From Coriobacteriia bacterium (GTDB lineage Bacteria > Actinomycetota > Coriobacteriia > Anaerosomatales > SLCP01), in NCBI GenBank assembly GCA_030603745.1, contig JAUVXE010000001.1, positions 1-64,000 of the forward strand: a stretch of 64,000 nt of DNA, written 5' to 3'. Position numbers and translations under genes: made by a program. Numbering within the stretch: position 1 is the stretch's first letter; every line of letters begins with the position of its first letter. The notes under the pieces were generated by a model. That model was given only the letters and a program-made list of their open reading frames with translations, did not search any database and was not told the DNA's origin. Of this stretch, positions 1 through 64,000 are shown piece after piece.

Positions 1-61
1 CACGGCCTCCGAGCCGATAGAGCCGAACAGCTTCGGTCCTGAACTCCGGTGTGTAGGCCAT
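1..61 (-). CDS. IS3-family transposase OrfA, N-terminal end (partial)
   Basis: Reading the - strand from the ATG at 61 gives about 20 residues beginning MAYTPEFRTEAVRLYRLGGR, which is the usual start of the helix-turn-helix OrfA of IS3-family elements (YTPEFR.EAVRL). The gene runs off the left edge of the window, so OrfB and the other end are not visible. The call rests on a short but very typical stretch. Its presence marks the left edge as mobile-element territory. Confidence 0.75.
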   Translation of the reverse strand, partial: MAYTPEFRTEAVRLYRLGGR

Positions 62-126
62 GCGTTGACTCCCTTCCGACCCCTTAGGGTCCACTTCTAG
101 GGTGTCAACGAAAGCGGGTCAACTCC
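62..126 (-). mobile_element. End of IS3-family element upstream of OrfA
   Basis: The 65 bases between the OrfA start and about position 126 read, on the - strand, as a short leader with two related GTTGACNCC-like blocks (GTTGACCCG near 123-115 and GTTGACACC near 110-102), as expected for the terminal repeat and promoter of an insertion sequence. The exact outer boundary and target duplication cannot be set from one end alone. Confidence 0.5.
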
Positions 127-135
127 AGGCTATCT

Positions 136-450
136 GTGGAGTGGCGCATTTCCTGGAAGGCTGTGAGTGACCGGAGGTGGATCCTCGGAGACTATGGTCG
201 CGTTCACTACTCGGTCAGCAGACGAATGTGGGGCCAGCGAACGTACCTCACAGTCAATCGTGGACACTCGGACCGAAGAGACGGATCGATCTGGGGCAAG
301 GTCGAGTCACCAAGAACGCTGTGGCTGGACTCGTTCGTGGTGTCATTGGCACCGGGGGATGGCAAGGAGATTGGACGCAAGCTGCAGGCTGCGGCCTTGG
401 TGGCTCAGAACCCGTTTCCTCGACCTCCCGGCAGGATTAGGCTCAAATGA
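136..450 (+). pseudogene. Open frame truncated by the insertion element, unrecognised
   Basis: A frame open from about position 88 through the IS boundary to a stop at 448-450. The only start inside is a GTG at 136, with no Shine-Dalgarno sequence. The 104-residue product contains a plausible folded segment (VHYSVSRRMWGQRTYLTVN, then SIWGKVESPRTLWLDSFVVSLA) and is not obviously a composition artefact. Because the insertion-sequence end lies directly upstream, I read it as the C-terminal remnant of a gene that lost its 5' part. I recognise no family. Confidence 0.35.
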
Positions 451-466
451 CGGGGGATATCAAGCG

Positions 467-856
467 ATGAGAAACTCCGCAGACATCGTTGAAGACTTCC
501 TTTCGCGCATAAGTATAGGAGCGATCGGAGTGCCGGAACTGTGGTACGCGGTGCACGGCCTCTGGACTCGTGCGGTCTCCCTTCTCGTCTTGCGAGGGAT
601 TGTCTCTTTCGCGTACTTCGAGACCTTCTGGAGCAGGGAGGCCCCGTCCAGTATCCCCCTAGAGATTGCGGTATGGCTCGTCTACTGGGTGCCAGTCGTA
701 TTGCTAGCGCGAACAGCACGGCTTAGGGCATGGCTCGGAGGCGTAGACAGGGAAGGCATCGCCGAACTCCGCCAGCAAGAGCGAAACTGGGCAGTGGTCG
801 GTGCGCTAGTCATCGCAGTGTTCGTCCTGCAGATGACATGGTGGTGGACTGGATAG
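467..856 (+). CDS. Small membrane protein, unknown function
   Basis: This 129-residue frame starts at ATG 467. It has a soluble N-terminus (MRNSADIVEDF...), then two or three hydrophobic segments: about residues 35-50, IAVWLVYWVPVVLLA near 65-80, and WAVVGALVIAVFVLQMTWWW at the C-terminus. A charged loop separates the last two (TARLRAWLGGVDREGIAELRQQERN). Codon use includes AGA, ATA and TTG, unlike the core genes further right, so it fits the low-GC accessory patch. No good ribosome site is visible. I recognise no family; a membrane component of an accessory system is possible but unproven. Confidence 0.5.
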   Translation: MRNSADIVEDFLSRISIGAIGVPELWYAVHGLWTRAVSLLVLRGIVSFAYFETFWSREAPSSIPLEIAVWLVYWVPVVLLARTARLRAWLGGVDREGIAELRQQERNWAVVGALVIAVFVLQMTWWWTG

Positions 857-900
857 TGGGCGTCCAGGAGTGGGTAGACGGTAGCCAGGACTCGAGACTG

Positions 901-985
901 TGAATCGCCCGGGATTCCCGGAGACCCCGTCGTTTGAGAGGATGGGGTCATGAGCAGACGTGGCAGGCCGCGATTCTCGACTGAA
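901..985 (+). mobile_element. Remnant of a second IS3-like left end
   Basis: TGAATCGCCCGGGATTCCCG at 901-920 resembles the terminal repeat of IS3-type elements (TGAACCGCCCCGG...). It is followed at 950 by an ATG whose product begins MSRRGRPRFSTE, a typical OrfA opening. The similarity stops after about 12 codons and the frame then degenerates. I read it as a decayed end left behind by deletion. The rest of 857-1107 holds no gene. Confidence 0.4.
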
Positions 986-1057
986 CCGTGTAACCCGGCT
1001 GCGACGCGGTGTCCACACGCACAGTCTCGTTGTCAGAGAAGGCAACCCGGCACTTGC

Positions 1058-1091
1058 GTTATACGCAGTATAGGTGTAATGTGCGTATAAC
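1058..1091. promoter_or_regulatory. Inverted repeat upstream of the nucleotidyltransferase gene
   Basis: Perfect 9-base arms GTTATACGC (1058-1066) and GCGTATAAC (1083-1091) are separated by 16 bases and lie just before the ribosome site of the next gene. The region between the arms is AT-rich (TATAGG, TGTAAT) and could hold a -10 element, with TTGCGT at 1054 as a possible -35. The position suits an operator; an RNA hairpin near the start is the alternative. Confidence 0.5.
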
Positions 1092-1107
1092 TCCGAAGGA
1101 GGTCGGG

Positions 1108-2151
1108 ATGGATCGGCAGCCGCTCGAAGTTCAGACGATCTACGCTGAGCTCCTAGAGCAGCTCGCGGCGTATGAGGCCTCACGTGCCATCGGACATGCG
1201 CCTGGCTCCTTTGTCACCAAGACGATCAAGGGCCGGGAGTACTACTACTTTCAGCACATGGGGCCCGGTGGCACGAAGCGTCAAACGTATCTGGGTCGGC
1301 GTGATGAATCGCTCGACAACCTCGCCGAGCGGTTCGCCGAAGGCAGGGCCAATGTAGCTGACGATCTTCACTCTATCGAGCGTTTGGCCGCCTTGCTTCG
1401 CGTAGGCGGTGCGATGCTGACGGATGTTCCGTCATCGCGTGTCCTCCGCACGCTCGCGGACGCGGGGGTGTTTCACTCCGGCGGGGTCCTGGTCGGGACG
1501 CATGCGTTCGTTGTGCTCGGCAACCTACTCGGGGTGCGGTGGGACAGTTCTCTGCGCACCCACGACGTCGACATAGCTGTCGACCGGAGTCTCGACATCG
1601 CTGTACCGGGTGTCGCTGTGGACGTTCCGTCGGCTCTCGAGAGCCTCGAGATGGGGTTCCTCCCGGTGCCGGGACTCGAGCCGGACACTCCCACTACATC
1701 CTTCAAGGTGCGCGGCCAGTCGCTCCGCGTGGATATCCTTACACCTTCTACAGGATCCCACTCCCAACCGGTGAGTCTGCCGAGGTTTGCCACTTCGGCT
1801 CAGCCCATCAGGTTCCTTGACTATCTGATCGAATCATCGGTGCCAGCGGCCGTCGTCAACGGTGGTGTCGTTGCGGTCAACGTCCCGGATCCTGCACGGT
1901 TCGCTCTTCACAAACTGATCGTCGCCGAGGAGCGACCGGTTGCCATGAGCGCGAAGCGCGCCAAGGATCTCTCGCAGTCGGCGCAACTGCTCGAGGTACT
2001 CTTGCAGGACCGTCCAGGCGATCTGGGGCTGGCCTGGGAGGCCATCGTCGCTCAGGGCGAGTCATGGACCAGGCGAGTCAAGAGATCGTTGCCTGAACTC
2101 GATCGGCATTCCGCCGATGTCGCCCGGTGGGTCGGCGGTGTTCTGGGGTAG
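1108..2151 (+). CDS. GSU2403-family nucleotidyltransferase-fold protein
   Basis: A 347-residue protein. The start at ATG 1108 is fixed by AAGGAGGT at 1096-1103. The N-terminal ~100 residues contain a basic/aromatic segment (TKTIKGREYYYFQHMGPGGTKRQTYLG, residues 38-62). The centre has the nucleotidyltransferase core: GGVLVGTHAFVVLG (125-138), the metal-binding pair D153/D155 in THDVDIAVD, and a third acidic residue D209 in LRVDIL. A C-terminal segment with conserved lysines (ALHKLIVAEER, KRAKDL) recalls AbiEii/MenT-type NTases. The catalytic triad looks intact, so it probably transfers nucleotides to a protein, RNA or small molecule; the substrate is unknown. Genes of this family are often accessory and have been linked to toxin-antitoxin-like loci. 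No antitoxin partner is evident here, only the palindrome in front. Confidence 0.7.
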   Translation: MDRQPLEVQTIYAELLEQLAAYEASRAIGHAPGSFVTKTIKGREYYYFQHMGPGGTKRQTYLGRRDESLDNLAERFAEGRANVADDLHSIERLAALLRVGGAMLTDVPSSRVLRTLADAGVFHSGGVLVGTHAFVVLGNLLGVRWDSSLRTHDVDIAVDRSLDIAVPGVAVDVPSALESLEMGFLPVPGLEPDTPTTSFKVRGQSLRVDILTPSTGSHSQPVSLPRFATSAQPIRFLDYLIESSVPAAVVNGGVVAVNVPDPARFALHKLIVAEERPVAMSAKRAKDLSQSAQLLEVLLQDRPGDLGLAWEAIVAQGESWTRRVKRSLPELDRHSADVARWVGGVLG

Positions 2152-2224
2152 CGCACCCGCTACTGCTGTGTTGGGTGTTACCGGGTTCGGCGGAGAGACA
2201 CCAACTCCGAGGGGGCATCCGCCC

Positions 2225-2253
2225 TTGCCCCACGCGCTCTATCCTGCGACAAT
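2225..2253 (+). promoter_or_regulatory. Sigma-70-type promoter for the aromatic operon
   Basis: TTGCCC (2225-2230) and GACAAT (2248-2253) are separated by 17 bases, 44 bases before the hisC start. This marks the left border of the core block after the accessory patch. Confidence 0.55.
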
Positions 2254-2296
2254 CTCTCGAACCAGATACGCCGGACAGGGGAGCGCACGGGCCGAG

Positions 2297-3397
2297 ATGG
2301 AGTGGGAGACCGCGATACGCGCCGAACTCGAGCCGATGGTGCCCTACGCGCCGGGCTTGCGCGTGAGCGAGGTCCGCGAACGGTCCGGCAAGCAGACCAT
2401 CCTCAAGCTCTCCAGCAACGAGCACCCCTGCGGCCCGTTCCCGAGCGCCCTCAGCGCGATGGAGGCGGTCCTGCCTCGCCTGAACCGCTACCCTGACGGC
2501 TCGGCGCGTGCGCTTCGGCGTGAGCTCTGCGCCCGCCTCGGCGTAGACGACGAGCATCTCGTGATCGGCAACGGATCCAACGAGCTCATCCGCCTGATCG
2601 CCCAGGCCGTGCTTCGGCCGGGCGACGAGGTCGTGTTCGCGTGGCCGAGCTTCGTGGTCTACCCGATGGTCGCGCAGATGTCCGGCGCGACCGCGGTGAA
2701 GGTGCCGCTCGCGTCGGGCGAGGTCCACGACCTCGACGCGATGCTCGCGGCGATCACGGAGCGCACGCGTATCGTCTTCCTCTGCAACCCCAACAACCCC
2801 ACCGGCACCATCTACGGCCGTGCGGCGTTCGAGCGGTTCCTCGCCGAGGTCCCCGATCACGTGCTCGTGGTCGTCGACGAGGCGTACTTCGAGTTCGTGA
2901 CCGACCCGGACTACCCCGACGCTATCGAGTCCTTCGACGGCGAGCGTCCGCTCGCCGTGCTTCGCACCTTCTCCAAGATCTACTCGCTCTCGGGTCTGCG
3001 CATCGGCTACGGCGTGCTGCCCGCTCCTCTCGCCGCGGCGACCCACAAGATCCGCGAGCCCTTCAACGTCAACACGGTCGCGCAGGTCGCGGCCTACTAC
3101 TCCCTCGGCGACGATGCCGAGGTCGCCCGTCGCAAGGCGGAGAACCAGGAGCAGAAGACCTACATCTATTCGGCCTTCGACCGGCTCGGGATCTCATACG
3201 TCCGTTCTGAGACGAACTTCGTCTATCTGCACACGGACCAGCCGGTCGAAGTGTTCGAGGCGCTCCTCGGCGAGGGTGTCATCGTGAGGGACTTCGGTAC
3301 CGCGCCCGCGCTCAGGGTCGGTATCGGCACTCCGGAGGACACCCGCATCACGATCGCGGCGTTCGAGGCCGTGGTCGACCGGCTCGGCGGCGTCTGA
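2297..3397 (+). CDS. hisC: Histidinol-phosphate / aromatic aminotransferase
   Basis: A 366-residue fold-type I PLP aminotransferase. Visible elements are the substrate-binding start (LKLSSNEHPCGP), RYPDG near 64, GNGSNELI near 91, CNPNNPTGT at 163-171, VVVDEAYFEF near 191-200, and the PLP lysine K227 in TFSKIYSLSGLRIGYG. It converts histidinol phosphate and 2-oxoglutarate in histidine synthesis. The neighbours are aroF, tyrA and aroA, with no other his gene, so its main job here may be the last transamination to tyrosine or phenylalanine, as known for HisC encoded in Bacillus aromatic operons. Longer upstream frames exist, but ATG 2297 gives the family-typical length. Confidence 0.88.
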   Translation: MEWETAIRAELEPMVPYAPGLRVSEVRERSGKQTILKLSSNEHPCGPFPSALSAMEAVLPRLNRYPDGSARALRRELCARLGVDDEHLVIGNGSNELIRLIAQAVLRPGDEVVFAWPSFVVYPMVAQMSGATAVKVPLASGEVHDLDAMLAAITERTRIVFLCNPNNPTGTIYGRAAFERFLAEVPDHVLVVVDEAYFEFVTDPDYPDAIESFDGERPLAVLRTFSKIYSLSGLRIGYGVLPAPLAAATHKIREPFNVNTVAQVAAYYSLGDDAEVARRKAENQEQKTYIYSAFDRLGISYVRSETNFVYLHTDQPVEVFEALLGEGVIVRDFGTAPALRVGIGTPEDTRITIAAFEAVVDRLGGV

Positions 3398-3461
3398 CGC
3401 TCCCGGGCCGGGTGCCGGGACCGCGGGTAACGGGTAAGCACCGAGGCGAGGGAGTACACAG

Positions 3462-4484
3462 ATGCTTGTCGTGATGAGGGACCACGCGTCCCGTGAACAG
3501 ATCGACCACGTGGTCGAGATCCTCACCGATGCGGGCGCCCAGGCGCACCTGTCGGGTGGCGAGGTCAAGACCATCATCGGCGTGATCGGCGACCGCGAGG
3601 TCGTCTACGCGCTCGAGCTCGAGGGGCTTCCCGGGGTCGAGGAGACCATCCGGGTGCTGAAGCCCTACAAGCTCGTGAGCCGCGATTTCCAGCCCGACGA
3701 CACGGTGGTGCGGGTACCGGGAGCGACGGTGGGCGGAGGAGCGTTCGCGGTGATCGCCGGGCCGTGCTCGGTGGAGTCCGCCGAGCAGATGCACGCCGTG
3801 GCGGCGGCCGCGCGAGCCGCGGGAGCGACGATGCTGCGGGGCGGCGCGTACAAGCCACGCTCGAGCCCCTATGCCTTCCAGGGCCTCGGACTCGAGGGCC
3901 TCGAGATGATGCGCGAGGCCGCGGACGCCCACGGCCTTCCGGTCGTCACCGAGGTGCTCGACGTGCGCGACGCCGAGACCGTCGCCGAGTGGGCCGACGT
4001 GCTGCAGGTCGGCGCGCGCAACATGCAGAACTTCCGCATGCTCGACGAGCTCGGCACCATGGGTAAGCCCGTCCTGCTCAAGCGGGGCCTCTCGGCGAAC
4101 ATCGAGGAGCTGCTCTCGGCGGCTGAGTACGTGCTCAAGGGCGGCAACCGCGACGTGATCCTGTGCGAGCGCGGCATCCGCACGTTCGAGACCTACACGC
4201 GCAACACCCTCGATCTCGCCGCCGTCGCGGCACTCAAGACGCTCACCCACCTGCCCATCGTGGTCGACCCCTCGCACGCCACGGGCCGACGAGACCTCGT
4301 GGCGCCTATGTCCCGCGCTGCGGTCTTCGCCGGAGCCGACGGCGTGATGGTCGAAGTGCATCCTGAGCCCGAGCGCGCGAAGTGCGACGGCCCGCAATCG
4401 CTCGACCTCGGCGGTTTCGAGGCGATGATGGACGGCCTGCTCGACCTGCTGCCGCTCGCCGGGAAACGTCCGGGGGTGGCGTGA
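3462..4484 (+). CDS. aroF: 3-deoxy-7-phosphoheptulonate (DAHP) synthase
   Basis: A 340-residue enzyme condensing phosphoenolpyruvate and erythrose 4-phosphate, the first step of the shikimate pathway. Residues 1-70 form a ferredoxin-like regulatory domain (MLVVMRDHASREQIDHVVEI), as in Thermotoga-type DAHP synthases, where it mediates feedback inhibition by aromatic amino acids. The barrel starts at FAVIAGPCSVES (metal ligand C102) and contains RGGAYKPRSSPYAFQG, LKRG, VDPSHATGRRDL and the acidic ligands in VEVHPEP and CDGPQSL. A GAGGGAG ribosome site precedes ATG 3462. Its stop overlaps the tyrA start. Confidence 0.93.
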   Translation: MLVVMRDHASREQIDHVVEILTDAGAQAHLSGGEVKTIIGVIGDREVVYALELEGLPGVEETIRVLKPYKLVSRDFQPDDTVVRVPGATVGGGAFAVIAGPCSVESAEQMHAVAAAARAAGATMLRGGAYKPRSSPYAFQGLGLEGLEMMREAADAHGLPVVTEVLDVRDAETVAEWADVLQVGARNMQNFRMLDELGTMGKPVLLKRGLSANIEELLSAAEYVLKGGNRDVILCERGIRTFETYTRNTLDLAAVAALKTLTHLPIVVDPSHATGRRDLVAPMSRAAVFAGADGVMVEVHPEPERAKCDGPQSLDLGGFEAMMDGLLDLLPLAGKRPGVA

Positions 4485-5608
4485 TGCGGTTCACCTCGAT
4501 CGCGGTGGTGGGGGTCGGCCTGATCGGTGGCTCGTTCGCCGCTGCCGCGCGCCGGCTGCCCGACCCGCCCACCGTGGTAGGCATCGACGCCGACCCGCGA
4601 GCGCTCGCGTGGGCGACCGAGCACGGCATCATCGAGTCCGCCTCGCTCCCCGACGGGCTCGGCGCGCAGACCTGGCTCGGGCCGGAGGGCGTCGACCTCG
4701 TGGTCCTCGCCACCCCGGCTTCGCACGCGCGATCGTGGATCGAGCGTCTCGGCTCGATGGGCTACCGCGGCGTGGTGACCGACGTGGCCTCCACCAAGGC
4801 CGGGATCATCGAGGCCGCCGAGGAGTCCCTCGGATCCCAGGTCGCGTTCGTGGGCGGCCACCCCATGACCGGGTCGGACCGCAGCGGTGTGGCCGCCTCG
4901 GACCCCGAGCTCTTCCGGGGCGCCTACTACGTGCTCACCCCCACGGCCACGACGGACGCCGACGCGTTTCGCCGGGTGCACTCCCTCGTGAGCGAGTTCG
5001 GCTGCCGGGTGGTCTCGGTCGACGCCGTCGCCCACGACGAGGCGGTCGCCGTGGTGAGTCACGTGCCGCACGTCGCGGCCTCGGCGCTCGTGGACGTCGC
5101 GGCTCGTCACGCCGGCCCCGGCGGCGAACTTCTCCGGCTCGCCGCAGGCGGCTTCAAGGACACCACGCGCGTCGCCGGCGCGAGCCCGGCGCTGTGGGCG
5201 GGCATCTGTGTCGACAACGCGCCGGCGGTGCTGGCCGGTGTGCGTGAGCTGCGCTCGGTGCTTACGAGCTTCACCGCGCTGCTCGAGGCGGGGGACCGCG
5301 AGGGGCTCGAGGGGTGGTTCGGCCGTGCGGCCGAGATCCGCCGCTCGCTCCCCGCGCAGTGGGTGCCGGCCACCGAGCGGCTCATCGAGGTCACCGTGCC
5401 CGTCCTCGACCGTCCGGGCGTCATCGCCGAGGTCACCACCGCAGCGGGTCGTGCGGGCTGCAACATCGAGGGCATCGAGATCGACCACGTCTCGGAGGCG
5501 AGCGCCACGCTCGTGATGGTGCTGACCGACGAGGGCGACGTCGAGCGATTCCTCGGCGATCTGCGGCAGGCGGGCTACGCGCCTCAGACGCGCCCGCTCG
5601 AGAGCTGA
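4484..5608 (+). CDS. tyrA: Prephenate dehydrogenase with C-terminal ACT domain
   Basis: A 374-residue protein making 4-hydroxyphenylpyruvate from prephenate for tyrosine. The Rossmann motif GVGLIGGS lies at residues 10-17, followed by DVASTKAGI, GGHPMTGSDRSG and the catalytic-histidine region VVSHVPHVAASAL. Residues ~300-370 form an ACT domain (IEVTVPVLDRPGVIAEVTT...GCNIEGIEI) that probably senses tyrosine. ATG 4484 overlaps the aroF stop by one base (TGATG), so the two genes are likely translationally coupled. Confidence 0.93.
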   Translation: MRFTSIAVVGVGLIGGSFAAAARRLPDPPTVVGIDADPRALAWATEHGIIESASLPDGLGAQTWLGPEGVDLVVLATPASHARSWIERLGSMGYRGVVTDVASTKAGIIEAAEESLGSQVAFVGGHPMTGSDRSGVAASDPELFRGAYYVLTPTATTDADAFRRVHSLVSEFGCRVVSVDAVAHDEAVAVVSHVPHVAASALVDVAARHAGPGGELLRLAAGGFKDTTRVAGASPALWAGICVDNAPAVLAGVRELRSVLTSFTALLEAGDREGLEGWFGRAAEIRRSLPAQWVPATERLIEVTVPVLDRPGVIAEVTTAAGRAGCNIEGIEIDHVSEASATLVMVLTDEGDVERFLGDLRQAGYAPQTRPLES

Positions 5609-5620
5609 GGAGATCCGCTC

Positions 5621-6949
5621 ATGGACCAGGTCATCCATCCGCAGGTCACACCGCTCGCCGGTCGTGTCCGCGTGCCCGGCGACAAGTCGCTCTCGCACCG
5701 CGCGGTGCTCTTCGCCGCGCTCGCCGAGGGGACCTCGCACCTGGCCGGCGTGCTCGACAGCGCCGATGTGCGCTCGACCATCGCGGCGGTCACGGCGCTC
5801 GGCGCCGCCACGCGAGTGACCCCCGCCGCCGGCGGCTCCCTTTCGGTGACCGTCGCCGGGTGGGGCGCCCGAGGCCCCGTCCCGCCGTCGTTCCCTATCG
5901 ACTGCGGCAACAGCGGGACCACCGCGCGCCTGCTCCTCGGCGTGCTCGCGGGGTGGCCCGGTCCGTTCACGCTCACCGGCGACGAGTCGCTCTCCCGGCG
6001 CCCGATGGGCCGCGTGACGGTACCCCTCGCGACCATGGGCGCCGCGTTCACCCCAGCCGACGGCACGCTCCCCATCACCGCGAGCGGCGGCCCGCTGCAC
6101 CCGATCGCCTACGACTCCCCGGTCGCGAGCGCCCAGGTCAAGACTGCGCTGCTGCTCGCGGGTCTGCGGGCCGAGGGCCGCACCCTCGTGCGCGAGCCCG
6201 CCCTCTCGCGCGACCACACCGAGCGGCTGCTGCCCGCCTTCGGTGTCGCCGTCGGGCGGGACGAGGCGACCCGCGCCTGCTGGGTCGACGGGCCCGCCAC
6301 GCTCGTCGCGTACGATGTCACCGTGCCGGGAGACCCCTCCTCGGCGGCGTTCATCGCGGTCGGGGCGCTGCTCGTCGAGGGAAGCGAGGTCGTGATCGAG
6401 GGCGTTGCGCTCAACCCCACGCGCGTCGGCTTCCTGGCCGTCCTCGAACGAATGGGCGCGCAGGTGACGGTCACGCCCGCCGCCGCCGAGGGCTCGGAGC
6501 CGGTGGGGGACCTCACCGTGCGCCACACGCCAGGCCTGATCGCCACCACCGTCCCCGCCGAAGAGGTCCCGTCGCTCATCGACGAGGTCCCGGTGCTCGC
6601 GCTGCTCGCCGCCCGTGCCGAGGGCACCACCCGGTTCGAGGGCGTTGGCGAGCTGCGCGTCAAGGAGTCCGACCGCCTCGCGGCCATCGTCGAGGGGCTC
6701 GCCGCGCTCGGCGTGACCGCGCGCGCGACCGGCGACGTGCTTGAGGTCGACGGCGCGGCAGAGTTCGGGGCCGCGACCCTCTCGAGCCTCGACGACCACC
6801 GCCTCGCCATGACGTGGGCGCTCGCGGGCCTCGGCGGAGCGGCGCCGGTCACGATCGAGCGGTTCGAGGCGGTCGAGGTCTCCTACCCGCGCTTCCTCGA
6901 TGACCTGCGGGCGCTCGGCGCCGCCCCGGGAGGCGCCACCGTGCTATGA
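5621..6949 (+). CDS. aroA: 3-phosphoshikimate 1-carboxyvinyltransferase (EPSP synthase)
   Basis: A 442-residue enzyme that adds enolpyruvyl to shikimate 3-phosphate, the sixth shikimate step. Signature stretches are RVPGDKSLSHRAVLFAALAEG near the N-terminus, DCGNSGTTARLLLG, GDESLSRRPMGR, the ASAQVKTALLLAGL region, PGDPSSAAF, the catalytic EVPSLIDEVPVLALLAA, and ELRVKESDRL with DDHRLAM near the C-terminus. Two inverted domains of normal length are present. A GAGGAG ribosome site lies 11 bases upstream. It follows tyrA after 12 bases. Confidence 0.95.
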   Translation: MDQVIHPQVTPLAGRVRVPGDKSLSHRAVLFAALAEGTSHLAGVLDSADVRSTIAAVTALGAATRVTPAAGGSLSVTVAGWGARGPVPPSFPIDCGNSGTTARLLLGVLAGWPGPFTLTGDESLSRRPMGRVTVPLATMGAAFTPADGTLPITASGGPLHPIAYDSPVASAQVKTALLLAGLRAEGRTLVREPALSRDHTERLLPAFGVAVGRDEATRACWVDGPATLVAYDVTVPGDPSSAAFIAVGALLVEGSEVVIEGVALNPTRVGFLAVLERMGAQVTVTPAAAEGSEPVGDLTVRHTPGLIATTVPAEEVPSLIDEVPVLALLAARAEGTTRFEGVGELRVKESDRLAAIVEGLAALGVTARATGDVLEVDGAAEFGAATLSSLDDHRLAMTWALAGLGGAAPVTIERFEAVEVSYPRFLDDLRALGAAPGGATVL

Positions 6950-6950
6950 T
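6943..6950 (+). promoter_or_regulatory. Extended -10 promoter element for cmk
   Basis: TGCTATGAT ends at 6950, inside and just past the aroA stop, 40 bases before the cmk start. It fits an extended -10 (TGnTATNNT). No -35 hexamer is evident. The same TGCTAT block recurs before der, metK and glnS. Confidence 0.35.
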
Positions 6951-6989
6951 GCGGCGCGCATCGAACCGGAATCGACGACAGGGACACAC

Positions 6990-7661
6990 GTGATCATCGC
7001 CATCGACGGCCCCGCGGCCTCAGGCAAGTCCACCGTGGCACGGGCGCTCGCCGCCCGTCTGGGCGCGCACTATCTCGACACCGGCGCCATGTACCGTGCC
7101 GTCGCGCTCAAGGCGCTCCGCTCCGGCGTGGCGCTCGACGACCGGGCGTCGCTCGGCGCGCTCGCCCGCGACGTGAACATCACCTTCGAGCACGAGGGCG
7201 ACTCGCCCGTGCCCACGTCCGTCCTGCTCGACGGCGAGGACGTGACCGCCGATATCCGCACGCCCGCGGTCGATGAGGCCGTGAGCCCCGTGGCGAGCGC
7301 GCCGGAGGTCCGTGCCGCGATGGTGCCGGTCCAGCACGCCGCCGCCGCTGGTCCGCACGACGTGGTCGTCGAGGGCCGCGACATCGGCACCGTCGTCTTT
7401 CCCGAGGCGGGCGTGAAGGTCTTCCTCACCGCGTCCGCCGAGGAACGCGCCCGCCGCCGCCACTCCGAGCTCTCCGGGCGCGGCGTCGAGGTCGCCGCCG
7501 AGGCGGTCCGTACCGGCCTCGAGCGTCGCGACGAGGCCGACTCCACCCGCGAGGCCGCGCCGCTCGTTCCCGCGCACGACGCGGTGCACGTCGACACCAC
7601 CGGACTGGCGATCGACGAGGTCGTCGAGGTCATCGCCGGTCTGGTCACCGAGGTCCGCTGA
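6990..7661 (+). CDS. cmk: Cytidylate kinase
   Basis: A 223-residue (d)CMP kinase. The product starts with VIIAIDGPAASGKST, the P-loop at residues 7-15, then YLDTGAMYRAVALKAL for substrate binding, VVEGRDIGTVVFP, and the lid-region arginines (RARRRHSEL, RRDEADSTRE). GTG 6990 is the only start that places the P-loop at the family-typical position. A weak AGGGAC ribosome site precedes it. The ORF continues directly into plsC with a one-base overlap. In Firmicutes and Coriobacteriia cmk usually sits between aroA and ispH, as here. Confidence 0.93.
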   Translation: MIIAIDGPAASGKSTVARALAARLGAHYLDTGAMYRAVALKALRSGVALDDRASLGALARDVNITFEHEGDSPVPTSVLLDGEDVTADIRTPAVDEAVSPVASAPEVRAAMVPVQHAAAAGPHDVVVEGRDIGTVVFPEAGVKVFLTASAEERARRRHSELSGRGVEVAAEAVRTGLERRDEADSTREAAPLVPAHDAVHVDTTGLAIDEVVEVIAGLVTEVR

Positions 7662-8308
7662 TGGGCGATCGCCTCACCCGCGTGGTCCGCGGCACCGTGG
7701 GACGACTCGTTCTCGCCGCCTACCGCACGCGCTTCTGCGGCGTCGAGCGCGTCCCGGAGGGCGGCGCGATCCTCGCCGGCAACCACGTCTCCTATCTCGA
7801 CCCGGTGCTGCTGTGGTGCGGATCGCCTCGGCCGACGCACTTCATGGCGAAGTCCGAGCTCTGGGACGTCCCGGTGGTGGGCTGGGCGCTGCCCCGCCTG
7901 CTCGCGTTCCCCGTGCGCAGAGGGGCCGCCGACCGGCAGGCGATCGCGACGGCGACCGAGCGCGCGTCGGCCGGCGCGCTCATCGGCATCTTCCCCGAGG
8001 GGACCCGCCAGCGGCCCGGCGCCCACGACGACCTCGGCGAGGCGAACGAAGGGGTCGCGTTCATCGCGATGCGTGTGGGCGTGCCGGTGGTCCCGGTGGG
8101 CATCGCCGGCACGGAGCGGGCGCTCCCGGCGGGCGCGAGGCTTCCGCGATTCCCCCGGGTCACGGTACGCTACGGTGAGCCGGTCGACCCTTCGGCGTAC
8201 ACGGAGGGCTCGCGCAAGGAACGCCTCGAGGCCATGACCGCCGAGGTCATGCGTCGCATCGCGGCCGCGCGCGACGACGCGAGGGAGGATGGTGCTGGAT
8301 GCAGGTGA
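7661..8308 (+). CDS. plsC: 1-acyl-sn-glycerol-3-phosphate acyltransferase
   Basis: A 215-residue acyltransferase making phosphatidic acid from lysophosphatidic acid at the membrane. The HX4D active-site motif is NHVSYLD (H42, D47), the phosphate-binding motif is FPEGTRQ (111-117), and VPVVPVGIAGTE is the block IV equivalent. The N-terminal segment VGRLVLAAYRTRF can insert at the membrane surface. It overlaps cmk by one base and the ispH start by 10 bases. PlsY and GpsA, encoded further along the same block, supply its substrate. Confidence 0.9.
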   Translation: MGDRLTRVVRGTVGRLVLAAYRTRFCGVERVPEGGAILAGNHVSYLDPVLLWCGSPRPTHFMAKSELWDVPVVGWALPRLLAFPVRRGAADRQAIATATERASAGALIGIFPEGTRQRPGAHDDLGEANEGVAFIAMRVGVPVVPVGIAGTERALPAGARLPRFPRVTVRYGEPVDPSAYTEGSRKERLEAMTAEVMRRIAAARDDAREDGAGCR

Positions 8309-9132
8309 GGGTGGCCCGGCACGCGGGCGTGTGCTACGGGGTCGAGCGGGCGCTCGAGCTCGCCGAGGACGTCGCGACCACCGGAGCGCCGGTCCACACC
8401 CTCGGCCCGCTGATCCACAACCCTCAGGCGGTCGCGGCACTTCGCGGTCAGGGCGTGGAGGTGGCCGAGACGCTCGAGGACGTCTGTGACGGCACGCTCG
8501 TGATCCGCACGCATGGGGTGGACCCGGCGATCATCGACGCCGCGCGCGAGAAGGGCCTCGACGTGGTCGACGCCACGTGCCCGTTCGTGAGCAAGGCCCA
8601 CGACGCGGCGCGGCTCCTGATCGACGAGGGCTACTCGGTCATCGTGGTGGGGGAGGCCGACCATCCCGAGGTCGAGGGCATCCGCGCGCACGCCGGCCAC
8701 GAGGCGCTCATCGTCGAGTCGGCCGCCGAGCTGCCCTCGCCGCTCCCGGGGCGCAGGATCGGGATCGTGGTGCAGACGACGCAGTCCGCCGAACGTCTCG
8801 AGGAGGTCGTCGCCGCGATCCTCCCGCGCGCCGCCGAGCTCAGGATCTTCAACACCATCTGCTCGGCCACCGCGCAGCGCCAGCGCTCCGCCGAGGAGCT
8901 CGCACGCGACGTCGACGTCATGGTGGTGGTGGGTGGCCGCAACTCGGGCAACACCGCACGGCTCGTCGAGATCTGCGCGACCGTCAACGCCCGCACCCAT
9001 CACGTCGAGACCGCAGACGAGCTCGACCCGACGTGGTTCGAGGGCGCCGCGCTCGTGGGCGTGACCGCGGGCGCCTCGACGCCCGACCGCCAGATGGCCG
9101 ACGTGATCGAGGCCATCGAGTCCCTCGGCTGA
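8299..9132 (+). CDS. ispH: 4-hydroxy-3-methylbut-2-enyl diphosphate reductase
   Basis: A 277-residue iron-sulfur enzyme for the last step of the MEP isoprenoid pathway, producing IPP and DMAPP. The three cluster cysteines are C12 (GVCYGVERAL), C94 (DATCPFVSKAH) and C188 (NTICSATAQRQ). Substrate-binding elements include LGPLIHNPQ, IRTHGV and GVTAGASTPD. The start codon lies inside plsC behind GGGAGGAT. The - or + neighbours contain no other MEP gene, so this placement follows the usual cmk-plsC-ispH synteny rather than a pathway operon. Confidence 0.95.
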   Translation: MQVRVARHAGVCYGVERALELAEDVATTGAPVHTLGPLIHNPQAVAALRGQGVEVAETLEDVCDGTLVIRTHGVDPAIIDAAREKGLDVVDATCPFVSKAHDAARLLIDEGYSVIVVGEADHPEVEGIRAHAGHEALIVESAAELPSPLPGRRIGIVVQTTQSAERLEEVVAAILPRAAELRIFNTICSATAQRQRSAEELARDVDVMVVVGGRNSGNTARLVEICATVNARTHHVETADELDPTWFEGAALVGVTAGASTPDRQMADVIEAIESLG

Positions 9133-9133
9133 C

Positions 9134-10504
9134 ATGGGCGGGCGCCCGACATACGGCACCCCGCACGGGCAGGACCCGACGGGCGCCACACCGTCCGGTG
9201 GCGGCCTGGTCGCTCACGTCGAGTCCGGCTCGGCGGCCGCGCGCGCCGGCGTGTCGCCCGGCGATCGGATCTTCGCCGCCAACGGACGCGTGCTCACCGA
9301 CGTGCTCGCCTGGTCGTGGGAGAGCGACGGCGCCGAGGTCGCAGCCACGGTCGTTGGGGAAGCGAGCGGCGCCGGGCGCGAGATCACGCTGCGTCGGGAG
9401 CCCGGCGAATCGTGGGGGATCACGTTCTCCTCGGCCCTCTTCGACCCGGTGCGTACGTGCCGCAACTCCTGCGCCTTCTGCTTCATGACCCAGCTCCCCC
9501 GGGGGTTGCGCCGCGCCCTGTACGTGCGCGACGACGACTACCGCCTCTCCTTCCTCCACGGCAACTTCATCACGCTCACCAACCTGACCGACGACGACGT
9601 CTCGCGCATCGTCACCGAGCACCTCTCGCCGCTCCACGTCTCCCTGCACGCCGTGACGCCCGAGGTCCGCTCCCGCCTCGTCTGCGCCCGCGACGACCGG
9701 GCGCTCGAGCGGTTCGACGAGCTCGTGGAGGGCGGCATCGACCTGCACGTCCAGATCGTGCTCGTCCCCGGCGAGAACGACGCCGAGGAGCTCCGGCGCA
9801 CGCTCACGTGGCTCGCGGAGCGTGAGGGCGTGCGCTCGGTGGGGATCGTCCCGCTCGGCTTCACCGCCCACCAGACCCGTTTCTCCGCCTCCTACGACGA
9901 CCCCGTCGCCGCGGCCCGGCTCCTCGACACGATCGCGCCCTGGGCCTCGGCGATGCGCGCGCGCGACGGCGTGGGCTGGGTCTACGCCGCCGACGAGTTC
10001 TACCTCACCGCGCGTCGCGAGGTCCCTCCCGCCGAGGAGTACGACGGCTTCCCGCAGTACGAGAACGGGATCGGCCTCGTGCGCGCCTTCCTCGACGAGT
10101 GGGCGGCCCTCCTCGGCCAGTCCGAAGCCGGCGGGGTGAGTCACACGCCTCCCGTGCCGGAGTTCGCCACGGCGGTGGTCACCGGCACGATGTTCGCGCC
10201 GGTGCTCGAGCGGGCGCTCGCGGACTCGCCGCTGACCGCCTCTGTGAGCGTGCTCCCGGCCGCGAACCGGCTCTTCGGCGGGAACGTCGCGGTGACCGGG
10301 CTTCTCGGCGGGCGCGACATCGCGGACGCGGTCGCCTCGGCGGACCTCGGGGGCGAGACGAGGGTCCTCGTGCCGGACGTGGTCCTCAACGCCGACGGCC
10401 TGACCCTCGACGATCTCGACCGCGCCGGCGTCGAGCGGCTCGCGGGACGGCCCGTGACCGTGGTCGCCGCCAACGCGGAGGGCCTGCTCTCTGCTATCCT
10501 CTGA
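9134..10504 (+). CDS. DUF512 family PDZ / radical-SAM-like protein
   Basis: A 456-residue protein of a conserved but uncharacterised family normally found next to der in Clostridia and Coriobacteriia. Residues ~22-60 look like a PDZ half (LVAHVESGSAAARAGVSPGDRIFAANG). The cysteine set C109, C113, C116 (CRNSCAFC) is a CX3CX2C radical-SAM signature, followed by FMTQLPRGLRRALYVRDDDYRLSFLHGNFITLTNL, a hallmark of the family (quoted in parts: MTQLPRGLRR, RDDDYRLSF). The C-terminal DUF512 part includes VTGTMFAP, FGGNVAVTGLL and LVPDVVLN. An iron-sulfur/SAM enzyme is a fair inference; the substrate is unknown. Confidence 0.8.
   Translation: MGGRPTYGTPHGQDPTGATPSGGGLVAHVESGSAAARAGVSPGDRIFAANGRVLTDVLAWSWESDGAEVAATVVGEASGAGREITLRREPGESWGITFSSALFDPVRTCRNSCAFCFMTQLPRGLRRALYVRDDDYRLSFLHGNFITLTNLTDDDVSRIVTEHLSPLHVSLHAVTPEVRSRLVCARDDRALERFDELVEGGIDLHVQIVLVPGENDAEELRRTLTWLAEREGVRSVGIVPLGFTAHQTRFSASYDDPVAAARLLDTIAPWASAMRARDGVGWVYAADEFYLTARREVPPAEEYDGFPQYENGIGLVRAFLDEWAALLGQSEAGGVSHTPPVPEFATAVVTGTMFAPVLERALADSPLTASVSVLPAANRLFGGNVAVTGLLGGRDIADAVASADLGGETRVLVPDVVLNADGLTLDDLDRAGVERLAGRPVTVVAANAEGLLSAIL
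10492..10500 (+). promoter_or_regulatory. Extended -10 promoter element for der
   Basis: TGCTATCCT sits at the very end of the DUF512 gene, 53 bases before the der start. The same nine bases occur before glnS on the other strand. No convincing -35 is present. Confidence 0.35.
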
Positions 10505-10553
10505 CCCTGCAGGAGAAGGGCGTCCGGCCCGCTCGAGAACCTCGGAGAACCGC

Positions 10554-11864
10554 ATGTCGCTACCGATCGTCGCAGTCGTCGGCCGCCCCAACGTGGGCAA
10601 GTCGACGTTCGTCAACCGTATCGCCCAGTCCGCGGACGCGATCGTGCACGAGGCGCGGGGGGTGACCCGCGACCGCAGCTACCATCGGGCGGAGTGGAAC
10701 GGGCGGGACTTCATGCTCATCGACACCGGGGGCATCGAGAACACCAAGGACGACCCGTTCGCCGAGTCGATCACCGCACAGGCGCTCACCGCGACCACCG
10801 AGGCCGACGTCATCGTCGTGCTCGTCGACGGCACGACCGGGGTCACCGGGGAGGACGAGGAGGTCGCACGCAAGCTCAAGCGCGCGGCGTCGCCGATCTT
10901 CCTCGTGGTGAACAAGATGGACACGCCCAACCGGGTCGACGAGATCCACGAGTTCTGGGCGCTCGGCCTCGGCGAGCCGCACCCGGTGAGCGCGACCCAC
11001 GGTCACGGCACCGGTGACCTGCTCGACGAGATCGTCGCCGCGCTGCCCGAGCCGCGCCCGGTGACGGAGAGCGACGCCATCGACGTCGCCATCATCGGCA
11101 AGCCCAACGCCGGCAAGTCATCCCTGCTCAACCGCCTCGTGGGCACCGACCGGGCGATCGTGAGCGAGGTCGCGGGCACCACCCGTGACGCGCTCGACGT
11201 GCTCGTGGACCACGAGGGCCGCTCCTACCGGTTCGTCGACACCGCCGGGATCCGCCGCAAGGCCCGCATCGACGAGGACGTGGAGTACTACGGCTTCGTG
11301 CGCGCCATGCGGGCGATCGATACCGCCGAGGTCGCGCTCCTCGTGATCGACGCGACCGAGGGCGTCACCGATCAGGACCAGCGGGTGGCCCGCTTCGCGG
11401 CCGAACGCGGATGCGCGCTCATCATCCTGCTCAACAAGTGGGACCTCATCGACGATCCCGAGTGGCGCGACGAGCTCGACTACCAGCTCGAGGACCGCCT
11501 CGGCTTCGTGTCCTACGCACCGGTGCTCCGGATCAGCGCGCTCACGGGTGCGAAGGTGGGACGGATCTTCCGCGCCATCGACACCGCGTGGGGCAACTAC
11601 ACGCGCCAGATCCCCACGAGCCAGCTCAACCGGGTGCTCACCGAGATGCGCGAGTTCGGCCACACGGTGAGCAAGGGCGCGCGGACCCTGCGCATCCACT
11701 ACGTCACCCAGACGCGCATCGCCCCGCCCGGCTTCGCGTTCTTCGCCAACCATCCGCAGCTCGCCGACGACTCGTTCAAGCGCTACGTCGAGAACCGCCT
11801 GCGCGACGCGTTCGAGCTCACCGGCACGCCGATCATCCTCAAGGTCAAGCACAAGGACTCCTAG
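10554..11864 (+). CDS. der: Ribosome biogenesis GTPase Der (EngA)
   Basis: A 436-residue double-GTPase needed for 50S subunit maturation. The first G domain has GRPNVGKSTFVN (G1), DTGGIE (G3) and NKMD (G4). The second has GKPNAGKSSLLN near residue 180, DTAGIRRK and NKWDLI. A C-terminal KH-like domain follows (ISALTGAKVGRIF onward). Length and order are normal. The gene precedes plsY with a three-base gap. Confidence 0.95.
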   Translation: MSLPIVAVVGRPNVGKSTFVNRIAQSADAIVHEARGVTRDRSYHRAEWNGRDFMLIDTGGIENTKDDPFAESITAQALTATTEADVIVVLVDGTTGVTGEDEEVARKLKRAASPIFLVVNKMDTPNRVDEIHEFWALGLGEPHPVSATHGHGTGDLLDEIVAALPEPRPVTESDAIDVAIIGKPNAGKSSLLNRLVGTDRAIVSEVAGTTRDALDVLVDHEGRSYRFVDTAGIRRKARIDEDVEYYGFVRAMRAIDTAEVALLVIDATEGVTDQDQRVARFAAERGCALIILLNKWDLIDDPEWRDELDYQLEDRLGFVSYAPVLRISALTGAKVGRIFRAIDTAWGNYTRQIPTSQLNRVLTEMREFGHTVSKGARTLRIHYVTQTRIAPPGFAFFANHPQLADDSFKRYVENRLRDAFELTGTPIILKVKHKDS

Positions 11865-11867
11865 ACG

Positions 11868-12536
11868 ATGGCGCTCCCGCTGCAACTCGGCGCCGTGATC
11901 GTCGCGGCCTATCTCATCGGCGCCGTGCCCAACGCGCTCATCATCGGGCGTGCCGCGTACCGGACCGACGTCCGCGAGCACGGGTCGGGCAACCTCGGCG
12001 CCACCAACGCGTGGCGCGTCCTCGGGTGGAAGGCCGGCGTGGCCGTGCTCGTGCTCGACGCCGCCAAGGGGGCGCTTGCCGTCTGGATCGCCACGCTCGT
12101 CCACCCCGGCGCCCCCGCGGACACCGTCCACGACTGGTTCCTCATCGCGGCGGCGATGTCTGCGGTGGTGGGGCACTCCTACTCGCCCTACGTCCGCTTC
12201 TCGGGCGGCAAGGGGGTCGCGACCGCCGCGGGCGCGCTGCTCGTGATGACCCCGCTCGCCTGGGTGATCCTGCTCACGACGTTTCTCGTGGTCACGTTCA
12301 CCTCTCGCATGGTCAGCCTCGGCTCGGTGGTGATCGCCGCGCTCTTCCCGCTGCTCGTCCTCGTGCTCTATGCGGATCGCACCCCCTTCATCTACTTCGC
12401 GTTCTTCGCCGCGTCGCTCGTGATCTGGCGCCACCGCGGCAACATCGGGCGTATCATGAGGCGTGAGGAGTCCAAGATCTCCCTCGGCGGGCGACGCGGG
12501 GCCGAGGACACGGAAGAGGAGGGGTCCACGCGATGA
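11868..12536 (+). CDS. plsY: Acyl-phosphate:glycerol-3-phosphate acyltransferase
   Basis: A 222-residue integral membrane enzyme that starts phospholipid synthesis by acylating glycerol 3-phosphate. The family motifs are present: GSGNLGATNAWRVLG (motif 1), VGHSYSPYVRFSGGKGVAT (motif 2) and IYFAFFAASLVIWRHRGNIGRI near the C-terminus (motif 3 region). Hydrophobic segments are at residues ~5-25, 45-68, 80-100, 115-160. A polar tail of ~25 residues follows. Its stop overlaps the gpsA start (ATGA), so the acyl acceptor synthase is coupled to the acyltransferase. Confidence 0.93.
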   Translation: MALPLQLGAVIVAAYLIGAVPNALIIGRAAYRTDVREHGSGNLGATNAWRVLGWKAGVAVLVLDAAKGALAVWIATLVHPGAPADTVHDWFLIAAAMSAVVGHSYSPYVRFSGGKGVATAAGALLVMTPLAWVILLTTFLVVTFTSRMVSLGSVVIAALFPLLVLVLYADRTPFIYFAFFAASLVIWRHRGNIGRIMRREESKISLGGRRGAEDTEEEGSTR

Positions 12537-13552
12537 GCCGGGTCGCCGTCATCGGGGCGGGTTCGTGGGGGACCGCGATCGCGGCGGTCCTCGGCGCCAA
12601 GGGGCTGCCGGTCACGGTGTGGGCCCGCTCGGCCGAGGTGGTCTCAGGCATCGAGGAGACCCGCCGCAACCCCCGCTACCTCGAGAGCGTGGAACTCGCG
12701 CCCTCCGTGCGGGCCACGGGTGACCTCGAGGCGGCCGTGCGTGACGCGGAGGTCGTGGTCGTCGCCACGCCGTCCAAGGCGGTCCGCGCGACCGCCGAGG
12801 CGATGCGGCCCCACCTGGCCGCCGCCGTTCCGGTGGTCTCGCTCGCCAAGGGTCTCGAGCCCGGCTCGCTCGTGTCCATGACCGAGCTGCTCGCCGAGGT
12901 CCTCGGCGGCCGAGAGCGCATGGCGGCCCTCTCAGGCCCCAACCACGCCGAGGAGGTCTCGCGCATGATCCCCTCGGCGACCGTGATCGCCGCTCACGAC
13001 GAGCGCGTCGGGATCGCGCTGCGTGACGTGTTCATGACGCCCTCGTTCCGCGTCTACACCAACTGCGACGTGGTGGGCGTGGAGCTCGCCGGCGCGTCGA
13101 AGAACGTCATCGCGGTCGCGGCGGGGATGTCTGACGGTCTCGGCTTCGGCGACAACACCAAGGCGACACTGATGACCCGGGGCCTCGCCGAGATGAGCCG
13201 CCTCGGCCGCGCCGCGGGCGCCAATCCGCTCACCTACATGGGACTCGCGGGCATGGGCGACCTCATCGCCACCTGCACCTCGCGCCACAGTCGCAATCGT
13301 GCGCTCGGGGAGCGGATCGCGCGCGGGGGCACGGTCGCGGACTTCGAGGCCGAGACGCACATGGTCGCCGAGGGCGCGACCTCGTGCGTGACCGTCGCCG
13401 AGCTCGGTGAGCGGCACGGCGTCGAGATGCCGATCACCGCCCAGGTGCGCGGGATCGTGCACGAGGGCGTGCCCACCTCGGCCGCCGTGAGCGCGCTGAT
13501 GGGCCGGGAGGCGACCGACGAGCTGCACGGCATGGGCCTGGTCGACGGATAG
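12533..13552 (+). CDS. gpsA: Glycerol-3-phosphate dehydrogenase [NAD(P)+]
   Basis: A 339-residue cytosolic enzyme reducing dihydroxyacetone phosphate to sn-glycerol 3-phosphate for PlsY. The nucleotide-binding motif GAGSWGTAIA lies at residues 7-16; further motifs are VVVATPSKAVR, LAKGLEPGSL, SGPNHAEEV, the catalytic lysine in GASKNVIAVAAG, and GLGFGDNTKATLMTRGLAEM. The C-terminal helical domain includes GMGDLIATCTSRHSRNR. ATG 12533 overlaps plsY by four bases. Confidence 0.95.
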   Translation: MSRVAVIGAGSWGTAIAAVLGAKGLPVTVWARSAEVVSGIEETRRNPRYLESVELAPSVRATGDLEAAVRDAEVVVVATPSKAVRATAEAMRPHLAAAVPVVSLAKGLEPGSLVSMTELLAEVLGGRERMAALSGPNHAEEVSRMIPSATVIAAHDERVGIALRDVFMTPSFRVYTNCDVVGVELAGASKNVIAVAAGMSDGLGFGDNTKATLMTRGLAEMSRLGRAAGANPLTYMGLAGMGDLIATCTSRHSRNRALGERIARGGTVADFEAETHMVAEGATSCVTVAELGERHGVEMPITAQVRGIVHEGVPTSAAVSALMGREATDELHGMGLVDG

Positions 13553-13565
13553 GAAGGACCCTCGC

Positions 13566-14237
13566 ATGACGGAACGGGTACTCATGGCGCCGTCGATCCT
13601 CTCGGCGGACTTCACCTCGCTCGGCGACGCGGTGCGCCTGGTCGCCGGGGGCGGCGCGGACCTCATCCACGTCGACGTCATGGACGGGCACTTCGTCCCC
13701 AACCTCACGATCGGCCCGCCGGTGGTCAAGGCGATCAAGCGCGTGACCGACGTCCCGCTCGACGTCCACCTCATGATCGAGAACGCCGAGGAGACCGTGG
13801 GCTGGTACCTCGACGCGGGAGCCGACCTCGTGGTCGTGCACGCCGAGGCCTGCGACCACCTGCACCGCGTGGTGCAGACGATCCACGCCGCGGGCGCGCA
13901 GGCCGGGGTCTCGCTCAACCCCGCCACGCCCGTCGAGGTGCTGCGCGACATCGTCGGCGACCTCGACCTCGTGCTGCTCATGAGCGTCAACCCCGGGTTC
14001 GGCGGACAGTCGTTCATCGGCCGCACCGTCGAGAAGGTCCGCCGCCTCTCCGCCCTCTGCGCCGAGGAGGGTGCCACGCCGCTCATCCAGGTCGACGGGG
14101 GCATCGACACGAACACCGCGCCGCTCGTGGTCGAGGCGGGCGCCCGGGTGCTCGTCGCGGGCAGCGCGGTCTTCTGCAAGGCCGACCCCGTGTCGGCGAT
14201 GAACGCCATCCGCGCGGCGGGTGAGCGGGTCTTGTAG
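13566..14237 (+). CDS. rpe: Ribulose-phosphate 3-epimerase
   Basis: A 223-residue TIM-barrel enzyme interconverting ribulose 5-phosphate and xylulose 5-phosphate. Visible are MAPSILSADFTSLGD at the start, HVDVMDGHFVPNLTIGP (metal and catalytic residues), DVHLMIENAEE, MSVNPGFGGQSFI and the second catalytic aspartate in QVDGGIDTNTAPLV. AGGAAGGA precedes the start. Its product pool feeds riboflavin synthesis (ribulose 5-phosphate is the RibB substrate), which gives its position before the rib operon some metabolic sense. Confidence 0.94.
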   Translation: MTERVLMAPSILSADFTSLGDAVRLVAGGGADLIHVDVMDGHFVPNLTIGPPVVKAIKRVTDVPLDVHLMIENAEETVGWYLDAGADLVVVHAEACDHLHRVVQTIHAAGAQAGVSLNPATPVEVLRDIVGDLDLVLLMSVNPGFGGQSFIGRTVEKVRRLSALCAEEGATPLIQVDGGIDTNTAPLVVEAGARVLVAGSAVFCKADPVSAMNAIRAAGERVL

Positions 14238-14254
14238 TACACTTTGCGTGTCTT

Positions 14255-14364
14255 TCTTCAGGGCGGGGTGAAACTCCCCACCGGCGGTGACAGCCCGCGA
14301 GCCCCGCAAGGGGCTGACCCGGAGGATTCCCGGGGCCGACAGTGAGAGTCTGGACGGGAGAAGA
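14255..14364 (+). ncRNA. FMN riboswitch (RFN element)
   Basis: Canonical conserved blocks are in order: TCTTCAGGGCGGGGTGAAA, CCCCACCGGCGGTGACAGCC, CGCGAGCCCC, a variable arm, GGCCGACAGTGAGAGTC, GGACGGGAGAAGA. The closing stem P1 pairs TCTTC (14255-14259) with GAAGA (14360-14364). The GAGAGGA ribosome site of ribD starts immediately at the 3' side of P1, so translation-level control by FMN is likely. A TACACT -10-like box at 14238-14243 could supply the transcript start. Confidence 0.95.
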
Positions 14365-14381
14365 GAGGAACGGTTCCGGGC

Positions 14382-15515
14382 ATGCGCCTGTTCTCCGACG
14401 CTGCCGCGTCGATCGACGACCCCTTCCTGCGTCGCGCCTACGACCTCGCCCTGCGCGGGGTCGGCTCGACCGCGCCCAACCCCGCGGTGGGTTGCGTGAT
14501 CGTCTCGGCCGGCGAGGTCGTTGGCGAGGGGTACCACGAGCGCGCTGGCGGTCCCCATGCCGAGGTCGTCGCGCTCGGCATGGCGGCGGGGCGCGCCCGC
14601 GGGGCCACCGCCTTCGTCACCCTCGAGCCGTGCGCGCACCACGGCCGCACGCCTCCGTGCACCGAGGCGCTGCTGGCGGCGGGCGTCACGCGCGTGGTGG
14701 CGGGGGCCGCAGACCCGGACCCGCTCGCGGCCGGGGGCGCCGTCGCGCTCCGCTCGGCGGGCGTGGAGGTCGTCTTCGCTCCCGATCCCGGCCCGTTCGA
14801 GGAGCTCACCGAGGGCTGGCGCACCTACCTGCGCTCGGGGATGCCGCTCGTCCGCGCCAAGGTCGCACTCTCACTCGACGGCAGGGTCGCCCTCGCCGAG
14901 GGCGTGCGCTCCGCGATCACCGGGAGCGGCGGCGGGCTCGTCACCATGCGTCTCCGCTCCCGGGCCGACGCCGTCGTGGTCGGCGCGCGTACTGCCGCCA
15001 TCGACGACCCCGCGCTCACGGCCCGCACCGCCGAGGGCGCGGACGCCCCCCGTCAGCCGCTGCGGGTGGTGCTCTGCCGAGACTCGGTTCCCGCGTCCCT
15101 CTCCCTGCTCGCCGACGGCCGCGGGCCGGTCACCCTGCTCGTCCCCGACGACGCAGCGCCCGAGACCGGGCTCCCCGACGATGTCGGGACCGTGCGCTAC
15201 GACCGCGCGGGCGGCGTGCGGTCCGCGCTCGGGACACTCGCCGAGGAGACCGGCGTCCGCGACCTGCTCGTAGAGCCGGGCGGACGGTTGTTCACCGCGC
15301 TTCTGACCGAGCGCGCGCTCGACGAGCTCGTCCTCGTGCACGCCGGCGGCTTCGCCGGGGGTGGGGCGCCGGGCATCTGCGCGGGAGGGGAGAGCGACCC
15401 CTTCGCGCAGACGACGTCGCTCGAACGATGGTTCACCCCGGTCGAGGCCGGTATCGTGGAGGAGTCGGCCGTGACGGTCTGGCGGCCCCAGGAGACGGCG
15501 CGAACACGCGCCTAG
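14382..15515 (+). CDS. ribD: Bifunctional riboflavin deaminase/reductase
   Basis: A 377-residue enzyme carrying out the second and third steps of riboflavin synthesis from GTP. The N-terminal deaminase has NPAVGCVIV, the zinc motif HAEVVAL, and LEPCAHHGRTPPC. The reductase half begins near residue 145 (LVRAKVALSLDGRVALAEGVRSAITG) and continues through DAVVVGARTAAIDDP and DLLVEPGGRLFTAL. ATG 14382 lies directly behind the FMN riboswitch. Confidence 0.94.
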   Translation: MRLFSDAAASIDDPFLRRAYDLALRGVGSTAPNPAVGCVIVSAGEVVGEGYHERAGGPHAEVVALGMAAGRARGATAFVTLEPCAHHGRTPPCTEALLAAGVTRVVAGAADPDPLAAGGAVALRSAGVEVVFAPDPGPFEELTEGWRTYLRSGMPLVRAKVALSLDGRVALAEGVRSAITGSGGGLVTMRLRSRADAVVVGARTAAIDDPALTARTAEGADAPRQPLRVVLCRDSVPASLSLLADGRGPVTLLVPDDAAPETGLPDDVGTVRYDRAGGVRSALGTLAEETGVRDLLVEPGGRLFTALLTERALDELVLVHAGGFAGGGAPGICAGGESDPFAQTTSLERWFTPVEAGIVEESAVTVWRPQETARTRA

Positions 15516-15539
15516 TACAGCGAAGGAAGGAACACGCCG

Positions 15540-16208
15540 ATGTTCACGGGACTCGTCGAGTCTGAAGGCATCATCACCCGTGTCGAGCGGGTCGCCGGTG
15601 GTATGCGCCTGGAGGTCTACGCCCCGGAGTTCGGCCGCGACATGTCGATCGGGGACTCGATCGCCGTCGACGGTTCGTGCCTGACCGTGGTCAAGTTCAT
15701 ACGCGGCGCGTTCATCGCCGACGTGAGCGAGGAGACGATGCGGCTGACGACCCTCGGCGCCCGCCGCCAGGGCGACAAGGTCAACCTCGAGCGCGCGCTG
15801 CGCCTCTCCGACCGCCTCGGCGGCCACATCGTGACCGGCCACGTCGACGCCATGGGCACGCTCGTGATGCGCCATGCGGCCGGCAACTCGACGATTTACC
15901 AGTTCTCGGCGCCGCCCGAGGTCATGGAGTACATCGTGCCCAAGGGATCGATCGCCGTCGACGGCATCTCTCTCACCGTGGCCCAGGTCCGCGACGACGC
16001 GTTCGCCGTCGCCGTCATCCCGCACACCGAGCAGTCCACCACCCTCGGGTCCAAACCCACGGGCGCGCCCGTCAACCTGGAGGTCGACATGATGGCGAAG
16101 TACGTGCAGCGGTTCGTCGCCGTCTACGCGGGCGCAGAGGACGAAGGTCTGCGACCCGGCCGCCGGGGGCTCGGCGATATGCTGCGCGACCTCGCCGAGG
16201 GACGGTGA
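15540..16208 (+). CDS. ribE: Riboflavin synthase, alpha subunit
   Basis: A 222-residue enzyme that dismutates two 6,7-dimethyl-8-ribityllumazines to riboflavin. It contains the tandem lumazine-binding repeats: [16 protein letters not shown]...DGSCLTVV (first) and [15 protein letters not shown]...[10 protein letters not shown] (second). AAGGAAGGA lies 8-9 bases before ATG 15540. The C-terminus carries ~25 residues past the second barrel. It overlaps the ribBA start by four bases. Confidence 0.94.
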
Positions 16209-17470
16209 GCCCCGTGGACGAGCGACAGTCGTCTCCGTTCGTGCCCATCGACGACGCCATCGAGCTGATCGCCGACGGCCGCATGATCATCGTGGTCGAC
16301 GACGAGGACCGTGAGAACGAGGGCGACCTGGTCATGGCCGCCGAGAAGGTCACCCCCGAGGCGGTGAACTTCATGGCGACCCATGGTCGAGGACTGATCT
16401 GCCTCCCGCTGACCGCCGACCGTCTCGAGGAGCTGCGCATCCCGCCGATGACGCAGACGAACACCTCCGAGCAGGGAACCGCCTTCCACGTCTCGATCGG
16501 TGCGAAGGGCCGCATCACCACGGGCATCTCGGCGGCCGACCGGGCCGCCACCGTGCTCGCGGCCATCGACCCGGCCACCACCCCGGAGGACATCTCGATG
16601 CCCGGGCACGTGTTCCCGCTGCGCGCCAAGCCCGGCGGGGTGCTCGAGCGCGCCGGCCACACCGAGACGGCGGTCGACCTCGCCCGGATGGCCGGACTCT
16701 ACCCCGCCGGCGTCATCTGCGAGATCATGAACGCCGACGGCACCATGGCCCGCCGCCCCGAACTCGAGCGGTTCGCCGCAGAGCACGGGCTCGCGATGAT
16801 CACCGTTGCCGACCTCATCCGCTACCGCCGCCGCACCGAACGGCTCGTCGAGCGCACCTCCACCGTCCGCATGCCCACCCGGCATGGCGAGTTCACGGCG
16901 CACGGCTACACGTCGCGGGTCGACGGCTCGACCCATGTCGCCCTGGTGGCGGGGGACGTGGCCGGCGCGCCCGACGTGCTGGTCCGCGTCCACTCCGAGT
17001 GCCTCACGGGCGACGTCTTCCACAGCCTTCGCTGCGACTGCGGCTCCCAGCTCGAGGAGGCCATGCGCCGCATCCAGGAGGCCGGCCGAGGAGTGCTGCT
17101 CTACATCGTGGGGCACGAGGGCCGGGGGATCGGGCTGGCGAACAAGCTGCGCGCCTACGAGCTGCAGGAGGCCGGGGCCGACACGGTGGAGGCGAACGAG
17201 GCGCTCGGCTTCGCACCGGACCTGCGCGACTACGGGATCGGGGCCCAGATCCTCGCGGATCTCGGCCTCACCTCGATGCGGCTGCTGACCAACAATCCCA
17301 CGAAGATCGTGGGTCTTGAGGGGTACGGACTGAAAGTCACCGAGCAGGTCCCGCTCGAGGTCGCCTCGTGCCCCGAGAACCTCGGCTACCTGCGCACCAA
17401 ACGGGAGAAGATGGCGCACACCCTGGAGCTCTCCGGGGACGTGCACACGGAAGGAGAGGATCGCTCGTGA
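16205..17470 (+). CDS. ribBA: Bifunctional DHBP synthase / GTP cyclohydrolase II
   Basis: A 421-residue fusion supplying both precursors of riboflavin. The N-terminal 3,4-dihydroxy-2-butanone 4-phosphate synthase has [25 protein letters not shown] and the catalytic [16 protein letters not shown]. The GTP cyclohydrolase II half has the zinc cysteines in [20 protein letters not shown] and [12 protein letters not shown]. The start is either GTG 16205 (GTGA overlap with ribE) or GTG 16214, for which GAGGGA at 16197 has better spacing. The choice changes only three residues. Confidence 0.93.
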
Positions 17471-17931
17471 GCACCTTCGAAGGGAACCTGATCGGGACCG
17501 GCCTCAAGGTCGGCATCGTCGTGAGCAGATTCAACGAGCTGCTCTCGGGCCGCTTGCTCGCCGGTGCACAGGATGCGTTCGGCAGGCACGGTGTCGAGCC
17601 GGGTGATGTGGATGTCGCGTGGGTGCCGGGCGGGTTCGAGATCCCGCTCGTCGCCAAGCGTCTGGCGGAGTCCGGACGCTACGACGCCGTGGTCGCGCTC
17701 GGAGTCATCATCCGCGGAGGCACCCCGCACTTCGACTACGTCGCGTCCGAGGTCGCCAAGGGCGTGGCCAAGTCTGCGCTCGACAGCGGCGTGCCGGTGA
17801 TGTTCGGCGTGATCACCGCCGACACCATCGAACAGGCGGTCGAGCGCGCGGGTACCAAGGCCGGCAACAAGGGCTGGGACGCTGCGGTGGGCGCGATCGA
17901 GATGGCGAACCTCTACAAGCAGCTCGGCTAG
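17467..17931 (+). CDS. ribH: 6,7-dimethyl-8-ribityllumazine synthase
   Basis: A 154-residue enzyme joining the RibA/RibD branch product to DHBP. Typical stretches are [53 protein letters not shown] (catalytic histidine) and [18 protein letters not shown] 17467 overlaps the ribBA stop by four bases, with AAGGAGAGG upstream. It is the last gene of the riboflavin operon and is followed by a strong hairpin. Confidence 0.94.
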
Positions 17932-17977
17932 TGCGTCTCGGCCGGGCCGCCCGTCCCTGGCCGCCGACCGCGACATA

Positions 17978-18092
17978 CAAGAAGGCTCCGACCGAGGTCG
18001 GAGCCTTCTCCGCGTCCAGTGGGCTCTCGCCACCCTGTGGTTATCAGCCGTGGACCGTTGGCGCATCTCCTCCGCCCGGAGAGGCGGGTGTC
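17978..18092 (-). ncRNA. Candidate structured small RNA, - strand
   Basis: In the 327-base gene-free stretch 17932-18258, the - strand shows TTGTTG-N17-TACCTT (about 18124-18096), then a hairpin CCGCC/GGCGG, a stem GTCCA/TGGAC enclosing a smaller GTGG/CCAC hairpin, and finally the 13-bp terminator hairpin with a T-containing tail. That is the layout of a free-standing small RNA. I do not recognise a known family, and no reading frame with a good ribosome site is evident. The alternative is a 5' leader on the + strand. Confidence 0.3.
17981..18008. terminator. Strong hairpin after ribH, possible bidirectional terminator
   Basis: GAAGGCTCCGACC (17981-17993) pairs perfectly with GGTCGGAGCCTTC (17996-18008) over 13 bases. 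On the + strand the flank is TCCGCG, poor in T. On the - strand the flank is TTGTATGTC, richer in T. It probably ends the rib transcript and may also end an RNA coming from the right on the - strand. Confidence 0.7.
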
Positions 18093-18198
18093 CAAAGGTA
18101 GCAGATGGCGTGGGCCCCAACAAGCGACGGTACGTTCGATTCGACGAGCGGTCGCCACCCGGCGCCGGGGGGTCGCCCCCGATGGCCCGGCGGTCGGA

Positions 18199-18204
18199 TA
18201 TACT
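18199..18204 (+). promoter_or_regulatory. -10 box TATACT upstream of the 18259 gene
   Basis: TATACT lies 55 bases before the start in the context CGGATATACT, a ten-base block repeated exactly before the DUF1858 gene at 57521-57530. No consensus -35 is present at the expected distance. Confidence 0.4.
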
Positions 18205-18258
18205 CGACAAGAAGCCCGCATCCCGGGCCACCGCTCGCAATGGGAGGGAAGTGCGCCG

Positions 18259-18990
18259 ATGTCCGACTCCGAAGGGCCCGCAACCACGCGTGACGGCGCG
18301 GCCGAGGACCCGTCGACCACGGTACTCGAGCTCTTCGGCGTGCGCCTCAAGGTCAAAAACCCCCGCCTGGCCGAGGTGCTCACCATGGACGCGGCCGACG
18401 CGCTGTCGACCGACGTCCGCCAGCTCCTCGACCCCGAGCAGGTGCGCGCCCTGCGTGCCGAGGCGGGACAGGCCGCCCCCGAGCTCGTCCTCACGCCGCA
18501 GAACGGCAGGGACGACGTCGACGCCCGTATCCGCGCGGACATGCGCGCCCGGGCGGACGCCATCGGCGAGGCCCTCGGCTTCGACGCCGCCCCGGGTGGC
18601 GAGTGGGCCTCACCCACGGGGATCACGGTGGTCACCCGCGTGGTGGAGCGTCCGCTGAGCTACGCCGCGGCCATCGACTTCGTCGACACCATCGCTCGCG
18701 TGCTCGAGGGCCGCGACGCCCAGGACACGACCGCGCTGTTCGTCGTCGACTCCCAGCGCACCGCCGACGTCTTCAACGTCGCGATCCGCCAGCGCAGACT
18801 CTACGACCACATCCGTACCATCTCCGCCGAGAACCTCGAGGCGATCCGCTCGCTCTTCGGCTCCGGCGCGCTCGATCACTCCCGGGCCCTCGTGCTCCTC
18901 ACGCCCATCGCGAACGCCGACGTGGGCGAGGTGCTCAACATCATCCGCGCCGCGGGTTCCGACGCGTCGGAGTGCCGCCCGCTCGACTGA
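18259..18990 (+). CDS. Conserved-looking protein of unknown function
   Basis: A 243-residue acidic, soluble protein. ATG 18259 follows GGGAGGGAA by 6 bases. The N-terminal third (ELFGVRLKVKNPRLAEVLTMDAA...) and the C-terminal half (TTALFVVDSQRTADVFNVAIRQRRLYDHIRTISAE..., then ALVLLTPIANADVGEVLNIIRAAG) look like two alpha/beta segments joined by a helix. No signal peptide, membrane segment, cysteine cluster or nucleotide-binding loop is visible. Codon use matches the core genome, so it is a resident gene. I recognise no family and assign no function. It stands alone between the rib operon and the Fe-S operon. Confidence 0.7.
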   Translation: MSDSEGPATTRDGAAEDPSTTVLELFGVRLKVKNPRLAEVLTMDAADALSTDVRQLLDPEQVRALRAEAGQAAPELVLTPQNGRDDVDARIRADMRARADAIGEALGFDAAPGGEWASPTGITVVTRVVERPLSYAAAIDFVDTIARVLEGRDAQDTTALFVVDSQRTADVFNVAIRQRRLYDHIRTISAENLEAIRSLFGSGALDHSRALVLLTPIANADVGEVLNIIRAAGSDASECRPLD

Positions 18991-19012
18991 GCCCGGACGG
19001 TCCCCGGGACCC

Positions 19013-19065
19013 TTGACAGGTGCCTGCGCGCAGTTCTATCGTGCAGAAACCATACCGATTTGGTA
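19013..19065 (+). promoter_or_regulatory. Promoter and Rrf2-type operator for the Fe-S operon
   Basis: TTGACA at 19013-19018 is a perfect -35. TATCGT or CTATCG 17-18 bases downstream is the probable -10. At 19053-19065 the palindrome TACC-GATTT-GGTA covers the expected transcription start region. Its form fits the AT-A-CC/GG-T-AT type half-sites of Rrf2-family regulators, so the first gene product probably represses its own operon. Confidence 0.6.
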
Positions 19066-19090
19066 AGGATTCGGCCGAGGAGCCCCGCGT

Positions 19091-19519
19091 ATGCGCCTGA
19101 CCGCCAAGAGCGAGTACGGTCTGCTCGCCATGATCGACCTGGCATGCCGTGCCCAGGACGGCCCGGTGAGCGCCCGCGAGGTCTCCGAGCGCCAGGCCGT
19201 GCCGCCCAAATACCTCGAGCAGCTCTTCGTCGCACTGCGCAAGGCCGGCCTCGTGAGCGCCGTCCGTGGCGCGCGGGGCGGGTTCGTGCTCGACAGGCCC
19301 GCCGCCGAGATCACGGTGCTCGACATCGTCGAGGCGCTTGAAGGCCCGCTCAAGCCCACGGTGTGCGACGCCGAGCGCGCCGCGGTGTGCGGCAAGGGCG
19401 GCGCGTGCGCCGCCGCCGGCGTGTGGGACCAGGCCACGCGTGCGGTGCGCGAGGTGTTCGTCTCGACCACGCTCGACACGCTCGCCAGAGACCAGGAAGT
19501 CCTCGAAGGCCCGGCCTGA
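19091..19519 (+). CDS. Rrf2-family iron-sulfur transcriptional regulator (IscR-like)
   Basis: A 142-residue winged-helix regulator. The start MRLTAKSEYGLLAMIDLA is family-typical, the recognition helix lies in VPPKYLEQLFVALRKAGLV, and the wing is VRGARGGFVL. Three cysteines, C92, C100 and C106 (spacing X7/X5), sit where IscR binds its [2Fe-2S] cluster (C92, C98, C104 in E. coli). It precedes iscS and iscU and so most likely senses Fe-S status. Autoregulation is suggested by the palindrome in its promoter. Confidence 0.88.
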   Translation: MRLTAKSEYGLLAMIDLACRAQDGPVSAREVSERQAVPPKYLEQLFVALRKAGLVSAVRGARGGFVLDRPAAEITVLDIVEALEGPLKPTVCDAERAAVCGKGGACAAAGVWDQATRAVREVFVSTTLDTLARDQEVLEGPA

Positions 19520-19552
19520 CCGGGACGCGTGAGAAGAGAAGAGGGACGCACC

Positions 19553-20743
19553 ATGGAGTCACCCGACGTCTACTTGGACTACTCGGCGACCACCCCGGTA
19601 GACCAGCGCGTCATCGACGCGATGCTCCCGCACCTCGCCGAGGGGTGGGGCAACCCCAACAGTCTCTACCGGCGCGGCCGGGAGGCCTACCGGGCGCTCG
19701 AAGACGCCCGCGAGCGCGTCGCGCGCATCATCGGCGCGGCTCACCCCAATGAGGTGATCTTCACCGCCGGCGGCACCGAGTCCGACAACGCGGCGCTCAT
19801 CGGCATCGCCACGCGGGCGAAGCCCCAGGGGGCCCACATCATCGTCTCCGCCTTCGAGCACCACGCGGTCCTCGAGCCGGCCCACTTCCTCGAGAAGTCC
19901 GGCTATGAGGTCACCTACCTGGCGCCCCGTCCCGACGGCCATATCGACCCGGACGACCTCGCTGCCGCGCTTCGCGACGACACGGTGCTCGTCTCGATCA
20001 TGCACGGCAACAACGAGATCGGCACCGTCCAGCCGATCGCTGAGCTCGCCGAGGTCGCACACGCCCGGGGAGCGTACTTCCACACCGACGCCGCCCAGAC
20101 CCTCGGCAAGGTGCCGTTCGATGTCGCCGAGCTCGGAGTGGACGCCGCGTCGTTCTCGGGACACAAGATCTACGCCCCCAAGGGCGTGGGCGTGCTCTAC
20201 CTGAAGCGAGGCACGCCGTTCGCGCCGCTCATCCGTGGCGGTGGGCAGGAGTTCAAGAAGCGTTCCGGCACGCAGAACGTCGCAGGCGCGGTCGGGTTCG
20301 CGACCGCGCTCGAGATCATCGACGCCGAGCGCTCCACCGAGGGGCCCCGCCTCGCCGCGCTGCGCGACCGCCTGATCGCCGGCATCACCGGCACCCTTGA
20401 GAACACCGAGGTCAGCGCGAGCTACCCCGACCGGCTCCCGAACATCGCGCACCTCATCATCAAGGGCGTCGAGGGCGAGGCCATGCTGCTCCAGCTCGAC
20501 GCGAAGGGCATCGCGGTATCGACCGGCTCGGCATGCTCCTCGGGAAGCCTGGAGCCGAGCCACGTGCTGCTCTCCATCGGCTGCCCTCCCGAACTCGCCC
20601 ACGGCTCGGTCCGCATCTCGGTCGGCCGCGCGACCACCGAGGAGGACGTCGAGTACTTCCTCGAGGTCTTCCCGCCCATCGTCGAGCGTCTCCGTTCGAT
20701 GTCGCCCGTCTACGCCCGCATGTTCGGATCAGCCGAGGGCTGA
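19553..20743 (+). CDS. iscS: Cysteine desulfurase
   Basis: A 396-residue PLP enzyme that frees sulfur from cysteine as a persulfide. Visible are YLDYSATTPVD, TAGGTESDNAAL, EHHAVLEP, HGNNEIGTVQPI, HTDAAQTLGKVP and the PLP lysine in SFSGHKIYAPKG. The persulfide cysteine lies in STGSACSSGSLEPSHVL, the short-loop class found with IscU/MnmA partners. ATG 19553 follows GAAGAGGGA. It supplies IscU for cluster assembly and MnmA for tRNA thiolation, both encoded immediately downstream. Confidence 0.94.
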   Translation: MESPDVYLDYSATTPVDQRVIDAMLPHLAEGWGNPNSLYRRGREAYRALEDARERVARIIGAAHPNEVIFTAGGTESDNAALIGIATRAKPQGAHIIVSAFEHHAVLEPAHFLEKSGYEVTYLAPRPDGHIDPDDLAAALRDDTVLVSIMHGNNEIGTVQPIAELAEVAHARGAYFHTDAAQTLGKVPFDVAELGVDAASFSGHKIYAPKGVGVLYLKRGTPFAPLIRGGGQEFKKRSGTQNVAGAVGFATALEIIDAERSTEGPRLAALRDRLIAGITGTLENTEVSASYPDRLPNIAHLIIKGVEGEAMLLQLDAKGIAVSTGSACSSGSLEPSHVLLSIGCPPELAHGSVRISVGRATTEEDVEYFLEVFPPIVERLRSMSPVYARMFGSAEG

Positions 20744-20799
20744 TCCGACACGCCACGCCCGGACCGCCGCCACACCGGCCCGCCTGGAAGGAAACGACC

Positions 20800-21267
20800 G
20801 TGCTCTACAGTGACAAGGTGATGGACCACTTCAACAACCCGCGCAACGTCGGCGTGCTCGACGAGCCCGATGGCGTGGGCGAGGTCGGCAACCCGGTCTG
20901 CGGGGACGTCATGAAGATCTCGATCGCCGTCCAAGACGACCGCATCTCCGACATCCGCTTCCAGACGCTGGGCTGCGGCGCGGCGATCGCGACCTCGTCG
21001 ATCGTCACCGAGATGGCCCGCGGGATGACGCTGGCAGACGCCGTCGCCATCACCAAGAAGCAGGTCGCCGACGAACTCGGCGGGCTGCCTCCCGCCAAGA
21101 TGCACTGCAGCGTGCTCGCGACCGACGGCCTGAAGAAGGCGGTCGACGACTACCTCGTCTCGCACGGCCGCGAGCCGATCGCCGTGGGCACCATCGCCCA
21201 TGACGACCCGGACTTCGATCCCCACGCCGAGGAGCACGAGGACGCCTGCGACGTCGAGGAGGCGTAG
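20800..21267 (+). CDS. iscU: Iron-sulfur cluster scaffold protein IscU/NifU-N type
   Basis: A 155-residue scaffold. The start MLYSDKVMDHFNNPRNVGVLD is typical, with GTG 20800 behind GGAAGGA. The three cluster cysteines are in GNPVCGDVM, TLGCGAAIA and KMHCSVLATDGL. The tail (HDDPDFDPHAEEHEDACDVEEA) is longer than in E. coli IscU and rich in His/Asp/Glu with one extra cysteine; tails of this kind occur in IscU-like proteins of anaerobes. It acts with the desulfurase encoded 57 bases upstream. Confidence 0.92.
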   Translation: MLYSDKVMDHFNNPRNVGVLDEPDGVGEVGNPVCGDVMKISIAVQDDRISDIRFQTLGCGAAIATSSIVTEMARGMTLADAVAITKKQVADELGGLPPAKMHCSVLATDGLKKAVDDYLVSHGREPIAVGTIAHDDPDFDPHAEEHEDACDVEEA

Positions 21268-21276
21268 GACCGCGTC

Positions 21277-22323
21277 ATGGCGTGCGTGTGGGTGGCGATG
21301 AGCGGGGGAGTGGACTCCTCGGTCGCGGCTGCCCGGCTCGTCGCCGCCGGACACGATGTCACCGGTGTGACGATGCAGCTCCTGCCCGAGGGCGATGAGG
21401 AGGGCCGCTGCTGCTCGACCGACGCGGTGCGTTCCGCCCGGCGGGTCTGCGACCGCCTCGGCGTGCCGCACTACACCCTCAACATGCGCGACGTGTTCGC
21501 GTCCCGGGTGGTCGACCCCTTCACGGCCGAGTACGCGTCCGGCCGCACCCCCAACCCCTGCATCGCCTGCAACGACCGCGTCAAGTTCGTCGAGCTGCTG
21601 GCGCGGGCCCGCACGGCCGGAGCCGACGCGCTCGCCACCGGCCACTATGCGCGCATCGTCCCGGAGGCGGGGGGTGACCCGTGGCTCGCCCGTGGACGGG
21701 ACGAGGCGAAGGACCAGTCCTACTTCCTCTACCGGCTCACCCGGGCCCAGATGGCGCACGTGTGTTTCCCCCTCGGCGACGCCCTCAAGACCGAGATCCG
21801 GGCCGAGGCGGCCGCGCTCGGTCTGCCGAGCGCGGCCCGTGCCGACAGTCAGGAGGTCTGTTTCGTCCCCGACGGGGCGGGTGCGTTCGTGGCCTCCCGC
21901 GTCCCCGGTGCGGCGGCCCCGGGCGAGATCCGCACGACGGCGGGCGCCCTCCTCGGCGCGCATGAGGGCGTGTGCCACTTCACGGTCGGGCAGCGCAAGG
22001 GCCTCGGGCTGCCCGCGGGCCCCTGGTACGTCACCCGGATCGACGCCGGCACGCGCACCGTGATCGTGGACCGTGCGCCCGCGAAGGCACGCTCGCTCAC
22101 TCTCTCCGCGCTCGTCTGGCACGATCCCGCGATCCGAGAGGTCGGAGCGCAGCTCCGCTACCGGGCCACGCCGGCCCCGGCGGTCGTCACGCCGGACCTC
22201 CCCGCGCGGACCGCGACCATCGAGTTCGCTCAAGGGATCGAACAGGTCGCTCCGGGGCAGGCTGTCGTATGCTACGTTGGCGACCGGGTCGTCGGCGGAG
22301 GGGTGGTCGAGACAGCATCGTGA
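21277..22323 (+). CDS. mnmA: tRNA-specific 2-thiouridylase
   Basis: A 348-residue enzyme thiolating U34 in tRNA-Lys, -Glu and -Gln. The PP-loop is VAMSGGVDSSVAA at the N-terminus. The catalytic cysteines are in NPCIACNDRVKF and SQEVCFVPDG; GRCCSTDAVRSARRVC is the first Cys-rich loop. The C-terminal barrel starts near VGQRKGLGLP. It follows iscU by nine bases. Two of its tRNA substrates (tRNA-Glu and tRNA-Gln) belong to families that are also encoded in this window, although the genes seen have C34. Confidence 0.94.
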   Translation: MACVWVAMSGGVDSSVAAARLVAAGHDVTGVTMQLLPEGDEEGRCCSTDAVRSARRVCDRLGVPHYTLNMRDVFASRVVDPFTAEYASGRTPNPCIACNDRVKFVELLARARTAGADALATGHYARIVPEAGGDPWLARGRDEAKDQSYFLYRLTRAQMAHVCFPLGDALKTEIRAEAAALGLPSAARADSQEVCFVPDGAGAFVASRVPGAAAPGEIRTTAGALLGAHEGVCHFTVGQRKGLGLPAGPWYVTRIDAGTRTVIVDRAPAKARSLTLSALVWHDPAIREVGAQLRYRATPAPAVVTPDLPARTATIEFAQGIEQVAPGQAVVCYVGDRVVGGGVVETAS

Positions 22324-23117
22324 TGATCGACCTGCATACGCACACCTCGCGGTGCGGACACGCCGAGGGAGACCCGGCCGCCTACGTCGCCGCGGCGATG
22401 CGCGCGGGCATCGACGTGCTCGCCTTCACCGACCATCTCCCGCTGCCCGCGCATCTCGCCGGTGACGGCACGTACGCGATGCACCCGCTCGAGCTCGCCG
22501 ACTACGTCGAAGACGTACGGGAGGCGGCGCGCCGCTCCCGTGGGACCCGGGTACTCCTCGGCATCGAGGCCGACTGGCTTCCCGAGCGGGTCGGGGCGAC
22601 CGCGCGCGAGATCGCCGCGCACCCCTTCGACGTCGTGCTCGGCTCCGTTCACTTCCTCGACGGGTGGGTCTTCGACGACCCGGCCCTCATCGACACGTGG
22701 GAGGGACGCGACGTCGCCGAGGTGTGGGAACGCTACTTCGCCGCCGTGGCGGACGCCGCCGCGAGCGGGCTGTTCGACGTCATCGCCCACGTCGACCTCA
22801 TCAAGAAGTTCGGTCACCGTCCGGTGGCCGACCCCACGCCGCTGTTCGAGGCGCTCGCCGCCGAGCTCGCGCTCGCGGGCGTGGCGGTCGAGGTCTCCTC
22901 GGCCGGGCTGCGCAAGCCGTGCGCGGAGCTCTACCCCTCGGCGGGGCTGCTCGCGGCGCTCAACCGCGCAGGCGTCCCGGTCACCACCGCTTCCGACGCG
23001 CACTCGCCCGCCGAGGTCGGGCTGGGACTGGCCGAGGCCCGCGCGGCGGTCGCCGCGGCGGGGTATGAGCGGATCGTCTACTTCGTGCAGCGCGAGATGG
23101 TGGAGGTGGAGCTGTGA
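22323..23117 (+). CDS. PHP-domain phosphatase, histidinol-phosphatase type
   Basis: A 264-residue metal-dependent phosphoesterase. Metal ligands are seen in MIDLHTHTSRCGHAEGDP (HxH plus H13), FTDHLPLP, GIEADW, GSVHFLDGW, IAHVDLIKKFGH and TASDAHSP. This set of motifs matches the HisJ/HisK branch that dephosphorylates histidinol phosphate. Specificity for that substrate is inferred; no other his gene is adjacent. ATG 22323 overlaps the mnmA stop by one base; GTG 22320 is an alternative. Confidence 0.82.
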   Translation: MIDLHTHTSRCGHAEGDPAAYVAAAMRAGIDVLAFTDHLPLPAHLAGDGTYAMHPLELADYVEDVREAARRSRGTRVLLGIEADWLPERVGATAREIAAHPFDVVLGSVHFLDGWVFDDPALIDTWEGRDVAEVWERYFAAVADAAASGLFDVIAHVDLIKKFGHRPVADPTPLFEALAAELALAGVAVEVSSAGLRKPCAELYPSAGLLAALNRAGVPVTTASDAHSPAEVGLGLAEARAAVAAAGYERIVYFVQREMVEVEL

Positions 23118-24208
23118 TGGTGACCGTCGGCGCGATCGCCGCCGCGATCGACGACGCGTTCCCCGTGGAGCGCGCGGAACCCTGGGATGCGGTGGGCCTG
23201 CTCGTGGGCGACCCTGCCGCCGAGGTCAGCGGGGTGTTCGTCACGCTCGACGCCACGAGCGCCGCGCTGGCGCGTGCCCGCGCGGCCGGCGCGAACGTGC
23301 TCGTCACCCACCACCCCGCGTTCCTCCAGCCGCCCGCGCGCCTCACGCCGCGTGGCGCGGGCGTCGCTTTCGAGGCCGCGGCCGCCGGCGTCGCGCTCCT
23401 CGCCGCCCACACGAACCTCGACCGCGACCCCGAGGGAGCGTCGGCGCTCGCGGCGCTCATCGGCCTGCCGGACGGCGTGCCGCTCGAGGGTTCGCTGCTG
23501 CCGGTGTCCGTCGTGACCGTCTACGTCACCCCCGCCGAAGAGGCCCGCGTGCGCGCGGCGATGGCCGCCGCGGGGGCCGGCCGCATCGGCGAGTACCGCG
23601 GATGCTCCTTCGCCGCCGAGGGGACCGGCCGCTTCACGCCCGCGCCCGAGGCGCGGCCGGCCGTGGGACGGGCCGGTGAGTCCTCCTCGGCAGGCGAGGT
23701 CCGCCTCGAGATGGTCGCCGCGCCGGGACGCGTGGCGGCGGTCGTCCGCGCCGCCGTGGAGGCGCACCCCTACGAGGAGCCGCTCATCACCGTCACCGAG
23801 ACCGCTATCGCGCGGGGAGACGCCCGGATGGGAAGGGTCTCCACGCTTCCCGAGCCCGCGACCGTCGCCGCTCTCGCCTCGCGCGCGGGTGCGGTGTTCG
23901 AGACGGCGCCCCGCGTCTGGGGAGCCCCCGACGCGGCGGTGGAGCGGGTCGTCACCGCCACCGGATCAGCCGGGTCGCTGGTGCCCGCCGCCCTCGCGGC
24001 CGACGCCGATGCGCTCATCGCCGGCGAGGTACGCTATCATGACGCCCTGACCGCGCTCGAGTCCGGCCTCGCGGTCATCGAGCTCGGACATGATGTCTCG
24101 GAGTGGCCCCTCGTGCCCGTGCTCGCGGCGGCGGTCGGGCGCACGCCGGGCCTCGCTGCCGAGCTGCTGCATGTGGACGCGCCGTCGGCCGCCTGGTGGA
24201 CCCCGTGA
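23114..24208 (+). CDS. Nif3-like dinuclear metal-centre protein
   Basis: A 364-residue member of the YqfO/Nif3 family (annotated elsewhere as GTP cyclohydrolase 1 type 2, a weakly supported activity). The N-terminal half has EPWDAVGLLVGDP, VTHHPAFLQP (metal ligands) and AAHTNLDRDPEG. Residues ~130-235 form the inserted PII/CutA-like domain (VTVYVTPAEEARVRAAMAAAGAGRIGEYRGCSF in parts; HPYEEP). The C-terminal half closes with ADALIAGEVRYHDAL and VIELGHDVSE, which complete the metal site. It starts at GTG 23114 overlapping the previous stop, or ATG 23117. The true role is unknown. Confidence 0.85.
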   Translation: MMVTVGAIAAAIDDAFPVERAEPWDAVGLLVGDPAAEVSGVFVTLDATSAALARARAAGANVLVTHHPAFLQPPARLTPRGAGVAFEAAAAGVALLAAHTNLDRDPEGASALAALIGLPDGVPLEGSLLPVSVVTVYVTPAEEARVRAAMAAAGAGRIGEYRGCSFAAEGTGRFTPAPEARPAVGRAGESSSAGEVRLEMVAAPGRVAAVVRAAVEAHPYEEPLITVTETAIARGDARMGRVSTLPEPATVAALASRAGAVFETAPRVWGAPDAAVERVVTATGSAGSLVPAALAADADALIAGEVRYHDALTALESGLAVIELGHDVSEWPLVPVLAAAVGRTPGLAAELLHVDAPSAAWWTP

Positions 24209-24219
24209 AGGAGAGTGTG

Positions 24220-24945
24220 ATGGAAGCGCCCGCCGCACTGATCGCCCTGCAAGCGAGCGATCTGGAGATCCATCGGATCGACAGGGCGCTCGACGAGCTC
24301 CCCGAGAAGAAGGCGATCCTCGAGACACGCCACAAGGCCGAGGAGGTCCGCACCCTTCGCGCCCGCGCCGAGGAGATGGCCCACCGGCTCGAGCGCGCGA
24401 TCGCCGCCCACAACGACGAGACCACCGGCATCGATGAGAAGATCGCCGAGGTCCAGAAGACCCTGGACTCCGGTCGATCGGCCAATCCCAAAGAGGTCCA
24501 CAATCTCTCCCGTGAGATGGACGCCCTGCGCAGACGCAAGGATAAGCTCGAGAACGAGACGATCGGCCTCATGGAGAAGCTGGAGAAAGCTCGTGAGCAG
24601 GTGGGCAAGGTCGACGCCGCGCTCGACCAGCTCTCCACCCGCGAACAGGGCCTGATCGAACGCTACCAGGCCAAGGGCGGGGAGATGCAGGAGCGTCGAG
24701 TGGCCGAGCACGCTCGCCGCGAAGAGCTGGCGGCCACGCTGGGCGCCGATCTGCTCGCACGGTACGAGGAGGTCCGCGCCGCGAAGCACGGTATCGGGGC
24801 GGGTCGCCTCGAGGACACGAGGTGCTCGGCGTGCCGTGTCGAGCTCCCGAAGGAGCGGCTCGCCGACCTCAAGGCAGGGCCTGACGTCGGCGTGTGCCCG
24901 AGTTGCCGGCGCCTGCTCGTGGTGAGGGGCGCCGACGGTGAGTAG
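24220..24945 (+). CDS. Coiled-coil protein with C4 zinc ribbon
   Basis: A 241-residue protein with heptad-rich helices over residues ~10-185 (LEIHRIDRALDELPEK..., KIAEVQKTLDS, REMDALRRRKDKLENE) and a C-terminal zinc ribbon with C202, C205, C226 and C229 (CSACRVELP...VCPSCRRLL). The family is widespread and regularly encoded beside nif3-like genes, as here. A nucleic-acid or protein scaffold role is usually assumed, without proof. AAGGAG at 24209-24214 fixes ATG 24220. Confidence 0.85.
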   Translation: MEAPAALIALQASDLEIHRIDRALDELPEKKAILETRHKAEEVRTLRARAEEMAHRLERAIAAHNDETTGIDEKIAEVQKTLDSGRSANPKEVHNLSREMDALRRRKDKLENETIGLMEKLEKAREQVGKVDAALDQLSTREQGLIERYQAKGGEMQERRVAEHARREELAATLGADLLARYEEVRAAKHGIGAGRLEDTRCSACRVELPKERLADLKAGPDVGVCPSCRRLLVVRGADGE

Positions 24946-25411
24946 CGCGTCGGGACGGTGCGTGCTCTACACCGACGGCGGGTCGAGGGGCAACCCGGGC
25001 CCCGCCGGCTCCGGCGTGGTCCTCCTCGGCCCGGAGGGGGAGACGCTCTGTAACGCAGGACGCTTCATCGGGGACGCGACCAACAACGTCGCGGAGTACG
25101 ATGGCCTCAGGTGGGGGCTCGAGCTCGCCCGCGACCGGGGCTGTCGTCGGCTCGAGGTCCGGATGGACAGCGAGTTGATCGTCCGGCAGATGACCGGGCG
25201 CTACCGCGTGAAGAACGAGGGGCTGAAACCGCACCACGCCGCGGCGCAGTCGCTGCTGCGACACTTCGAGGAGGTGCGCTTCGTGCACGTCAGACGCGAG
25301 GCGAACACCGATGCCGACCGGCTCGCCAACGAGGCCATGGACGCCCGCGGCGTCGTCGGCGACCCGGACGCCGCCCAGTACGACGGGACCGTGGCCGACA
25401 CGCTCTTCTGA
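24938..25411 (+). CDS. rnhA: Ribonuclease HI family protein
   Basis: A 157-residue RNase H-fold protein that cuts RNA in RNA-DNA hybrids. Catalytic carboxylates are D13 (LYTDGGSRGNPGPAG), E53 (NNVAEYDGL), D77 (RMDSELIV) and D127 (NTDADRLAN). The basic substrate-binding handle of E. coli RNase HI is absent, as in archaeal-like and actinobacterial single-domain forms. GTG 24938 lies eight bases inside the previous gene. Confidence 0.88.
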   Translation: MSSASGRCVLYTDGGSRGNPGPAGSGVVLLGPEGETLCNAGRFIGDATNNVAEYDGLRWGLELARDRGCRRLEVRMDSELIVRQMTGRYRVKNEGLKPHHAAAQSLLRHFEEVRFVHVRREANTDADRLANEAMDARGVVGDPDAAQYDGTVADTLF

Positions 25412-25423
25412 GAGGGGCCGAGG

Positions 25424-25798
25424 ATGTACGAGCTGACCGTCAAGGGGCACTTCGACGCGGCGCACGCGCTGCACGGGTACCCGGGCGAGTGCCGCGAGCT
25501 GCACGGCCACACGTGGGACGTCGAGGTCACGGTCGCGGGCGAGGAGCTCGATGAGGTCGGGATCGTCTACGACTTCAAGCAGCTCAAGGCGGATCTCGCG
25601 ACGGTCCTCGACCGCTACGACCACGCCTACCTCAACGACGTGCCGCCGTTCGACGCCCTCAATCCCACCGCCGAGCATCTCGCCCGGGTGATCTTCGAGG
25701 CGCTCGAGGACACGGTCGGCCACGAGGTGCGGGTGCGTGAGGTCGCCGTGTGGGAGTCGCCGATCGCGCGGATCGTCTACCGGCGCACGGGCGGCTAG
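25424..25798 (+). CDS. queD: 6-carboxy-5,6,7,8-tetrahydropterin synthase (QueD/PTPS family)
   Basis: A 124-residue member of the 6-pyruvoyl-tetrahydropterin synthase superfamily. Zinc ligands are H14 (FDAAHAL), H27 and H29 (ELHGHTW), and C23 in GECRE is in the position of the catalytic cysteine. YDFKQLKADL, LNPTAEHLA and WESPIARIVY complete the pattern. It probably makes the queuosine precursor; no queC or queE is in the window, so a related pterin activity remains possible. GAGGGGCCGAGG precedes the start. Confidence 0.85.
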   Translation: MYELTVKGHFDAAHALHGYPGECRELHGHTWDVEVTVAGEELDEVGIVYDFKQLKADLATVLDRYDHAYLNDVPPFDALNPTAEHLARVIFEALEDTVGHEVRVREVAVWESPIARIVYRRTGG

Positions 25799-26190
25799 TC
25801 TGACGGGAGGGGGGTGGACGGTGCGGACCGTCGCAGGGAACGCAGATGTCCCGAGAAACCTCGCCCACGTGACACCCTACTCGGCTGTTTCCCGTTTCCC
25901 TCCATTGGACTCCCGCTCGAACAGGCCGACTCGCATCATGCCTACTCTCACGGTCCTCCGCCGGCGGCTACTGGTACGCGGCCTTTCGGTGCTCGCCAGG
26001 TCCGACTTCTCGGGACGCGTATGACGTTACGCCTCCCGTGTCGCGCGGTCAAGCGGATTTCGCGAAAAGGCGCGACCATATGACGAACGGTATCCGGGGC
26101 GGCGTGAACGGTCGCATGAAGGCGACCGGCGGACATTCGGGTGACAGGTCCGGGCGCGCCCCGCGAGGGCGGCGGGTCGAGCGCGTCACA
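25799..26190. other. Gene-free stretch before dtxR
   Basis: About 400 bases without a credible reading frame. A hairpin GACGGT/ACCGTC at 25817-25832 just after queD could weakly terminate. The middle (about 25850-26100) has a lower GC content than the flanks, including TTTCGCGAAAA and a CATATG. I see no tRNA, riboswitch consensus or repeat. It may hold a decayed gene or an unrecognised leader or RNA. Confidence 0.4.
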
Positions 26191-26224
26191 TTGTCGCAGG
26201 GTGGCGCTTAGAGTAGACTAAGCG
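26191..26224 (+). promoter_or_regulatory. Promoter with DtxR-family operator
   Basis: TTGTCG (26191-26196) and TAGACT (26214-26219) are separated by 17 bases. Over the -10 lies a perfect 20-base inverted repeat, CGCTTAG-AGTAGA-CTAAGCG (26205-26224). Its TTAG...CTAA core resembles DtxR/IdeR/MntR boxes. Binding there would block the polymerase, so metal-loaded regulator encoded by the next gene probably shuts off the whole dtxR-feoB operon. Confidence 0.75.
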
Positions 26225-26267
26225 GTGTCCCGCCGCCGTGTCTCCGCCGTTCGGAAGGGCTGGTCCC

Positions 26268-26927
26268 ATGCCTACCGAGACCCTCGAAGAGTACCTCGAG
26301 ACGATCTATAAGCTTGCCGAGCGTGGCACGGTTCGCCCCACGCCCATCGCCGAGGCGCTCGGCGTCTCCGGCCCCACGGTCACCGCGACACTCAAGCGTC
26401 TCGAGTCGCGCGGGCTGATCACCCGATCGGAGGGCGACGTCCTTCTCACCGATGAGGGCAGGACGGTCGCGGTCGACATCATCCGGCGCCACCGCGTCGC
26501 GGAACGCTTCCTCGTCGATGTCCTCGGCCTGTCGTGGGACGAGGCCCACGACGACGCCTGTCGGCTCGAGCACGCGCTCTCCCCACGGGTGATGCACGCG
26601 CTCGAGGAGTTCCTCGACAACCCCGAGGTCTGTCCGCACGGGCATCCGATCCCGAGCGCCGAGGGCGAGATCGTGCCCGTCGAGGGCGTCCCGCTCTGCG
26701 ACATCGAGAGCGGCGACAGCACCCGGATCCTCCAGGTCGCCGAGGACGACGACGCGATGCTCACCTACCTCGGTTCCCTCGGCATGTATCCCGGCACCAC
26801 GGTCCGCGTGTGCGAGGTCGCACCGTTCAAGGGCCCGCTGCTCATCGAGGTCAACGGCTCGACGTACGCCCTCGGAAGGGACATCGCCGAGCGGATCCTC
26901 GTGACGGCCGCCGATCGGGACGCCTGA
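26268..26927 (+). CDS. DtxR-family metal-dependent repressor
   Basis: A 219-residue iron- or manganese-sensing repressor. The N-terminal winged helix (residues ~5-60: PTETLEEYLETIYKLAERG...TVTATLKRLESRGLI) is followed by the dimerisation and metal-binding domain (RRHRVAERFLVDVLG, DEAHDDACRLEHALS, CPHGHPIPS at 122-130). Residues ~148-215 form a FeoA/SH3-like domain. It sits directly before feoB and behind a matching operator, so Fe(II) is the likelier metal. ATG 26268 is 9 bases after GGAAGGG. Confidence 0.9.
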   Translation: MPTETLEEYLETIYKLAERGTVRPTPIAEALGVSGPTVTATLKRLESRGLITRSEGDVLLTDEGRTVAVDIIRRHRVAERFLVDVLGLSWDEAHDDACRLEHALSPRVMHALEEFLDNPEVCPHGHPIPSAEGEIVPVEGVPLCDIESGDSTRILQVAEDDDAMLTYLGSLGMYPGTTVRVCEVAPFKGPLLIEVNGSTYALGRDIAERILVTAADRDA

Positions 26928-26934
26928 GGACCGG

Positions 26935-28977
26935 ATGGCGCGACACTGTCAGAGCGCCCCGTCGGCCCAGCAGGGCCGCGGGGGCAGGGAGCAGCCGCTC
27001 ATCGCGTTCGTCGGCAACCCCAACGTGGGCAAGTCGACCCTGTTCAACCACCTGACGGGCGAGCGGGTCACGACCGCGCACTACGCGGGCACCACCGTGG
27101 ACGCGGCGGTCGCCGACACCGAGGTCGACGGACGGCCCGCCCGTATCATGGACCTGCCCGGCGCCTACGCGCTCACGGGCGCTCCGACCGGCGACCCGGG
27201 GGTGGCCGAGACCCTGCTCGAGTCGGCTCCCGACGCGGTGGTCGTGGTCGTCGACGCCACCAACCTCGCGCGCAACCTGCCACTCGCGCTCGAGGCGCTC
27301 GACCTCGGGCTCCCGGCGGTGGTGGCGCTGAACCTCGCCGATGAGGCCCGCGCGTCCGGGATCGCGATCGACACCGGCGCGGTGGCGGCTCTCGTGGGCA
27401 CCCGAGTGGTCGAGACGGTGGCGGTGACCGGCGAGGGCGTGCTCGAGCTCATGCGGGCCGCCCTCGACATGGCTGCCGAGGGCGCCGTGGCGGGTGGCCC
27501 GATCCACCGCTACGAGGTCGGGTTCGAGCGGCTCGTCGCCCCGCTCGTCACGGTCACGGAGCGCCGGTGCACCGTCGTCGGCCGTCTCGGTGGCCGCGGC
27601 CTCGCCCTCAAGCTGCTCGAGGCGGACCCCGAGGTCACCGCCGGGCTCTCCTCGGCGGGTGAGAGCGGTCTGCTCCGCGTCGCCGAGGAGGTCCGTGTCT
27701 CGCTCCGGCACGCGGCGCACGAGGGGGTGCCGCGCACCGTGGCCGAGGCTCGGCACCGGCTCGCGGCGCGGATCGCCGACGACGCCACGGAACGCGCCGA
27801 GCAGCGGGCGCGCGTGGCGTGGGAGCGGCTCGCCACCTCGCCGAAGTCAGGCATCCCGCTGCTGGCGGGCGTGCTCGCGTCGATCTTCCTCTTCCTGTTC
27901 TTCGTCGGGGAGTTCCTCGCCGGAGTGTTCTCGGGCGCGTGGGCCCGCTTCGCCTCGCCCAATATCACCGCCGCTGTCGAGGCTCTCGCGGGGGAGGGCG
28001 TGGCCGCGCGGACGCTCCTGTGGGGACTGGACTCCGGCATCGAGGCGGCGCTCGGGATCGGTCTGCCCTACATCCTGACCTTCTACTTCCTGCTCGCCCT
28101 CGTCGAGGACAGCGGGTATCTCAACGCGGTCGCCTTCCTCGCGGACCGCTCCATGCACCGGTTCGGCCTTCACGGTCGGGCGGTCATCCCGCTCGTGGCG
28201 GGCGCGGGGTGCAGCGTTCCCGCCATCCTCGCGACCCGGATGCTCTCGACCGGGCGCGAGCGGTTCATCGCCGCGACGCTCGTGTCGTTCGTGCCGTGCA
28301 GCGCGCGCACCGCGGTCATCCTCGGCGCCGTGGGTCACTACGTGGGGATCGGGCCGGCCCTCGGCGTGTACGTGGTGACACTGCTGGTGATCGGCCTGGT
28401 CGGCATCGGGATGTCGCGGCTCGTGCCGGGCCACGCGGGCGGACTCGTGATGGAGATGTTCCCGTTCAGGCGGCCCGACGCCCGGGTGGTGGCGCGTAAG
28501 GCGTGGTCTCAGTTCACCGAGTTCTTGGTGGTCGCGCTTCCGGTGGTCATCGTGGGGAGCATCGTCCTCGGCGGGCTCTACGAGTCCGGGTGGCTCTGGA
28601 CGCTCACCACGCCCCTCGACCCCGTGGTATCCGGTTTGCTTGGCCTTCCGTCGGTCGCCGGTCTGACGCTCCTGTTCGGCCTGCTGCGCAAGGAGTTCGC
28701 GCTGCAGCTGCTCGCGACACTCGCCATCGCCACGATGGGGGAGGGCGCAGGGGACCTCGCGTCGTTCATGAGCGGGACCGACCTGTTCGTCTACGCGCTC
28801 GTCAACACGCTCGCGTTCCCGTGCATCTCGGCGGTCGCGGTACTCGGTCGCGTCGTCGGGGTGGTCCGTGCGGCCGGCGTGATATCTGTCACGGTCGGCG
28901 CGGCGCTGCTCGTGGGAACGTTGTTCGCGAAGGGGATCCCGGTGTTCATGCAGCTCGTGGGAGGAGGAGGCCTGTGA
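26935..28977 (+). CDS. feoB: Ferrous iron transporter FeoB
   Basis: A 680-residue inner-membrane Fe(II) transporter. The N-terminal G domain has GNPNVGKSTLFNHLTG (P-loop 27-34), a DLPGAYAL switch and a NLADEA G4 equivalent. From residue ~300 a multi-span membrane domain follows (LLAGVLASIFLFLFFVGEF, two Gate motifs around GAGCSVPAILATRML and FPCISAVAVLGR). No separate FeoA gene is present; the SH3-like module is instead the C-terminal domain of the upstream repressor. Seven bases separate it from dtxR and it overlaps the next gene by four bases. Confidence 0.93.
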   Translation: MARHCQSAPSAQQGRGGREQPLIAFVGNPNVGKSTLFNHLTGERVTTAHYAGTTVDAAVADTEVDGRPARIMDLPGAYALTGAPTGDPGVAETLLESAPDAVVVVVDATNLARNLPLALEALDLGLPAVVALNLADEARASGIAIDTGAVAALVGTRVVETVAVTGEGVLELMRAALDMAAEGAVAGGPIHRYEVGFERLVAPLVTVTERRCTVVGRLGGRGLALKLLEADPEVTAGLSSAGESGLLRVAEEVRVSLRHAAHEGVPRTVAEARHRLAARIADDATERAEQRARVAWERLATSPKSGIPLLAGVLASIFLFLFFVGEFLAGVFSGAWARFASPNITAAVEALAGEGVAARTLLWGLDSGIEAALGIGLPYILTFYFLLALVEDSGYLNAVAFLADRSMHRFGLHGRAVIPLVAGAGCSVPAILATRMLSTGRERFIAATLVSFVPCSARTAVILGAVGHYVGIGPALGVYVVTLLVIGLVGIGMSRLVPGHAGGLVMEMFPFRRPDARVVARKAWSQFTEFLVVALPVVIVGSIVLGGLYESGWLWTLTTPLDPVVSGLLGLPSVAGLTLLFGLLRKEFALQLLATLAIATMGEGAGDLASFMSGTDLFVYALVNTLAFPCISAVAVLGRVVGVVRAAGVISVTVGAALLVGTLFAKGIPVFMQLVGGGGL

Positions 28978-30299
28978 GGCCGGCCGGTCTGGTACAGCAG
29001 TTCGCGGTCCGCAGCCTTCTCGTCATCGGGATCGGCGCGGTGGCGCTCGGGCTCCTGCTCTCGTGGATCGTCCGCACCTCGGCGATCGAGGAGACGACAA
29101 GGGCCACCAAGGTGCTGGCCAACGCGCTGATCATCCACAACGTGACCGAGGATGTCTTTGCGGGACTGGTCGCGACCCGGGACGCCTCGGGGTTCGAGGC
29201 CCTCCTCCGCGCGGACCTCGAGATCGCCGACATCGTCGCGGTCAAACTGTGGGACCGTGACGGCGTGATGGTCTATTCGAGCGATCCCGAGGACCCCGTG
29301 GGCATGTCATTCGCGGAGAAGCGCGAGGTCGCGCTCGCGCTCTCCGGCCAGACCGCCGCCAAGGTCGTGACGTCGGGGACCGAGGCGGAGAACGTGGCCC
29401 AGTTCCGCAAGGCGGGCGCGGTCATCGAGGTGTACGCACCGCTCGTCTTCTCCCCGGACGCCGAACCGGTCGGCGTCTTCGAGGTCTACCAGCCTTACGG
29501 TCCGGCGCTCACGCAGATCCGGCGCGCCACGTTCACCATCTGGGCGCTCGTCCTTCTCGGTGGCGCGGCCGCCTACGTCATGCAGGTGCGCATGGTCCGT
29601 CACGCCGCCGATCGCCTCGTCGCCTCCGAGGCCGAGGTGGACGCGGTGAACACCCGGCTCGAGTCGTCGCTTCGCGAGCTCGAGGAGCACTCCCTCGGCA
29701 CGTTGCAGGCGCTCACGACGGCGGTGGACGCGAAGGACAGCTACACCGCGAGCCACTCGCTCAACGTGACCGACTTCGCGGTCGCGATCGGCCGCCGCCT
29801 GCGCCTGCCCGAGCACGACGTGGTCACGCTCGAGCGGGCGAGCCTGCTCCACGACATCGGCAAGATCGGGGTGCCCGAGGCGGTGCTGCTCAAACCCTCA
29901 CGTCTCGACAGCGCCGAGTTCGACCGCGTCCGTGAGCACAGCGAGATGAGCGCCCGGATCATCGAGTCCATCCCGTTCCTGAGCGACCTCGTCCCGATCG
30001 TCCGTCACCATCACGAGCGCTGGGACGGCAACGGCTACCCCGACGGCCTGAAGGGCGATGAGACACCCCGCCTCGCGCGCATCCTCGCCGTCGCCGACGC
30101 GTTCGACGCGATGATCTCCGACCGTCCCTACCGGGCCGGGATGCGGGTGGTGGCCGCGCGGCAGGAGCTCATGCGCTGCCGGGGTATCCAGTTCGATCCC
30201 GAGACGGTCGACGCGCTGTTCGCGGCTCTCGACGGCGGAGACCTCGGTCTCATCGGCGTGCGAGGGCCCGAGCGCCACGTCAAGGCCGCCGCTTCCTAG
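28974..30299 (+). CDS. Membrane sensor HD-GYP phosphodiesterase
   Basis: A 441-residue protein: transmembrane helix at ~12-33, an extracytoplasmic Cache-like sensor at ~34-186 (WDRDGVMVYSSDPEDPVG, VYAPLVFSPDAEPVGVFEVYQP), second helix ~187-206, a short coiled coil to ~245, then an HD-GYP domain with H293/D294 (LLHDIGKIGVPEAVLLKP) and HHHERWDGNGYPDGLKGDE (345-363). All HD-GYP signature residues are intact, so c-di-GMP hydrolysis is likely. GTG 28974 overlaps the feoB stop, with GAGGAGG ahead, making it part of the DtxR-controlled operon. Confidence 0.9.
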   Translation: MRPAGLVQQFAVRSLLVIGIGAVALGLLLSWIVRTSAIEETTRATKVLANALIIHNVTEDVFAGLVATRDASGFEALLRADLEIADIVAVKLWDRDGVMVYSSDPEDPVGMSFAEKREVALALSGQTAAKVVTSGTEAENVAQFRKAGAVIEVYAPLVFSPDAEPVGVFEVYQPYGPALTQIRRATFTIWALVLLGGAAAYVMQVRMVRHAADRLVASEAEVDAVNTRLESSLRELEEHSLGTLQALTTAVDAKDSYTASHSLNVTDFAVAIGRRLRLPEHDVVTLERASLLHDIGKIGVPEAVLLKPSRLDSAEFDRVREHSEMSARIIESIPFLSDLVPIVRHHHERWDGNGYPDGLKGDETPRLARILAVADAFDAMISDRPYRAGMRVVAARQELMRCRGIQFDPETVDALFAALDGGDLGLIGVRGPERHVKAAAS

Positions 30300-30357
30300 C
30301 GGCGCCCCGGCGCGCTCCGTGCACGGCTCAAAGGACTGCGTCCGGCAGCGCGCGGTC

Positions 30358-30386
30358 TTGCAGACCGAACAGGTGTTCGATATACT
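30358..30386 (+). promoter_or_regulatory. Promoter with LexA (SOS) box
   Basis: TTGCAG (30358-30363) and TATACT (30381-30386) are 17 bases apart. Between them lies CGAAC-AGGT-GTTCG (30366-30379), a perfect inverted repeat matching the Gram-positive/actinobacterial SOS box form CGAACN4GTTCG. LexA bound there would cover the spacer. It controls the DUF6504-dnaE2 pair. Confidence 0.82.
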
Positions 30387-30460
30387 CGGGGTCCGCCGTG
30401 AGGTCGGCCCCTCCGATCTCGCGGCGTCCTGGTCCGGCGCGCGTTCCGGAGGCTCTCCCC

Positions 30461-30880
30461 GTGGGTCGCAACACCGCCATCAAGCGCTATGAACCGCTTC
30501 CCGAGGGCCGCCCGCTCGACCTGTTCGACTCCGCCGAGGGCCGCCGTCCTGTCGTGCTCGACCTGCTTTCCACGCCGTGGCTGACGCGCGCTTCGGCGCT
30601 CGTGAGCCCTGAAGACGCAGGCGTGGGCCGTCGGGTGTGCGAGCGCGTCGAGGTCGCCTGGGACGCCGAGGAGCGCTCTCCGCGGGGGTTCGTGCGCGAC
30701 GGCCGCTTCCAGCGGGTGGCGGGCGTGGTCCAGACCTGGGCGGTCGACCGGCGCTGGTGGGAGCCGACCGCTCACGTGAGTCGACGGTGCTGGCGTGTCC
30801 TCACCGAACAGGGGGGCACCTACGACCTTGCGTTCGACCGGGTGAGCGGGACGTGGCTGCTCCTCGGCATCCTGGACTGA
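30461..30880 (+). CDS. DUF6504 family protein (mutasome-associated)
   Basis: A 139-residue protein. GTG 30461 is set by GGAGG eight bases upstream. The C-terminal half (RRWWEPTAHVSRRCWRVL, GGTYDLAFDRVSGTWLLLGILD) matches the DUF6504 pattern found at the C-terminus of ImuB-like polymerases or as separate genes beside dnaE2. The N-terminal half (RYEPLPEGRPLDLF...) is unassigned. Directly before dnaE2 and behind a LexA box, it is probably an accessory subunit of a translesion polymerase. I see no catalytic motif. Confidence 0.75.
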   Translation: MGRNTAIKRYEPLPEGRPLDLFDSAEGRRPVVLDLLSTPWLTRASALVSPEDAGVGRRVCERVEVAWDAEERSPRGFVRDGRFQRVAGVVQTWAVDRRWWEPTAHVSRRCWRVLTEQGGTYDLAFDRVSGTWLLLGILD

Positions 30881-30888
30881 GGGCCGCC

Positions 30889-33800
30889 ATGACCGGGGGG
30901 CGGACAGACTCCTTCGTGCACCTGCACGTGCACTCGCGCTTCAGCTTCGGTGACGGGGCGGCTGACCTTGGCGGGCTGATCGCACGCGCCGGCGAGCTCG
31001 GCATGGGCGCGCTCGCCCTCACCGACCACCAGGGCCTCTACGGAGCGATTCGCTTCTACCGCGCGGCGCGCGAGGCGGGCATCCGGCCGATCCTCGGCAC
31101 CGAGGTCGTCGTCGAGACGGCCGGCATCGAGGGTATGGAGGGCGATCTGCCGCCGCGCGAGCGCCTCGGGCGCCCGGCCAGCGTGGGGTTCGGGCGCGCG
31201 TCCGGCTCAGGGTTCCACCTCACGCTCCTCGTCGCCGACATCAGCGGGTACCGCAATCTGTGCCGTCTGCTCTCACGCGCCCATGTGCGCTCCGCGAGCG
31301 AACCGAGCATCGTGACCCGTGCCGACCTCGCGGAACTCTCGGGCGGACTCATCGGCCTGAGCGGGTGCCCTAACGGCGAGGTGGGGGCGGCGGTCTCCGC
31401 GGGACGCATGCACCGCGCGCGGACGGCGCTTACGCGCCTCGCCGCGTGCTTCGCGCCCGGCGACTTCTACGTCGAGCTCATGCACCTGCTCACGCCCGCC
31501 TCGCCGCACTACATCGCTTCGCTCACCTCGCTCGCCGAGACCTGCGGCCTGCCCGTTGTGGCGACCAACAACGTCCACTACCTGCGGGCGGTCGATGCGC
31601 GCCTGCACGACGTCCTCTCGGCCGCCTCGGCGCGCATGTCTCTGCCCGGCCCCTACGAGCGACCCAACGCCGAGCTCTCGCTGAAGTCCGCCGCCGAGAT
31701 GCGCCGCCTTTTCGCCGCACACCCTGGAGCGTGCGACGCCACGCTCGAGATCGCCGAGCGCTGTGACCTCGACCTCGGCCTGGGCGAGTTCCACTTCCCG
31801 GCGGCCGACGTCCCGGCGGGGGAGACCGCACGCTCGCTGCTCGGCGGCCTTGCGCGCGCCGGCCTCGAGGAGCGCTACCGCACGCCCGCCGCCCGCCGGG
31901 CCGCGCACGAGCGCCTCGATCACGAGCTCGCCGTCATCGGCGATCTTGGCTTCCCTGAGTACTTCCTCGTGGTGCGCGAGATCGTCGAGTTCGCACGCGA
32001 GCGGGGGATCCGGTGCTCGGGGCGGGGGAGCGCGGGGGATTCGATCGTGAGCCACGTCCTCGGCATCACCGACGCCGACCCCATCGCGCACGACCTGCTC
32101 TTCGAGCGCTTTCTGAACCCCGCGCGCCGCCAGATGCCCGACATCGACGTCGACTTCGACTCCGCGCGTCGCGACGAGGTGATCGACTTCATCTACCGGC
32201 GGTTCGGCAGCGAGCACGTGGCGATGGTCGCGACCGTCAACACGATGACCGCACGCAGCGCCGTGCGCACCGTCGCGCGCGCGTTCGGGCACCCCGCCGC
32301 CGAGATCAACGCCTTCTCGCGCCACCTGCCCTGGGTCGGCGCGCACCGTCTGCGCGAGGCGCTCGCCACCTATCCCGAGTGCGCGAACCACCCGCTGCGC
32401 GACCCGCGCCACGAGCGCATCGTGGAGATCGCCGAGCAACTCGATTCATGCCCCATGCACCTCGGCACGCACCTCGGCGGGTTCATCATCACGCGGGAGC
32501 CCATCGACACCTGGACGCCGCTCCAGTGGGCTGCCAAGGGCGTGGTCGTCTCGCAGTACGACAAGGACGACGTCGAGGCGCTCGGCCTGGTGAAGATGGA
32601 CATCCTCGGCCTGCGCATGCACTCGGCGATCACCGAGACCGTCGAGCTCGCCCGCGCGCGGGTGGGCGAGGCTGCCGTGCCCGAGCCGTTCGACCTCCCG
32701 CACGACGACCCGCGCGTCTACGAGGCCATCGCGCGCGCCGACACGGTGGGCGTCTTCCAGCTCGAGTCGAGCGGCCAGCGCAACCTCAACACGCGCCTGC
32801 GCGCGACGCGGTTCGACGACATCATCGCCGCGATCTCGCTCTTCCGCCCCGGCCCGCTCGAGGCCGAGATGATCACGCCATTCATCCGCCGCCGGCACGG
32901 GATCGAGCCCGTCACCGTCCCGCACCCCGGGATGGCCACCGTGCTCGCCGACTCCTACGGGGTCATCGTCTACCAGGAGCAGGTGTTGCTGGTCGCGCGC
33001 GCGGTCGCCGGATTCGATCTCGCCGAGGCCGACTCCCTCCGCCGCGCGATGACCCGGGGCCGCAGCCGCGCCGAGATGGCCGAGATCCGCGCGCACTTCC
33101 TCGAGCGCGCGTTCGAGCGCGGTGTCTCGCCCGAGGTCGCCGAGGAGGTCTTCCGCCAGCTCGAGGGGTTCGCCGCGTATGGTTTCAACAAGGCGCACGC
33201 GGCGTGTTTCGCGGTGGTCTCCTATGCGAGCGCGTGGCTCAAGGTCAACTTCCCGGCCGAGTTCGCCGCCGCCATCCTCAACAACGAGCCGATGGGCTTC
33301 TACACGCCACGCCTCGTCGCCAACGACGCGCGCCGCCACGACATCGAGATCCGCTCACCGCACGTGAACGAGTCGAGCGCGCGCTACACGGTCGAGAACG
33401 ACGGTCGCGCGATCCGCGCCGGCCTGCGCGACGTCCACGAGATGAGCGCGCGCCTGCTCGCCGCGATCGAGCGCGAGCGCGCGGTGCGGCCCTTCCGCGA
33501 CCTCGCCGACTTCCTGCGCCGCACCCGGGCCGACACCGCCGCCGCGAGCAACCTCGTGCGCCTCGGCGCGCTCGACGGGCTCGGCGTGAGCGAAGCGGGC
33601 CGCTCACCCACCCGCGACGAGATGCTCGCGATCCTGCCCGAGCTCAAGGCCACGCTCGCCCGCGAGGGCGAGGTCGCCGACGACGTCTTGGTGCTCGCGC
33701 CCGGTCCCGTGCGCCCGCGTGAGGACCCCGCGCACGTGAGCGGATGGCTGCCCGCGCGCCGTCTCTCGGCCGAGCTCGAACTCCTCGGCCTCTCTCTCAC

Positions 33801-34251
33801 CTGTCACCCGCTCGACCTCGCCGAGGACGACCTGCGTACACGGGGCGTGACCTTCGCGCGTGACCTTCGCGACCTGCCCGACCGTGCCCGCGTGCGCGTG
33901 TGCGGGGTGCGCGAGCGCGCGCAGACGCCCCGTACCCGTTCCGGCCGCCGCACCTGCTTCCTCACGCTCGAGGACGCGACCGGACTCCTCGACGTGGTCG
34001 TCTTCGAGGACGCGCTCGCGCGGGCGGGGGAGACGATCGTCAAGCACCGCTGCTACCTCATCGATGGCGTGCTGCAGAACAACCACGAGCGCGGGCTCGC
34101 GATCGTCGCCGAGGAGGTCAGGCCCTACGTCGTGCGGACGTCAGCGGGCACCCCGGTGCGGTTGCGGCGCGGCGTGCCGAGCGGGCCGATGGGGCCGTCG
34201 CTCGGCGGAGCGGGTGCGCCGGAGGAGGAGTCGTGGGAGGCGGCCGGCTGA
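30889..34251 (+). CDS. dnaE2: Error-prone DNA polymerase III alpha, DnaE2/ImuC type
   Basis: A 1120-residue C-family polymerase. Residues 9-18 begin the PHP domain (FVHLHVHSRFSFGDG), with LTDHQGLYGA and ATNNVHYL following. The palm has GRGSAGDSIVSHVLGITDADP (in parts, from 378) and the catalytic aspartates in PDIDVDFD (417-424); KMDILGLRMHS carries the third. FQLESSGQ, YQEQVLLVARAVAGFDLAEAD and an OB-fold near the C-terminus (RTCFLTLEDATGLLDVVVFED) complete it. The PDIDVDFD...RRDEVIDFIY spacing and the SOS-controlled DUF6504 neighbour favour the damage-inducible form over the replicative DnaE1, but that is inference. Confidence 0.85.
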   Translation: MTGGRTDSFVHLHVHSRFSFGDGAADLGGLIARAGELGMGALALTDHQGLYGAIRFYRAAREAGIRPILGTEVVVETAGIEGMEGDLPPRERLGRPASVGFGRASGSGFHLTLLVADISGYRNLCRLLSRAHVRSASEPSIVTRADLAELSGGLIGLSGCPNGEVGAAVSAGRMHRARTALTRLAACFAPGDFYVELMHLLTPASPHYIASLTSLAETCGLPVVATNNVHYLRAVDARLHDVLSAASARMSLPGPYERPNAELSLKSAAEMRRLFAAHPGACDATLEIAERCDLDLGLGEFHFPAADVPAGETARSLLGGLARAGLEERYRTPAARRAAHERLDHELAVIGDLGFPEYFLVVREIVEFARERGIRCSGRGSAGDSIVSHVLGITDADPIAHDLLFERFLNPARRQMPDIDVDFDSARRDEVIDFIYRRFGSEHVAMVATVNTMTARSAVRTVARAFGHPAAEINAFSRHLPWVGAHRLREALATYPECANHPLRDPRHERIVEIAEQLDSCPMHLGTHLGGFIITREPIDTWTPLQWAAKGVVVSQYDKDDVEALGLVKMDILGLRMHSAITETVELARARVGEAAVPEPFDLPHDDPRVYEAIARADTVGVFQLESSGQRNLNTRLRATRFDDIIAAISLFRPGPLEAEMITPFIRRRHGIEPVTVPHPGMATVLADSYGVIVYQEQVLLVARAVAGFDLAEADSLRRAMTRGRSRAEMAEIRAHFLERAFERGVSPEVAEEVFRQLEGFAAYGFNKAHAACFAVVSYASAWLKVNFPAEFAAAILNNEPMGFYTPRLVANDARRHDIEIRSPHVNESSARYTVENDGRAIRAGLRDVHEMSARLLAAIERERAVRPFRDLADFLRRTRADTAAASNLVRLGALDGLGVSEAGRSPTRDEMLAILPELKATLAREGEVADDVLVLAPGPVRPREDPAHVSGWLPARRLSAELELLGLSLTCHPLDLAEDDLRTRGVTFARDLRDLPDRARVRVCGVRERAQTPRTRSGRRTCFLTLEDATGLLDVVVFEDALARAGETIVKHRCYLIDGVLQNNHERGLAIVAEEVRPYVVRTSAGTPVRLRRGVPSGPMGPSLGGAGAPEEESWEAAG

Positions 34252-34268
34252 GCACGCCCCGGTTGCGG

Positions 34269-34703
34269 CTACTCGGCGGTCTCTCCCTCGAGCACGCGGA
34301 TGTCGCGCGCGCGGATCTCCGGGCCGGCCATGCGTACGGATGCCCCGTCGAGCAGGATGCCGGTGACCTCCACGTAGCGGCCGCGCAGGTCGTCGAGGTC
34401 GGCGTCGAGGGAGTCCGGGTTCTCGATGACCGCGACGACCTGCGACTCGGCGGCGTCGGTCGAGGCGACGCCGAGCACCGCCCAAAACCCGCCCTCGAGG
34501 TCCACGCGGTCGAGCACGCCCACCGCGCGGACGCGGCCGCCGGGGGCGTCGTAGATCCCGGGAGCGTCGACCACCGGCGGCGTGCCGGGGATCACCGGGG
34601 GCGGCTCGGAGGCGGTGTCGTCGGCGCACGCGGCGACAAGGGCCAGGCCGAACGCGAGAAGTGCCGCGATGGCGAGCGCGCGCAGTGTCCGTGTGGCTCT
34701 CAC
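34269..34703 (-). CDS. Small lipoprotein, OB-fold-like
   Basis: A 144-residue secreted lipoprotein. The signal region is RALAIAALLAFGLALVAAC with the lipobox cysteine at C26. After a Pro-rich linker (SEPPPVIPGTPPVVD) come beta-rich segments (GRVRAVGVLDRVDLEGGFWAVLG, SQVVAVIEN, LRGRYVEVTGILLDGASVRMAGPEI) suggestive of a small OB-type barrel. GTG 34703 overlaps the dinB stop by four bases (GTGA), so it is translated from the dinB transcript. Its link to DNA damage tolerance is unclear. Confidence 0.72.
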   Translation of the reverse strand: MRATRTLRALAIAALLAFGLALVAACADDTASEPPPVIPGTPPVVDAPGIYDAPGGRVRAVGVLDRVDLEGGFWAVLGVASTDAAESQVVAVIENPDSLDADLDDLRGRYVEVTGILLDGASVRMAGPEIRARDIRVLEGETAE

Positions 34704-35944
34704 GTCGATCTCCCGTCCCTGGTGGTGTCCGTGTCCGGTCGCCTCGCGTCCGGGCGCCTCTGCCGGCCGCCCACGTCGAGCGCACCCGGCCCGAACCGTT
34801 CCCGGACCGCGTCGACACTCGCCGCAAGGCGTTCTTTCGCCGGGTCCTCCCCGGCACCTTCCCCGCCGAGGAGATCGAGCTGCACCGCCCGTTCCTCGAA
34901 CCCGCTCACCCCGACGCCGAGGAGGCGGACCCCCACGCCCGGCGACCACACCGTCCGAAGCAGGTCCATCGCCACGGAAAGGACGGTCTGGCGGTCGTCG
35001 GTCGGGACCGGCACCGTCCGGCGTACCGTGCGGGTCGTGAAGTCACCATACCGCACTTTGACCGTCACGGTCCGACCGCTGAGCCCCTTACGCCGCAGAC
35101 GCTCGGTCACCCGGGCGCTGAGCGCCGAGAGCGCCGCGCGCACCTCGGCCGCGTCGTGGACGTCCTCGGCGAACGTCCGCTCGTTGGAGACCGACTTGGC
35201 GGGCTCGTTCTCGACGACCGGCCGGGGGTCGACGCCGCGGGCACGTTCGAGGAGCGAGGGGGCCCACGAGCCGAGGACCTCCTCGGCGGTGAGACGGTCG
35301 AGGGCGGCGAGCTGGCCGAGGGTCGCGATCCCGAAGCGCTCGAGGCGGGCCGCGGTCACCGAGCCAACACCCGGCATGAGGCCGACCGGCAGCGGGGCGA
35401 GGAACGCGGCCTCGGTACCCGGGCGCACCACCGTGAGGCCGTGCGGCTTGTCGCGGTCCGAGGCGATCTTGGCGACGGTCTTCGAGGTCGCGACACCGAT
35501 GGAACAGGTCACGCCGAGGGCGGCGACCCGCTCCTGTATCCGCCGGGCGACGGCGACGGGGTCCTCGGCGAAGTGGCGGCCGGGGGTCACGTCGAGGTAC
35601 GCCTCGTCGATGGAGGTCGGCTGGACGGCCGGCGTCTCCTGGCCGAGGATCGCGCGGACCTGGAGCGATACCTCCCGATACCTCTCGCCGCGGGGGCGGG
35701 CCCACACGGCGTCCGGACAGAGCGCCGCGGCGCGCGCCGAGGGCATCGCCGAGCGTACGCCGAAGCGACGGGCCTCGTACGACGCCGCCGAGACCACGCC
35801 ACGCTTCGCCGGGTCGCCCCCCACGACCACCGGCCTGCCACGCCACTCGGGATGGTCGAGCTGCTCCACCGAGGCGAAGAAGGCGTCCATGTCCACGTGG
35901 AGGACCGCGCGGCCGCTCCAGGGGGTGTCGGGTGTCGCGTCCAT
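34700..35944 (-). CDS. dinB: DNA polymerase IV
   Basis: A 414-residue Y-family translesion polymerase. Catalytic carboxylates are in HVDMDAFFASVEQ (near residue 20) and SIDEAYLDVTPG (near 105). SYEARRFGVRSAMPSARA, CSIGVATSKTVAKIASDRDKPHGL and the helix-hairpin-helix MPGVGSVTAARLERFGI follow, then the little-finger domain (ERTFAEDVHDAAEVRAAL...TVTVKVRYGDFTTRT in parts). A ~40-residue polar tail lacks an obvious beta-clamp motif except QLDLL near the end, which could serve. TACACT six bases before ATG suggests a leaderless transcript. It is opposite to dnaE2. Confidence 0.92.
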   Translation of the reverse strand: MDATPDTPWSGRAVLHVDMDAFFASVEQLDHPEWRGRPVVVGGDPAKRGVVSAASYEARRFGVRSAMPSARAAALCPDAVWARPRGERYREVSLQVRAILGQETPAVQPTSIDEAYLDVTPGRHFAEDPVAVARRIQERVAALGVTCSIGVATSKTVAKIASDRDKPHGLTVVRPGTEAAFLAPLPVGLMPGVGSVTAARLERFGIATLGQLAALDRLTAEEVLGSWAPSLLERARGVDPRPVVENEPAKSVSNERTFAEDVHDAAEVRAALSALSARVTERLRRKGLSGRTVTVKVRYGDFTTRTVRRTVPVPTDDRQTVLSVAMDLLRTVWSPGVGVRLLGVGVSGFEERAVQLDLLGGEGAGEDPAKERLAASVDAVRERFGPGALDVGGRQRRPDARRPDTDTTRDGRST

Positions 35945-36084
35945 GGGACGAGTGTACCCCCGCCGGGGGCGTCCCGGGCGTGCCTTCACCGGCCCGGATC
36001 CCAGCGGACGCGCACCCGCACGCCCAGCATCCTCACGCCCGCACCCGCGTGTTCGCACTCGCACGCCCAGGCGGTAGCGGCATC

Positions 36085-36098
36085 GGGTGCGGTAGAAT
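36085..36098 (+). promoter_or_regulatory. -10 region of nfo, 14-mer shared with def promoter
   Basis: GGGTGCGGTAGAAT ends in a good -10 (TAGAAT, 36093-36098), 31 bases before the nfo start. The identical 14-mer recurs at 48321-48334 before def. No clear -35 is seen at either copy. Confidence 0.45.
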
Positions 36099-36128
36099 CC
36101 CCGCGACACCACGAGCGAGAGGGGTCCG

Positions 36129-36992
36129 ATGTTCATCGGTGCGCACGTCTCGGTCGCGTCCGGGCTCGCCGAGGCGGCGTCCTACGCTGCCTCGGTCGGA
36201 TGCGAGTGCATGCAGATCTTCGCCAAGAGCCCGCGTCGCTGGCACGCCCGCCCGCTCGATCCCGCAGCCGGCGCCGGACTCGCGGCAGCCTGCGAGAAGC
36301 ACGGGATCAGGGCCGTCTTCACGCACGCCGCCTACCTCATCAACCTCGGCACCCTCGATGACGCCCTCCTTGAGCGCTCGGTCGACGCGCTCGCCGACGA
36401 GCTCGTCCGCGCCCGCATGCTCGGAGCCCGGGGGGTCGCGGTCCACCTCGGCACCGACCCCGAACGTCGGCCGGAGGCGGCCGCCGAGCGCATCGCCGCC
36501 GCCGTCGACGAGGTGTTCGCACGCGCCGGGATGCGGGAGCCGGTCGACGGCCCGCGCCTGCTGCTCGAGAACAGCGCCGGGGCCGGCACCACCTACGGAC
36601 GCACCGTGGCCGAGATCGGCGCGGTCTTCGAGCGCTCCGGGTCGCCCGGGCTCCTCGGCGTGTGTCTCGACACCTGCCACGCGCACGCCTCGGGGATCGA
36701 CCTGTCGAGTGAGACCGCGTGGAGGCGGGTGATCGCGGAGATCGAGGCGACGTGCGGCCCGGATGCCCTGCGACTGATCCACGCCAACGACTGCCTGTCC
36801 GAGCTCGGGGGGAACCGCGACCGGCACGCGTGGATCGGGGAGGGGACCCTCGGCGAGGAGGGTTTCGAGGCGATGTTCGCAGCCCTCGGCGGGTCTGAGG
36901 ACCTCTCGGTGGTCGTGGAGATGCCGGGCGAGGTCCCGGTCAAGGACGCCGAGAACGTCGGCCGCCTCAAGAGGCTGCGCGACGGGTTGTGA
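36129..36992 (+). CDS. nfo: Endonuclease IV (AP endonuclease)
   Basis: A 287-residue zinc TIM-barrel enzyme cutting 5' of abasic sites. Family landmarks: MFIGAHVSVASGLAEA, MQIFAKSPRRW, FTHAAYLINLGT, VHLGTDP, LLENSAGAGTTYG, GVCLDTCHAHASGID, LIHANDCLSELGGNRDRHAWIGEG (in parts) and VVEMPGEV, which together carry the His/Glu/Asp metal ligands. GAGAGGGG lies before ATG 36129. It extends the cluster of repair genes formed by dnaE2 and dinB. Confidence 0.94.
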   Translation: MFIGAHVSVASGLAEAASYAASVGCECMQIFAKSPRRWHARPLDPAAGAGLAAACEKHGIRAVFTHAAYLINLGTLDDALLERSVDALADELVRARMLGARGVAVHLGTDPERRPEAAAERIAAAVDEVFARAGMREPVDGPRLLLENSAGAGTTYGRTVAEIGAVFERSGSPGLLGVCLDTCHAHASGIDLSSETAWRRVIAEIEATCGPDALRLIHANDCLSELGGNRDRHAWIGEGTLGEEGFEAMFAALGGSEDLSVVVEMPGEVPVKDAENVGRLKRLRDGL

Positions 36993-37042
36993 GCGAGGTC
37001 ACCGCCACCGCCGCGCGCAGCGGCCATTCTGTGTCCGTACGG

Positions 37043-37071
37043 TTGCCCTGCGGGTGACCAGGTTCTAGCAT
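37043..37071 (+). promoter_or_regulatory. Sigma-70-type promoter
   Basis: TTGCCC (37043-37048), 17 bases, TAGCAT (37066-37071), 53 bases before the start of the acidic repeat protein gene. Confidence 0.55.
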
Positions 37072-37124
37072 AGGGAACGATTCCGGAGACGCGCGTACAC
37101 ATCCGATCATGCGAGGTGCCGAAG

Positions 37125-38324
37125 ATGGGCTTCTTCCTGCTGGGCCGCGATGGCGACGGCGTCATGACGATCTCGCCCGGCCTGTTCGCCACCCGACAGG
37201 AGGCGCTCGCCGAGCTCTCCCGTCTCTCCGCCGAGGGGGGAGTCCCGCTCACCGACGAGGTGTTCGTGGTCGACCTCGACGCCGCGACGCCGGTCTTGCT
37301 CGTCGCGCAGGCGCCGGTCACGCCGTCGCCCGCCGAGGAGCCCACGGCGCCCGGAGTCGAGGACGACGTCCGGGTCTCGGACGCATCGGTGTGGGAGGCC
37401 CCGGTCGAGCCGGAGGCGGAGGCCGTCGCCGAGCCGGTGGAGCCCGCTGTCGCCGAGGCGGTGCTCGCCGACCTCGAAGACTCCCCGGTGCCGGATGTGG
37501 CAGATCAGGAGGCGCCCGCGGCCGAGGAGCCGGTCGCGCTGCACGACGCGCTCAAGCGCGCAGCCGGAGCGCTCGAGTCCGACGGCATCGTCGCGCCCGA
37601 GTCGGTCGGTCCGGTCGATACGCCTTCGGTCCCTGCACCCCTGGCCGAGGCCGCCGACGCGGTCGAGGCCGTGCCCGTGCCCGAGCCAGCTCCCGAGTCG
37701 ACTCCGGCTTCCTGGCCGTGGGACGTCGCGGCCGCCGGCACGCCCGCGGCCGACGCCTCCGATACCGTGTCGCCCGCCGAAGAGCCGCAGGCCGTCGCCG
37801 AGGAAGCCCTCTCCGAGGAGCCACTCTCCGAGGAGCCGCCCGCCGAGGAACCACTCTCCGAGGAGCCCGGACACTACGTTCCCGACCCCTTCGAGGAGCC
37901 TGCTCCCGACGTCGGTGGCCCGCTGATCCATACCGCCCCGGCCGAATCGGGCCCCGAGGCGCCCCGTACCGTCGTCATGGGCGCGTACGCGGAGGAGGAG
38001 CGTCCTACGGTCGTCGAGCCCGCTTCCGTGCTGCACGAGTCGCCCGCCGAGGACTCCGCTGAGGTGCCCGCCCCGGAGCCGGAACACGAGCTGGAGTCCG
38101 GGGTCGGCCGCGAACCTGAGGGCGAGGTCGTCTCGGACCTGCTCGCCGACCTCGAGGAGCTGCCGGTCGAGGGCGCACCGGCCGAGTCCGGCCTGTCCTA
38201 CGAGGCGGGGGACTCCGATCTCGACGCGATGACGTGCGACGACTGCGTCTATCTCAACACGTGCCCCAAGCGCGGGGAGAGCGATCCCTCCACATGCGGC
38301 TCGTTCCAGTGGCGGACCGTCTGA
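37125..38324 (+). CDS. Acidic, low-complexity protein with C-terminal cysteine motif
   Basis: A 399-residue protein. Residues 1-65 look folded (MGFFLLGRDGDGVMTISPGLFATRQEALAELSRL..., TDEVFVVDLDAATPVLLVAQ). Residues ~70-355 are dominated by Glu, Pro, Ala, Val and Ser, with imperfect repeats such as EEALSEEPLSEEPPAEEPLSEEP, probably disordered (the run is quoted in full only as EEPLSEEP here: positions ~225-247). The end carries CX2CX5CX10C (CDDCVYLNTCPKRGESDPSTC), likely a metal or Fe-S site. GAGG ten bases upstream supports ATG 37125. No signal or membrane segment. Unrecognised; a scaffold with a metal-binding tip is one reading. Confidence 0.7.
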   Translation: MGFFLLGRDGDGVMTISPGLFATRQEALAELSRLSAEGGVPLTDEVFVVDLDAATPVLLVAQAPVTPSPAEEPTAPGVEDDVRVSDASVWEAPVEPEAEAVAEPVEPAVAEAVLADLEDSPVPDVADQEAPAAEEPVALHDALKRAAGALESDGIVAPESVGPVDTPSVPAPLAEAADAVEAVPVPEPAPESTPASWPWDVAAAGTPAADASDTVSPAEEPQAVAEEALSEEPLSEEPPAEEPLSEEPGHYVPDPFEEPAPDVGGPLIHTAPAESGPEAPRTVVMGAYAEEERPTVVEPASVLHESPAEDSAEVPAPEPEHELESGVGREPEGEVVSDLLADLEELPVEGAPAESGLSYEAGDSDLDAMTCDDCVYLNTCPKRGESDPSTCGSFQWRTV

Positions 38325-38344
38325 TCCGACCACCACACCTGGGG

Positions 38345-38379
38345 TTACCAGGACGGCGCGACTACCATATACTGTAGTC
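38345..38379 (+). promoter_or_regulatory. Promoter with palindrome on the -10 of the chelatase gene
   Basis: TTACCA (38345-38350) and TATACT (38368-38373) are 17 bases apart. The -10 lies inside GACTAC-CATATACT-GTAGTC (38360-38379), an inverted repeat with perfect 6-base arms. The geometry is that of a repressor operator. A hairpin CCTGG/CCAGG at 38337-38351 overlaps the -35. Confidence 0.6.
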
Positions 38380-38403
38380 ATCTCTGCCCAACGGGGAGGT
38401 CCG

Positions 38404-40359
38404 TTGAGACGCCGTCCGTCGCATGCGTTCCCGTTCTCCGCCATCGTCGGCCAGGAGACGCTCAAGACCGCCCTGCTTCTCAACGCCGTCGACCCCCTGG
38501 TCGGCGGCGTCCTCGTCCGGGGCGAGAAGGGCACCGCCAAGTCGACCGCGGTGCGCGCGCTCGCCGCGGTGCTGCCCGACCACGACGTGATCGAAGGATG
38601 CCGGTTCCGCTGCGACCCGTCCGACCCCGGCTCGTGGTGCGAGGAGTGTCGCACGCGGAGAGAGGATGGCCCGCTACCCAAGACCTCCGAGCGCCCCCGC
38701 GTGGTCGACCTGCCGGTCTCTGCGACCGAGGACCGGCTCGTGGGCACCCTCGACCTCGAGCAGGCGCTCAAGCACGGCGTACGCTCATTCGACCCCGGCC
38801 TTCTCGCCGAGGCGAACCGCTCGATCCTCTACGTCGACGAGGTGAACCTGCTCGACGACCACCTCGTCGACACCCTCCTCGACGCCGCCGCGATGGGTGT
38901 CAACGTGGTCCAGCGCGAGGGCGTCTCGTTCGCCCATCCGGCCCGGTTCATGCTCGTCGGCACGATGAACCCCGAGGAGGGCGAGGTGCGACCTCAGCTC
39001 CTCGACCGGTTCGGGCTGTGCGTGGACATCACCGCCGAGCGCGAGCCCTCGGCCCGTGTCGAGATCGTCCGCCGCCGCCGCCGTTTCGAGGCCGACGCGA
39101 ACGAGTTCTCCCGTGAGTGGGTCGACGCCGAGGACGAGCTCAGGGTGCTGCTCAAGCACGCCCGGCTCCGGCTTCCCGCCGTCGAGCTGCCCGATGCCGT
39201 GCTCGAGGCCGTCGCGACCGTGTGCGCCGCCGCGGGCGTCGACGGCCACCGTGCGGACCTCACCATGGCGCGCGCGGCGTGCGCCGCGGCCGCTCTCGAC
39301 GGCCGGGGGAGTGCGTCCCTCGACGACGTGCGCCAGGTCGCCCCGCTCGTTCTCGCCCACCGGATGCGCAGCGCTCCCTTCGACGACAGCGAGCAGGCCG
39401 CACGCGAGATGCGCTCCGCGCTGGCGAGCGCGCTCGGGTCGTCGGCCGAGGAGTCCCCCGCGCCCCCCGATGGGGAAGGGTCGGCGGACGGCATGGCCGC
39501 TGTCGCGGGCAGGGCCGGCGTCTCGCCCGCCGAGTCGTCCGCCGTCCCGGTCGACGCGCGCCTCGAGGCCCCGATCGACCGTGCCCGCCGCTCGATCGGC
39601 GGGCGCCGCCAGGAGAGCGTGGCCGCGGATGCCCGCGGACGGTACGCTCGCTCCGAGCCGGCCACGGCGGGCTCCCCCGTCGACCTCGCGCTCGACGCGA
39701 CGATACGTGCGGCCGCGCCGTTCCAGCGGGATCGAGAGGGTGCGCTGGCGATCGAGATCCGCGAGGAGGACGTCCAGCGCAAGGTGCGGGTGCGCAAGGT
39801 CGGCGCGTCGATCGTCTTCTGCGTGGACGCGAGCGGGTCGATGGGCGCCGCCTCGCGCATGGACGCGGCCCGTGGCGCCATCCTCGAGCTGCTGGTGGAC
39901 GCCTATCGCCGACGCGACCGGGTCGGCCTCGTGTCGTTTCGCGGAGATCGCGCCGAGGTGATCCTCGCCCCCACGTCGAGCGTCGAGCTCGCGCAGATCA
40001 AGCTCAAGTCCCTGCCGACCGGCGGCGCGACCCCGCTCGCGCACGGCATGCTGCGCGGCGCGGAACTGCTGGCTGCCGAGACGCGGCGCGACGACCGGAT
40101 CGTGCCGTGGCTCGTGGTCGTCACCGACGGCCGCGCCAACGTCGGCCTCGACGGGGGCCTCGGCAGCGAGGACGCCCGGGCGATCGCGGCGCGTCTGCGT
40201 GCCGAGCACCTGAACGTCCTCGTGATCGACTCGGGCGGAGGGCCCAGGGCCACAAGCGCTGCGCGCGACCTCGCCATCGCCGCCGGCGCACACTACGTGA
40301 AGCTCGACTCTCTGGCGGCCGACACGGTCGCCGGCGCGGTGCGCGACCGCATCTCCTGA
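38404..40359 (+). CDS. Magnesium/cobalt chelatase-type ATPase, fused ChlI-ChlD
   Basis: A 651-residue AAA+ / von Willebrand A protein. The ATPase half has Walker A GEKGTAKST (40-48), a cysteine insertion CRFRCDPSDPGSWCEEC (66-82) typical of cobaltochelatase-type subunits, Walker B ILYVDEVN (141-148) and GTMNPEEGEVRPQLLDRF. A Pro/Ala/Ser linker spans ~345-400. The VWA domain holds the MIDAS motif DASGSMG (475-481) with later Thr and Asp (GGATPLAHG, TDGRANV). Such proteins drive metal insertion with a large CobN/ChlH subunit, which is not in the window. Start is TTG 38404 behind GGGGAGG. Confidence 0.85.
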   Translation: MRRRPSHAFPFSAIVGQETLKTALLLNAVDPLVGGVLVRGEKGTAKSTAVRALAAVLPDHDVIEGCRFRCDPSDPGSWCEECRTRREDGPLPKTSERPRVVDLPVSATEDRLVGTLDLEQALKHGVRSFDPGLLAEANRSILYVDEVNLLDDHLVDTLLDAAAMGVNVVQREGVSFAHPARFMLVGTMNPEEGEVRPQLLDRFGLCVDITAEREPSARVEIVRRRRRFEADANEFSREWVDAEDELRVLLKHARLRLPAVELPDAVLEAVATVCAAAGVDGHRADLTMARAACAAAALDGRGSASLDDVRQVAPLVLAHRMRSAPFDDSEQAAREMRSALASALGSSAEESPAPPDGEGSADGMAAVAGRAGVSPAESSAVPVDARLEAPIDRARRSIGGRRQESVAADARGRYARSEPATAGSPVDLALDATIRAAAPFQRDREGALAIEIREEDVQRKVRVRKVGASIVFCVDASGSMGAASRMDAARGAILELLVDAYRRRDRVGLVSFRGDRAEVILAPTSSVELAQIKLKSLPTGGATPLAHGMLRGAELLAAETRRDDRIVPWLVVVTDGRANVGLDGGLGSEDARAIAARLRAEHLNVLVIDSGGGPRATSAARDLAIAAGAHYVKLDSLAADTVAGAVRDRIS

Positions 40360-40379
40360 CGTGGTACGGAAAGGCCGGG

Positions 40380-40727
40380 GTGGAGTGGGCCGGTAAGCCG
40401 GATTCTGTCGGGGACGGTCATCTATCTGGGACCACGGTCGCCCGTGGCCTCGTGCGGGCTAACCCGAGCGACGGCCGGGCAGGCCTTGACCGCTCCTATT
40501 CGCCCTTGCTCCGGGTGGGGTTTGCCAAGCCGCCACGTTGCCGTGACGCTGGTGCGCTCTTACCGCACCGTTTCAGCTTTTCCTGGCCGAGGTGGCCGGG
40601 AGTCTTCTTTTCTGTGGCACTTTCCGTCGGCTCGCGCCGCCCTGCCGTTAGCAGGCACCCTGCCCTGTGGAGTCCGGACTTTCCTCACGGGCCTGAACGA
40701 CCCGCGCGACCGCCTGGCCCACTCCAG
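40380..40727 (-). ncRNA. rnpB: RNase P RNA, bacterial type A
   Basis: Read on the - strand: P1 5' strand GGAGTGGGCC, then GAGGAAAGTCCGGACTCCAC, AGGGCAGGGTGCC, CTAACGGCAGGG, CCACAGAAA, GGTAAGAGCGCACC, TTGGCAAACCCCAC, AGATAGATGACCGTC, ACAGAATCCGGCTTA and the P1 3' strand GGCCCACTCC. All universally conserved blocks are present. A -10 TAGAAT (- strand, 40738-40733) lies just upstream, giving a 5' end near 40727. It is the catalytic RNA for tRNA 5' maturation and is convergent with the chelatase gene. Confidence 0.95.
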
Positions 40728-40780
40728 GGAGTATTCTAGCAGGTGGCGGGCCAGGTCGGGGGAGCGGGGAGGAGGAGGCC

Positions 40781-42484
40781 CTACGCGCTGTCGTGGCGTC
40801 CCTGGGCCTTGAGCTTCGCCCACGTGTCCTTGAGCGTGAGCGTCCGGTTGAAGACCGGCGCACCGGGCGCGGAGTCGGTGTCGGCGCAGAAGTAGCCGAG
40901 CCGCTCGAACTGCACGGTCTCGCCCACGGGAAGCTCCGCGAGCGCCGGCTCGACGTAGGCGTTCGTGAGCACCGTCTCGGAGGCCGGGTCGAGGTCCTCG
41001 AAGAGGTCGCGGCCGTCGGCACCGGGCTCGGCGCTCGTGAAGAGGTGGTCGTAGAGGCGGACCTCGGCGGGCACCGCATGGGGAGCGGAGAGCCAGTGCA
41101 GGGTCGCCTTGGGGCGGCGTCCGTCCGGGGCGCTCCCGCCGCGGGTCTCTGGGTCGTACGAACACCGAAGCTCCACGACCTCACCGGTCTCGTCCTTGAC
41201 GACCTCGTCGCAGGTGATGAAGTAGGCGGCGCGGAGCCGGACCTCACGGCCGGGAGCGAGCCGGAAGAACTTCTTGGGAGGGTCCTCCATGAAGTCGTCA
41301 CGCTCGATCCACAGCTCCCGGCTGAACGGCACTCGTCGCGTCCCTGCCGAGGGTTCCTCAGGGTTGTTGACGACCTCGATCTCCTCGGACGCTCCCTCGG
41401 GATAGTCGGTGATGACGACCTTGAGAGGGTTCAGGACGCCGAACCGGCGCAGCGCGGTGCGGTTCAGCACGTCGCGGACGGCATGCTGCAACATCTCGAC
41501 CTCGACGACGCTGTCGGCGCGCGCGACGCCGATCATCGCCGCGAAGTCGCGGATCCCCTCGGCGGGGAAGCCGCGACGGCGCAGCGCGGAGATGGTGGGC
41601 ATGCGCGGGTCGTCCCAGCCACGCACGTGGCCTTCGGCGACGAGCTTGAGGAGCACGCGCTTGGAGAGGACCGTGTGGGTGAGGTTGAGTCGCGCGAACT
41701 CGTACTGCCGAGGGCGGGAGGGCACCGGCAGGTTCTCGATGAACCAGTCGTAGAGCGGACGGTGGTCCTGGAACTCGAGGGTGCAGATGGAGTGGGTGAT
41801 GTGCTCGATCGCGTCGGACTGCCCATGGGCGAAGTCGTAGGACGGATAGATGCACCACGCGTCACCGGTGCGCGGGTGGGGCGTGTGGAGGATGCGGTAC
41901 ATGACCGGGTCGCGGAAGTTGATGTTGGGCGAGGCCATGTCGATCTTCGCACGCAGCACCCTCGAGCCGTTCGGGAACTCGCCCGCGCGCATCCGCGCGA
42001 ACAGGTCGAGGTTCTCCTCGGCACAGCGATCGCGCCACGGGCTCTCGCGACCGGGCTCGGTCAGCGTGCCGCGGTAGGTGCGGATCTCCTCGGCGGAGAG
42101 GTCGTCGACGTACGCCTTGCCTTCGCGGATGAGGTGCACGGCCCACTCGTAGAGCTGCTCGAAGTAGTCGCTCGCGAAGTAGAGGTGCTCGCCCCAGTCG
42201 AAGCCGAGCCACCGCACGTCCGCCTCGATGGCGTCGATGTACTCCTGTTCCTCCTTGACCGGGTTGGTGTCGTCGAAACGCAGGTGGCACCGGCCGCCGA
42301 ACTCGGACGCGATCCCGAAGTTCAGGCAGATGGACTTGGCGTGCCCGATGTGGAGGTAGCCGTTGGGCTCGGGAGGGAAGCGCGTGACCACCGAGTCGTG
42401 GCGGCCTGCGCGCAGGTCGTCGGCGACGATCTCGCGGATGAAGTCGGTCCGCTCGGAGGCGGTGGGGGTTTCGTGGGTGCTCAT
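40781..42484 (-). CDS. glnS: Glutaminyl-tRNA synthetase
   Basis: A 567-residue class I synthetase. [21 protein letters not shown] carries the HIGH box (quoted as [14 protein letters not shown]), RFDDTNP follows, and VLSKR is the KMSKS equivalent. The two-barrel anticodon-binding C-terminus includes [16 protein letters not shown] and [12 protein letters not shown]. It charges tRNA-Gln directly, bypassing Glu-tRNA amidation. ATG 42484 is preceded at 8 bases by TGCTATCCT (- strand, 42500-42492 region), so the message may be leaderless. A tRNA-Gln gene lies just upstream on the same strand. Confidence 0.95.
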
Positions 42485-42589
42485 GGGGGCAGAGGATAGC
42501 ACAGCGTGGCGCGGGGCGGGGCCTATCCGCGTGGCCCACCGCCGCGATCGTGCGGGGCGTGGCGCGCAGGACGGGTCGGGGGACGCAAG

Positions 42590-42625
42590 AAGGCCCCCCG
42601 CGGCGTGTCGCCGACAGGGGGCCTT
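42590..42625 (-). terminator. Terminator of the tRNA unit
   Basis: AAGGCCCCC (42590-42598) pairs with GGGGGCCTT (42617-42625) around an 18-base loop that itself can pair. On the - strand the stem is followed by CTTG. It lies between tRNA-Glu and glnS and should end the two-tRNA transcript. Confidence 0.65.
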
Positions 42626-42635
42626 CGGTGTCGCA

Positions 42636-42711
42636 TGGTAGCCCGTACGGGATTCGAACCCGTGATTTCCGCCTTGAGAGGGCGGCGTCCTCACCGCTAG
42701 ACCAACGGGCC
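42636..42711 (-). tRNA. tRNA-Glu (anticodon CUC)
   Basis: A 76-base cloverleaf with encoded CCA. Acceptor strand GGCCCGT pairs with ACGGGCT; D arm contains GGTCTAGCGGT; anticodon stem CCGCC/GGCGG encloses loop CTCTCAA with anticodon CTC (reads GAG); T arm contains GGGTTCGAATCCC. Discriminator base is A. In this GC-rich genome GAG is the dominant Glu codon. Confidence 0.95.
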
Positions 42712-42715
42712 GTTC

Positions 42716-42791
42716 TGGCTGGGGTACTAGGGCTCGAACCTAGACTCTTCGGAACCAGAATCCGACGTGTTGCCAGTTACACCATACCCCA
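42716..42791 (-). tRNA. tRNA-Gln (anticodon CUG)
   Basis: A 76-base cloverleaf with encoded CCA. Acceptor TGGGGTA pairs with TACCCCA, with the weak U1-A72 pair and G73 typical of GlnRS substrates. D arm GGTGTAACTGGC; anticodon stem TCGGA/TCCGA with loop TTCTGGT, anticodon CTG (reads CAG); T arm AGGTTCGAGCCCT. It is transcribed just ahead of tRNA-Glu. Confidence 0.95.
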
Positions 42792-42837
42792 GTAACACAC
42801 CCCATCACGCACCTGCCGTGCCAGGGCGCGGAAAGCA

Positions 42838-42866
42838 ATATTACGGACGCTCAGCGGGCCTGTCAA
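42838..42866 (-). promoter_or_regulatory. Strong promoter of the tRNA-Gln/tRNA-Glu unit
   Basis: On the - strand TTGACA (42866-42861), 17 bases, TAATAT (42843-42838): near-perfect consensus and the best sigma-70 promoter in the window. It sits just downstream of the gltX stop and about 47 bases before tRNA-Gln. Confidence 0.85.
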
Positions 42867-42887
42867 CCCCTGCGCGACCGGCGCGTC

Positions 42888-44357
42888 TCACCCCTGGCAT
42901 GCCGCTCGGGCGCGGCGGATGCGGTCGAGCGCGCGGGGCTTCCCGAGGATGGCGACCGACTCGAACAGCGGCAGGCTCACCGTCGAGCCGGAGATCGCGA
43001 CGCGCACCGCCTGGAAGACGACCTTGGGCTTGTGCCCGATGGCCTCGGGCACGGAGCGCAGCGCCTCCTCGACGGTCGACGGCGTGAACTCGCCGAGGCG
43101 GTCCAGGACGTCGGCGGCGGCGTCGAGGGCCTCGGCCGCTCCCGGCTTGCGGAGCACCTTCTCACGGGCACTTTCGTCGATGACGACCGTATCGGTGAAG
43201 AGGTAGTGCACGAGCGGCGGCACCTCGTCGAGGCGCTTGACCCGCTCGGCGAGGAGCGGCACGAGCTCGAGGAGCTGCTCGCGAGAGTCGGCGGCGGCGT
43301 CGGGCGAGAGGAGGCCGGCTGTCACGAGGAACGGGACCATCCGCTCGACGAACGCGTCGGGGGAAAGCTCGCGCAGGTAGACGCCGTTCATCCACTCGAG
43401 CTTCTCGTGGTCGAAGACGGCGGGGTTCTTCGAGACGCGGTCGAGCGAGAACGACTCTTGGAGCGTCTTCCCGTCGATGATCGTGGTGCGATCGTCGAGC
43501 GACCAGCCGAGGAGCGCCAGGTAGTTCACGAGCGCCTCGGGGAGGATGCCGAGGTCGCGGTACTCCTCGACGCTCGCTGCCCCGTGGCGCTTCGAGAGAC
43601 GCTTGCCGTCCGCGCCCCGGATCATCGAGAGGTGCGCGAACGTGGGGACGGGCGCGCCGAGGGCCTCGAACACGAGGATCTGCCTCGGCGTGTTGGAGAG
43701 GTGGTCGTCCCCGCGGATCACGTGGGAGATCCCCATCTCCACGTCGTCGATGACCGTCGCGAAGTTGTAGGTGGGGGAGCCGTCGGAGCGCGCGACGATG
43801 AAGTCGTCCATGACCTCGGAGGTGAAGGTGCTCTCGCCGCGGACGGCATCGACGAACGTGATGTCGCCGCGGTCCAGCGGCACCCGCAGCCGCCAGGCGT
43901 GCTGGTCGCCACGCGCGATCCGGGCCGCGGCGGTCTCCGGATCGATGTCCCGGCAGGCGCGGTCGTAGCCCGAGGATGCCCCCGCGGCGCGGGCGGCGTC
44001 CCGCTTCGCGGCAAGGTCCTCTGCAGCACAGAAGCACGGGTAGAGGGCGCCCGCGGCCCTGAGACGCTCGAGCGCGGCCGCATACGACGGTGCACGCTCG
44101 GTCTGGAAGTAGGGGCCGTGAGACCCTCCGGCCTCGGGGCCCTCGTCCCAGTCGAGGCCGAGCCAGCGCAGGGCGGAGAGGATCGCGCGCGTGTTCTCGG
44201 CGGTCGACCGCTCGGGGTCGGTGTCGTCGATCCGAAGGATGAACGCGCCGCCGTGGCGGCGGGCGAACGCCCAGTTGTAGATGGCGGTCCGGGCGCCTCC
44301 GATGTGGAGGTTGCCGGTGGGGCTCGGGGCGAAACGTACGCGGACGTTCTCGGTCAC
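42888..44357 (-). CDS. gltX: Glutamyl-tRNA synthetase
   Basis: A 489-residue class I synthetase. RFAPSPTGNLHIGGARTAIYN holds the HIGH box (PSPTGNLHIGGA), followed by FILRIDDTDPERS, CFCAAEDL with a later cysteine in DRACRDID, PTYNFATVIDD, ISHVIRGDDHLSNTP and the KMSKS equivalent KRLSKRHGA. The all-helical anticodon-binding domain follows. The start is GTG 44357 with AAGGAG seven bases upstream. It is divergent from the metK riboswitch. Confidence 0.95.
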   Translation of the reverse strand: MTENVRVRFAPSPTGNLHIGGARTAIYNWAFARRHGGAFILRIDDTDPERSTAENTRAILSALRWLGLDWDEGPEAGGSHGPYFQTERAPSYAAALERLRAAGALYPCFCAAEDLAAKRDAARAAGASSGYDRACRDIDPETAAARIARGDQHAWRLRVPLDRGDITFVDAVRGESTFTSEVMDDFIVARSDGSPTYNFATVIDDVEMGISHVIRGDDHLSNTPRQILVFEALGAPVPTFAHLSMIRGADGKRLSKRHGAASVEEYRDLGILPEALVNYLALLGWSLDDRTTIIDGKTLQESFSLDRVSKNPAVFDHEKLEWMNGVYLRELSPDAFVERMVPFLVTAGLLSPDAAADSREQLLELVPLLAERVKRLDEVPPLVHYLFTDTVVIDESAREKVLRKPGAAEALDAAADVLDRLGEFTPSTVEEALRSVPEAIGHKPKVVFQAVRVAISGSTVSLPLFESVAILGKPRALDRIRRARAACQG

Positions 44358-44426
44358 CGGATGCTCCTTAGCGGTTCGGTCGGTGTTCGTCGAAGGAATG
44401 GTACCACCCGCTCGTCGCCCGGGAAC

Positions 44427-44455
44427 TTCTCACCGTCCGTCCGCCGTGCTATGGT
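44427..44455 (+). promoter_or_regulatory. Promoter upstream of the SAM riboswitch
   Basis: TTCTCA (44427-44432), 17 bases, TATGGT (44450-44455), extended on its 5' side as TGCTATGGT. The transcript would start at or just before the riboswitch P1 stem. Confidence 0.5.
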
Positions 44456-44462
44456 TGCCGTG

Positions 44463-44592
44463 CTCATCAAGAGGCGGCCCCGAGACGGCCGCAGTGGGTG
44501 GAGGGACCGAGCCCTGCGAAGCCCCGGCAACCGACGCTGAAAGCAGCGCACGGTGCCACATCTCGGCAGGCGAGAAGCGCCTGGAAGATGAG
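44463..44592 (+). ncRNA. SAM-I riboswitch (S-box)
   Basis: P1 CTCATC (44463-44468) pairs with GATGAG (44587-44592). Between them: CAAGAGGCGGC, GGTGGAGGGACCGAGCCCTGCGAAGCCCCGGCAACC (conserved S-box core, read in parts as GGAGGGACCGAGCCCTG and AAGCCCCGGCAACC), CGGTGCCACATC and GCGCCTGGAAGATGAG. All consensus blocks of SAM-I are there. It controls metK. Confidence 0.95.
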
Positions 44593-44631
44593 GGCATAAC
44601 CGCGCATGTTCCGTCACGCCGCGCGAGTGGG

Positions 44632-44660
44632 CGCCCTGTCTGACCAGGCACGGGCGTTTT
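44632..44660 (+). terminator. Attenuator hairpin of the SAM riboswitch
   Basis: CGCCC (44632-44636) with GGGCG (44652-44656), plus inner CCTG/CAGG, followed by TTTT CT (44657-44662), forms an intrinsic terminator between the aptamer and metK. With SAM bound the aptamer should let it form, stopping transcription before metK. Confidence 0.65.
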
Positions 44661-44701
44661 CTATTGGCGACAGCACGAGCAGCGGACGTAAAGGAGACGG
44701 C

Positions 44702-45961
44702 ATGTCGGAGCGCGAGTACCTGTTCACCTCGGAGTCGGTCACCGAGGGCCACCCGGACAAGATGTGCGACCAGATCTCGGATGCGATCGTCGACGCGATC
44801 TTCGCCCGCGAGATCGAACTGGCCGAGGCGGGCTTCTGCTCGCCCGCCGGCACGAAGGCCGATCCCGAGTACGTCCGCGTCGCGTGCGAGACGCTCATCA
44901 CCACGGGTCTCGTGGTCGTCTCCGGCGAGGTGCGCACCCACGCCTACGTCGACATCCCCGCCATCGTGCGCTCGGTCATCGACGATATCGGCTACACGCG
45001 CGCCAAGTTCGGCTTCGACGCCGAGACGTGCGGGGTCATCACCACCATCCACGAGCAGAGCCCCGACATCGCCCAGGGCGTCGACGAGTCCTTCGAGGTC
45101 CAGCACGGGGTCAACGGCGACCCGCTCGACCTCATCGGCGCGGGAGACCAGGGCATGATGTTCGGGTACGCATGCACCGAGACGTCGCAGCTCATGCCGC
45201 TGCCGATCTACCTCGCGCACCGACTGGCCGAGCGCCTGACGGCGGTCCGCAAGGCGGGCGTCCTCGACTACCTGCGCCCCGACGGCAAGACGCAGGTCTC
45301 CGTCCGCTACGTCGACGACAAGCCGGTCGCCGTGGAGAAGATCCTCATCTCGACCCAGCACGCCGAGGGGGTCGACATCGAGGGACTGCTCAAGCCCGAC
45401 CTGGTCGAGCACGTCATCAAGCCGGTCTTCGACCTCGAGGGCATCGAGTACCAGGATGCCGAGGTGTTCGTGAATCCCACCGGCCGTTTCGTCATCGGCG
45501 GCCCCATGGGGGACACGGGACTCACCGGCCGCAAGATCATCGTCGACACCTACGGTGGCATGGGCCGCCACGGCGGAGGCGCGTTCTCGGGCAAGGACTG
45601 CACCAAGGTCGACCGCTCCGCCGCCTACGCGGCCCGGTGGGTCGCCAAGAACATCGTGGCCGCCGGGCTCGCTGATCGCTGTGAGATCCAGCTCGCCTAC
45701 GCGATCGGCGTGGCACACCCGCTGTCGGTCTTCGTCGAGACGTTCGGGACCGAGAAGGTCCCGGTCGGCGCCATCGAGAGCGCGATCGGCGAGGTCTTCG
45801 ACCTTCGGCCCGGCGCGATCCTGCGCGACCTCGACCTCAGGCGGCCCATCTACCGCAAGACCGCGGCGTACGGTCACTTCGGGCGCTCCGACAAGGACTT
45901 CACGTGGGAGCGCACCGACCGCGCCGACGCTCTCGCCGATGCGGCGGGACTCAACGAGTAG
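44702..45961 (+). CDS. metK: S-adenosylmethionine synthetase
   Basis: A 419-residue enzyme making SAM from methionine and ATP. Conserved parts: [25 protein letters not shown] (in pieces: [14 protein letters not shown]), [10 protein letters not shown], the [21 protein letters not shown] region, [19 protein letters not shown] and [16 protein letters not shown]. About 20 residues longer than most homologues, from a small insertion near residue 42-52. AAAGGAGA precedes ATG 44702. The gene is under the SAM-I riboswitch, a direct product-feedback loop. Confidence 0.95.
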
Positions 45962-45980
45962 CGGCGAGACCGAACCACCG

Positions 45981-46014
45981 CGGAGGCCGCCGGCGACGAT
46001 GTCGGCGGCCTCCG
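45981..46014 (+). terminator. Terminator after metK
   Basis: CGGAGGCCGCCG (45981-45992) pairs perfectly with CGGCGGCCTCCG (46003-46014) around a 10-base loop, followed by TTATGCT. It lies 20 bases after the metK stop. Confidence 0.75.
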
Positions 46015-46069
46015 TTATGCTGTGAGCCGCACCGGCGCCGTCGGACGCGAGGGGAGGAGGGAGCAGGCC

Positions 46070-48292
<2,223 letters not shown>

Positions 48293-48320
48293 CCTGCCGC
48301 TGCCCAGCGACCCCGGACGC

Positions 48321-48334
48321 GGGTGCGGTAGAAT
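48321..48334 (+). promoter_or_regulatory. -10 region of def, 14-mer shared with nfo promoter
   Basis: GGGTGCGGTAGAAT with TAGAAT at 48329-48334, identical to 36085-36098. It starts the def-fmt-rsmB-glpX transcript, about 70 bases before def. Confidence 0.45.
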
Positions 48335-48409
48335 GACGGCAGGAGAGTTGCTTGACCCAGGACGGCCCTTCGGCCAGCCCGCATCGACATGAAAGGCCCC
48401 ACGCACGCC

Positions 48410-48901
48410 ATGCGCATCATCGCCCACCCGAGCCCCGTTCTCAAAGAACGCGCCTCCGAGGTCGAGCCCGCCTCCGACGCCGACCTGCGGCAGCTCGCCG
48501 CCAAGATGGCGCATGCGATGTACGAAGCCCCCGGGGTAGGCCTCGCCGCCCCCCAGGTCGGGGTGCAGAAGCGCGTGCTCGTGTTCGATGTCGACGAAGG
48601 GCTCGGCGTGCTCTGTAACCCGGTCATCGTGTCGCGGTCCGCGCAGACCGAGGTCGACGAGGAAGGGTGCCTCTCCCTTCCCGGACTGAGCGTTCCCGTC
48701 GAGCGCAGCGTCGCGCTCGTGTGCGAGGCGCTCGACCTCGACGGCGAGCCGGTCACCGTTGAGGCCGAAGGCCTGCTCGCGCGAGTGATCCAGCACGAGA
48801 TCGACCACCTCGACGGCGTCCTGATCATCGACCGGGCGACGCCCGAGGAGCGCCGCGCGGCCATCCGCCGCTACAACGAGATCCACGATCCTGTCGGCTG
48901 A
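48410..48901 (+). CDS. def: Peptide deformylase
   Basis: A 163-residue metal hydrolase removing the N-terminal formyl group. The three motifs are GVGLAAPQVG, EEGCLSLPG and QHEIDHLDG, which supply Cys and two His for Fe(II)/Zn. ATG 48410 gives the usual start (MRIIAHPSPVLKERA); an ATG at 48389 in frame would add seven residues. Neither has a good ribosome site. It precedes fmt, its metabolic counterpart, by 16 bases. Confidence 0.93.
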   Translation: MRIIAHPSPVLKERASEVEPASDADLRQLAAKMAHAMYEAPGVGLAAPQVGVQKRVLVFDVDEGLGVLCNPVIVSRSAQTEVDEEGCLSLPGLSVPVERSVALVCEALDLDGEPVTVEAEGLLARVIQHEIDHLDGVLIIDRATPEERRAAIRRYNEIHDPVG

Positions 48902-48917
48902 ACGGACGGGGGGTCCG

Positions 48918-49850
48918 ATGCGGGTCGTCTTCATGGGGACGCCTGATTTCGCGGTGCCGTCGCTGGAGGCGCTCGCGGATGCGCACGAGGTCGTCGCCGT
49001 CTACACGCAGCCTGACCGCCCTTCGGGCAGGGGACGTACGCCTGCCGCGTCGCCGGTCAAGCGAGCCGCCCTCCGCCGAGGAGTGCCGGTCCTCCAGCCG
49101 CCCACGCTGCGCGACCCGGAGGTCCAGCAGGAGCTCCGCGACCTCGCACCCGACGTCATCTGTGTAGCCGCCTACGGGCTCCTGCTCCCGCCCGAGGTCC
49201 TGGAGATCCCGCCGCACGGCTGCCTGAACGTGCACGCGTCCCTGCTCCCGCGTCACCGGGGCGCCGCCCCGGTCCACCGGGCGATACTCGAGGGCGACAC
49301 CGTCACTGGTGTCTCGATCATGCTGATGGAGGAGGGGCTCGACACCGGCCCGTACGCGCTCCAGGTCGAGGTCCCCGTCGGGGAGTCCACCGCCGAGGAG
49401 CTCGCCGGCCTGCTCGCCTCGGCGGGCGCTCGTGCGCTGCTCGACGTCCTCGGTCGCATCGACGACGGGAGCGTCGAGTGGACGGCGCAAGACGACGCGC
49501 TCGCGACCTACGCCGCCAAGGTGGGCCGCGACGACGTCGCCCTCGCTCCGGAGCTGACCGTCTCGGAGGCGCTTCGCCGGGTGCGCGCTTCGACCCCGAG
49601 CGCGCCGTGCCGCGCATGCGTCTCCGGGCGACCGGTGACCATCACGCGGGTGTCGCCCGATCCGGAGTCCGGTCGCACACTCGAGCCGGGGGGCGTGGTC
49701 GTGACCAAGCGGGAGCTCGTCCTCGGCCTTGCCGACGGCGCGATCGTCCTCGACGAGATCAAGCCGCAGGGGAGAGGCTGCATGGACGGCGCCTGCTTCG
49801 CGCGGGGCGCCCACCTCGACGACTCCTCGGTCTGGGAGCGGTGCCCGTGA
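48918..49850 (+). CDS. fmt: Methionyl-tRNA formyltransferase
   Basis: A 310-residue enzyme formylating initiator Met-tRNA. MRVVFMGTPDFAVPSLEAL, YTQPDRPSGRG, CLNVHASLLPRHRGAAPVHRAI (folate-binding and catalytic Asn/His region) and MLMEEGLDTGP are in order; the C-terminal tRNA-binding barrel ends with LDEIKPQGRGCMDG. Ribosome site ACGGGGGG. It overlaps rsmB by four bases. Confidence 0.94.
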   Translation: MRVVFMGTPDFAVPSLEALADAHEVVAVYTQPDRPSGRGRTPAASPVKRAALRRGVPVLQPPTLRDPEVQQELRDLAPDVICVAAYGLLLPPEVLEIPPHGCLNVHASLLPRHRGAAPVHRAILEGDTVTGVSIMLMEEGLDTGPYALQVEVPVGESTAEELAGLLASAGARALLDVLGRIDDGSVEWTAQDDALATYAAKVGRDDVALAPELTVSEALRRVRASTPSAPCRACVSGRPVTITRVSPDPESGRTLEPGGVVVTKRELVLGLADGAIVLDEIKPQGRGCMDGACFARGAHLDDSSVWERCP

Positions 49851-51217
49851 GTCTCGCCGCCGCCCGCCGCGCCGCGCGCGAGACCCTCGCCGACGTTCGC
49901 AAGCGGGAGGGATTCGGCCACGACCTTCTCGCCGCCCGCCTCCGCCGGGCGGACCTCGACCCCCGCGACGCCGCGTTGGTGACCCGGATCGTCTACGGCA
50001 CGCTGGCGACCGAGGGCACCCTCGACGAGGTGCTCGATGAGCAGGTCGACCGCCCCGCCCGACTCCACCCACGGGTCAGGGACGCGCTTCGCGCCGCCGT
50101 CTACGAGCTGCTCTACATGCGTACACCTGACCGTGTCGCCGTGCATCAGGGGGTCGAGAGCGTCCGGGAGGTGAACCCCCGCGCAGCCGGTCTCGCCAAC
50201 GCAGTGCTGCGCAGGATCGCCGAGCGCGCCGACTCCTTCCCCTGGGGCGACCCTGCGACCGATGACGCCGCCCTCGCCCGGCTCACCGGCCATCCCCTCT
50301 GGATGACCGAGCTCCTCATCGCCGACCTCGGCCGGGCTCGCGCCGAGGAGGTCCTGCGCGCCGACCTCGAGCCCGCCCCGCTCTACCTCGCCCACAACCC
50401 CTTCCGCGGCCCCCTCGACGCGCTTCTCGCACGCCTCGCTGCCGAGGGGGCCGCCCCGCTTCTCACCGGTCCCGAGGGCTGCATCGAGGCCGCCGACGCC
50501 TCCGCTGCGGTCCGCGCCGGCGCGCTCGCGGCCGGCGAGTGCCTCGTCGCCGACGCCGGAGCCCAGTTCGTCGCCTCGCTGTGCGCCCCGCACGGTGCGG
50601 GCAGGGTCGTCGACATCGCAGCCGGCCGGGGCACCAAGACCGCCCTCATCCAGGCGAGTGCGCACCGTCGGGGAGTCACCGCGGACGTGCTCGCCGCCGA
50701 CCTCCACGGATACAAGACCTCGCTCCTGCGCTCCCGCATGGATGAGCTCGCCGTCCCCGGTGTCACCGTCGTGACCGCCGACGCCACCGACCCTGCCTCG
50801 GTCGAACTCCTCGGCGGGCCCGCCTCGGCGGACGCGGTCCTCGTCGACGCCCCCTGCTCCGGCCTCGGCACGCTCCGGCGCCACCCCGAGAAGCGCTGGA
50901 GGGTCACGCCCGCCGACATCGAGGCGCTCGCGGGGCTCGGAGCAGCCATGCTCGGGATCGCGGCCCGCCTTGTCCGGCCGGGCGGTTTCGTGGTGTACTC
51001 GACGTGCACGGTGACCGCGCGTGAGAACGCCGAGGTCGTGGCGGGATTCCTCGGTTCTCCGGAGGGGGAGGGGTTCGCTTGCGCGCCCTTGACCGCCGAG
51101 ATGCCCGGGGGGTGGTCCCACTTCTTGACCGACGAGGGCTGGTTCGCCTCGTACCCGACCCCGGGCGGCCCGGACGGCCACTTCGCCGCCCTCATGCGCC
51201 GCACCACCGATACGTGA
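49847..51217 (+). CDS. rsmB: 16S rRNA m5C967 methyltransferase (RsmB/NOL1-NOP2-sun)
   Basis: A 456-residue SAM-dependent rRNA methyltransferase. The N-terminal NusB-like domain spans about residues 1-140 ([15 protein letters not shown]...[25 protein letters not shown] in parts). The catalytic domain has [14 protein letters not shown], the catalytic cysteine pair in [19 protein letters not shown] and YSTCTV. GTG 49847 overlaps the fmt stop, with GGGAG eight bases ahead. The order def-fmt-rsmB is widely conserved. Confidence 0.92.
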
Positions 51218-51240
51218 GACCCGATCTGCGAGGAGGACGC

Positions 51241-52206
51241 ATGCGCACCACCAGGATCGTGGAGATGATCGAAGTGACCGAGGCCGCGGCGCTGGCCGCC
51301 GGGCGCTGGATGGGCAGGGGCGACAAGCACGCCGCCGACGCCGCCGCCGTCGATGCGATGCGCTCGGCGATGGACACGCTGGACATCTCGGGCACCATCG
51401 TCATCGGAGAGGGCGAGCGGGACGAGGCCCCGATGCTCTACATCGGCGAGGAGGTCGGACGGGGAGGCGAGGAGATCGACATCGCCGTCGACCCGCTCGA
51501 GGGGACGAACCTCACCGCCTACGGCCAGTCGAACTCTCTCGCGGTGCTCGCCTTCGCTCCCAAAGACACGCTGCTCCACGCGCCGGACACCTACATGATG
51601 AAGGTCGCGACCGGTCCCGTCGCGGCCGACGCCATCCATGTCGACGCTTCCCCTGCCGAGAACTGCGCCGCGGTGGCCAAGGCGCTCAAGCGACCCGTCG
51701 AGGACGTGGTCGTCTGCGTGCTCGACCGGGAGCGCCACACCGACCTCATCTCTGAGATCCGGGCGTGCGGCGCGCGCATCCGCCTCATCTCCGACGGTGA
51801 CGTGTTCGGCGCCGTCGCTACCGCGATCGAGGGGACCGGGATCCATCTCTATCTGGGGATCGGCGCCGCTCCGGAAGGGGTGCTCGCGGCGGCTGCGATG
51901 CGCTGCATCGGCGGACAGTTCATGGGCCGGTTCGCGTTTCGCGACGAGGCCGACCGCGAGCGTGCGGCGTCGATGGCGAAGTGTGACATCGACGGCGTGC
52001 TCGACATGGACTGCCTGGTGGCGACCGACGAGGCGGCGTTCATCGCCACGGGAGTGACCGACGGAGAGCTCCTCCGTGGCGTGAAGTACTTCGGACAGGG
52101 CTCGCGGACGCACTCCGTGGCGATGGATGCGGCGACGGGGACGGTGCGCTTCATCGAGACGGTCTACAAGACCGGTGACGAGCCCTTCTGGGTGCGCAGG
52201 GACTGA
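51241..52206 (+). CDS. glpX: Fructose-1,6-bisphosphatase class II
   Basis: A 321-residue GlpX-type phosphatase of gluconeogenesis. [21 protein letters not shown] and [17 protein letters not shown] hold the metal site; [46 protein letters not shown] and [11 protein letters not shown]-like ([10 protein letters not shown]) parts follow. GCGAGGAGGA lies before ATG 51241. It follows rsmB after 23 bases; a functional tie to it is not evident. Confidence 0.93.
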
Positions 52207-52234
52207 CGGAGCGCCACGCCCGCCGCGGTGGACG

Positions 52235-52516
52235 CTACTCCGCCGCGGGACACCCGCTGCACGAGGGCGCGCTGCCGCAGGCCGAGCCGCCTGCAGCCGG
52301 GGAAGAGTCCTTCGCGGGAGCGGTCTCGGCAGGCTTGGCACGGTAGTCGGTATTGTGGAAACCGGAGCCCTTGAAGACCACGCCGACCGGGGAGAAGACC
52401 CGCTTCGCGTCAGCTTCGCACTCCGGGCAGCATTCGGCGTCGGCGGCCCGGGACACCGGCCGCACGATCTCGAACCGGTGGTCGCAGGAGGTACAACGGA
52501 AATCGTACGAAGGCAT
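52235..52516 (-). CDS. FmdB-type zinc ribbon protein
   Basis: A 93-residue protein. The N-terminal zinc ribbon is MPSYDFRCTSCDHRFEIVRP...CCPECEADAKRVFSP, with CX2C pairs. GFHNTDYR matches the usual family ending of the ribbon. The tail after residue 65 is low-complexity (SSPAAGGSACGSAPSCSGCPAAE) with three more cysteines. FmdB was proposed as a regulator of formamidase in Methylophilus; the general role is unknown. It has its own promoter and is divergent from the PASTA gene. Confidence 0.85.
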   Translation of the reverse strand: MPSYDFRCTSCDHRFEIVRPVSRAADAECCPECEADAKRVFSPVGVVFKGSGFHNTDYRAKPAETAPAKDSSPAAGGSACGSAPSCSGCPAAE

Positions 52517-52560
52517 AGGTCTCGCTCCTCTCGCTGTCCGCACCCCGCGGACAGCGCAGC

Positions 52561-52589
52561 AGCATAGCGAGGAGCGTGCCGCGTGACAA
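52561..52589 (-). promoter_or_regulatory. Promoter of the FmdB-type gene
   Basis: On the - strand TTGTCA (52589-52584), 17 bases, TATGCT (52566-52561), about 45 bases before the start codon. Confidence 0.65.
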
Positions 52590-52611
52590 GTGATGGAGCA
52601 TCGCGCACGAG

Positions 52612-53790
52612 ATGAACGCTGAACACGACAGCACCCCACACGCCGTGCCCACCGCGGACGTCGCTACGGCCGAGGCCGCCGGGCCTGCCGAGCGGACCGC
52701 CGACCGGGGCGCCCGTCTCGTCGACCGACCGCGGCCGGAGCGTGCCCCGCTCATCCCGCGGCGGACCGTCATCTTCGCCGCCGCTGCGCTCGGGGTGTTC
52801 CTCCTCCTGGTGGCCGGCGCGATCTTCTACCTCGCGACCCTTCGGGTCACCGTGCCCGATCTCGCCGGCCTGACCGAGGGCGTCGCCCGTACCCGCCTCG
52901 CGCGTGTCGGCCTGGAGATATCCACCGTCGAGCGGCGGTTCGACCCGCTGCCCGCCGGCACCGTGCTCTCGCAGGACCCCCCGCCGGACACCGTCGTCAC
53001 CCGCGGCGGCGGGGTAGCGCTCGTGGTGTCCGCGGGTACCGAGGAGTTCCCGATGCCCGACGTCGTGGGCATGAGCGTGAACGTCGCTCGCGCCCAGCTC
53101 GAGCAGCGCGGTCTCGTGGTCCGCATCGAGCCCGTACCGTCGGATCTTCCGGTCGATACCGTCCTTGAGACGCTCCCAGCCCCCGGCGCCACCGTACGCA
53201 CCTCGGATATCGTACGGGTACGTATCGCCGCCGAGAGCACGGCGTCCGACGCGCTGCTGCCCTACCGTCTCCAGGACACACTCTTCGTGCTCGACCCCTC
53301 ACCCGGCCTTCCCGGAGAGGTCGATGCCTCCTTCGAGGTCACGCGCCGCCTGCGCTCGCTGCTCGAGGCGTCCGGCGCCTCGGTCGTGGTGCTGCGTTCC
53401 GTCAACGAGACCGAGCTCGCCTCGGCGGTGAGGACCGAGCGGGCCGCCGAGGTCACGGCCACGGTCACGGCCCTCATCGGCATCGATGCCATGACACAGC
53501 CGCCGGGCGGGTTCGCCGTCGTCTCGATCGAGGGCGTACCTGAGGGCGGCCCCACGCTGCGCCTCATCGATGAGGTCGCGACGATACTCGCCGAGGGTGA
53601 CCGGCCGGTCGTCAAGGCGGTCCTCGGCTCGGACCCGGTCCTGGATGCCGTGGAGGCTCCCGGGGTGCGCGTGAGGGTCGGCTCATACGCGGTCCCGGAG
53701 GACCTGGCCGCCTTCCGCGACCCGACCTGGAGCGACACGGTCGCGCGGGCGCTCTATCGGGCGCTCGGGGAACGGTTCGGGGCGCCGTAG
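52612..53790 (+). CDS. PASTA-domain membrane protein with degenerate amidase-like domain
   Basis: A 392-residue protein. A 50-residue cytoplasmic tail precedes one membrane helix (52-75). Two PASTA domains follow outside the cell (~78-141, TVPDLAGLTEGVARTRLARVGL; ~147-207, MPDVVGMSVNVARAQLEQRGL). Residues ~223-390 resemble amidase_3 in layout: FVLDPSPG for the DPGHGG start, a later GIDAM for the SIHAN strand, and RVRVGSYAVPEDLAAFRD for the E-GF-SN-P end. The Zn-binding histidines and the catalytic Glu appear replaced. It probably binds peptidoglycan without cutting it. Confidence 0.75.
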   Translation: MNAEHDSTPHAVPTADVATAEAAGPAERTADRGARLVDRPRPERAPLIPRRTVIFAAAALGVFLLLVAGAIFYLATLRVTVPDLAGLTEGVARTRLARVGLEISTVERRFDPLPAGTVLSQDPPPDTVVTRGGGVALVVSAGTEEFPMPDVVGMSVNVARAQLEQRGLVVRIEPVPSDLPVDTVLETLPAPGATVRTSDIVRVRIAAESTASDALLPYRLQDTLFVLDPSPGLPGEVDASFEVTRRLRSLLEASGASVVVLRSVNETELASAVRTERAAEVTATVTALIGIDAMTQPPGGFAVVSIEGVPEGGPTLRLIDEVATILAEGDRPVVKAVLGSDPVLDAVEAPGVRVRVGSYAVPEDLAAFRDPTWSDTVARALYRALGERFGAP

Positions 53791-53845
53791 CCGCTCGGCG
53801 TCTTGCGTGGCGCGCGGCCATGTGGCACCCTTCGACAGGTATCTG

Positions 53846-53934
53846 CCGTATCGGGAGCCGGACCTCCGGCTGAGAGGCGGTCAACAGACCGCGACCGACA
53901 CGACGGTCCCGATAATGCGGGGCCGCATAACGGT
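53846..53934 (+). ncRNA. TPP riboswitch (THI element), divergent
   Basis: CGGGAGCC, CCGGCTGAGAGG, the arm GCGGTC/GACCGC, then GACC, and a stem GGTCCCG/CGGGGCC closing the loop ATAATG (53917-53922 region) follow TPP-element order. P1 can form between CCGTAT and ATAACGG. Parts of the pyrophosphate-sensing side (usual GAACCTGAT) differ from consensus. The location before thiT supports the call. It ends about 80 bases before the thiT start, leaving room for an expression platform. Confidence 0.72.
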
Positions 53935-54014
53935 TCCGGCTCCGCGCCGGTGTCACAGCGACCATGCGGTCGTTCCCATACGGTGTCCCTGCCTGTCGAA
54001 TGGAGGAACACCAC

Positions 54015-54581
54015 ATGAGTTCACGTCGTACCCGTATCACCGTCGAGATCGCGCTCACGATCGCCCTCGCCGTCGTGTTGAGCATGTTCACGCTGCTCAA
54101 GATGCCGCAGGGGGGGAGTGTCTCCCTCGGGATGCTGCCGCTGTTCGTCCTCGCGCTACGGCGCGGTCTCGGCCCCGGCCTCGTGGCCGGCGGCCTCTAC
54201 GGTCTCGTGGACCTGCTCGTCGACCCGTATCCCCCTGTGCACTGGGTCCAGCCGCTCCTCGACTACCCGATCGCCTACCTGCTCGTTGGGTTGGCCGGGG
54301 TCGCGACCCCGGTCCTCGCACGGGCGTTGGATGCAAAGGCGGCCGTGCGCACGGCACTCGCGATCGCGGGCGGGATCCTCGTGGGCGCGACCGGCCGCTA
54401 CCTCGCCCACTTCGTCTCGGGTATGGTCTTCTTCGGGGAGTACGCTCCGGAGGGTCAGCCGGTCTGGCTCTACTCGGCGATCTACAACCTGTACGTCCCG
54501 GTGTCCGCAGCTGCGGCGCTGGCGGCGGCCGTGGTCTTGATACCGACGCTCCATCGCGTGGCCCCCGTGCAGGAGGACTGA
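54015..54581 (+). CDS. thiT: Thiamine ECF transporter S component
   Basis: A 188-residue integral membrane protein with about six helices. ITVEIALTIALAVVLSMF, KMPQGGSVSLGMLPLFVLALRRG (quoted in part: MPQGGSVSLGMLPLFV), GGLYGLVDLL, YPIAYLLVGLAG, GRYLAHFVSGMVFFGEYAP and SAIYNLYVPVS match ThiT, which binds thiamine for an energy-coupling-factor transporter. GGAGGA precedes ATG 54015. Thiamine imported here would be activated by the kinase encoded next. Confidence 0.9.
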   Translation: MSSRRTRITVEIALTIALAVVLSMFTLLKMPQGGSVSLGMLPLFVLALRRGLGPGLVAGGLYGLVDLLVDPYPPVHWVQPLLDYPIAYLLVGLAGVATPVLARALDAKAAVRTALAIAGGILVGATGRYLAHFVSGMVFFGEYAPEGQPVWLYSAIYNLYVPVSAAAALAAAVVLIPTLHRVAPVQED

Positions 54582-54591
54582 TCGGAGCATC

Positions 54592-55272
54592 GTGAAGCGT
54601 GCCTTGCTCATCGCCGGCGCCCCGGTGCCGGGTCACGAGGAGTTCTACCATGACCTCGCCCGGTCGGCGGCCCATGTGGTGGCCGTCGACTCGGGCGTGG
54701 ATCTCTGTCACTCCGCCGCGCGGGTACCTGACCTGGTGGTCGGTGATCTCGACTCCGCGGATGAGTCAGCCCTGGCGTGGGCTTGGGCGGGTGGTGCCGC
54801 CGCCCTTACCGCCCCGGTGCACAAGGATGTGAGCGACCTCGACCTCGCGCTCGCGGAGTGCTCCCGACAGGGTTTCGAACGGGTGACCGTCACAGCCGCC
54901 TGGTCAGGACGGCTCGATCACACGCTCGCCGCTCTCGGTTCGCTCGTCCACGCCGAGGGCGTCGTCGTCGATCTTCGCGACCCGGGTCTGGTCGGCTGGC
55001 TGCTCGATCCCGCGACCCGCGGGTCCATCGGGATCGGCCCGGCGGGGGCGTCGTGCTCGCTCTTCGCGCTCGGCACGCCGGCGTGCGTGACCACATCGGG
55101 CCTGCGCTATCCGCTCACCGCCGAGGAACTCGCGCCGCTCTCCTCGCGCGGCTTGAGCAACGTGGTCGCACAGGCGCCGGCGCGCGTGACGGTCCACCGC
55201 GGCGTGGTGCTCGCGCTGTCGAACCCCCTGGCGGACGGGACGCTCGCTCACCCGGTCGACGCCGCGGGGTAG
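54592..55272 (+). CDS. thiN: Thiamine pyrophosphokinase
   Basis: A 226-residue enzyme converting thiamine to TPP. VVAVDSGVDLCHS, PDLVVGDLDSADE, KDVSDLDLALAECSRQGF and AWSGRLDHTLAALG are the catalytic-domain motifs; the C-terminal beta domain binds thiamine. GTG 54592 lies ten bases after thiT. ThiT, ThiN and the riboswitch form a complete salvage-and-feedback unit. Confidence 0.92.
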   Translation: MKRALLIAGAPVPGHEEFYHDLARSAAHVVAVDSGVDLCHSAARVPDLVVGDLDSADESALAWAWAGGAAALTAPVHKDVSDLDLALAECSRQGFERVTVTAAWSGRLDHTLAALGSLVHAEGVVVDLRDPGLVGWLLDPATRGSIGIGPAGASCSLFALGTPACVTTSGLRYPLTAEELAPLSSRGLSNVVAQAPARVTVHRGVVLALSNPLADGTLAHPVDAAG

Positions 55273-55329
55273 TCGCCGACCGCCCGTGGGGTATACAATC
55301 GCTCACGAGGGGCGGGAACGAGACGTGAC

Positions 55330-57105
55330 GTGGTTCGTACGGTGGTAGCGGGGATCATCGGAGTCATCGCGGTCGGCGCGTTCGCGGCGGCCGCGGTATC
55401 GTCGTCCCCGGGGTTCGCCTTCATCGGGCTCGCCGCGGCCGTCGTCTCCCTCCTGATCGCCGCGAGGGCGTCCACCGGAAGTGCGCACGCCGACTCCCGA
55501 CCCGTTCGTCGTCCCGCGCGCGACACCGGCCAGAAGCCGTCCCCGCGATCAGGCTGCCACCTCCGCCCCGCGCCCGCGGTGTCACCAGACCCCCGGACCG
55601 CGCCCGCCCCCCGCGAGGCGCTCAGGGTCACCCCTCCCGCCACCCTCGATATCCCCGGGGTCGCGCATGCGATCCTCGAGACCGCCCGCACGCTCGGTCC
55701 CGCCGCTCGGGTCACCGTGTGGCGCGCCGACGGCGCCTCGGGAGACGCGGTGTCGGTAGGCGGCGTCGGAGTCTGGCGCGGAGAGCCCGCCCCGGGACGC
55801 CGCGGGATCGACACCGCGCTCGCCGAGGGCCGTACGGTCTCGGAGACCATCGGGCTCGCCGAGGAGTCGGCGGCCGCTCCACGCAGCGGCCGCCGCTACG
55901 TCATCCCCGTCACCTTCACCGGCGTCCGCGGCGCCGCCGCGATCGACTTCGAGGACACCTCGCCCGATCCCTCGCTCCTCGACGACCTCGCCAGGGCGTT
56001 CAGGCTCCCGCTCGCGGCCGCGCTCGCCCTCGGGCGCGCGCGTCAGGAGTCCGAGGCCGCACGGGCCCTGCTTGAGTCCGCGCGCGACCTCGCGCGGCTG
56101 CTCGACCCCGAGCGGGTGGTATCGGTGACCCTCGACCGCGCGCTCGAAGCCACCGCCGCATCGACCGGCAGTATCATGCTCTACGACGAGGACGGAGCCA
56201 CCCTGCGGATCGCCGCGGCCGTGGGCCTGCCCCGCCACGTGGTCCGGGACACCGTGGTCCGCCCCGGGGACGGCATCGCCGGATGGGTGGCGCTCTCGGG
56301 ACAGCCACTCGTGGTCGAGGACCTTCCCGGACGTACCGACGGCAACCGGTCGCGAAGCGTCCGGTCCGCCGTCTCCGTGCCGCTCTCCGACGAGGACGGG
56401 GTCCTCGGCGTGTTGAACGTAGGGAGCCGGAAGTACCCGTCCACGTTCACCGCGACCGACCTCGAGACGCTGGAGACCCTCGCGCGGCAGGCCGCGGTCT
56501 CGCTGCGCAACGCCCGCGCGATCGCCTCGGCGGGTGAGCTGTACTTCGACACCCTCAAAGCGCTCTCACTCGCGCTCGAGACGAAGGACCCGTACGCGCT
56601 TGGGGGGACCGAGCGCGTCGTCGAGTACGCGACGCGCCTGGGTGCGGCGATGGGGCTGGGGCTCGAGGAGTCGCGTGCGCTTGAGATCGCCGCGATGCTG
56701 CACGACATCGCCATGCCCGCGGCCGGGGAGGCGGTGATGGTGTCGGACCGTCCGCTCTCGACCGTCGAGCGCGGGATGCTGAAGCTGCATCCGGTCATCG
56801 CCGCGGAGATCCTCGAGCAGGCGCCGGCACTGCGTGAGGTCGTGCCGATCGTCTACCACCATCACGAGCGCTACGACGGCACGGGGTACGCGGGCGGAGT
56901 GGGGGGAGAGGCGATCCCGCTGGCGGCACGGATCCTCGCGGTCGCGGACGCCTACGTAGCGATGACCTCCGACCGCCCGTATCGAAGCGCGCTCACCGAG
57001 GACGCCGCGCTCGAGGAGTTGCGCAGACACGCAGGAACCCAGTTCGACCCGACGGTGGTCGAGACGTTCTCGACGGTCGTCGTGGAGTCGGACCGGGTTC
57101 GCTGA
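55330..57105 (+). CDS. GAF and HD-GYP-like domain protein with degenerate signature
   Basis: A 591-residue protein. Two membrane helices at ~4-22 and ~30-46, then a Pro/Arg-rich linker to ~105, a GAF-like region ~108-230, a helix, a GAF domain ~255-395 (GSIMLYDEDGATLRIAAAVGL, GIAGWVALSGQPLVVED, AVSVPLSDEDGVLGVLNV) and an HD-GYP-like domain ~405-590. H458/D459 are present, but the usual HDIGKIGIP reads HDIAMPAAGEAV and GYP reads GYA (YDGTGYAGG). The HHHERYDG motif is kept. Loss of the Gly-Lys and Pro suggests altered or absent c-di-GMP hydrolysis. A TACAAT -10 at 55294 may drive it. Confidence 0.82.
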   Translation: MVRTVVAGIIGVIAVGAFAAAAVSSSPGFAFIGLAAAVVSLLIAARASTGSAHADSRPVRRPARDTGQKPSPRSGCHLRPAPAVSPDPRTAPAPREALRVTPPATLDIPGVAHAILETARTLGPAARVTVWRADGASGDAVSVGGVGVWRGEPAPGRRGIDTALAEGRTVSETIGLAEESAAAPRSGRRYVIPVTFTGVRGAAAIDFEDTSPDPSLLDDLARAFRLPLAAALALGRARQESEAARALLESARDLARLLDPERVVSVTLDRALEATAASTGSIMLYDEDGATLRIAAAVGLPRHVVRDTVVRPGDGIAGWVALSGQPLVVEDLPGRTDGNRSRSVRSAVSVPLSDEDGVLGVLNVGSRKYPSTFTATDLETLETLARQAAVSLRNARAIASAGELYFDTLKALSLALETKDPYALGGTERVVEYATRLGAAMGLGLEESRALEIAAMLHDIAMPAAGEAVMVSDRPLSTVERGMLKLHPVIAAEILEQAPALREVVPIVYHHHERYDGTGYAGGVGGEAIPLAARILAVADAYVAMTSDRPYRSALTEDAALEELRRHAGTQFDPTVVETFSTVVVESDRVR

Positions 57106-57153
57106 GGTGGCGGCAGAGGCCGCCGGGAGGGGCGATCGTCGGCTCCGGCGCCG

Positions 57154-57342
57154 CTAGGCGCGGGTGATCTTGCCCGCCTTCATGCACTTGGTGCAGACGT
57201 TGATGCGCTTGACCGAGCCGTCGACGACGGCGGTGACCTTCTGGATGTTGGGGCGGAAGACCCGGTTCGTGACGCGGTGCGAGTGGCTCACGTTGCGTCC
57301 CGCCGAGGGGTGCTTCCCGCACACGGTGCAGACCTTGGACAT
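57154..57342 (-). CDS. rpmB: 50S ribosomal protein L28
   Basis: A 62-residue ribosomal protein: [50 protein letters not shown]. Two CX2C pairs show the zinc-binding C+ form. It is transcribed away from the Asp23/FakA block, a common arrangement in Firmicutes and Coriobacteriia. Confidence 0.95.
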
Positions 57343-57414
57343 GGGTGACACTCCGTTCCGTCGAGATGACGCAGCCATGTCTGATGACTGCGTGAGCGGT
57401 TCAAAGGCTTACGG

Positions 57415-57443
57415 ATACTACCACAGGCCGATGTGGCACACAA
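57415..57443 (-). promoter_or_regulatory. Promoter of rpmB
   Basis: On the - strand TTGTGT (57443-57438), 17 bases, TAGTAT (57420-57415), about 70 bases before the L28 start. Confidence 0.6.
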
Positions 57444-57499
57444 CACTCCTACCTGCAGCTCAGTCACCGCGCCGGCAGCCGCTCGCGCGCCACGACGCC

Positions 57500-57530
57500 G
57501 TCACGCGATGTCGTGACAATCGGATATACT
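57500..57530 (+). promoter_or_regulatory. Palindrome and -10 box before the DUF1858 gene
   Basis: GTCACG-CGATGT-CGTGAC (57500-57517) is a perfect 6-base-arm inverted repeat with 6-base spacer. TATACT (57525-57530) lies eight bases downstream, so the repeat covers the -35 region. Arm length and spacing are compatible with a CRP/FNR-type dimer site, but the family is inference. Confidence 0.5.
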
Positions 57531-57565
57531 TGACCCGCGACCGACGGGACGACGGAGGGCAGACG

Positions 57566-57778
57566 GTGCCGTACACGCCCGACATGCTGATACGAGATGT
57601 CTTGACGAGCAATCGCGGGGCCGCCGAGGTCTTCGCCCGTCACGGCCTCGGGTGCCCGTCGTGCCTCGCTGTCGACATGGAGACCCTCGCCGCGGTCGCG
57701 CACATGCACGAGGTCGATGTCGAGTCGCTGATCGCGGAACTCGACGCGCTACCCGTAGTCGATGAGGAGGACCGCTAG
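57566..57778 (+). CDS. DUF1858 / hybrid-cluster-associated redox disulfide protein
   Basis: A 70-residue protein starting at GTG 57566 behind GGAGGG. MPYTPDMLIRDVLTSNRGAAEVFARHGLGCPSCLAV (quoted in parts) holds the CPSC pair at residues 31-34 in the HGLGCPSC motif of the family found beside hybrid-cluster proteins and as the N-terminal domain of ScdA-like proteins. It likely cycles as a dithiol/disulfide in the cytoplasm. No hcp gene is present here. It ends one base before asp23. Confidence 0.82.
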   Translation: MPYTPDMLIRDVLTSNRGAAEVFARHGLGCPSCLAVDMETLAAVAHMHEVDVESLIAELDALPVVDEEDR

Positions 57779-57779
57779 C

Positions 57780-58127
57780 ATGGCCGAGGCTGTTCGCGGC
57801 GAGATCGAGATCCACGATGACGTGCTCGCGGACCTTGCGGGGTTCGCTGCGCTCGAGTGCTACGGCGTCGTCGGCATGGCGAGTCCGTCACTGCGCGATG
57901 GCGTCGCCCAGCTTCTTTCGCGTGACAAGCTCCGCAAGGGCGTGGTGATCACGAGCCTCGGCGAGAGCGTGAAGGTCGACCTGTACGTGGTCATCGAGCA
58001 CGGGACGAACCTCAGCCAGGTCTCCCACAACCTCGCCGACCGCGTCCGCTACGTCCTGGAGTCCACCGCCGGCGTCCGTGTCGAGGACATCGACGTCCAC
58101 GTCCAGGGCATCAAGGTCCGCAAGTAA
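57780..58127 (+). CDS. Asp23/Gls24 family protein
   Basis: A 115-residue alkaline-shock-type protein. GEIEIHDDVLADLAGFAALECYGVVGMA, KGVVITSLGESVKVDLYVVIEHGTNL and VEDIDVHVQGIKV (read in parts) match the family. Such proteins attach to the membrane or cell envelope and commonly precede the fatty acid kinase gene, as here. GAGGAGGA lies before ATG 57780. Confidence 0.9.
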   Translation: MAEAVRGEIEIHDDVLADLAGFAALECYGVVGMASPSLRDGVAQLLSRDKLRKGVVITSLGESVKVDLYVVIEHGTNLSQVSHNLADRVRYVLESTAGVRVEDIDVHVQGIKVRK

Positions 58128-58146
58128 CCCCGTCAAGAGAGGCTCG

Positions 58147-59760
58147 ATGACCCCGACAGTGTCGTTCCCCACTCTGGTTTCCTCGGCCGCGGCTGCCCTC
58201 AAGGAGCGCGCCGAGGAGGTCAACCGGCTCAACGTCTTCCCGGTACCCGACGGTGACACGGGCACCAACATGGCGCTCACGATGGATGCGGTCGTCGCCG
58301 AGGTGCAGCAGCTTCCCGCCGGTGCCGATGTCGTCGCCTACTGCCATGCCGTCACCCACGGTTCACTCATGGGCGCACGCGGCAACTCCGGCGTGATCCT
58401 CAGTCAGATCCTGCGCGGACTCTGCGATGTGATCGCGACGTCACCCGACGATCCTCGCGAGATGGTGGCGGCCTCGCTGGAGCGGGCGACCTCCGTCGCC
58501 TTCCAGGCCGTCCGCAAGCCTGTGGAAGGGACGATGCTGACCGTCCTGCGCGACGCTTCCCTCGCCGCGCGCGCGGCCCTCGACGCCGGCGCTGCCTTCG
58601 ACGAGCTCGTAGACCGTACGCTTGACGCCACCGTCGAGTCGGTCCGCAACACGCCCGAGCTGCTCCCGGTCCTCAAGGAGAACGGCGTCGTCGACGCGGG
58701 GGGCTTCGGTCTCGCGATCCTCGCCGAGGGCCTGATCGCCGCCGCCCGAGGCACCGAGTTCGATCTCGCGGTGATCGACAGCGCCTCGGCCCCGAGCCTC
58801 GTGGTCACGCCGGTCGACGACTGGGACGACGACGAGTACCTCTACTGCACGGAGTTCCTGCTCCACGGTGAGGACCTCGACCAGAAGGCGATCGAGGAGT
58901 TCGTCGGCACGCTCGGCGGCTCCGAGCTCGTGGTAGGCGACCCGAACCTGCTCAAGGTGCACGTCCACACCAACGATCCTGGCGCTGTCATCTCCCATAT
59001 GACGGTCCGCGGCGAGGTCGCCGACGTCCACATCAACAACATGCGCCGACAGACCGAGGCGCGATCGGAGGGGCTACGCGCTGAGCCTGAGCCCGCCACG
59101 CCTCCCAAGCCGGTCGGGTTCGTCGCGGTGGGGGCGGGCGACGGGATACGCGAGATCCTTGAGAGCCTCGGCGTGGACGTCGTCGTCAACGGCGGGCAGA
59201 CCATGAACCCCTCCACCGCCGAGCTGCTCGAGGCCGTCCAGCGCGTGAACGCCGATAACGTGGTGGTGCTGCCCAACAACAAGAACATCCAGATGGCCGC
59301 CCAGCAGCTCGTCGACATCGTCGAGCGCCCCGTCGCGGTGATCCCCACGAACTCGGTCCCCGAGGCCTTCGCCGCGCTGCTCGCGGTCGACCCGGGCGCG
59401 TCCCTCGACGAGATCGCCGAGGAGATGACCGCCGCCGCGGGCGAGGTGCGTACCGGCGAGGTCACCACGGCTGTCAAGGACTCCACCTCCAAGCACGGCC
59501 CCATCACGAAGGGCCAGGTGATCGGCATCGCCGACCATGAGATCGAGGTCATCGGCGAAGATGTCGCGACGGTCACCCTCGAACTCGCCGCGGTGATCGC
59601 GCCCTCCGGCGAGACGCTCACGCTTCTCGGTGGCGCCGACCTCCCCGAGGCCGAACTCGAGCGGATCGCGGGCGACATCGAGGCCGCTCATCCCGAGCTG
59701 GAAGTCGAGTACCACCGGGGCGGGCAACCGCTCTACCCGGTGATCATGTCGGTAGAGTAG
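58147..59760 (+). CDS. fakA: Fatty acid kinase, DAK2-domain protein
   Basis: A 537-residue FakA homologue that phosphorylates exogenous fatty acids held by a DegV/FakB protein. The N-terminal DhaL-type kinase has NVFPVPDGDTGTNMALTM (ATP/Mg site), GARGNSGVILSQILRG and GTMLTVLRDA. The middle part (DEYLYCTEFLLHGEDLDQ, VHVHTNDPG) and C-terminal domain (NGGQTMNPSTAELL, LPNNKNIQMAAQQ) complete the family architecture. AGAGAGG precedes ATG 58147. The partner is the next gene. Confidence 0.93.
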   Translation: MTPTVSFPTLVSSAAAALKERAEEVNRLNVFPVPDGDTGTNMALTMDAVVAEVQQLPAGADVVAYCHAVTHGSLMGARGNSGVILSQILRGLCDVIATSPDDPREMVAASLERATSVAFQAVRKPVEGTMLTVLRDASLAARAALDAGAAFDELVDRTLDATVESVRNTPELLPVLKENGVVDAGGFGLAILAEGLIAAARGTEFDLAVIDSASAPSLVVTPVDDWDDDEYLYCTEFLLHGEDLDQKAIEEFVGTLGGSELVVGDPNLLKVHVHTNDPGAVISHMTVRGEVADVHINNMRRQTEARSEGLRAEPEPATPPKPVGFVAVGAGDGIREILESLGVDVVVNGGQTMNPSTAELLEAVQRVNADNVVVLPNNKNIQMAAQQLVDIVERPVAVIPTNSVPEAFAALLAVDPGASLDEIAEEMTAAAGEVRTGEVTTAVKDSTSKHGPITKGQVIGIADHEIEVIGEDVATVTLELAAVIAPSGETLTLLGGADLPEAELERIAGDIEAAHPELEVEYHRGGQPLYPVIMSVE

Positions 59761-59787
59761 ACGTCAGGCGACGAAGGGACCTCACAG

Positions 59788-60642
59788 ATGGCGCGCATCG
59801 GTATCGTTTGTGACAGCACCTGCGACCTCGGCCCCGAATGGCTCTCCGCCCACGACGTGGAGATGGTGCCGCTCAAGGTCCTCTTCGGCGAGGAGTCGTT
59901 CCTCGACTGGATCGACCTGACTCCCGAGCAGTTCTACGCGAAGCTCACCGCCTCCAAGGCGTTGCCCAAGACCTCGCAGCCCTCGCCCGCGGACTTCGCC
60001 GCGGTCTACGCCCGCCTCGCCGAGGCAGGATGCAGCGAGATCGTCTCCGTCCATCTCACGTCGGCGCTCTCCGGCACGTTCGAGTCCGCGACGCTCGCTG
60101 CCGCCGACGCCCCCGTGCCGGTGCGGATCGTCGACACCAAGCTCGTGTCGCAGGCCGCCGGCCTCGTGGTCAAGGCGGCGATCCGCGCGCGCGAGGCGGG
60201 CGGGGACGCCGCGGCCATCGAAGCCGCCGCCCGTACGACCGCCGAGGCGAGCAGCCTGTTCTTCATCCTCGACACGCTCGAGTTCCTCGTGAAGGGCGGC
60301 CGCGCCGGGAAGGCGTCGGGCCTCGCGGCCTCGGTCCTCAACATCAAGCCGGTCCTCACCTTCACGGACGAGGGCACGATCGAGCCGTTCAAGAAGGTCA
60401 AGGGCCTCAAGAAGGCGATGGCCGAGGTCGCCGCGCGCGTGGCCGCCGACTCCGCCTCGGGTCGGGTCCGCGTCGGGGTGTTGCACGGCTGCGCCCCCGA
60501 GCTCGCCGAGGAGATGCGTGCGGCGCTCGACGAGGCCGGCGCGGACTACGAGCTCGACTCGGTCGGTTCCGTCGGTGCGGTCATCGGCACCTACGCCGGT
60601 CCGGGCGCGGTGGGCGTGGCCTACCACCCGATCGAGCTCTAG
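59788..60642 (+). CDS. DegV/FakB fatty-acid-binding protein
   Basis: A 284-residue two-domain protein. ARIGIVCDSTCDLGPEWL, PKTSQPSPADFAAVYA, SVHLTSALSGTFESA and the second-domain FILDTLEFLVKGGRAGKASG are typical; the ligand pocket should hold a fatty acid for FakA. AAGGGA precedes the start. Placement directly after fakA supports the pairing. Confidence 0.92.
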   Translation: MARIGIVCDSTCDLGPEWLSAHDVEMVPLKVLFGEESFLDWIDLTPEQFYAKLTASKALPKTSQPSPADFAAVYARLAEAGCSEIVSVHLTSALSGTFESATLAAADAPVPVRIVDTKLVSQAAGLVVKAAIRAREAGGDAAAIEAAARTTAEASSLFFILDTLEFLVKGGRAGKASGLAASVLNIKPVLTFTDEGTIEPFKKVKGLKKAMAEVAARVAADSASGRVRVGVLHGCAPELAEEMRAALDEAGADYELDSVGSVGAVIGTYAGPGAVGVAYHPIEL

Positions 60643-60654
60643 TCCGGAGGCGCC

Positions 60655-62766
60655 GTGGAAACCGCGGCGGACACGGCACGGCCACTGAGGCGGCTCGTCG
60701 CTCACGGGGAACCGGTCACCTCGGCGCGTTTCGTCGACCGCGCGCGTGCCGAGGCGCTCGCCCGTCTCGGTATCGAGACGATCGGGCGGCTGGTGACGCA
60801 CTACCCGTTCCGCTACCTCGACCTCGGCGCGTCGACGCCCATGGCGCGGGTGCGTTCCGGCGCCGAGGTGACCGTGACCGGCCGGGTCCACAAGGTCACG
60901 GTCAAGCGCCCGCGGCCGCGGTTGTCGATCGTCGAGGTCGCCCTGACCGACGGGACCGGCCTCGTGCTTGGCGTGTGGTTCAACCAGCCGTTCATGGCCG
61001 AGCGGTTCATCGAGGGCGAACAGGTCGCCTTCGCCGGCCGCGCGAACCTCGAGTTCGGGTTCGTGCAGATGAAGAACCCCTTCGTCGAGAAGCTCGGTTC
61101 CGCCGACGGCCCGGCCCTTGCCGGCAAGGTGCTGCCCGTGCACCGCGCGACCGAGGGGTTGACCACCAACTGGCTGCGTCGGCTCGTCGCCGCCGCGGTC
61201 GATGACTACGCGGAGGTCCCGGACTTCCTGCCGGCCGGCCTCCGCATCGCTCACGGCCTGCTTCCGCTGGGCGCGGCGTCCCGCGCCATCCACTTCCCCC
61301 GCGACCTCGCCGAGGCGGGCGAGGCGCGCAGGCGACTGGCCTACGACGAGCTGCTCTGCCTGCAGCTCGGTCTGGCCGCACGGCGCCATGCGATCACGGT
61401 GGAGCGCCCCGGGGTCGCCCACGTCACGAACGGGCCGGCCCTGGCGGCGCTCTCCGGCTCGCTCCCGTTCCGGCTCACGCCGGACCAGCAGGACGCCGTC
61501 GCAGACATCCTGGCCGACCTCGGCGCCCGGACGCCCATGAACCGGCTCCTTCTCGGCGACGTGGGCACCGGGAAGACCGCGGTAGCCGCGCACGCGCTCT
61601 GCGCGGCCGCCGATTCGGGGAGCCAGGCCGCGATGATGGCTCCCACCGAGGTGCTCGCGGTGCAGTACGCCGAGAAGGTCGGGCCGATGCTCGACGCCGC
61701 CGGCGTGTCGTGGGCGCTCCTCACCGGGTCACTCGGCGCGGCCGACCGGCGCTCGGTGCTCTCGCGGATCGAAGCGGGGGAGGTCTCTGTCGTCTTCGGT
61801 ACCCACGCCCTCATCGAGGAGGGGGTCCGGTTCGCCCGCCTCACCCTGGCCGTCGTCGACGAGCAGCATCGCTTCGGCGTGGTCCAGCGACTCGCCCTCC
61901 GCCGCAAGGGTCCCGCCGCCGACATGCTGGTGATGACGGCGACACCCATCCCGCGCTCCCTGGCGCTCACCCGCTTCGGCGACCTCGACACGTCCTACCT
62001 CAGGCAGCGCCCGCACGGGGAGGGGGAGGCGCGCGTGACCACGCGCCTCGTGAACCGCGCGCATCGCGCCGAGGCGTACGGGGCGGTCCGCGCCGCGGTG
62101 CGGGCCGGCCGGCAGGCCTACGTCGTGTGCGCGCTCGTCGACGAGTCCGACTCCGTCCAGGTTCGCTCGGCGAACAAGGAGGCCGACCGGCTGCGCGCAG
62201 AGGTCTTCCCCGACCTGCGCGTCGGGCTCCTGACCGGCAAGATGCGCACCCCGGAACGTCTCGACGCCATGCGCCGATTCCGCGCCGGGGAGGTCGACGT
62301 CCTCGTGGCCACCACCGTCATCGAGGTCGGTGTCGACGTACCCAACGCCACGCTGATGATCATCGAGGACGCCGAGCGCTTCGGCCTCGCGCAGCTCCAC
62401 CAGCTCCGCGGCCGCGTCGGGCGGGGCGAGCACCCCGGCGAGGTGCTGCTCTTCGCAGACCCCAAGAGTGCCGAGAGCAGGGCACGGATGGAGGCGATCG
62501 TGTCGACATCCGACGGTTTCGAGCTCGCCGAGGCGGACCTCCGCCTGCGCGGGGCCGGACAGATGCTCGGCGAGGCCCAGCACGGGCTTCCCGAGCTCCG
62601 CCTCGCGTCGCTCGTCGATGACGCGGCGCTCCTCGAGACCGCCCGCGACGACGCCAGGACGATCATCGAGGCCGATCCGCACCTGAGCGCGCCCGCCCAC
62701 GGGCCCCTCGGCATCGAGGCGAGACGACGGTTCACGGACGCATGGACGTGGGTGAGCGCCGGATGA
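60655..62766 (+). CDS. recG: ATP-dependent DNA helicase RecG
   Basis: A 703-residue branch-migration helicase. The wedge/OB domain lies near residues 60-160 (EVTVTGRVHKVTVKRPRPRLSI in parts). Helicase motifs: RLTPDQQDAVADIL, LLGDVGTGKTAVAAHAL, APTEVLAVQYA, VVDEQHRFGVVQR, MTATPIPRSLALT, VATTVIEVGVDVPNATLMIIE (in parts) and QLRGRVGRG. GTG 60655 follows CCGGAGG. It overlaps rsmD by four bases. Confidence 0.94.
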   Translation: METAADTARPLRRLVAHGEPVTSARFVDRARAEALARLGIETIGRLVTHYPFRYLDLGASTPMARVRSGAEVTVTGRVHKVTVKRPRPRLSIVEVALTDGTGLVLGVWFNQPFMAERFIEGEQVAFAGRANLEFGFVQMKNPFVEKLGSADGPALAGKVLPVHRATEGLTTNWLRRLVAAAVDDYAEVPDFLPAGLRIAHGLLPLGAASRAIHFPRDLAEAGEARRRLAYDELLCLQLGLAARRHAITVERPGVAHVTNGPALAALSGSLPFRLTPDQQDAVADILADLGARTPMNRLLLGDVGTGKTAVAAHALCAAADSGSQAAMMAPTEVLAVQYAEKVGPMLDAAGVSWALLTGSLGAADRRSVLSRIEAGEVSVVFGTHALIEEGVRFARLTLAVVDEQHRFGVVQRLALRRKGPAADMLVMTATPIPRSLALTRFGDLDTSYLRQRPHGEGEARVTTRLVNRAHRAEAYGAVRAAVRAGRQAYVVCALVDESDSVQVRSANKEADRLRAEVFPDLRVGLLTGKMRTPERLDAMRRFRAGEVDVLVATTVIEVGVDVPNATLMIIEDAERFGLAQLHQLRGRVGRGEHPGEVLLFADPKSAESRARMEAIVSTSDGFELAEADLRLRGAGQMLGEAQHGLPELRLASLVDDAALLETARDDARTIIEADPHLSAPAHGPLGIEARRRFTDAWTWVSAG

Positions 62767-63344
62767 GGATCGTGGCGGGCACCCTCGGCGGACGGACGAT
62801 CACGGCACCGAAGGGCGCGACCACCCGCCCTACGTCGGATCGCGTCCGTGAGGCGCTCTTCAGCCGGCTCGAGGCGCTCGACGACGGCGCGCTCGTGGAC
62901 GGCTCGGTGCTCGACGCGTTCGCCGGGAGCGGAGCCCTCGGGATCGAGGCGCTCTCGCGGGGGGCGGCATCGGCCACGTTCGTCGAGCGTGACCGCGCTG
63001 CGCTGACAGCGCTGCGGCGCAACATCGACGCGCTCGGCATCGCCTCTCGCACCCGCGTGACCCCGGCCGACCTGTTCGTCCTCGCTCGCCGCACGCCGCC
63101 GCCTGGGCATCCGTTCTCGTTGCTCTTTCTCGACCCTCCCTATAGAATCAACAAGTCCGAGGTCAGGCAAGTCGTCGAGCGTCTCGCCGCGACGAACGCG
63201 CTCAGCCCCGGCGCCCTGGTGGTGTGGGAGCACGCGACGGGCGAGCCGCCCGAGTGGCCGCCCGGATTCGAGTCGCTCGGTCCGCGGCGCTACGGAGACA
63301 CGACGATCGAGATCGCACGATGGAGAGGGGAGGGGACCGGATGA
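62763..63344 (+). CDS. rsmD: 16S rRNA m2G966 methyltransferase
   Basis: A 193-residue SAM-dependent methyltransferase. MRIVAGTLGGRTITAPKG, TRPTSDRVREALFSRL, VLDAFAGSGALGIEALSRGA (SAM site) and LLFLDPPYRINKSEV (catalytic DPPY) are all present. ATG 62763 overlaps the recG stop (ATGA). It overlaps coaD in the same manner. Confidence 0.94.
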   Translation: MRIVAGTLGGRTITAPKGATTRPTSDRVREALFSRLEALDDGALVDGSVLDAFAGSGALGIEALSRGAASATFVERDRAALTALRRNIDALGIASRTRVTPADLFVLARRTPPPGHPFSLLFLDPPYRINKSEVRQVVERLAATNALSPGALVVWEHATGEPPEWPPGFESLGPRRYGDTTIEIARWRGEGTG

Positions 63345-63844
63345 AGCGGGGCATGTGTCCCGGTACCTTCGACCCGGTGACCTCGGGGCACCTCGACATC
63401 ATCGAGCGCGCCGCGACCCTCTTCGATGAGCTCGTGGTCGCTGTCGCCCTCAGTCCGGACAAGGGCGGCGGACCGCTCTTCTCCATCGATGAGCGGTGCG
63501 CGTTCATCGAGCAGGCGACCGAACACCTCCCTCACGTATCGGTACGGCCTTTTGATACTCTCTTGATGGATTTCGCCGCCGAGGTCGGGGCGACCGCCAT
63601 CATCAAGGGACTTCGGGCGGTGACCGACTTCGAACGCGAGTTCCAGATGGCCCAGCTGAACTACCGCATCTCGACCGAGATCGAGACGATGTTCATCATG
63701 GCCATCCCCGAGTACATGTATCTGAGTTCTTCGGCAGTCAAAGAGATAGCCCGACACGGTGGACCGATCGAAGGGCTCGTGCCGCTTCACGTGCACGACG
63801 CCCTCGAGGAACGCCTGGCGGGGTCCCGTTTAGGGAGGACGTAG
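63341..63844 (+). CDS. coaD: Phosphopantetheine adenylyltransferase
   Basis: A 167-residue enzyme for the penultimate step of coenzyme A synthesis. MCPGTFDPVTSGHLDIIERA includes the (T/H)xGH nucleotidyltransferase motif; IIKGLRAVTDFEREFQMAQLN and YMYLSSSAVKEIARHGG follow. ATG 63341 overlaps rsmD by four bases behind GGGGAGGGG. Confidence 0.95.
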   Translation: MKRGMCPGTFDPVTSGHLDIIERAATLFDELVVAVALSPDKGGGPLFSIDERCAFIEQATEHLPHVSVRPFDTLLMDFAAEVGATAIIKGLRAVTDFEREFQMAQLNYRISTEIETMFIMAIPEYMYLSSSAVKEIARHGGPIEGLVPLHVHDALEERLAGSRLGRT

Positions 63845-64000
63845 ATGGACATCATGGCCTTGATCGACCGGATCGAAGAGCTCGTCGACAACGGGCGCTC
63901 GATCCCGCTCTCCGGCTCGAAGATGGTCGACCCCGAGAAGGTCTACGAGATCGTCGATGAGATCAGGGCACAGTTCCCCGACGAGCTGAAGCAGGCGCGC
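63845..64000 (+). CDS. SepIVA/DivIVA-like cell division protein, N-terminal part
   Basis: The frame begins at ATG 63845 directly after the coaD stop, with GGGAGGA at its 3' end as ribosome site, and is cut by the window end after 52 residues. The start (MDIMALIDRIEELVDNGRS, then IPLSGSKMVDPEKVYEIVD and EIRAQFPDELKQAR) resembles the N-terminus of mycobacterial SepIVA (septation factor with DivIVA-like start) and the Clostridial proteins found after coaD that are often labelled ATPase. The remaining coiled-coil part is outside the window. Confidence 0.65.
   Translation, partial: MDIMALIDRIEELVDNGRSIPLSGSKMVDPEKVYEIVDEIRAQFPDELKQAR

Follow-up and report, generated by a model that had tools for sequence, protein, structure and literature searches.

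A solitary GSU2403-type nucleotidyltransferase gene whose promoter-overlapping palindrome suggests a one-gene enzyme-repressor

A nucleotidyltransferase gene with its own palindrome

We analysed a 64-kb stretch of DNA (the window) that carries, near its left end, a solitary nucleotidyltransferase gene directly preceded by a perfect inverted repeat. The features of the locus are as follows.

1054..1059, + strand: predicted −35 element TTGCGT, overlapping the left arm of the palindrome
1058..1067, + strand: left arm GTTATACGCA of the putative operator palindrome, a perfect 10-bp inverted repeat
1077..1082, + strand: predicted −10 element TAATGT, 17 nt past the −35 element and extending into the right arm at its inner edge
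1082..1091, + strand: right arm TGCGTATAAC of the same perfect 10-bp inverted repeat
1095..1101, + strand: Shine–Dalgarno sequence AAGGAGG, with the ATG 6 nt downstream
1108..2151, + strand: solitary NTP_transf_8 (GSU2403-type) nucleotidyltransferase gene, 347 aa, ATG at 1108, stop codon ending at 2151
1108..1407, + strand: N-terminal domain, residues 1–100, modelled as helix 6–24, strands 33–40, 43–51 and 57–64, and helix 67–100
1435..2043, + strand: nucleotidyltransferase domain, with G130-T131, D153-x-D155, D209, H268-K269 and K286-D287

The protein matches PF12281 (NTP_transf_8) over residues 110–312 (E = 3.1e-54, 184.7 bits, above the gathering score of 26.3 bits) and is a member of this already known family, in agreement with an earlier note on this DNA, which had read it as a GSU2403-type nucleotidyltransferase and numbered its catalytic residues correctly. 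The active site has G130 and T131, the aspartates D153 and D155, and D209 as the third acidic residue; the three acidic positions are retained in 63 of 67 full-length relatives. By these residues the domain appears catalytically intact and, by analogy with the superfamily, its substrate may be the end of a tRNA or other RNA, or a protein. Two copies that are otherwise intact and keep their operator (L011 and L017, genomes G003 and G063) have one catalytic aspartate swapped (D155G and D153H), and in L265/L266 two catalytic positions are replaced; these aspartate-substituted copies are possibly inactivated enzymes. NCBIfam, PADLOC, PHROGs and PDB sequence searches with the window protein gave nothing usable (in PADLOC, no match), and no homologues were found in phages or on viral contigs. 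The best PDB match of a full-length AlphaFold2 model was 5uvd, a nucleotidyltransferase-like antigen (E = 0.004), with a weak match to AbiEi (6y8q).

The start codon at 1108 was set by alignment of homologues, and the ribosome site ahead of it is as close to perfect as first described. A GTG at 1009 was rejected as the start: it would make the promoter, operator and Shine–Dalgarno sequence part of the open reading frame, and the alignment with homologues begins at 1108.

The palindrome, GTTATACGCA-N14-TGCGTATAAC, occupies 1058–1091 and has the outer ends GTT...AAC. It is the repeat previously given nine-base arms and a 16-base spacer, extended here by one pair to 10-bp arms 14 nt apart. It occurs once in the window, where shuffles led us to expect none, and once in the whole genome. 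Among aligned operators TTGnGT stands just left of the arm and is followed, after N17, by TAtnnT at the inner right arm; TTG precedes the left arm in 89% of 18 Coriobacteriia operators, and TAtnnT is conserved among 31 aligned operators. From this conservation we infer that a sigma-70 promoter sits inside the palindrome, which would make the palindrome an operator overlapping the gene's own promoter. In the window copy the hexamers match the consensus only weakly, and a promoter scan called none there.

The position of the palindrome directly upstream of the start codon (1–3 nt away in some Elusimicrobia) would also suit a hairpin in the 5′ untranslated RNA. However, a conserved −10 element overlapping the inner right arm places the expected transcription start at or near the end of that arm, and the left arm would therefore not be transcribed. 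In several clades, moreover, the arms lie 18–24 nt apart with variable spacers, and we regard an RNA hairpin as highly improbable.

The same palindrome precedes close homologues

We collected homologues from the genomes of relatives and by a genome-wide search. In a clade of 27 full-length genes from Coriobacteriia, Deltaproteobacteria and Elusimicrobia (about 47–77% identity to the window protein), TTATACG-N18-CGTATAA precedes every gene, always with N18 and 33–61 nt ahead of the conserved LYAE codon. Across 162 genomes (149 relatives and 13 distant), 32 of 35 exact sites stand before a PF12281 gene or its remnant. Searching the relatives with the 32-bp pattern gave 23 sites in 22 genomes, against a single genome for a reversed control pattern; 22 of these sites precede the gene, counting the gene starts cut by a contig end in G005 and G039 and the remnant in G012, and the remaining site is an orphan. 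The distant genomes hold 12 sites, of which 10 stand at the gene; the remaining two are a low-complexity site in G154 and, in Lamprobacter (G157), an orphan. Exact sites away from the gene number three (G008, the low-complexity site in G154, and G157).

Several individual loci deserve description. The orphan operator in G008, GTTATACGCAGCTTCGGCAAACGGTGCGTATAAC (L032:4300-4331, G008:C179), lies at a break in a YD-repeat gene, beside a CopG/BrnA-like ORF; the operator of the nucleotidyltransferase gene itself follows 1.5 kb downstream. In Lamprobacter (L083 at about 1500; L047:5900-6060) the operator is decayed and the nucleotidyltransferase gene has an early stop codon; an intact orphan operator lies some 17 kb from this decayed gene. 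At L027 (G012:C25) the sequence immediately after the operator encodes just the C-terminal third of the protein; the N-terminal domain and active site are gone, through either an internal deletion or an assembly fault. In four Elusimicrobia loci (L042, L044, L045 and L046) the right arm ends 1–3 nt before the ATG, with no space for a Shine–Dalgarno sequence, and the transcripts are probably leaderless. A palindrome scan of viral contigs gave at least 120 matches, with 6 having extended arms among the matches listed; since the five inspected fall in coding or unrelated sites, we took the viral matches as chance rather than genuine operators.

Full-length relatives carry clade-specific palindromes

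More distant full-length relatives, in Pseudomonadota, Desulfobacterota and on plasmids, have clade-specific palindromes of other sequence in the same place. Examples from other subclades, all before the gene, are GTTATACTGTTTTT, GTTATGACCAT, GTTATAAGAAAT, TTCAACAATC, TTATCTATA-N22, ATTATCCCT-N24 and ATTTCGGTAT; half-sites are exemplified by GTTATACGCAG in Coriobacteriia and GTTATACTGTTT in Rhizobium. A strong inverted repeat (score of at least 9 within 110 bp before the start) precedes 88% of 67 full-length genes, leaving about 12% with none in that interval, compared with 10% of 261 control starts, taken from other ORFs in the window and in sampled homologue and plasmid loci. The excess over controls persisted without the Coriobacteriia-type set (MWU p = 7e-19). 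Only 6% of 18 short PF12281 genes, which have no N-terminal domain, showed a strong repeat. Sites also match genes in number: a genome with two genes (G204) has exactly two subclade-specific sites, and the TTATCTATA type occurs as one site in each of three genomes.

The shorter PF12281 form (about 230–290 aa; L022–L031 and L267–L287) lacks both the N-terminal domain and the palindromes, and in a phylum-wide sample the Actinomycetota matches outside the window's order are of this form. A plasmid copy in Methylobacterium nodulans (L103:4800-4905) has at least three tandem half-sites of the GTGACCATAAC type before the gene, which suggests several dimers. PF12281 proteins were found in 44 of 299 sampled Pseudomonadota genomes, and 439 records of alphaproteobacterial plasmids (rhizobial and related) hold homologues, annotated as 'GSU2403 family nucleotidyltransferase fold protein'. 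The distribution is patchy, with the gene present in 29 of the 149 relatives.

Operator sequence covaries with the N-terminal domain

AlphaFold2 predicts a helix, a three-stranded sheet and a long helix (alpha-beta3-alpha) for the N-terminal domain, with a moderate pLDDT of 72 when the domain is modelled alone. Residues 32–66 include seven basic and two acidic residues. The window copy of the domain had no match in Pfam, and Foldseek comparison of the model with PDB and BFVD gave no confident match, including none to a known DNA-binding fold. Weak fold matches such as PC4 were not used as evidence.

Among 46 diverse full-length proteins, similarity of the operator arms correlated with identity of residues 1–105 (r = 0.73). 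In partial Mantel tests the arms remained associated with the N-terminal domain when catalytic identity was held fixed (r = 0.38, p = 0.0005), whereas with N-terminal identity fixed there was no significant association with the catalytic domain (0.03, p = 0.35); the same pattern was seen in a subset without most Coriobacteriia-type genes. These tests are support rather than proof that operator specificity follows the N-terminal and not the catalytic domain, because the identities of the two domains are themselves correlated (r = 0.90). We propose the N-terminal domain as a putative DNA-binding and autoregulatory domain on the grounds of covariation and phyletic association, not of fold. The suggestion in the earlier note that this domain doubles as a regulator thereby gains strong, if indirect, support: the operator is tied to the full-length form across phyla, is absent from relatives without the domain and covaries with it in sequence.

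That the palindrome accompanies the gene across phyla, and that orphan copies occur (in the rearranged YD-repeat region of L032 near 4300, and in G157), could also be explained if the palindrome were a site of recombination or insertion (attC/dif-like, or the end of a transposon) that spreads the gene. Yet each gene has only a single site, which lies on its promoter side, and the spacing to the −10 element is constant within the clade. The attC consensus has outer core sites oriented AAC...GTT, opposite to the GTT..AAC found here, and the arms differ between subclades, tracking the N-terminal domain. We consider a recombination site very unlikely.

We think it probable, on this comparative evidence, that the gene encodes a one-gene enzyme-repressor under negative autoregulation through its own operator, with no partner protein. 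Expression would be driven by the promoter embedded, with its −35 and −10 elements, in the palindrome; a dimer would bind the two half-sites through the alpha-beta3-alpha domain, and the bound dimer would block RNA polymerase, keeping the level of its own protein low. Binding as a dimer, and repression rather than activation, are the parts of this scheme that we infer.

Genomic setting, partners and mode of action

The gene lies in DNA of lower GC content, as first noted: 0.595 over positions 1–1000 and 0.615 over 1001–2000 (0.60–0.62 over the first 2 kb), compared with about 0.71 in the rest of the window. The start of an IS3-type orfA lies on the minus strand at 60–1, and contig C10 opens with the same 126 bases as positions 2–127 of the window; the window's left edge is therefore a contig break that falls within an IS copy. 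The earlier note had counted two insertion-sequence ends to the left of the gene; the one at the window start was confirmed and the second was not.

No neighbour family recurred in 29 homologous loci, the outcome of the neighbourhood survey that had been called for. There was no antitoxin gene beside the window gene or the surveyed homologues, and none annotated beside the plasmid homologues, consistent with the original observation at this locus, and HEPN was absent from the 25 commonest neighbour families, leaving no sign of MNT/HEPN adjacency. The ORF at 467–856, raised before as a small membrane protein and possible partner, exists and is adjacent on the same strand; it has no family match and was not found beside homologues. 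A functional partnership with it or another neighbour, which recurs in none of the 29 loci and would be interrupted by the nucleotidyltransferase gene's own promoter and operator, is almost certainly not the explanation. The further idea of a single-gene system holds in the sense of a solo, apparently self-regulated gene.

The 136 neighbours of homologues included AbiEii (4), PIN (4), ParE (2), DUF1016 (2), DUF4143 (2) and integrase (2), none of which was among the most frequent families listed for 117 control-region proteins from the same genomes; the comparison is rough and rests on those most frequent families. The commonest control families were metabolic and signalling, with some restriction and other defence genes too. 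Neighbourhoods rich in toxin–antitoxin and defence genes would suit a single-gene, toxin-like system, a claim added to that of the enzyme-repressor, in which the derepressed nucleotidyltransferase inhibits growth, for example through a MenT-like modification of tRNA ends, with the N-terminal domain serving both as autorepressor and as intramolecular restraint. The gene's character points the same way: it is solo, patchy and accessory, sits in a low-GC patch beside an IS, is common on alphaproteobacterial plasmids (the 439 records), and has decayed and active-site-changed copies. Against this, there is no PF08843/DUF1814 match, no PADLOC match and no antitoxin gene, many non-toxins likewise sit in islands, and some defence genes occur in the control regions too. 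We therefore regard toxicity, and with it the dual role of the N-terminal domain, as possible but doubtful. Were the enzyme toxic, the gene would be a toxin–antitoxin-like unit made of a single gene. The fuller proposal, of a widespread, plasmid-borne one-gene toxin–antitoxin-like system with toxin and autorepressor or restraint in a single chain, a new beta-sheet DNA-binding class and an operator co-evolving across phyla, seems to us rather unlikely.

A non-toxin, homeostatic role is a reasonable possibility, though not one we would expect: as a trigger enzyme or metabolic sensor of the NadR or BirA kind, the protein would set repression by binding or converting a nucleotide. The joining of an enzyme with a proposed DNA-binding domain in one chain, and the conservation of catalytic residues together with the operator, fit such a role; the patchy occurrence (29 of 149 relatives) and the lack of a recurring metabolic neighbour do not.

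Comparison with known systems

In the openly accessible literature we found no mention or functional study of NTP_transf_8 or PF12281, and no description of an N-terminal domain or operator for the family in the literature searched. The sole mention of GSU2403 of Geobacter sulfurreducens was as a 'hypothetical protein' raised in an ihf-mutant RNA-seq comparison (PMC7962754), and self-regulation of the family therefore appears to be undescribed. The Pfam model of this family, to which NCBI gives the name 'GSU2403 family nucleotidyltransferase fold protein', spans only residues 110–312 of the window protein. The covariation of operator and domain suggests a first testable function for the family's unannotated N-terminal domain, and the family offers matched protein–DNA pairs with at least five half-site types for direct tests of binding and specificity.

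In AbiEi/AbiEii, a nucleotidyltransferase is negatively autoregulated through inverted repeats that overlap the promoter (PMC7319586). The window gene shares with AbiE a nucleotidyltransferase and an inverted repeat predicted to overlap the promoter, and some AbiEii/AbiEi genes neighbour its homologues. However, AbiE requires a pair of genes, one for the wHTH antitoxin-repressor AbiEi and another for the toxin AbiEii, whereas the window protein is one chain with a different N-terminal fold and no PF08843 match. MenT toxins transfer pyrimidines to tRNA 3′ ends (PMC10435456), and the likeness here is in superfamily fold and catalytic-aspartate logic. MenT (MenAT) is a DUF1814 protein with a cognate antitoxin gene; the window protein has neither feature, and for that reason we did not assign it to AbiEii/DUF1814. 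The resemblance to AbiEii and MenT noted from the start thus stands as a weak analogy, with no PF08843 match at E ≤ 1 and no antitoxin gene beside it. The window protein may nevertheless work similarly to systems of the AbiE/MenT type.

In BirA and NadR a single polypeptide holds both the enzyme and the DNA-binding domain; these proteins repress transcription, regulating biotin and NAD genes, respectively, in a regulon. Their likeness to the system proposed here is functional, by description: they serve a regulon, whereas each copy of this gene seemingly has a site of its own.

Follow-up and report, generated by a model that had tools for sequence, protein, structure and literature searches.

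In mycobacteria, the SOS-controlled polymerase DnaE2 works together with ImuA' and with ImuB, which has an inactive Y-family body, an ImuB-C domain, and a clamp motif that makes it a hub; this motif is essential (PMC10421592). In Deinococcus, an SOS-controlled imuY-imuB-C-dnaE2 cassette encodes ImuB-C as a separate protein (80 residues in D. deserti) along with an inactive Y-family protein, ImuY, and lexA is part of the operon. SOS mutagenesis was demonstrated for D. deserti and also for D. ficus, and the same paper describes the precise role of ImuB-C as not clear (PMC8072749). Timinskas et al. (2026, PMC12926913) modelled the interface between ImuB-C and the PHP domain for ImuB, and described a DnaE2-[ImuB-C] type. 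In Arthrobacter alpinus, as presented there, DnaE2 is linked only to a stand-alone ImuB-C, in a genome without ImuA or ImuB, and this type is reported from Actinobacteria only. In the DnaE2-[ImuB-C]-PolY-RecA type of Tessaracoccus lapidicaptus, the genome encodes DnaE2, an ImuB-C that stands alone, and a PolY that seems to be active and has a RecA-NT motif (PMC12926913). Because ImuB-C + DnaE2 modules without ImuB were already reported, as predictions from comparing genomes, in 2013, 2019, and 2026 (PMC3765255, PMC6511836, PMC12926913), the two-part mutasome that an earlier note proposed for the locus studied here is not a new idea.

The locus lies in a 64-kb stretch of DNA (the window) from a Coriobacteriia bacterium of the order Anaerosomatales. 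It has the defining trait of the DnaE2-[ImuB-C] module: a stand-alone gene for DUF6504, which is the published ImuB-C domain, adjoins a gene for a second DnaE. From gene content and conservation, we give a probability of about 72% to the reading that the pair is an SOS-induced translesion polymerase with ImuB-C as its adaptor, and that DinB is optional. The pair is like that of A. alpinus in lacking ImuB, but it occurs across an order, has a LexA box, and shares its genome with a DinB whose gene lacks an exact box. Also, the ImuB-C proteins of Anaerosomatales are armed, that is, they have an N-terminal extension; this comparison does not extend to the ImuB-C of A. alpinus. The order-wide co-inheritance of the pair, the conserved LexA box, the armed ImuB-C, and the loss of a glutamine from the clamp motif of DnaE2 are what this analysis adds. 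Our literature searches found nothing on DUF6504 by that name, on Rubrobacter together with DnaE2, or on Anaerosomatales with DnaE2, LexA, or the SOS response.

All elements of the locus (30358-34251) are on the forward strand. A -35-like hexamer, TTGCAG (30358..30363, 3/6 matches to TTGACA), and a -10-like hexamer, TATACT (30381..30386, 5/6 matches), are separated by a 17-nt spacer, and an exact LexA operator, CGAACAGGTGTTCG (30366..30379), sits inside this spacer, as the earlier note had stated. A stock promoter and terminator scan of 30200-36400 listed no element; the -35 hexamer is too weak for the threshold of its promoter search. A Shine-Dalgarno-like GGAGG (30448..30452) is 8 nt ahead of the GTG start codon of imuB-C (30461..30880, 139 amino acids; identified by a profile match and an AlphaFold model). 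After a gap of 8 nt comes the gene for a DnaE2-type homolog of the DNA polymerase III alpha subunit (30889..34251, 1120 amino acids; examined by domains, NCBIfam models, alignment, and a tree).

The operator is the only exact match to CGAACN4GTTCG in the window, where sites with at most one mismatch number 9 (4.1 expected). Genome-wide, there are 12 exact sites, versus 2 for a reversed control pattern. Among the sites listed, recA, lexA, and uvrA (names assigned by eye from the translations) are each preceded by an exact one. The exact box is kept in 56 of the 57 Anaerosomatales genomes with upstream sequence. Its flanks are conserved as well, with the TTG of the -35-like hexamer at 85-96% per base, and the distance from the end of the box to the start of imuB-C ranges from 33 to 102 nt. 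The sole exception (G078) has a dnaE2 match that is interrupted by TGA. In three genomes (G005, G006, and G007), insertions split the pair, and each of the two genes has its own exact box. On the genome-wide counts and the conservation across the order, we reject a chance origin for the box. We predict from the operator that the operon is under LexA (SOS) repression.

The genome is 98.5% complete. It contains a single DUF6504 gene and a single Y-family gene, which encodes a DinB with intact catalytic residues. Because the only Y-family protein is this DinB and the only DUF6504 stands alone, these genome-wide searches found no ImuB, nearby or elsewhere, which bears out what the earlier note had supposed. 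Also, the polymerase of the window is not the only, replicative DnaE: contig 3 encodes a replicative-type DnaE with a clamp motif and a C-terminal region, which brings the DnaE genes to two. For RecA (PF00154), one match in the genome is above the cut-off, and a diverged ImuA could score below that cut-off.

The 139-residue protein matches DUF6504 (PF20114) over residues 59-138 with 36.6 bits (cut-off 24.2). In the AlphaFold model, the beta-barrel (residues 56-139, 30626..30877) is confident, with blocks of pLDDT 75-96 from residue 61 onward. Searches of the PDB gave nothing convincing by sequence (best E 0.11). By fold, Foldseek gave no match at E <= 0.001, and the best VIA Z of 6.5 was under the informative level. 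Ahead of the barrel is an N-terminal arm of about 55 residues with a conserved peptide, (Q)PLDLF, that resembles a clamp motif. The motif has no Q at position 1, and in the window's protein, where the peptide is RPLDLF (residues 17-22, 30509..30526, forward strand; from the alignment and pLDDT), PLDLF is preceded by R rather than Q. L21 is found in 57/57 proteins and F22 in 51/57, with L in the other 6. The arm has low pLDDT: 47 for residues 1-10, 51 for residues 11-20, and 66 for residues 21-30. Our literature searches turned up no statement of a clamp motif on a stand-alone ImuB-C.

DUF6504 was found in 57 of 69 genomes of the same order versus 0 of 227 other genomes of the class. With the presence of DnaE2 set at 60% identity and its absence decided by reading the matches, 58 of the 69 order genomes have both proteins, 7 have neither, 1 has DUF6504 only, and 3 have DnaE2 only, among the matches listed. 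Three of the discordant genomes (G072, G139, and G135) have the locus at contig ends, and in the fourth (G141) it is decayed. Throughout Anaerosomatales, the two genes are passed on and lost as a unit. Outside the order, we searched 34 DUF6504-bearing genomes for Y-family genes and found none in G298, G334, G416, and G513. The arm is present in all three of these that were tested (G298, G334, and G416). Six weak matches were left out of the phylum loci (G513, G442, G309 on C20, G297, G428, and G326). Armed pairs are thus also found where a lineage has no Y-family gene at all, and Rubrobacter is probably one such lineage. The DnaE2s with armed ImuB-C partners form one branch (SH-aLRT 97), which includes the Rubrobacter-type relatives. 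If ImuB-C instead bound damaged DNA, and were encoded in one operon with the polymerase but did not bind it, it would fit with the DNA binding proposed for ImuB-C and with its other repair-gene neighbors (PMC3765255); this seems very improbable, as ImuB-C shares its presence, its loss, and its regulation with dnaE2, and its armed forms go with that single branch of polymerases.

The polymerase has the Pfam domains PHP, DNA_pol3_alpha, finger, HHH_6, and OB, and none beyond the OB fold. After an anchor near the OB fold, 47 residues remain, versus 91 in the same genome's DnaE1, and the C-terminal region is absent; the C-terminal domain (CTD) was found in not a single DnaE2 (PMC3919608). The clamp motif of the genome's own replicative-type DnaE, QVSMF, is also absent. 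In a DnaE alignment read by eye, the Q at position 1 of the clamp motif is kept in 32/32 DnaE2s with short partners and is absent from 14/14 aligned Anaerosomatales. The assignment to DnaE2 is not clean, because the NCBIfam score for DnaE1 (920, cut-off 1002) is higher than that for the error-prone polymerase (877, cut-off 939), with both below their cut-offs, and because the split that places the armed-partner branch relative to DnaE1 or to the other DnaE2s has a support of 11.

These scores, the weakly supported tree position, and a nearly intact PHP site would also fit a damage-inducible paralog that is DnaE1-like, still proofreads, and aids the restart of replication rather than mutagenesis. 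Of the 11 residues of the PHP metal site that we examined, 10 are intact. The one substitution is from Asp to Asn at Asn228 (codon 31570..31572, forward strand), which, by alignment with the genome's own DnaE1, is the equivalent of D226 in M. tuberculosis DnaE1, where the change to Asn abolishes the exonuclease (PMC5636811). Among the DnaE2 proteins from 55 order genomes (54 with the N-terminal PHP part), this position is Asn in 30/55 and Asp in 25/55. A degenerate PHP metal site is a DnaE2 trait with published exceptions. Because Asp is kept in 25 members and the site is nearly intact, some members may proofread. We consider the DnaE1-like explanation improbable, given the missing C-terminal region and canonical clamp motif, the Asn in the window's polymerase, and the LexA box and ImuB-C partner, which are as in other DnaE2s.

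Convergent with the pair is dinB (34700..35944, reverse strand). It encodes a Pol IV-type DinB with all three catalytic residues (D, D, and E), so the earlier note was right that the nearby Y-family protein is catalytically intact. DinB has a beta-clamp-type motif, QLDLL (34868..34882, reverse strand, from the alignment), and a tail that resembles the N-terminus of RecA (KERLAASVDAVRERFGPGALDVGG; 34766..34837, reverse strand). Just 2 of 2000 column shuffles reached the score of this resemblance. Both features are present in the aligned DinBs, which come from 59 of the 69 order genomes. In the listed loci that extend as far as dinB, 3.8-8.1 kb separate its near end from the imuB-C start. Also, 58 of the 61 DnaE2-positive genomes in the order have a Y-family gene, and none of the 69 genomes has more than one. 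These observations agree with a complex of DnaE2, ImuB-C, active DinB, and RecA, as in T. lapidicaptus, in which DinB provides the contacts to the clamp and RecA. We think that this is unlikely. No exact LexA box precedes dinB in any of the 59 genomes (4 have a site with one mismatch; 0.3% in shuffles), dinB, with nfo beside it, is still present in 5 of the 7 genomes that lack the pair, and armed pairs are found in genomes without a Y-family gene. Compared with the T. lapidicaptus type, the PolY gene here lies beyond the operon, in convergent orientation, and has no exact box, and ImuB-C is armed. DinB is likely dispensable to the ImuB-C/DnaE2 system. Of the earlier proposal, the adaptor role of DUF6504 gains from the co-inheritance, the LexA box, and the armed relatives without Y-family genes. 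The data do not support DinB as an obligate partner of DUF6504.

If the pair is an SOS-induced translesion system, LexA would repress the two-gene operon, and cleavage of LexA upon DNA damage would allow both proteins to be produced. The ImuB-C barrel would bind DnaE2, probably at its PHP domain, as in the published model for ImuB, and would take it to stalled forks, where DnaE2 would perform translesion, and probably mutagenic, synthesis. The (Q)PLDLF peptide of the arm may touch the sliding clamp; in that case ImuB-C might by itself serve as the hub that ImuB is in mycobacteria. The mycobacterial system has in common with this one the ImuB-C domain, DnaE2 under SOS control (predicted here), and a hub protein with a clamp motif (putative here), but it uses ImuA' and the inactive Y-family body of ImuB, neither of which turned up in this genome. 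RecA, and perhaps DinB via its RecA-NT-like tail, may join, and DinB is probably not required. The likeness to the Deinococcus cassette is likewise in a predicted SOS control of dnaE2 with a separate ImuB-C.

More tentatively, and with the odds somewhat against it, the protein might be a minimal ImuB: the arm would bind the clamp and the barrel would bind DnaE2, so that 139 residues would replace ImuA and the Y-family body. The clamp contact would have moved from the polymerase, which has lost the Q in this order, to its partner, and the Rubrobacter-like relatives would work without a Y-family protein. A two-gene system whose operon encodes no Y-family body, and which in some relatives has no Y-family gene anywhere in the genome, would single out ImuB-C + DnaE2 as the smallest possible mutasome. 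Two purified proteins and a clamp would then be enough for a direct test of the adaptor question. Another DnaE2 with an armed partner (L218) also lacks the Q. Among three Rubrobacter-type DnaE2s with armed partners, those of R. tropicus and L251 keep QxxLPL, and that of L247 is degenerate. These cases weaken the idea of a general loss of the clamp motif among armed-partner DnaE2s, and because two of the three keep QxxLPL, any transfer of clamp binding to the partner does not extend to all armed pairs.

In phages, the only matches to DnaE2 were below 60% identity. A tblastn search of plasmids for DUF6504 gave no match; a plasmid of R. tropicus nonetheless carries a diverged DUF6504, which that search missed.

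As the earlier note had described, a LexA box (CGAACAGGTGTTCG, 30366–30379) lies between a -35-like hexamer (TTGCAG, from 30358) and a -10-like hexamer (TATACT, from 30381) that are 17 nt apart. Downstream of the box are the two genes it had named, a stand-alone DUF6504 gene and a DnaE-type polymerase gene. The first, which we call imuB-C (30461–30880, + strand), has a GGAGG 5' of its GTG start at 30461 and encodes a 139-aa protein that matches DUF6504. The second, dnaE2 (30889–34251, + strand), starts with ATG at 30889, 8 nt past the imuB-C stop codon, and encodes a 1120-aa homologue of DNA polymerase III alpha. The exact LexA pattern, CGAACN4GTTCG, occurs 12 times in this genome, versus 2 times for a reversed control pattern. 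Exact sites precede recA, lexA, and uvrA (gene names assigned by eye), while two (L009 and L010) are within coding sequence and another (L014) is at the end of one. Judging from its pattern and its company, we take the window's operator to be a real SOS box.

This genome (2.14 Mb, 98.5% complete; the window is its contig 2) encodes one DUF6504 protein, two DnaE proteins, one Y-family polymerase, and one RecA above the cut-off. The pair would have had to be read differently if the window's polymerase were the sole DnaE, but there is a second one on contig 3. It has a clamp motif (QVSMF), an intact PHP aspartate, and a C-terminal region that the window's DnaE lacks, features that mark it as the replicative one. 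CGAACAACCGTTCG (C3:122615–122628; L008 1501–1514) is upstream of a TrpR/YerC-like gene and ~0.44 kb before the replicative dnaE match; it might link the replicase to the SOS response, or it might be a chance site. Also in this genome, an exact box is 5' of a 126-aa ORF on contig 20 (L013, complement of 1108–1485), which is a candidate SOS gene, and one exact and one near-exact box lie between divergent lexA and a LysM-like ORF (L007 1475–1514).

Across the Anaerosomatales, 59 genomes contain DUF6504, and we counted boxes in the 57 with upstream sequence. An exact box is present in 56 of the 57, 33–102 nt 5' of the start codon, within a longer conserved frame near TTGTATA-box-ATATACT. The sole exception, G078, has a TGA in its dnaE2 match; G078 (L138) and G141 (L149) are from one genus and have decaying dnaE2 genes with in-frame TGA. 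In three genomes (G005, G006, and G007), 1.1–3.9 kb separate imuB-C from dnaE2, and both genes carry their own exact box. In G007 (L029 4240–8130), they are split by toxin-antitoxin-like genes (by eye); L029 also contains DUF6504-like fragments at 1981–2146.

In our sample of the class, DUF6504 was found in 57 of 69 genomes from this order versus 0 of 227 others; homology inspection added G054 and G137 to those reported by Pfam. DUF6504 and DnaE2 matches co-occur: 58 genomes have both, 7 have neither, 1 has DUF6504 only, and 3 have DnaE2 only (Fisher p = 8.5e-7, in a test that ignores relatedness). Of the four discordant genomes, three stop at contig borders and one has a broken dnaE2. The seven losses of the pair are in families f2, f3, f4, f6, f14, and f15, and because five of these families also have members with both genes, imuB-C and dnaE2 were likely lost together several times independently. 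Of 47 loci with named relatives of this DUF6504 protein, nearly all come from Coriobacteriia, Anaerosomatales, or unplaced actinobacterial metagenome assemblies; strain EMTCatB1 is also among them. Loci L301 and L311, titled "Slackia sp." and "Aeromicrobium sp.", resemble this order and are probably from misnamed bins.

Among 14 control genomes, PF20114 (DUF6504) matches only Caulobacter, which has ImuB (its cassette is cited in PMC6511836), and short forms of DUF6504 adjoin DnaE2 and often PolY too. We therefore infer that DUF6504 is the C-terminal domain of ImuB. We put the probability that the pair is an SOS-induced ImuB-C/DnaE2 translesion unit at about 0.7. The pair belongs to a kind of system already in print. 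The name DUF6504 was not found in the literature searched.

Mycobacterial ImuB is described as a hub whose clamp motif is essential, and a mutant in which ImuB is missing its C-terminal region has the same phenotype as one that has lost imuB (PMC10421592). The window's ImuB-C is the C-terminal domain alone, plus an N-terminal arm (residues 1–55) ahead of the barrel. Invariant or nearly invariant positions are I7, K8/R, D20/E, L21 (57/57), F22 (51, with L in 6), P39, and W40, while residues 11–15 and 23–27 vary across the order. In the predicted model, pLDDT is 47 for residues 1–10 and 51 for 11–20, followed by a weak helix (25–36) and a confident barrel (~57 to 137). The arm's PLDLF agrees with the clamp consensus QL[SD]LF at 4 of 5 places, and PLPLF/xLPLF are described as putative clamp motifs of proteobacterial DnaE2s (PMC3919608). 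At the canonical clamp-motif place, the order's DnaE2s have GDDVLVL or similar, with no Q (14/14 aligned); in the same alignment, Q is kept in 32/32 DnaE2s partnered by short ImuB-C (both by eye). The arm could carry the clamp contact, and we tentatively suggest that it is a clamp tether.

The window DnaE2 retains 10 of 11 PHP-site residues examined, with Asn228 (codon 31570–31572) replacing Asp; the same change is reported to abolish the exonuclease of M. tuberculosis DnaE1 (PMC5636811). Across the order, 30 members have Asn at this position and 25 have Asp, so a proofreading role in some members is conceivable. A fast tree of these DnaE2s has at least 10 switches, which would imply that predicted proofreading was lost or gained repeatedly.

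Another reading is that DinB (34700–35944, - strand) is an obligate subunit, which we doubt. The order's DinB keeps its catalytic residues, as claimed for the window's copy (59/59 aligned copies), and also bears a motif of the clamp type and a tail resembling RecA-NT. Only 2 of 2,000 column shuffles of this tail were as similar to the RecA N-terminus of the order as the tail itself. None of the 59 dinB copies has an exact LexA box; four have a one-mismatch box, versus 0.3% in shuffles, so a few may be SOS genes. Between dnaE2 and dinB is a lipoprotein-like ORF without a Pfam match (34272–34832, - strand); many genomes have a related ORF in this position.

Outside the order, Y-family genes also bear on whether an ImuB-C/DnaE2 unit could work without DinB. 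Among 95 loci, the arm profile gave E < 0.001 for three only (L247, L251, and L218, from G334, G416, and G298). We searched 34 DUF6504 genomes outside the order and did not find a Y-family gene in these three or in G513, which was outside the set scored for the arm; the other 30 each have at least one. The association of armed ImuB-C with Y-family absence is suggestive, as the armed genomes represent two families only. In the literature available to us in part, we found no earlier description of the arm or of these Y-family-free armed relatives. The DnaE2s of armed partners form one branch (SH-aLRT 97), whose joint to DnaE1 and other DnaE2s has support of 11 in a tree flagged for long branches. 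On a Rubrobacter tropicus plasmid (L318 4615–9351), which lacks a CGAACN4GTTCG box at this locus, there is a unit in which a divergent lexA is followed by a 147-aa "hypothetical protein" that overlaps a "DNA polymerase III subunit alpha". The 147-aa protein matches the barrel clearly and the arm weakly; it appears to be an armed ImuB-C, and the polymerase is DnaE2-type.
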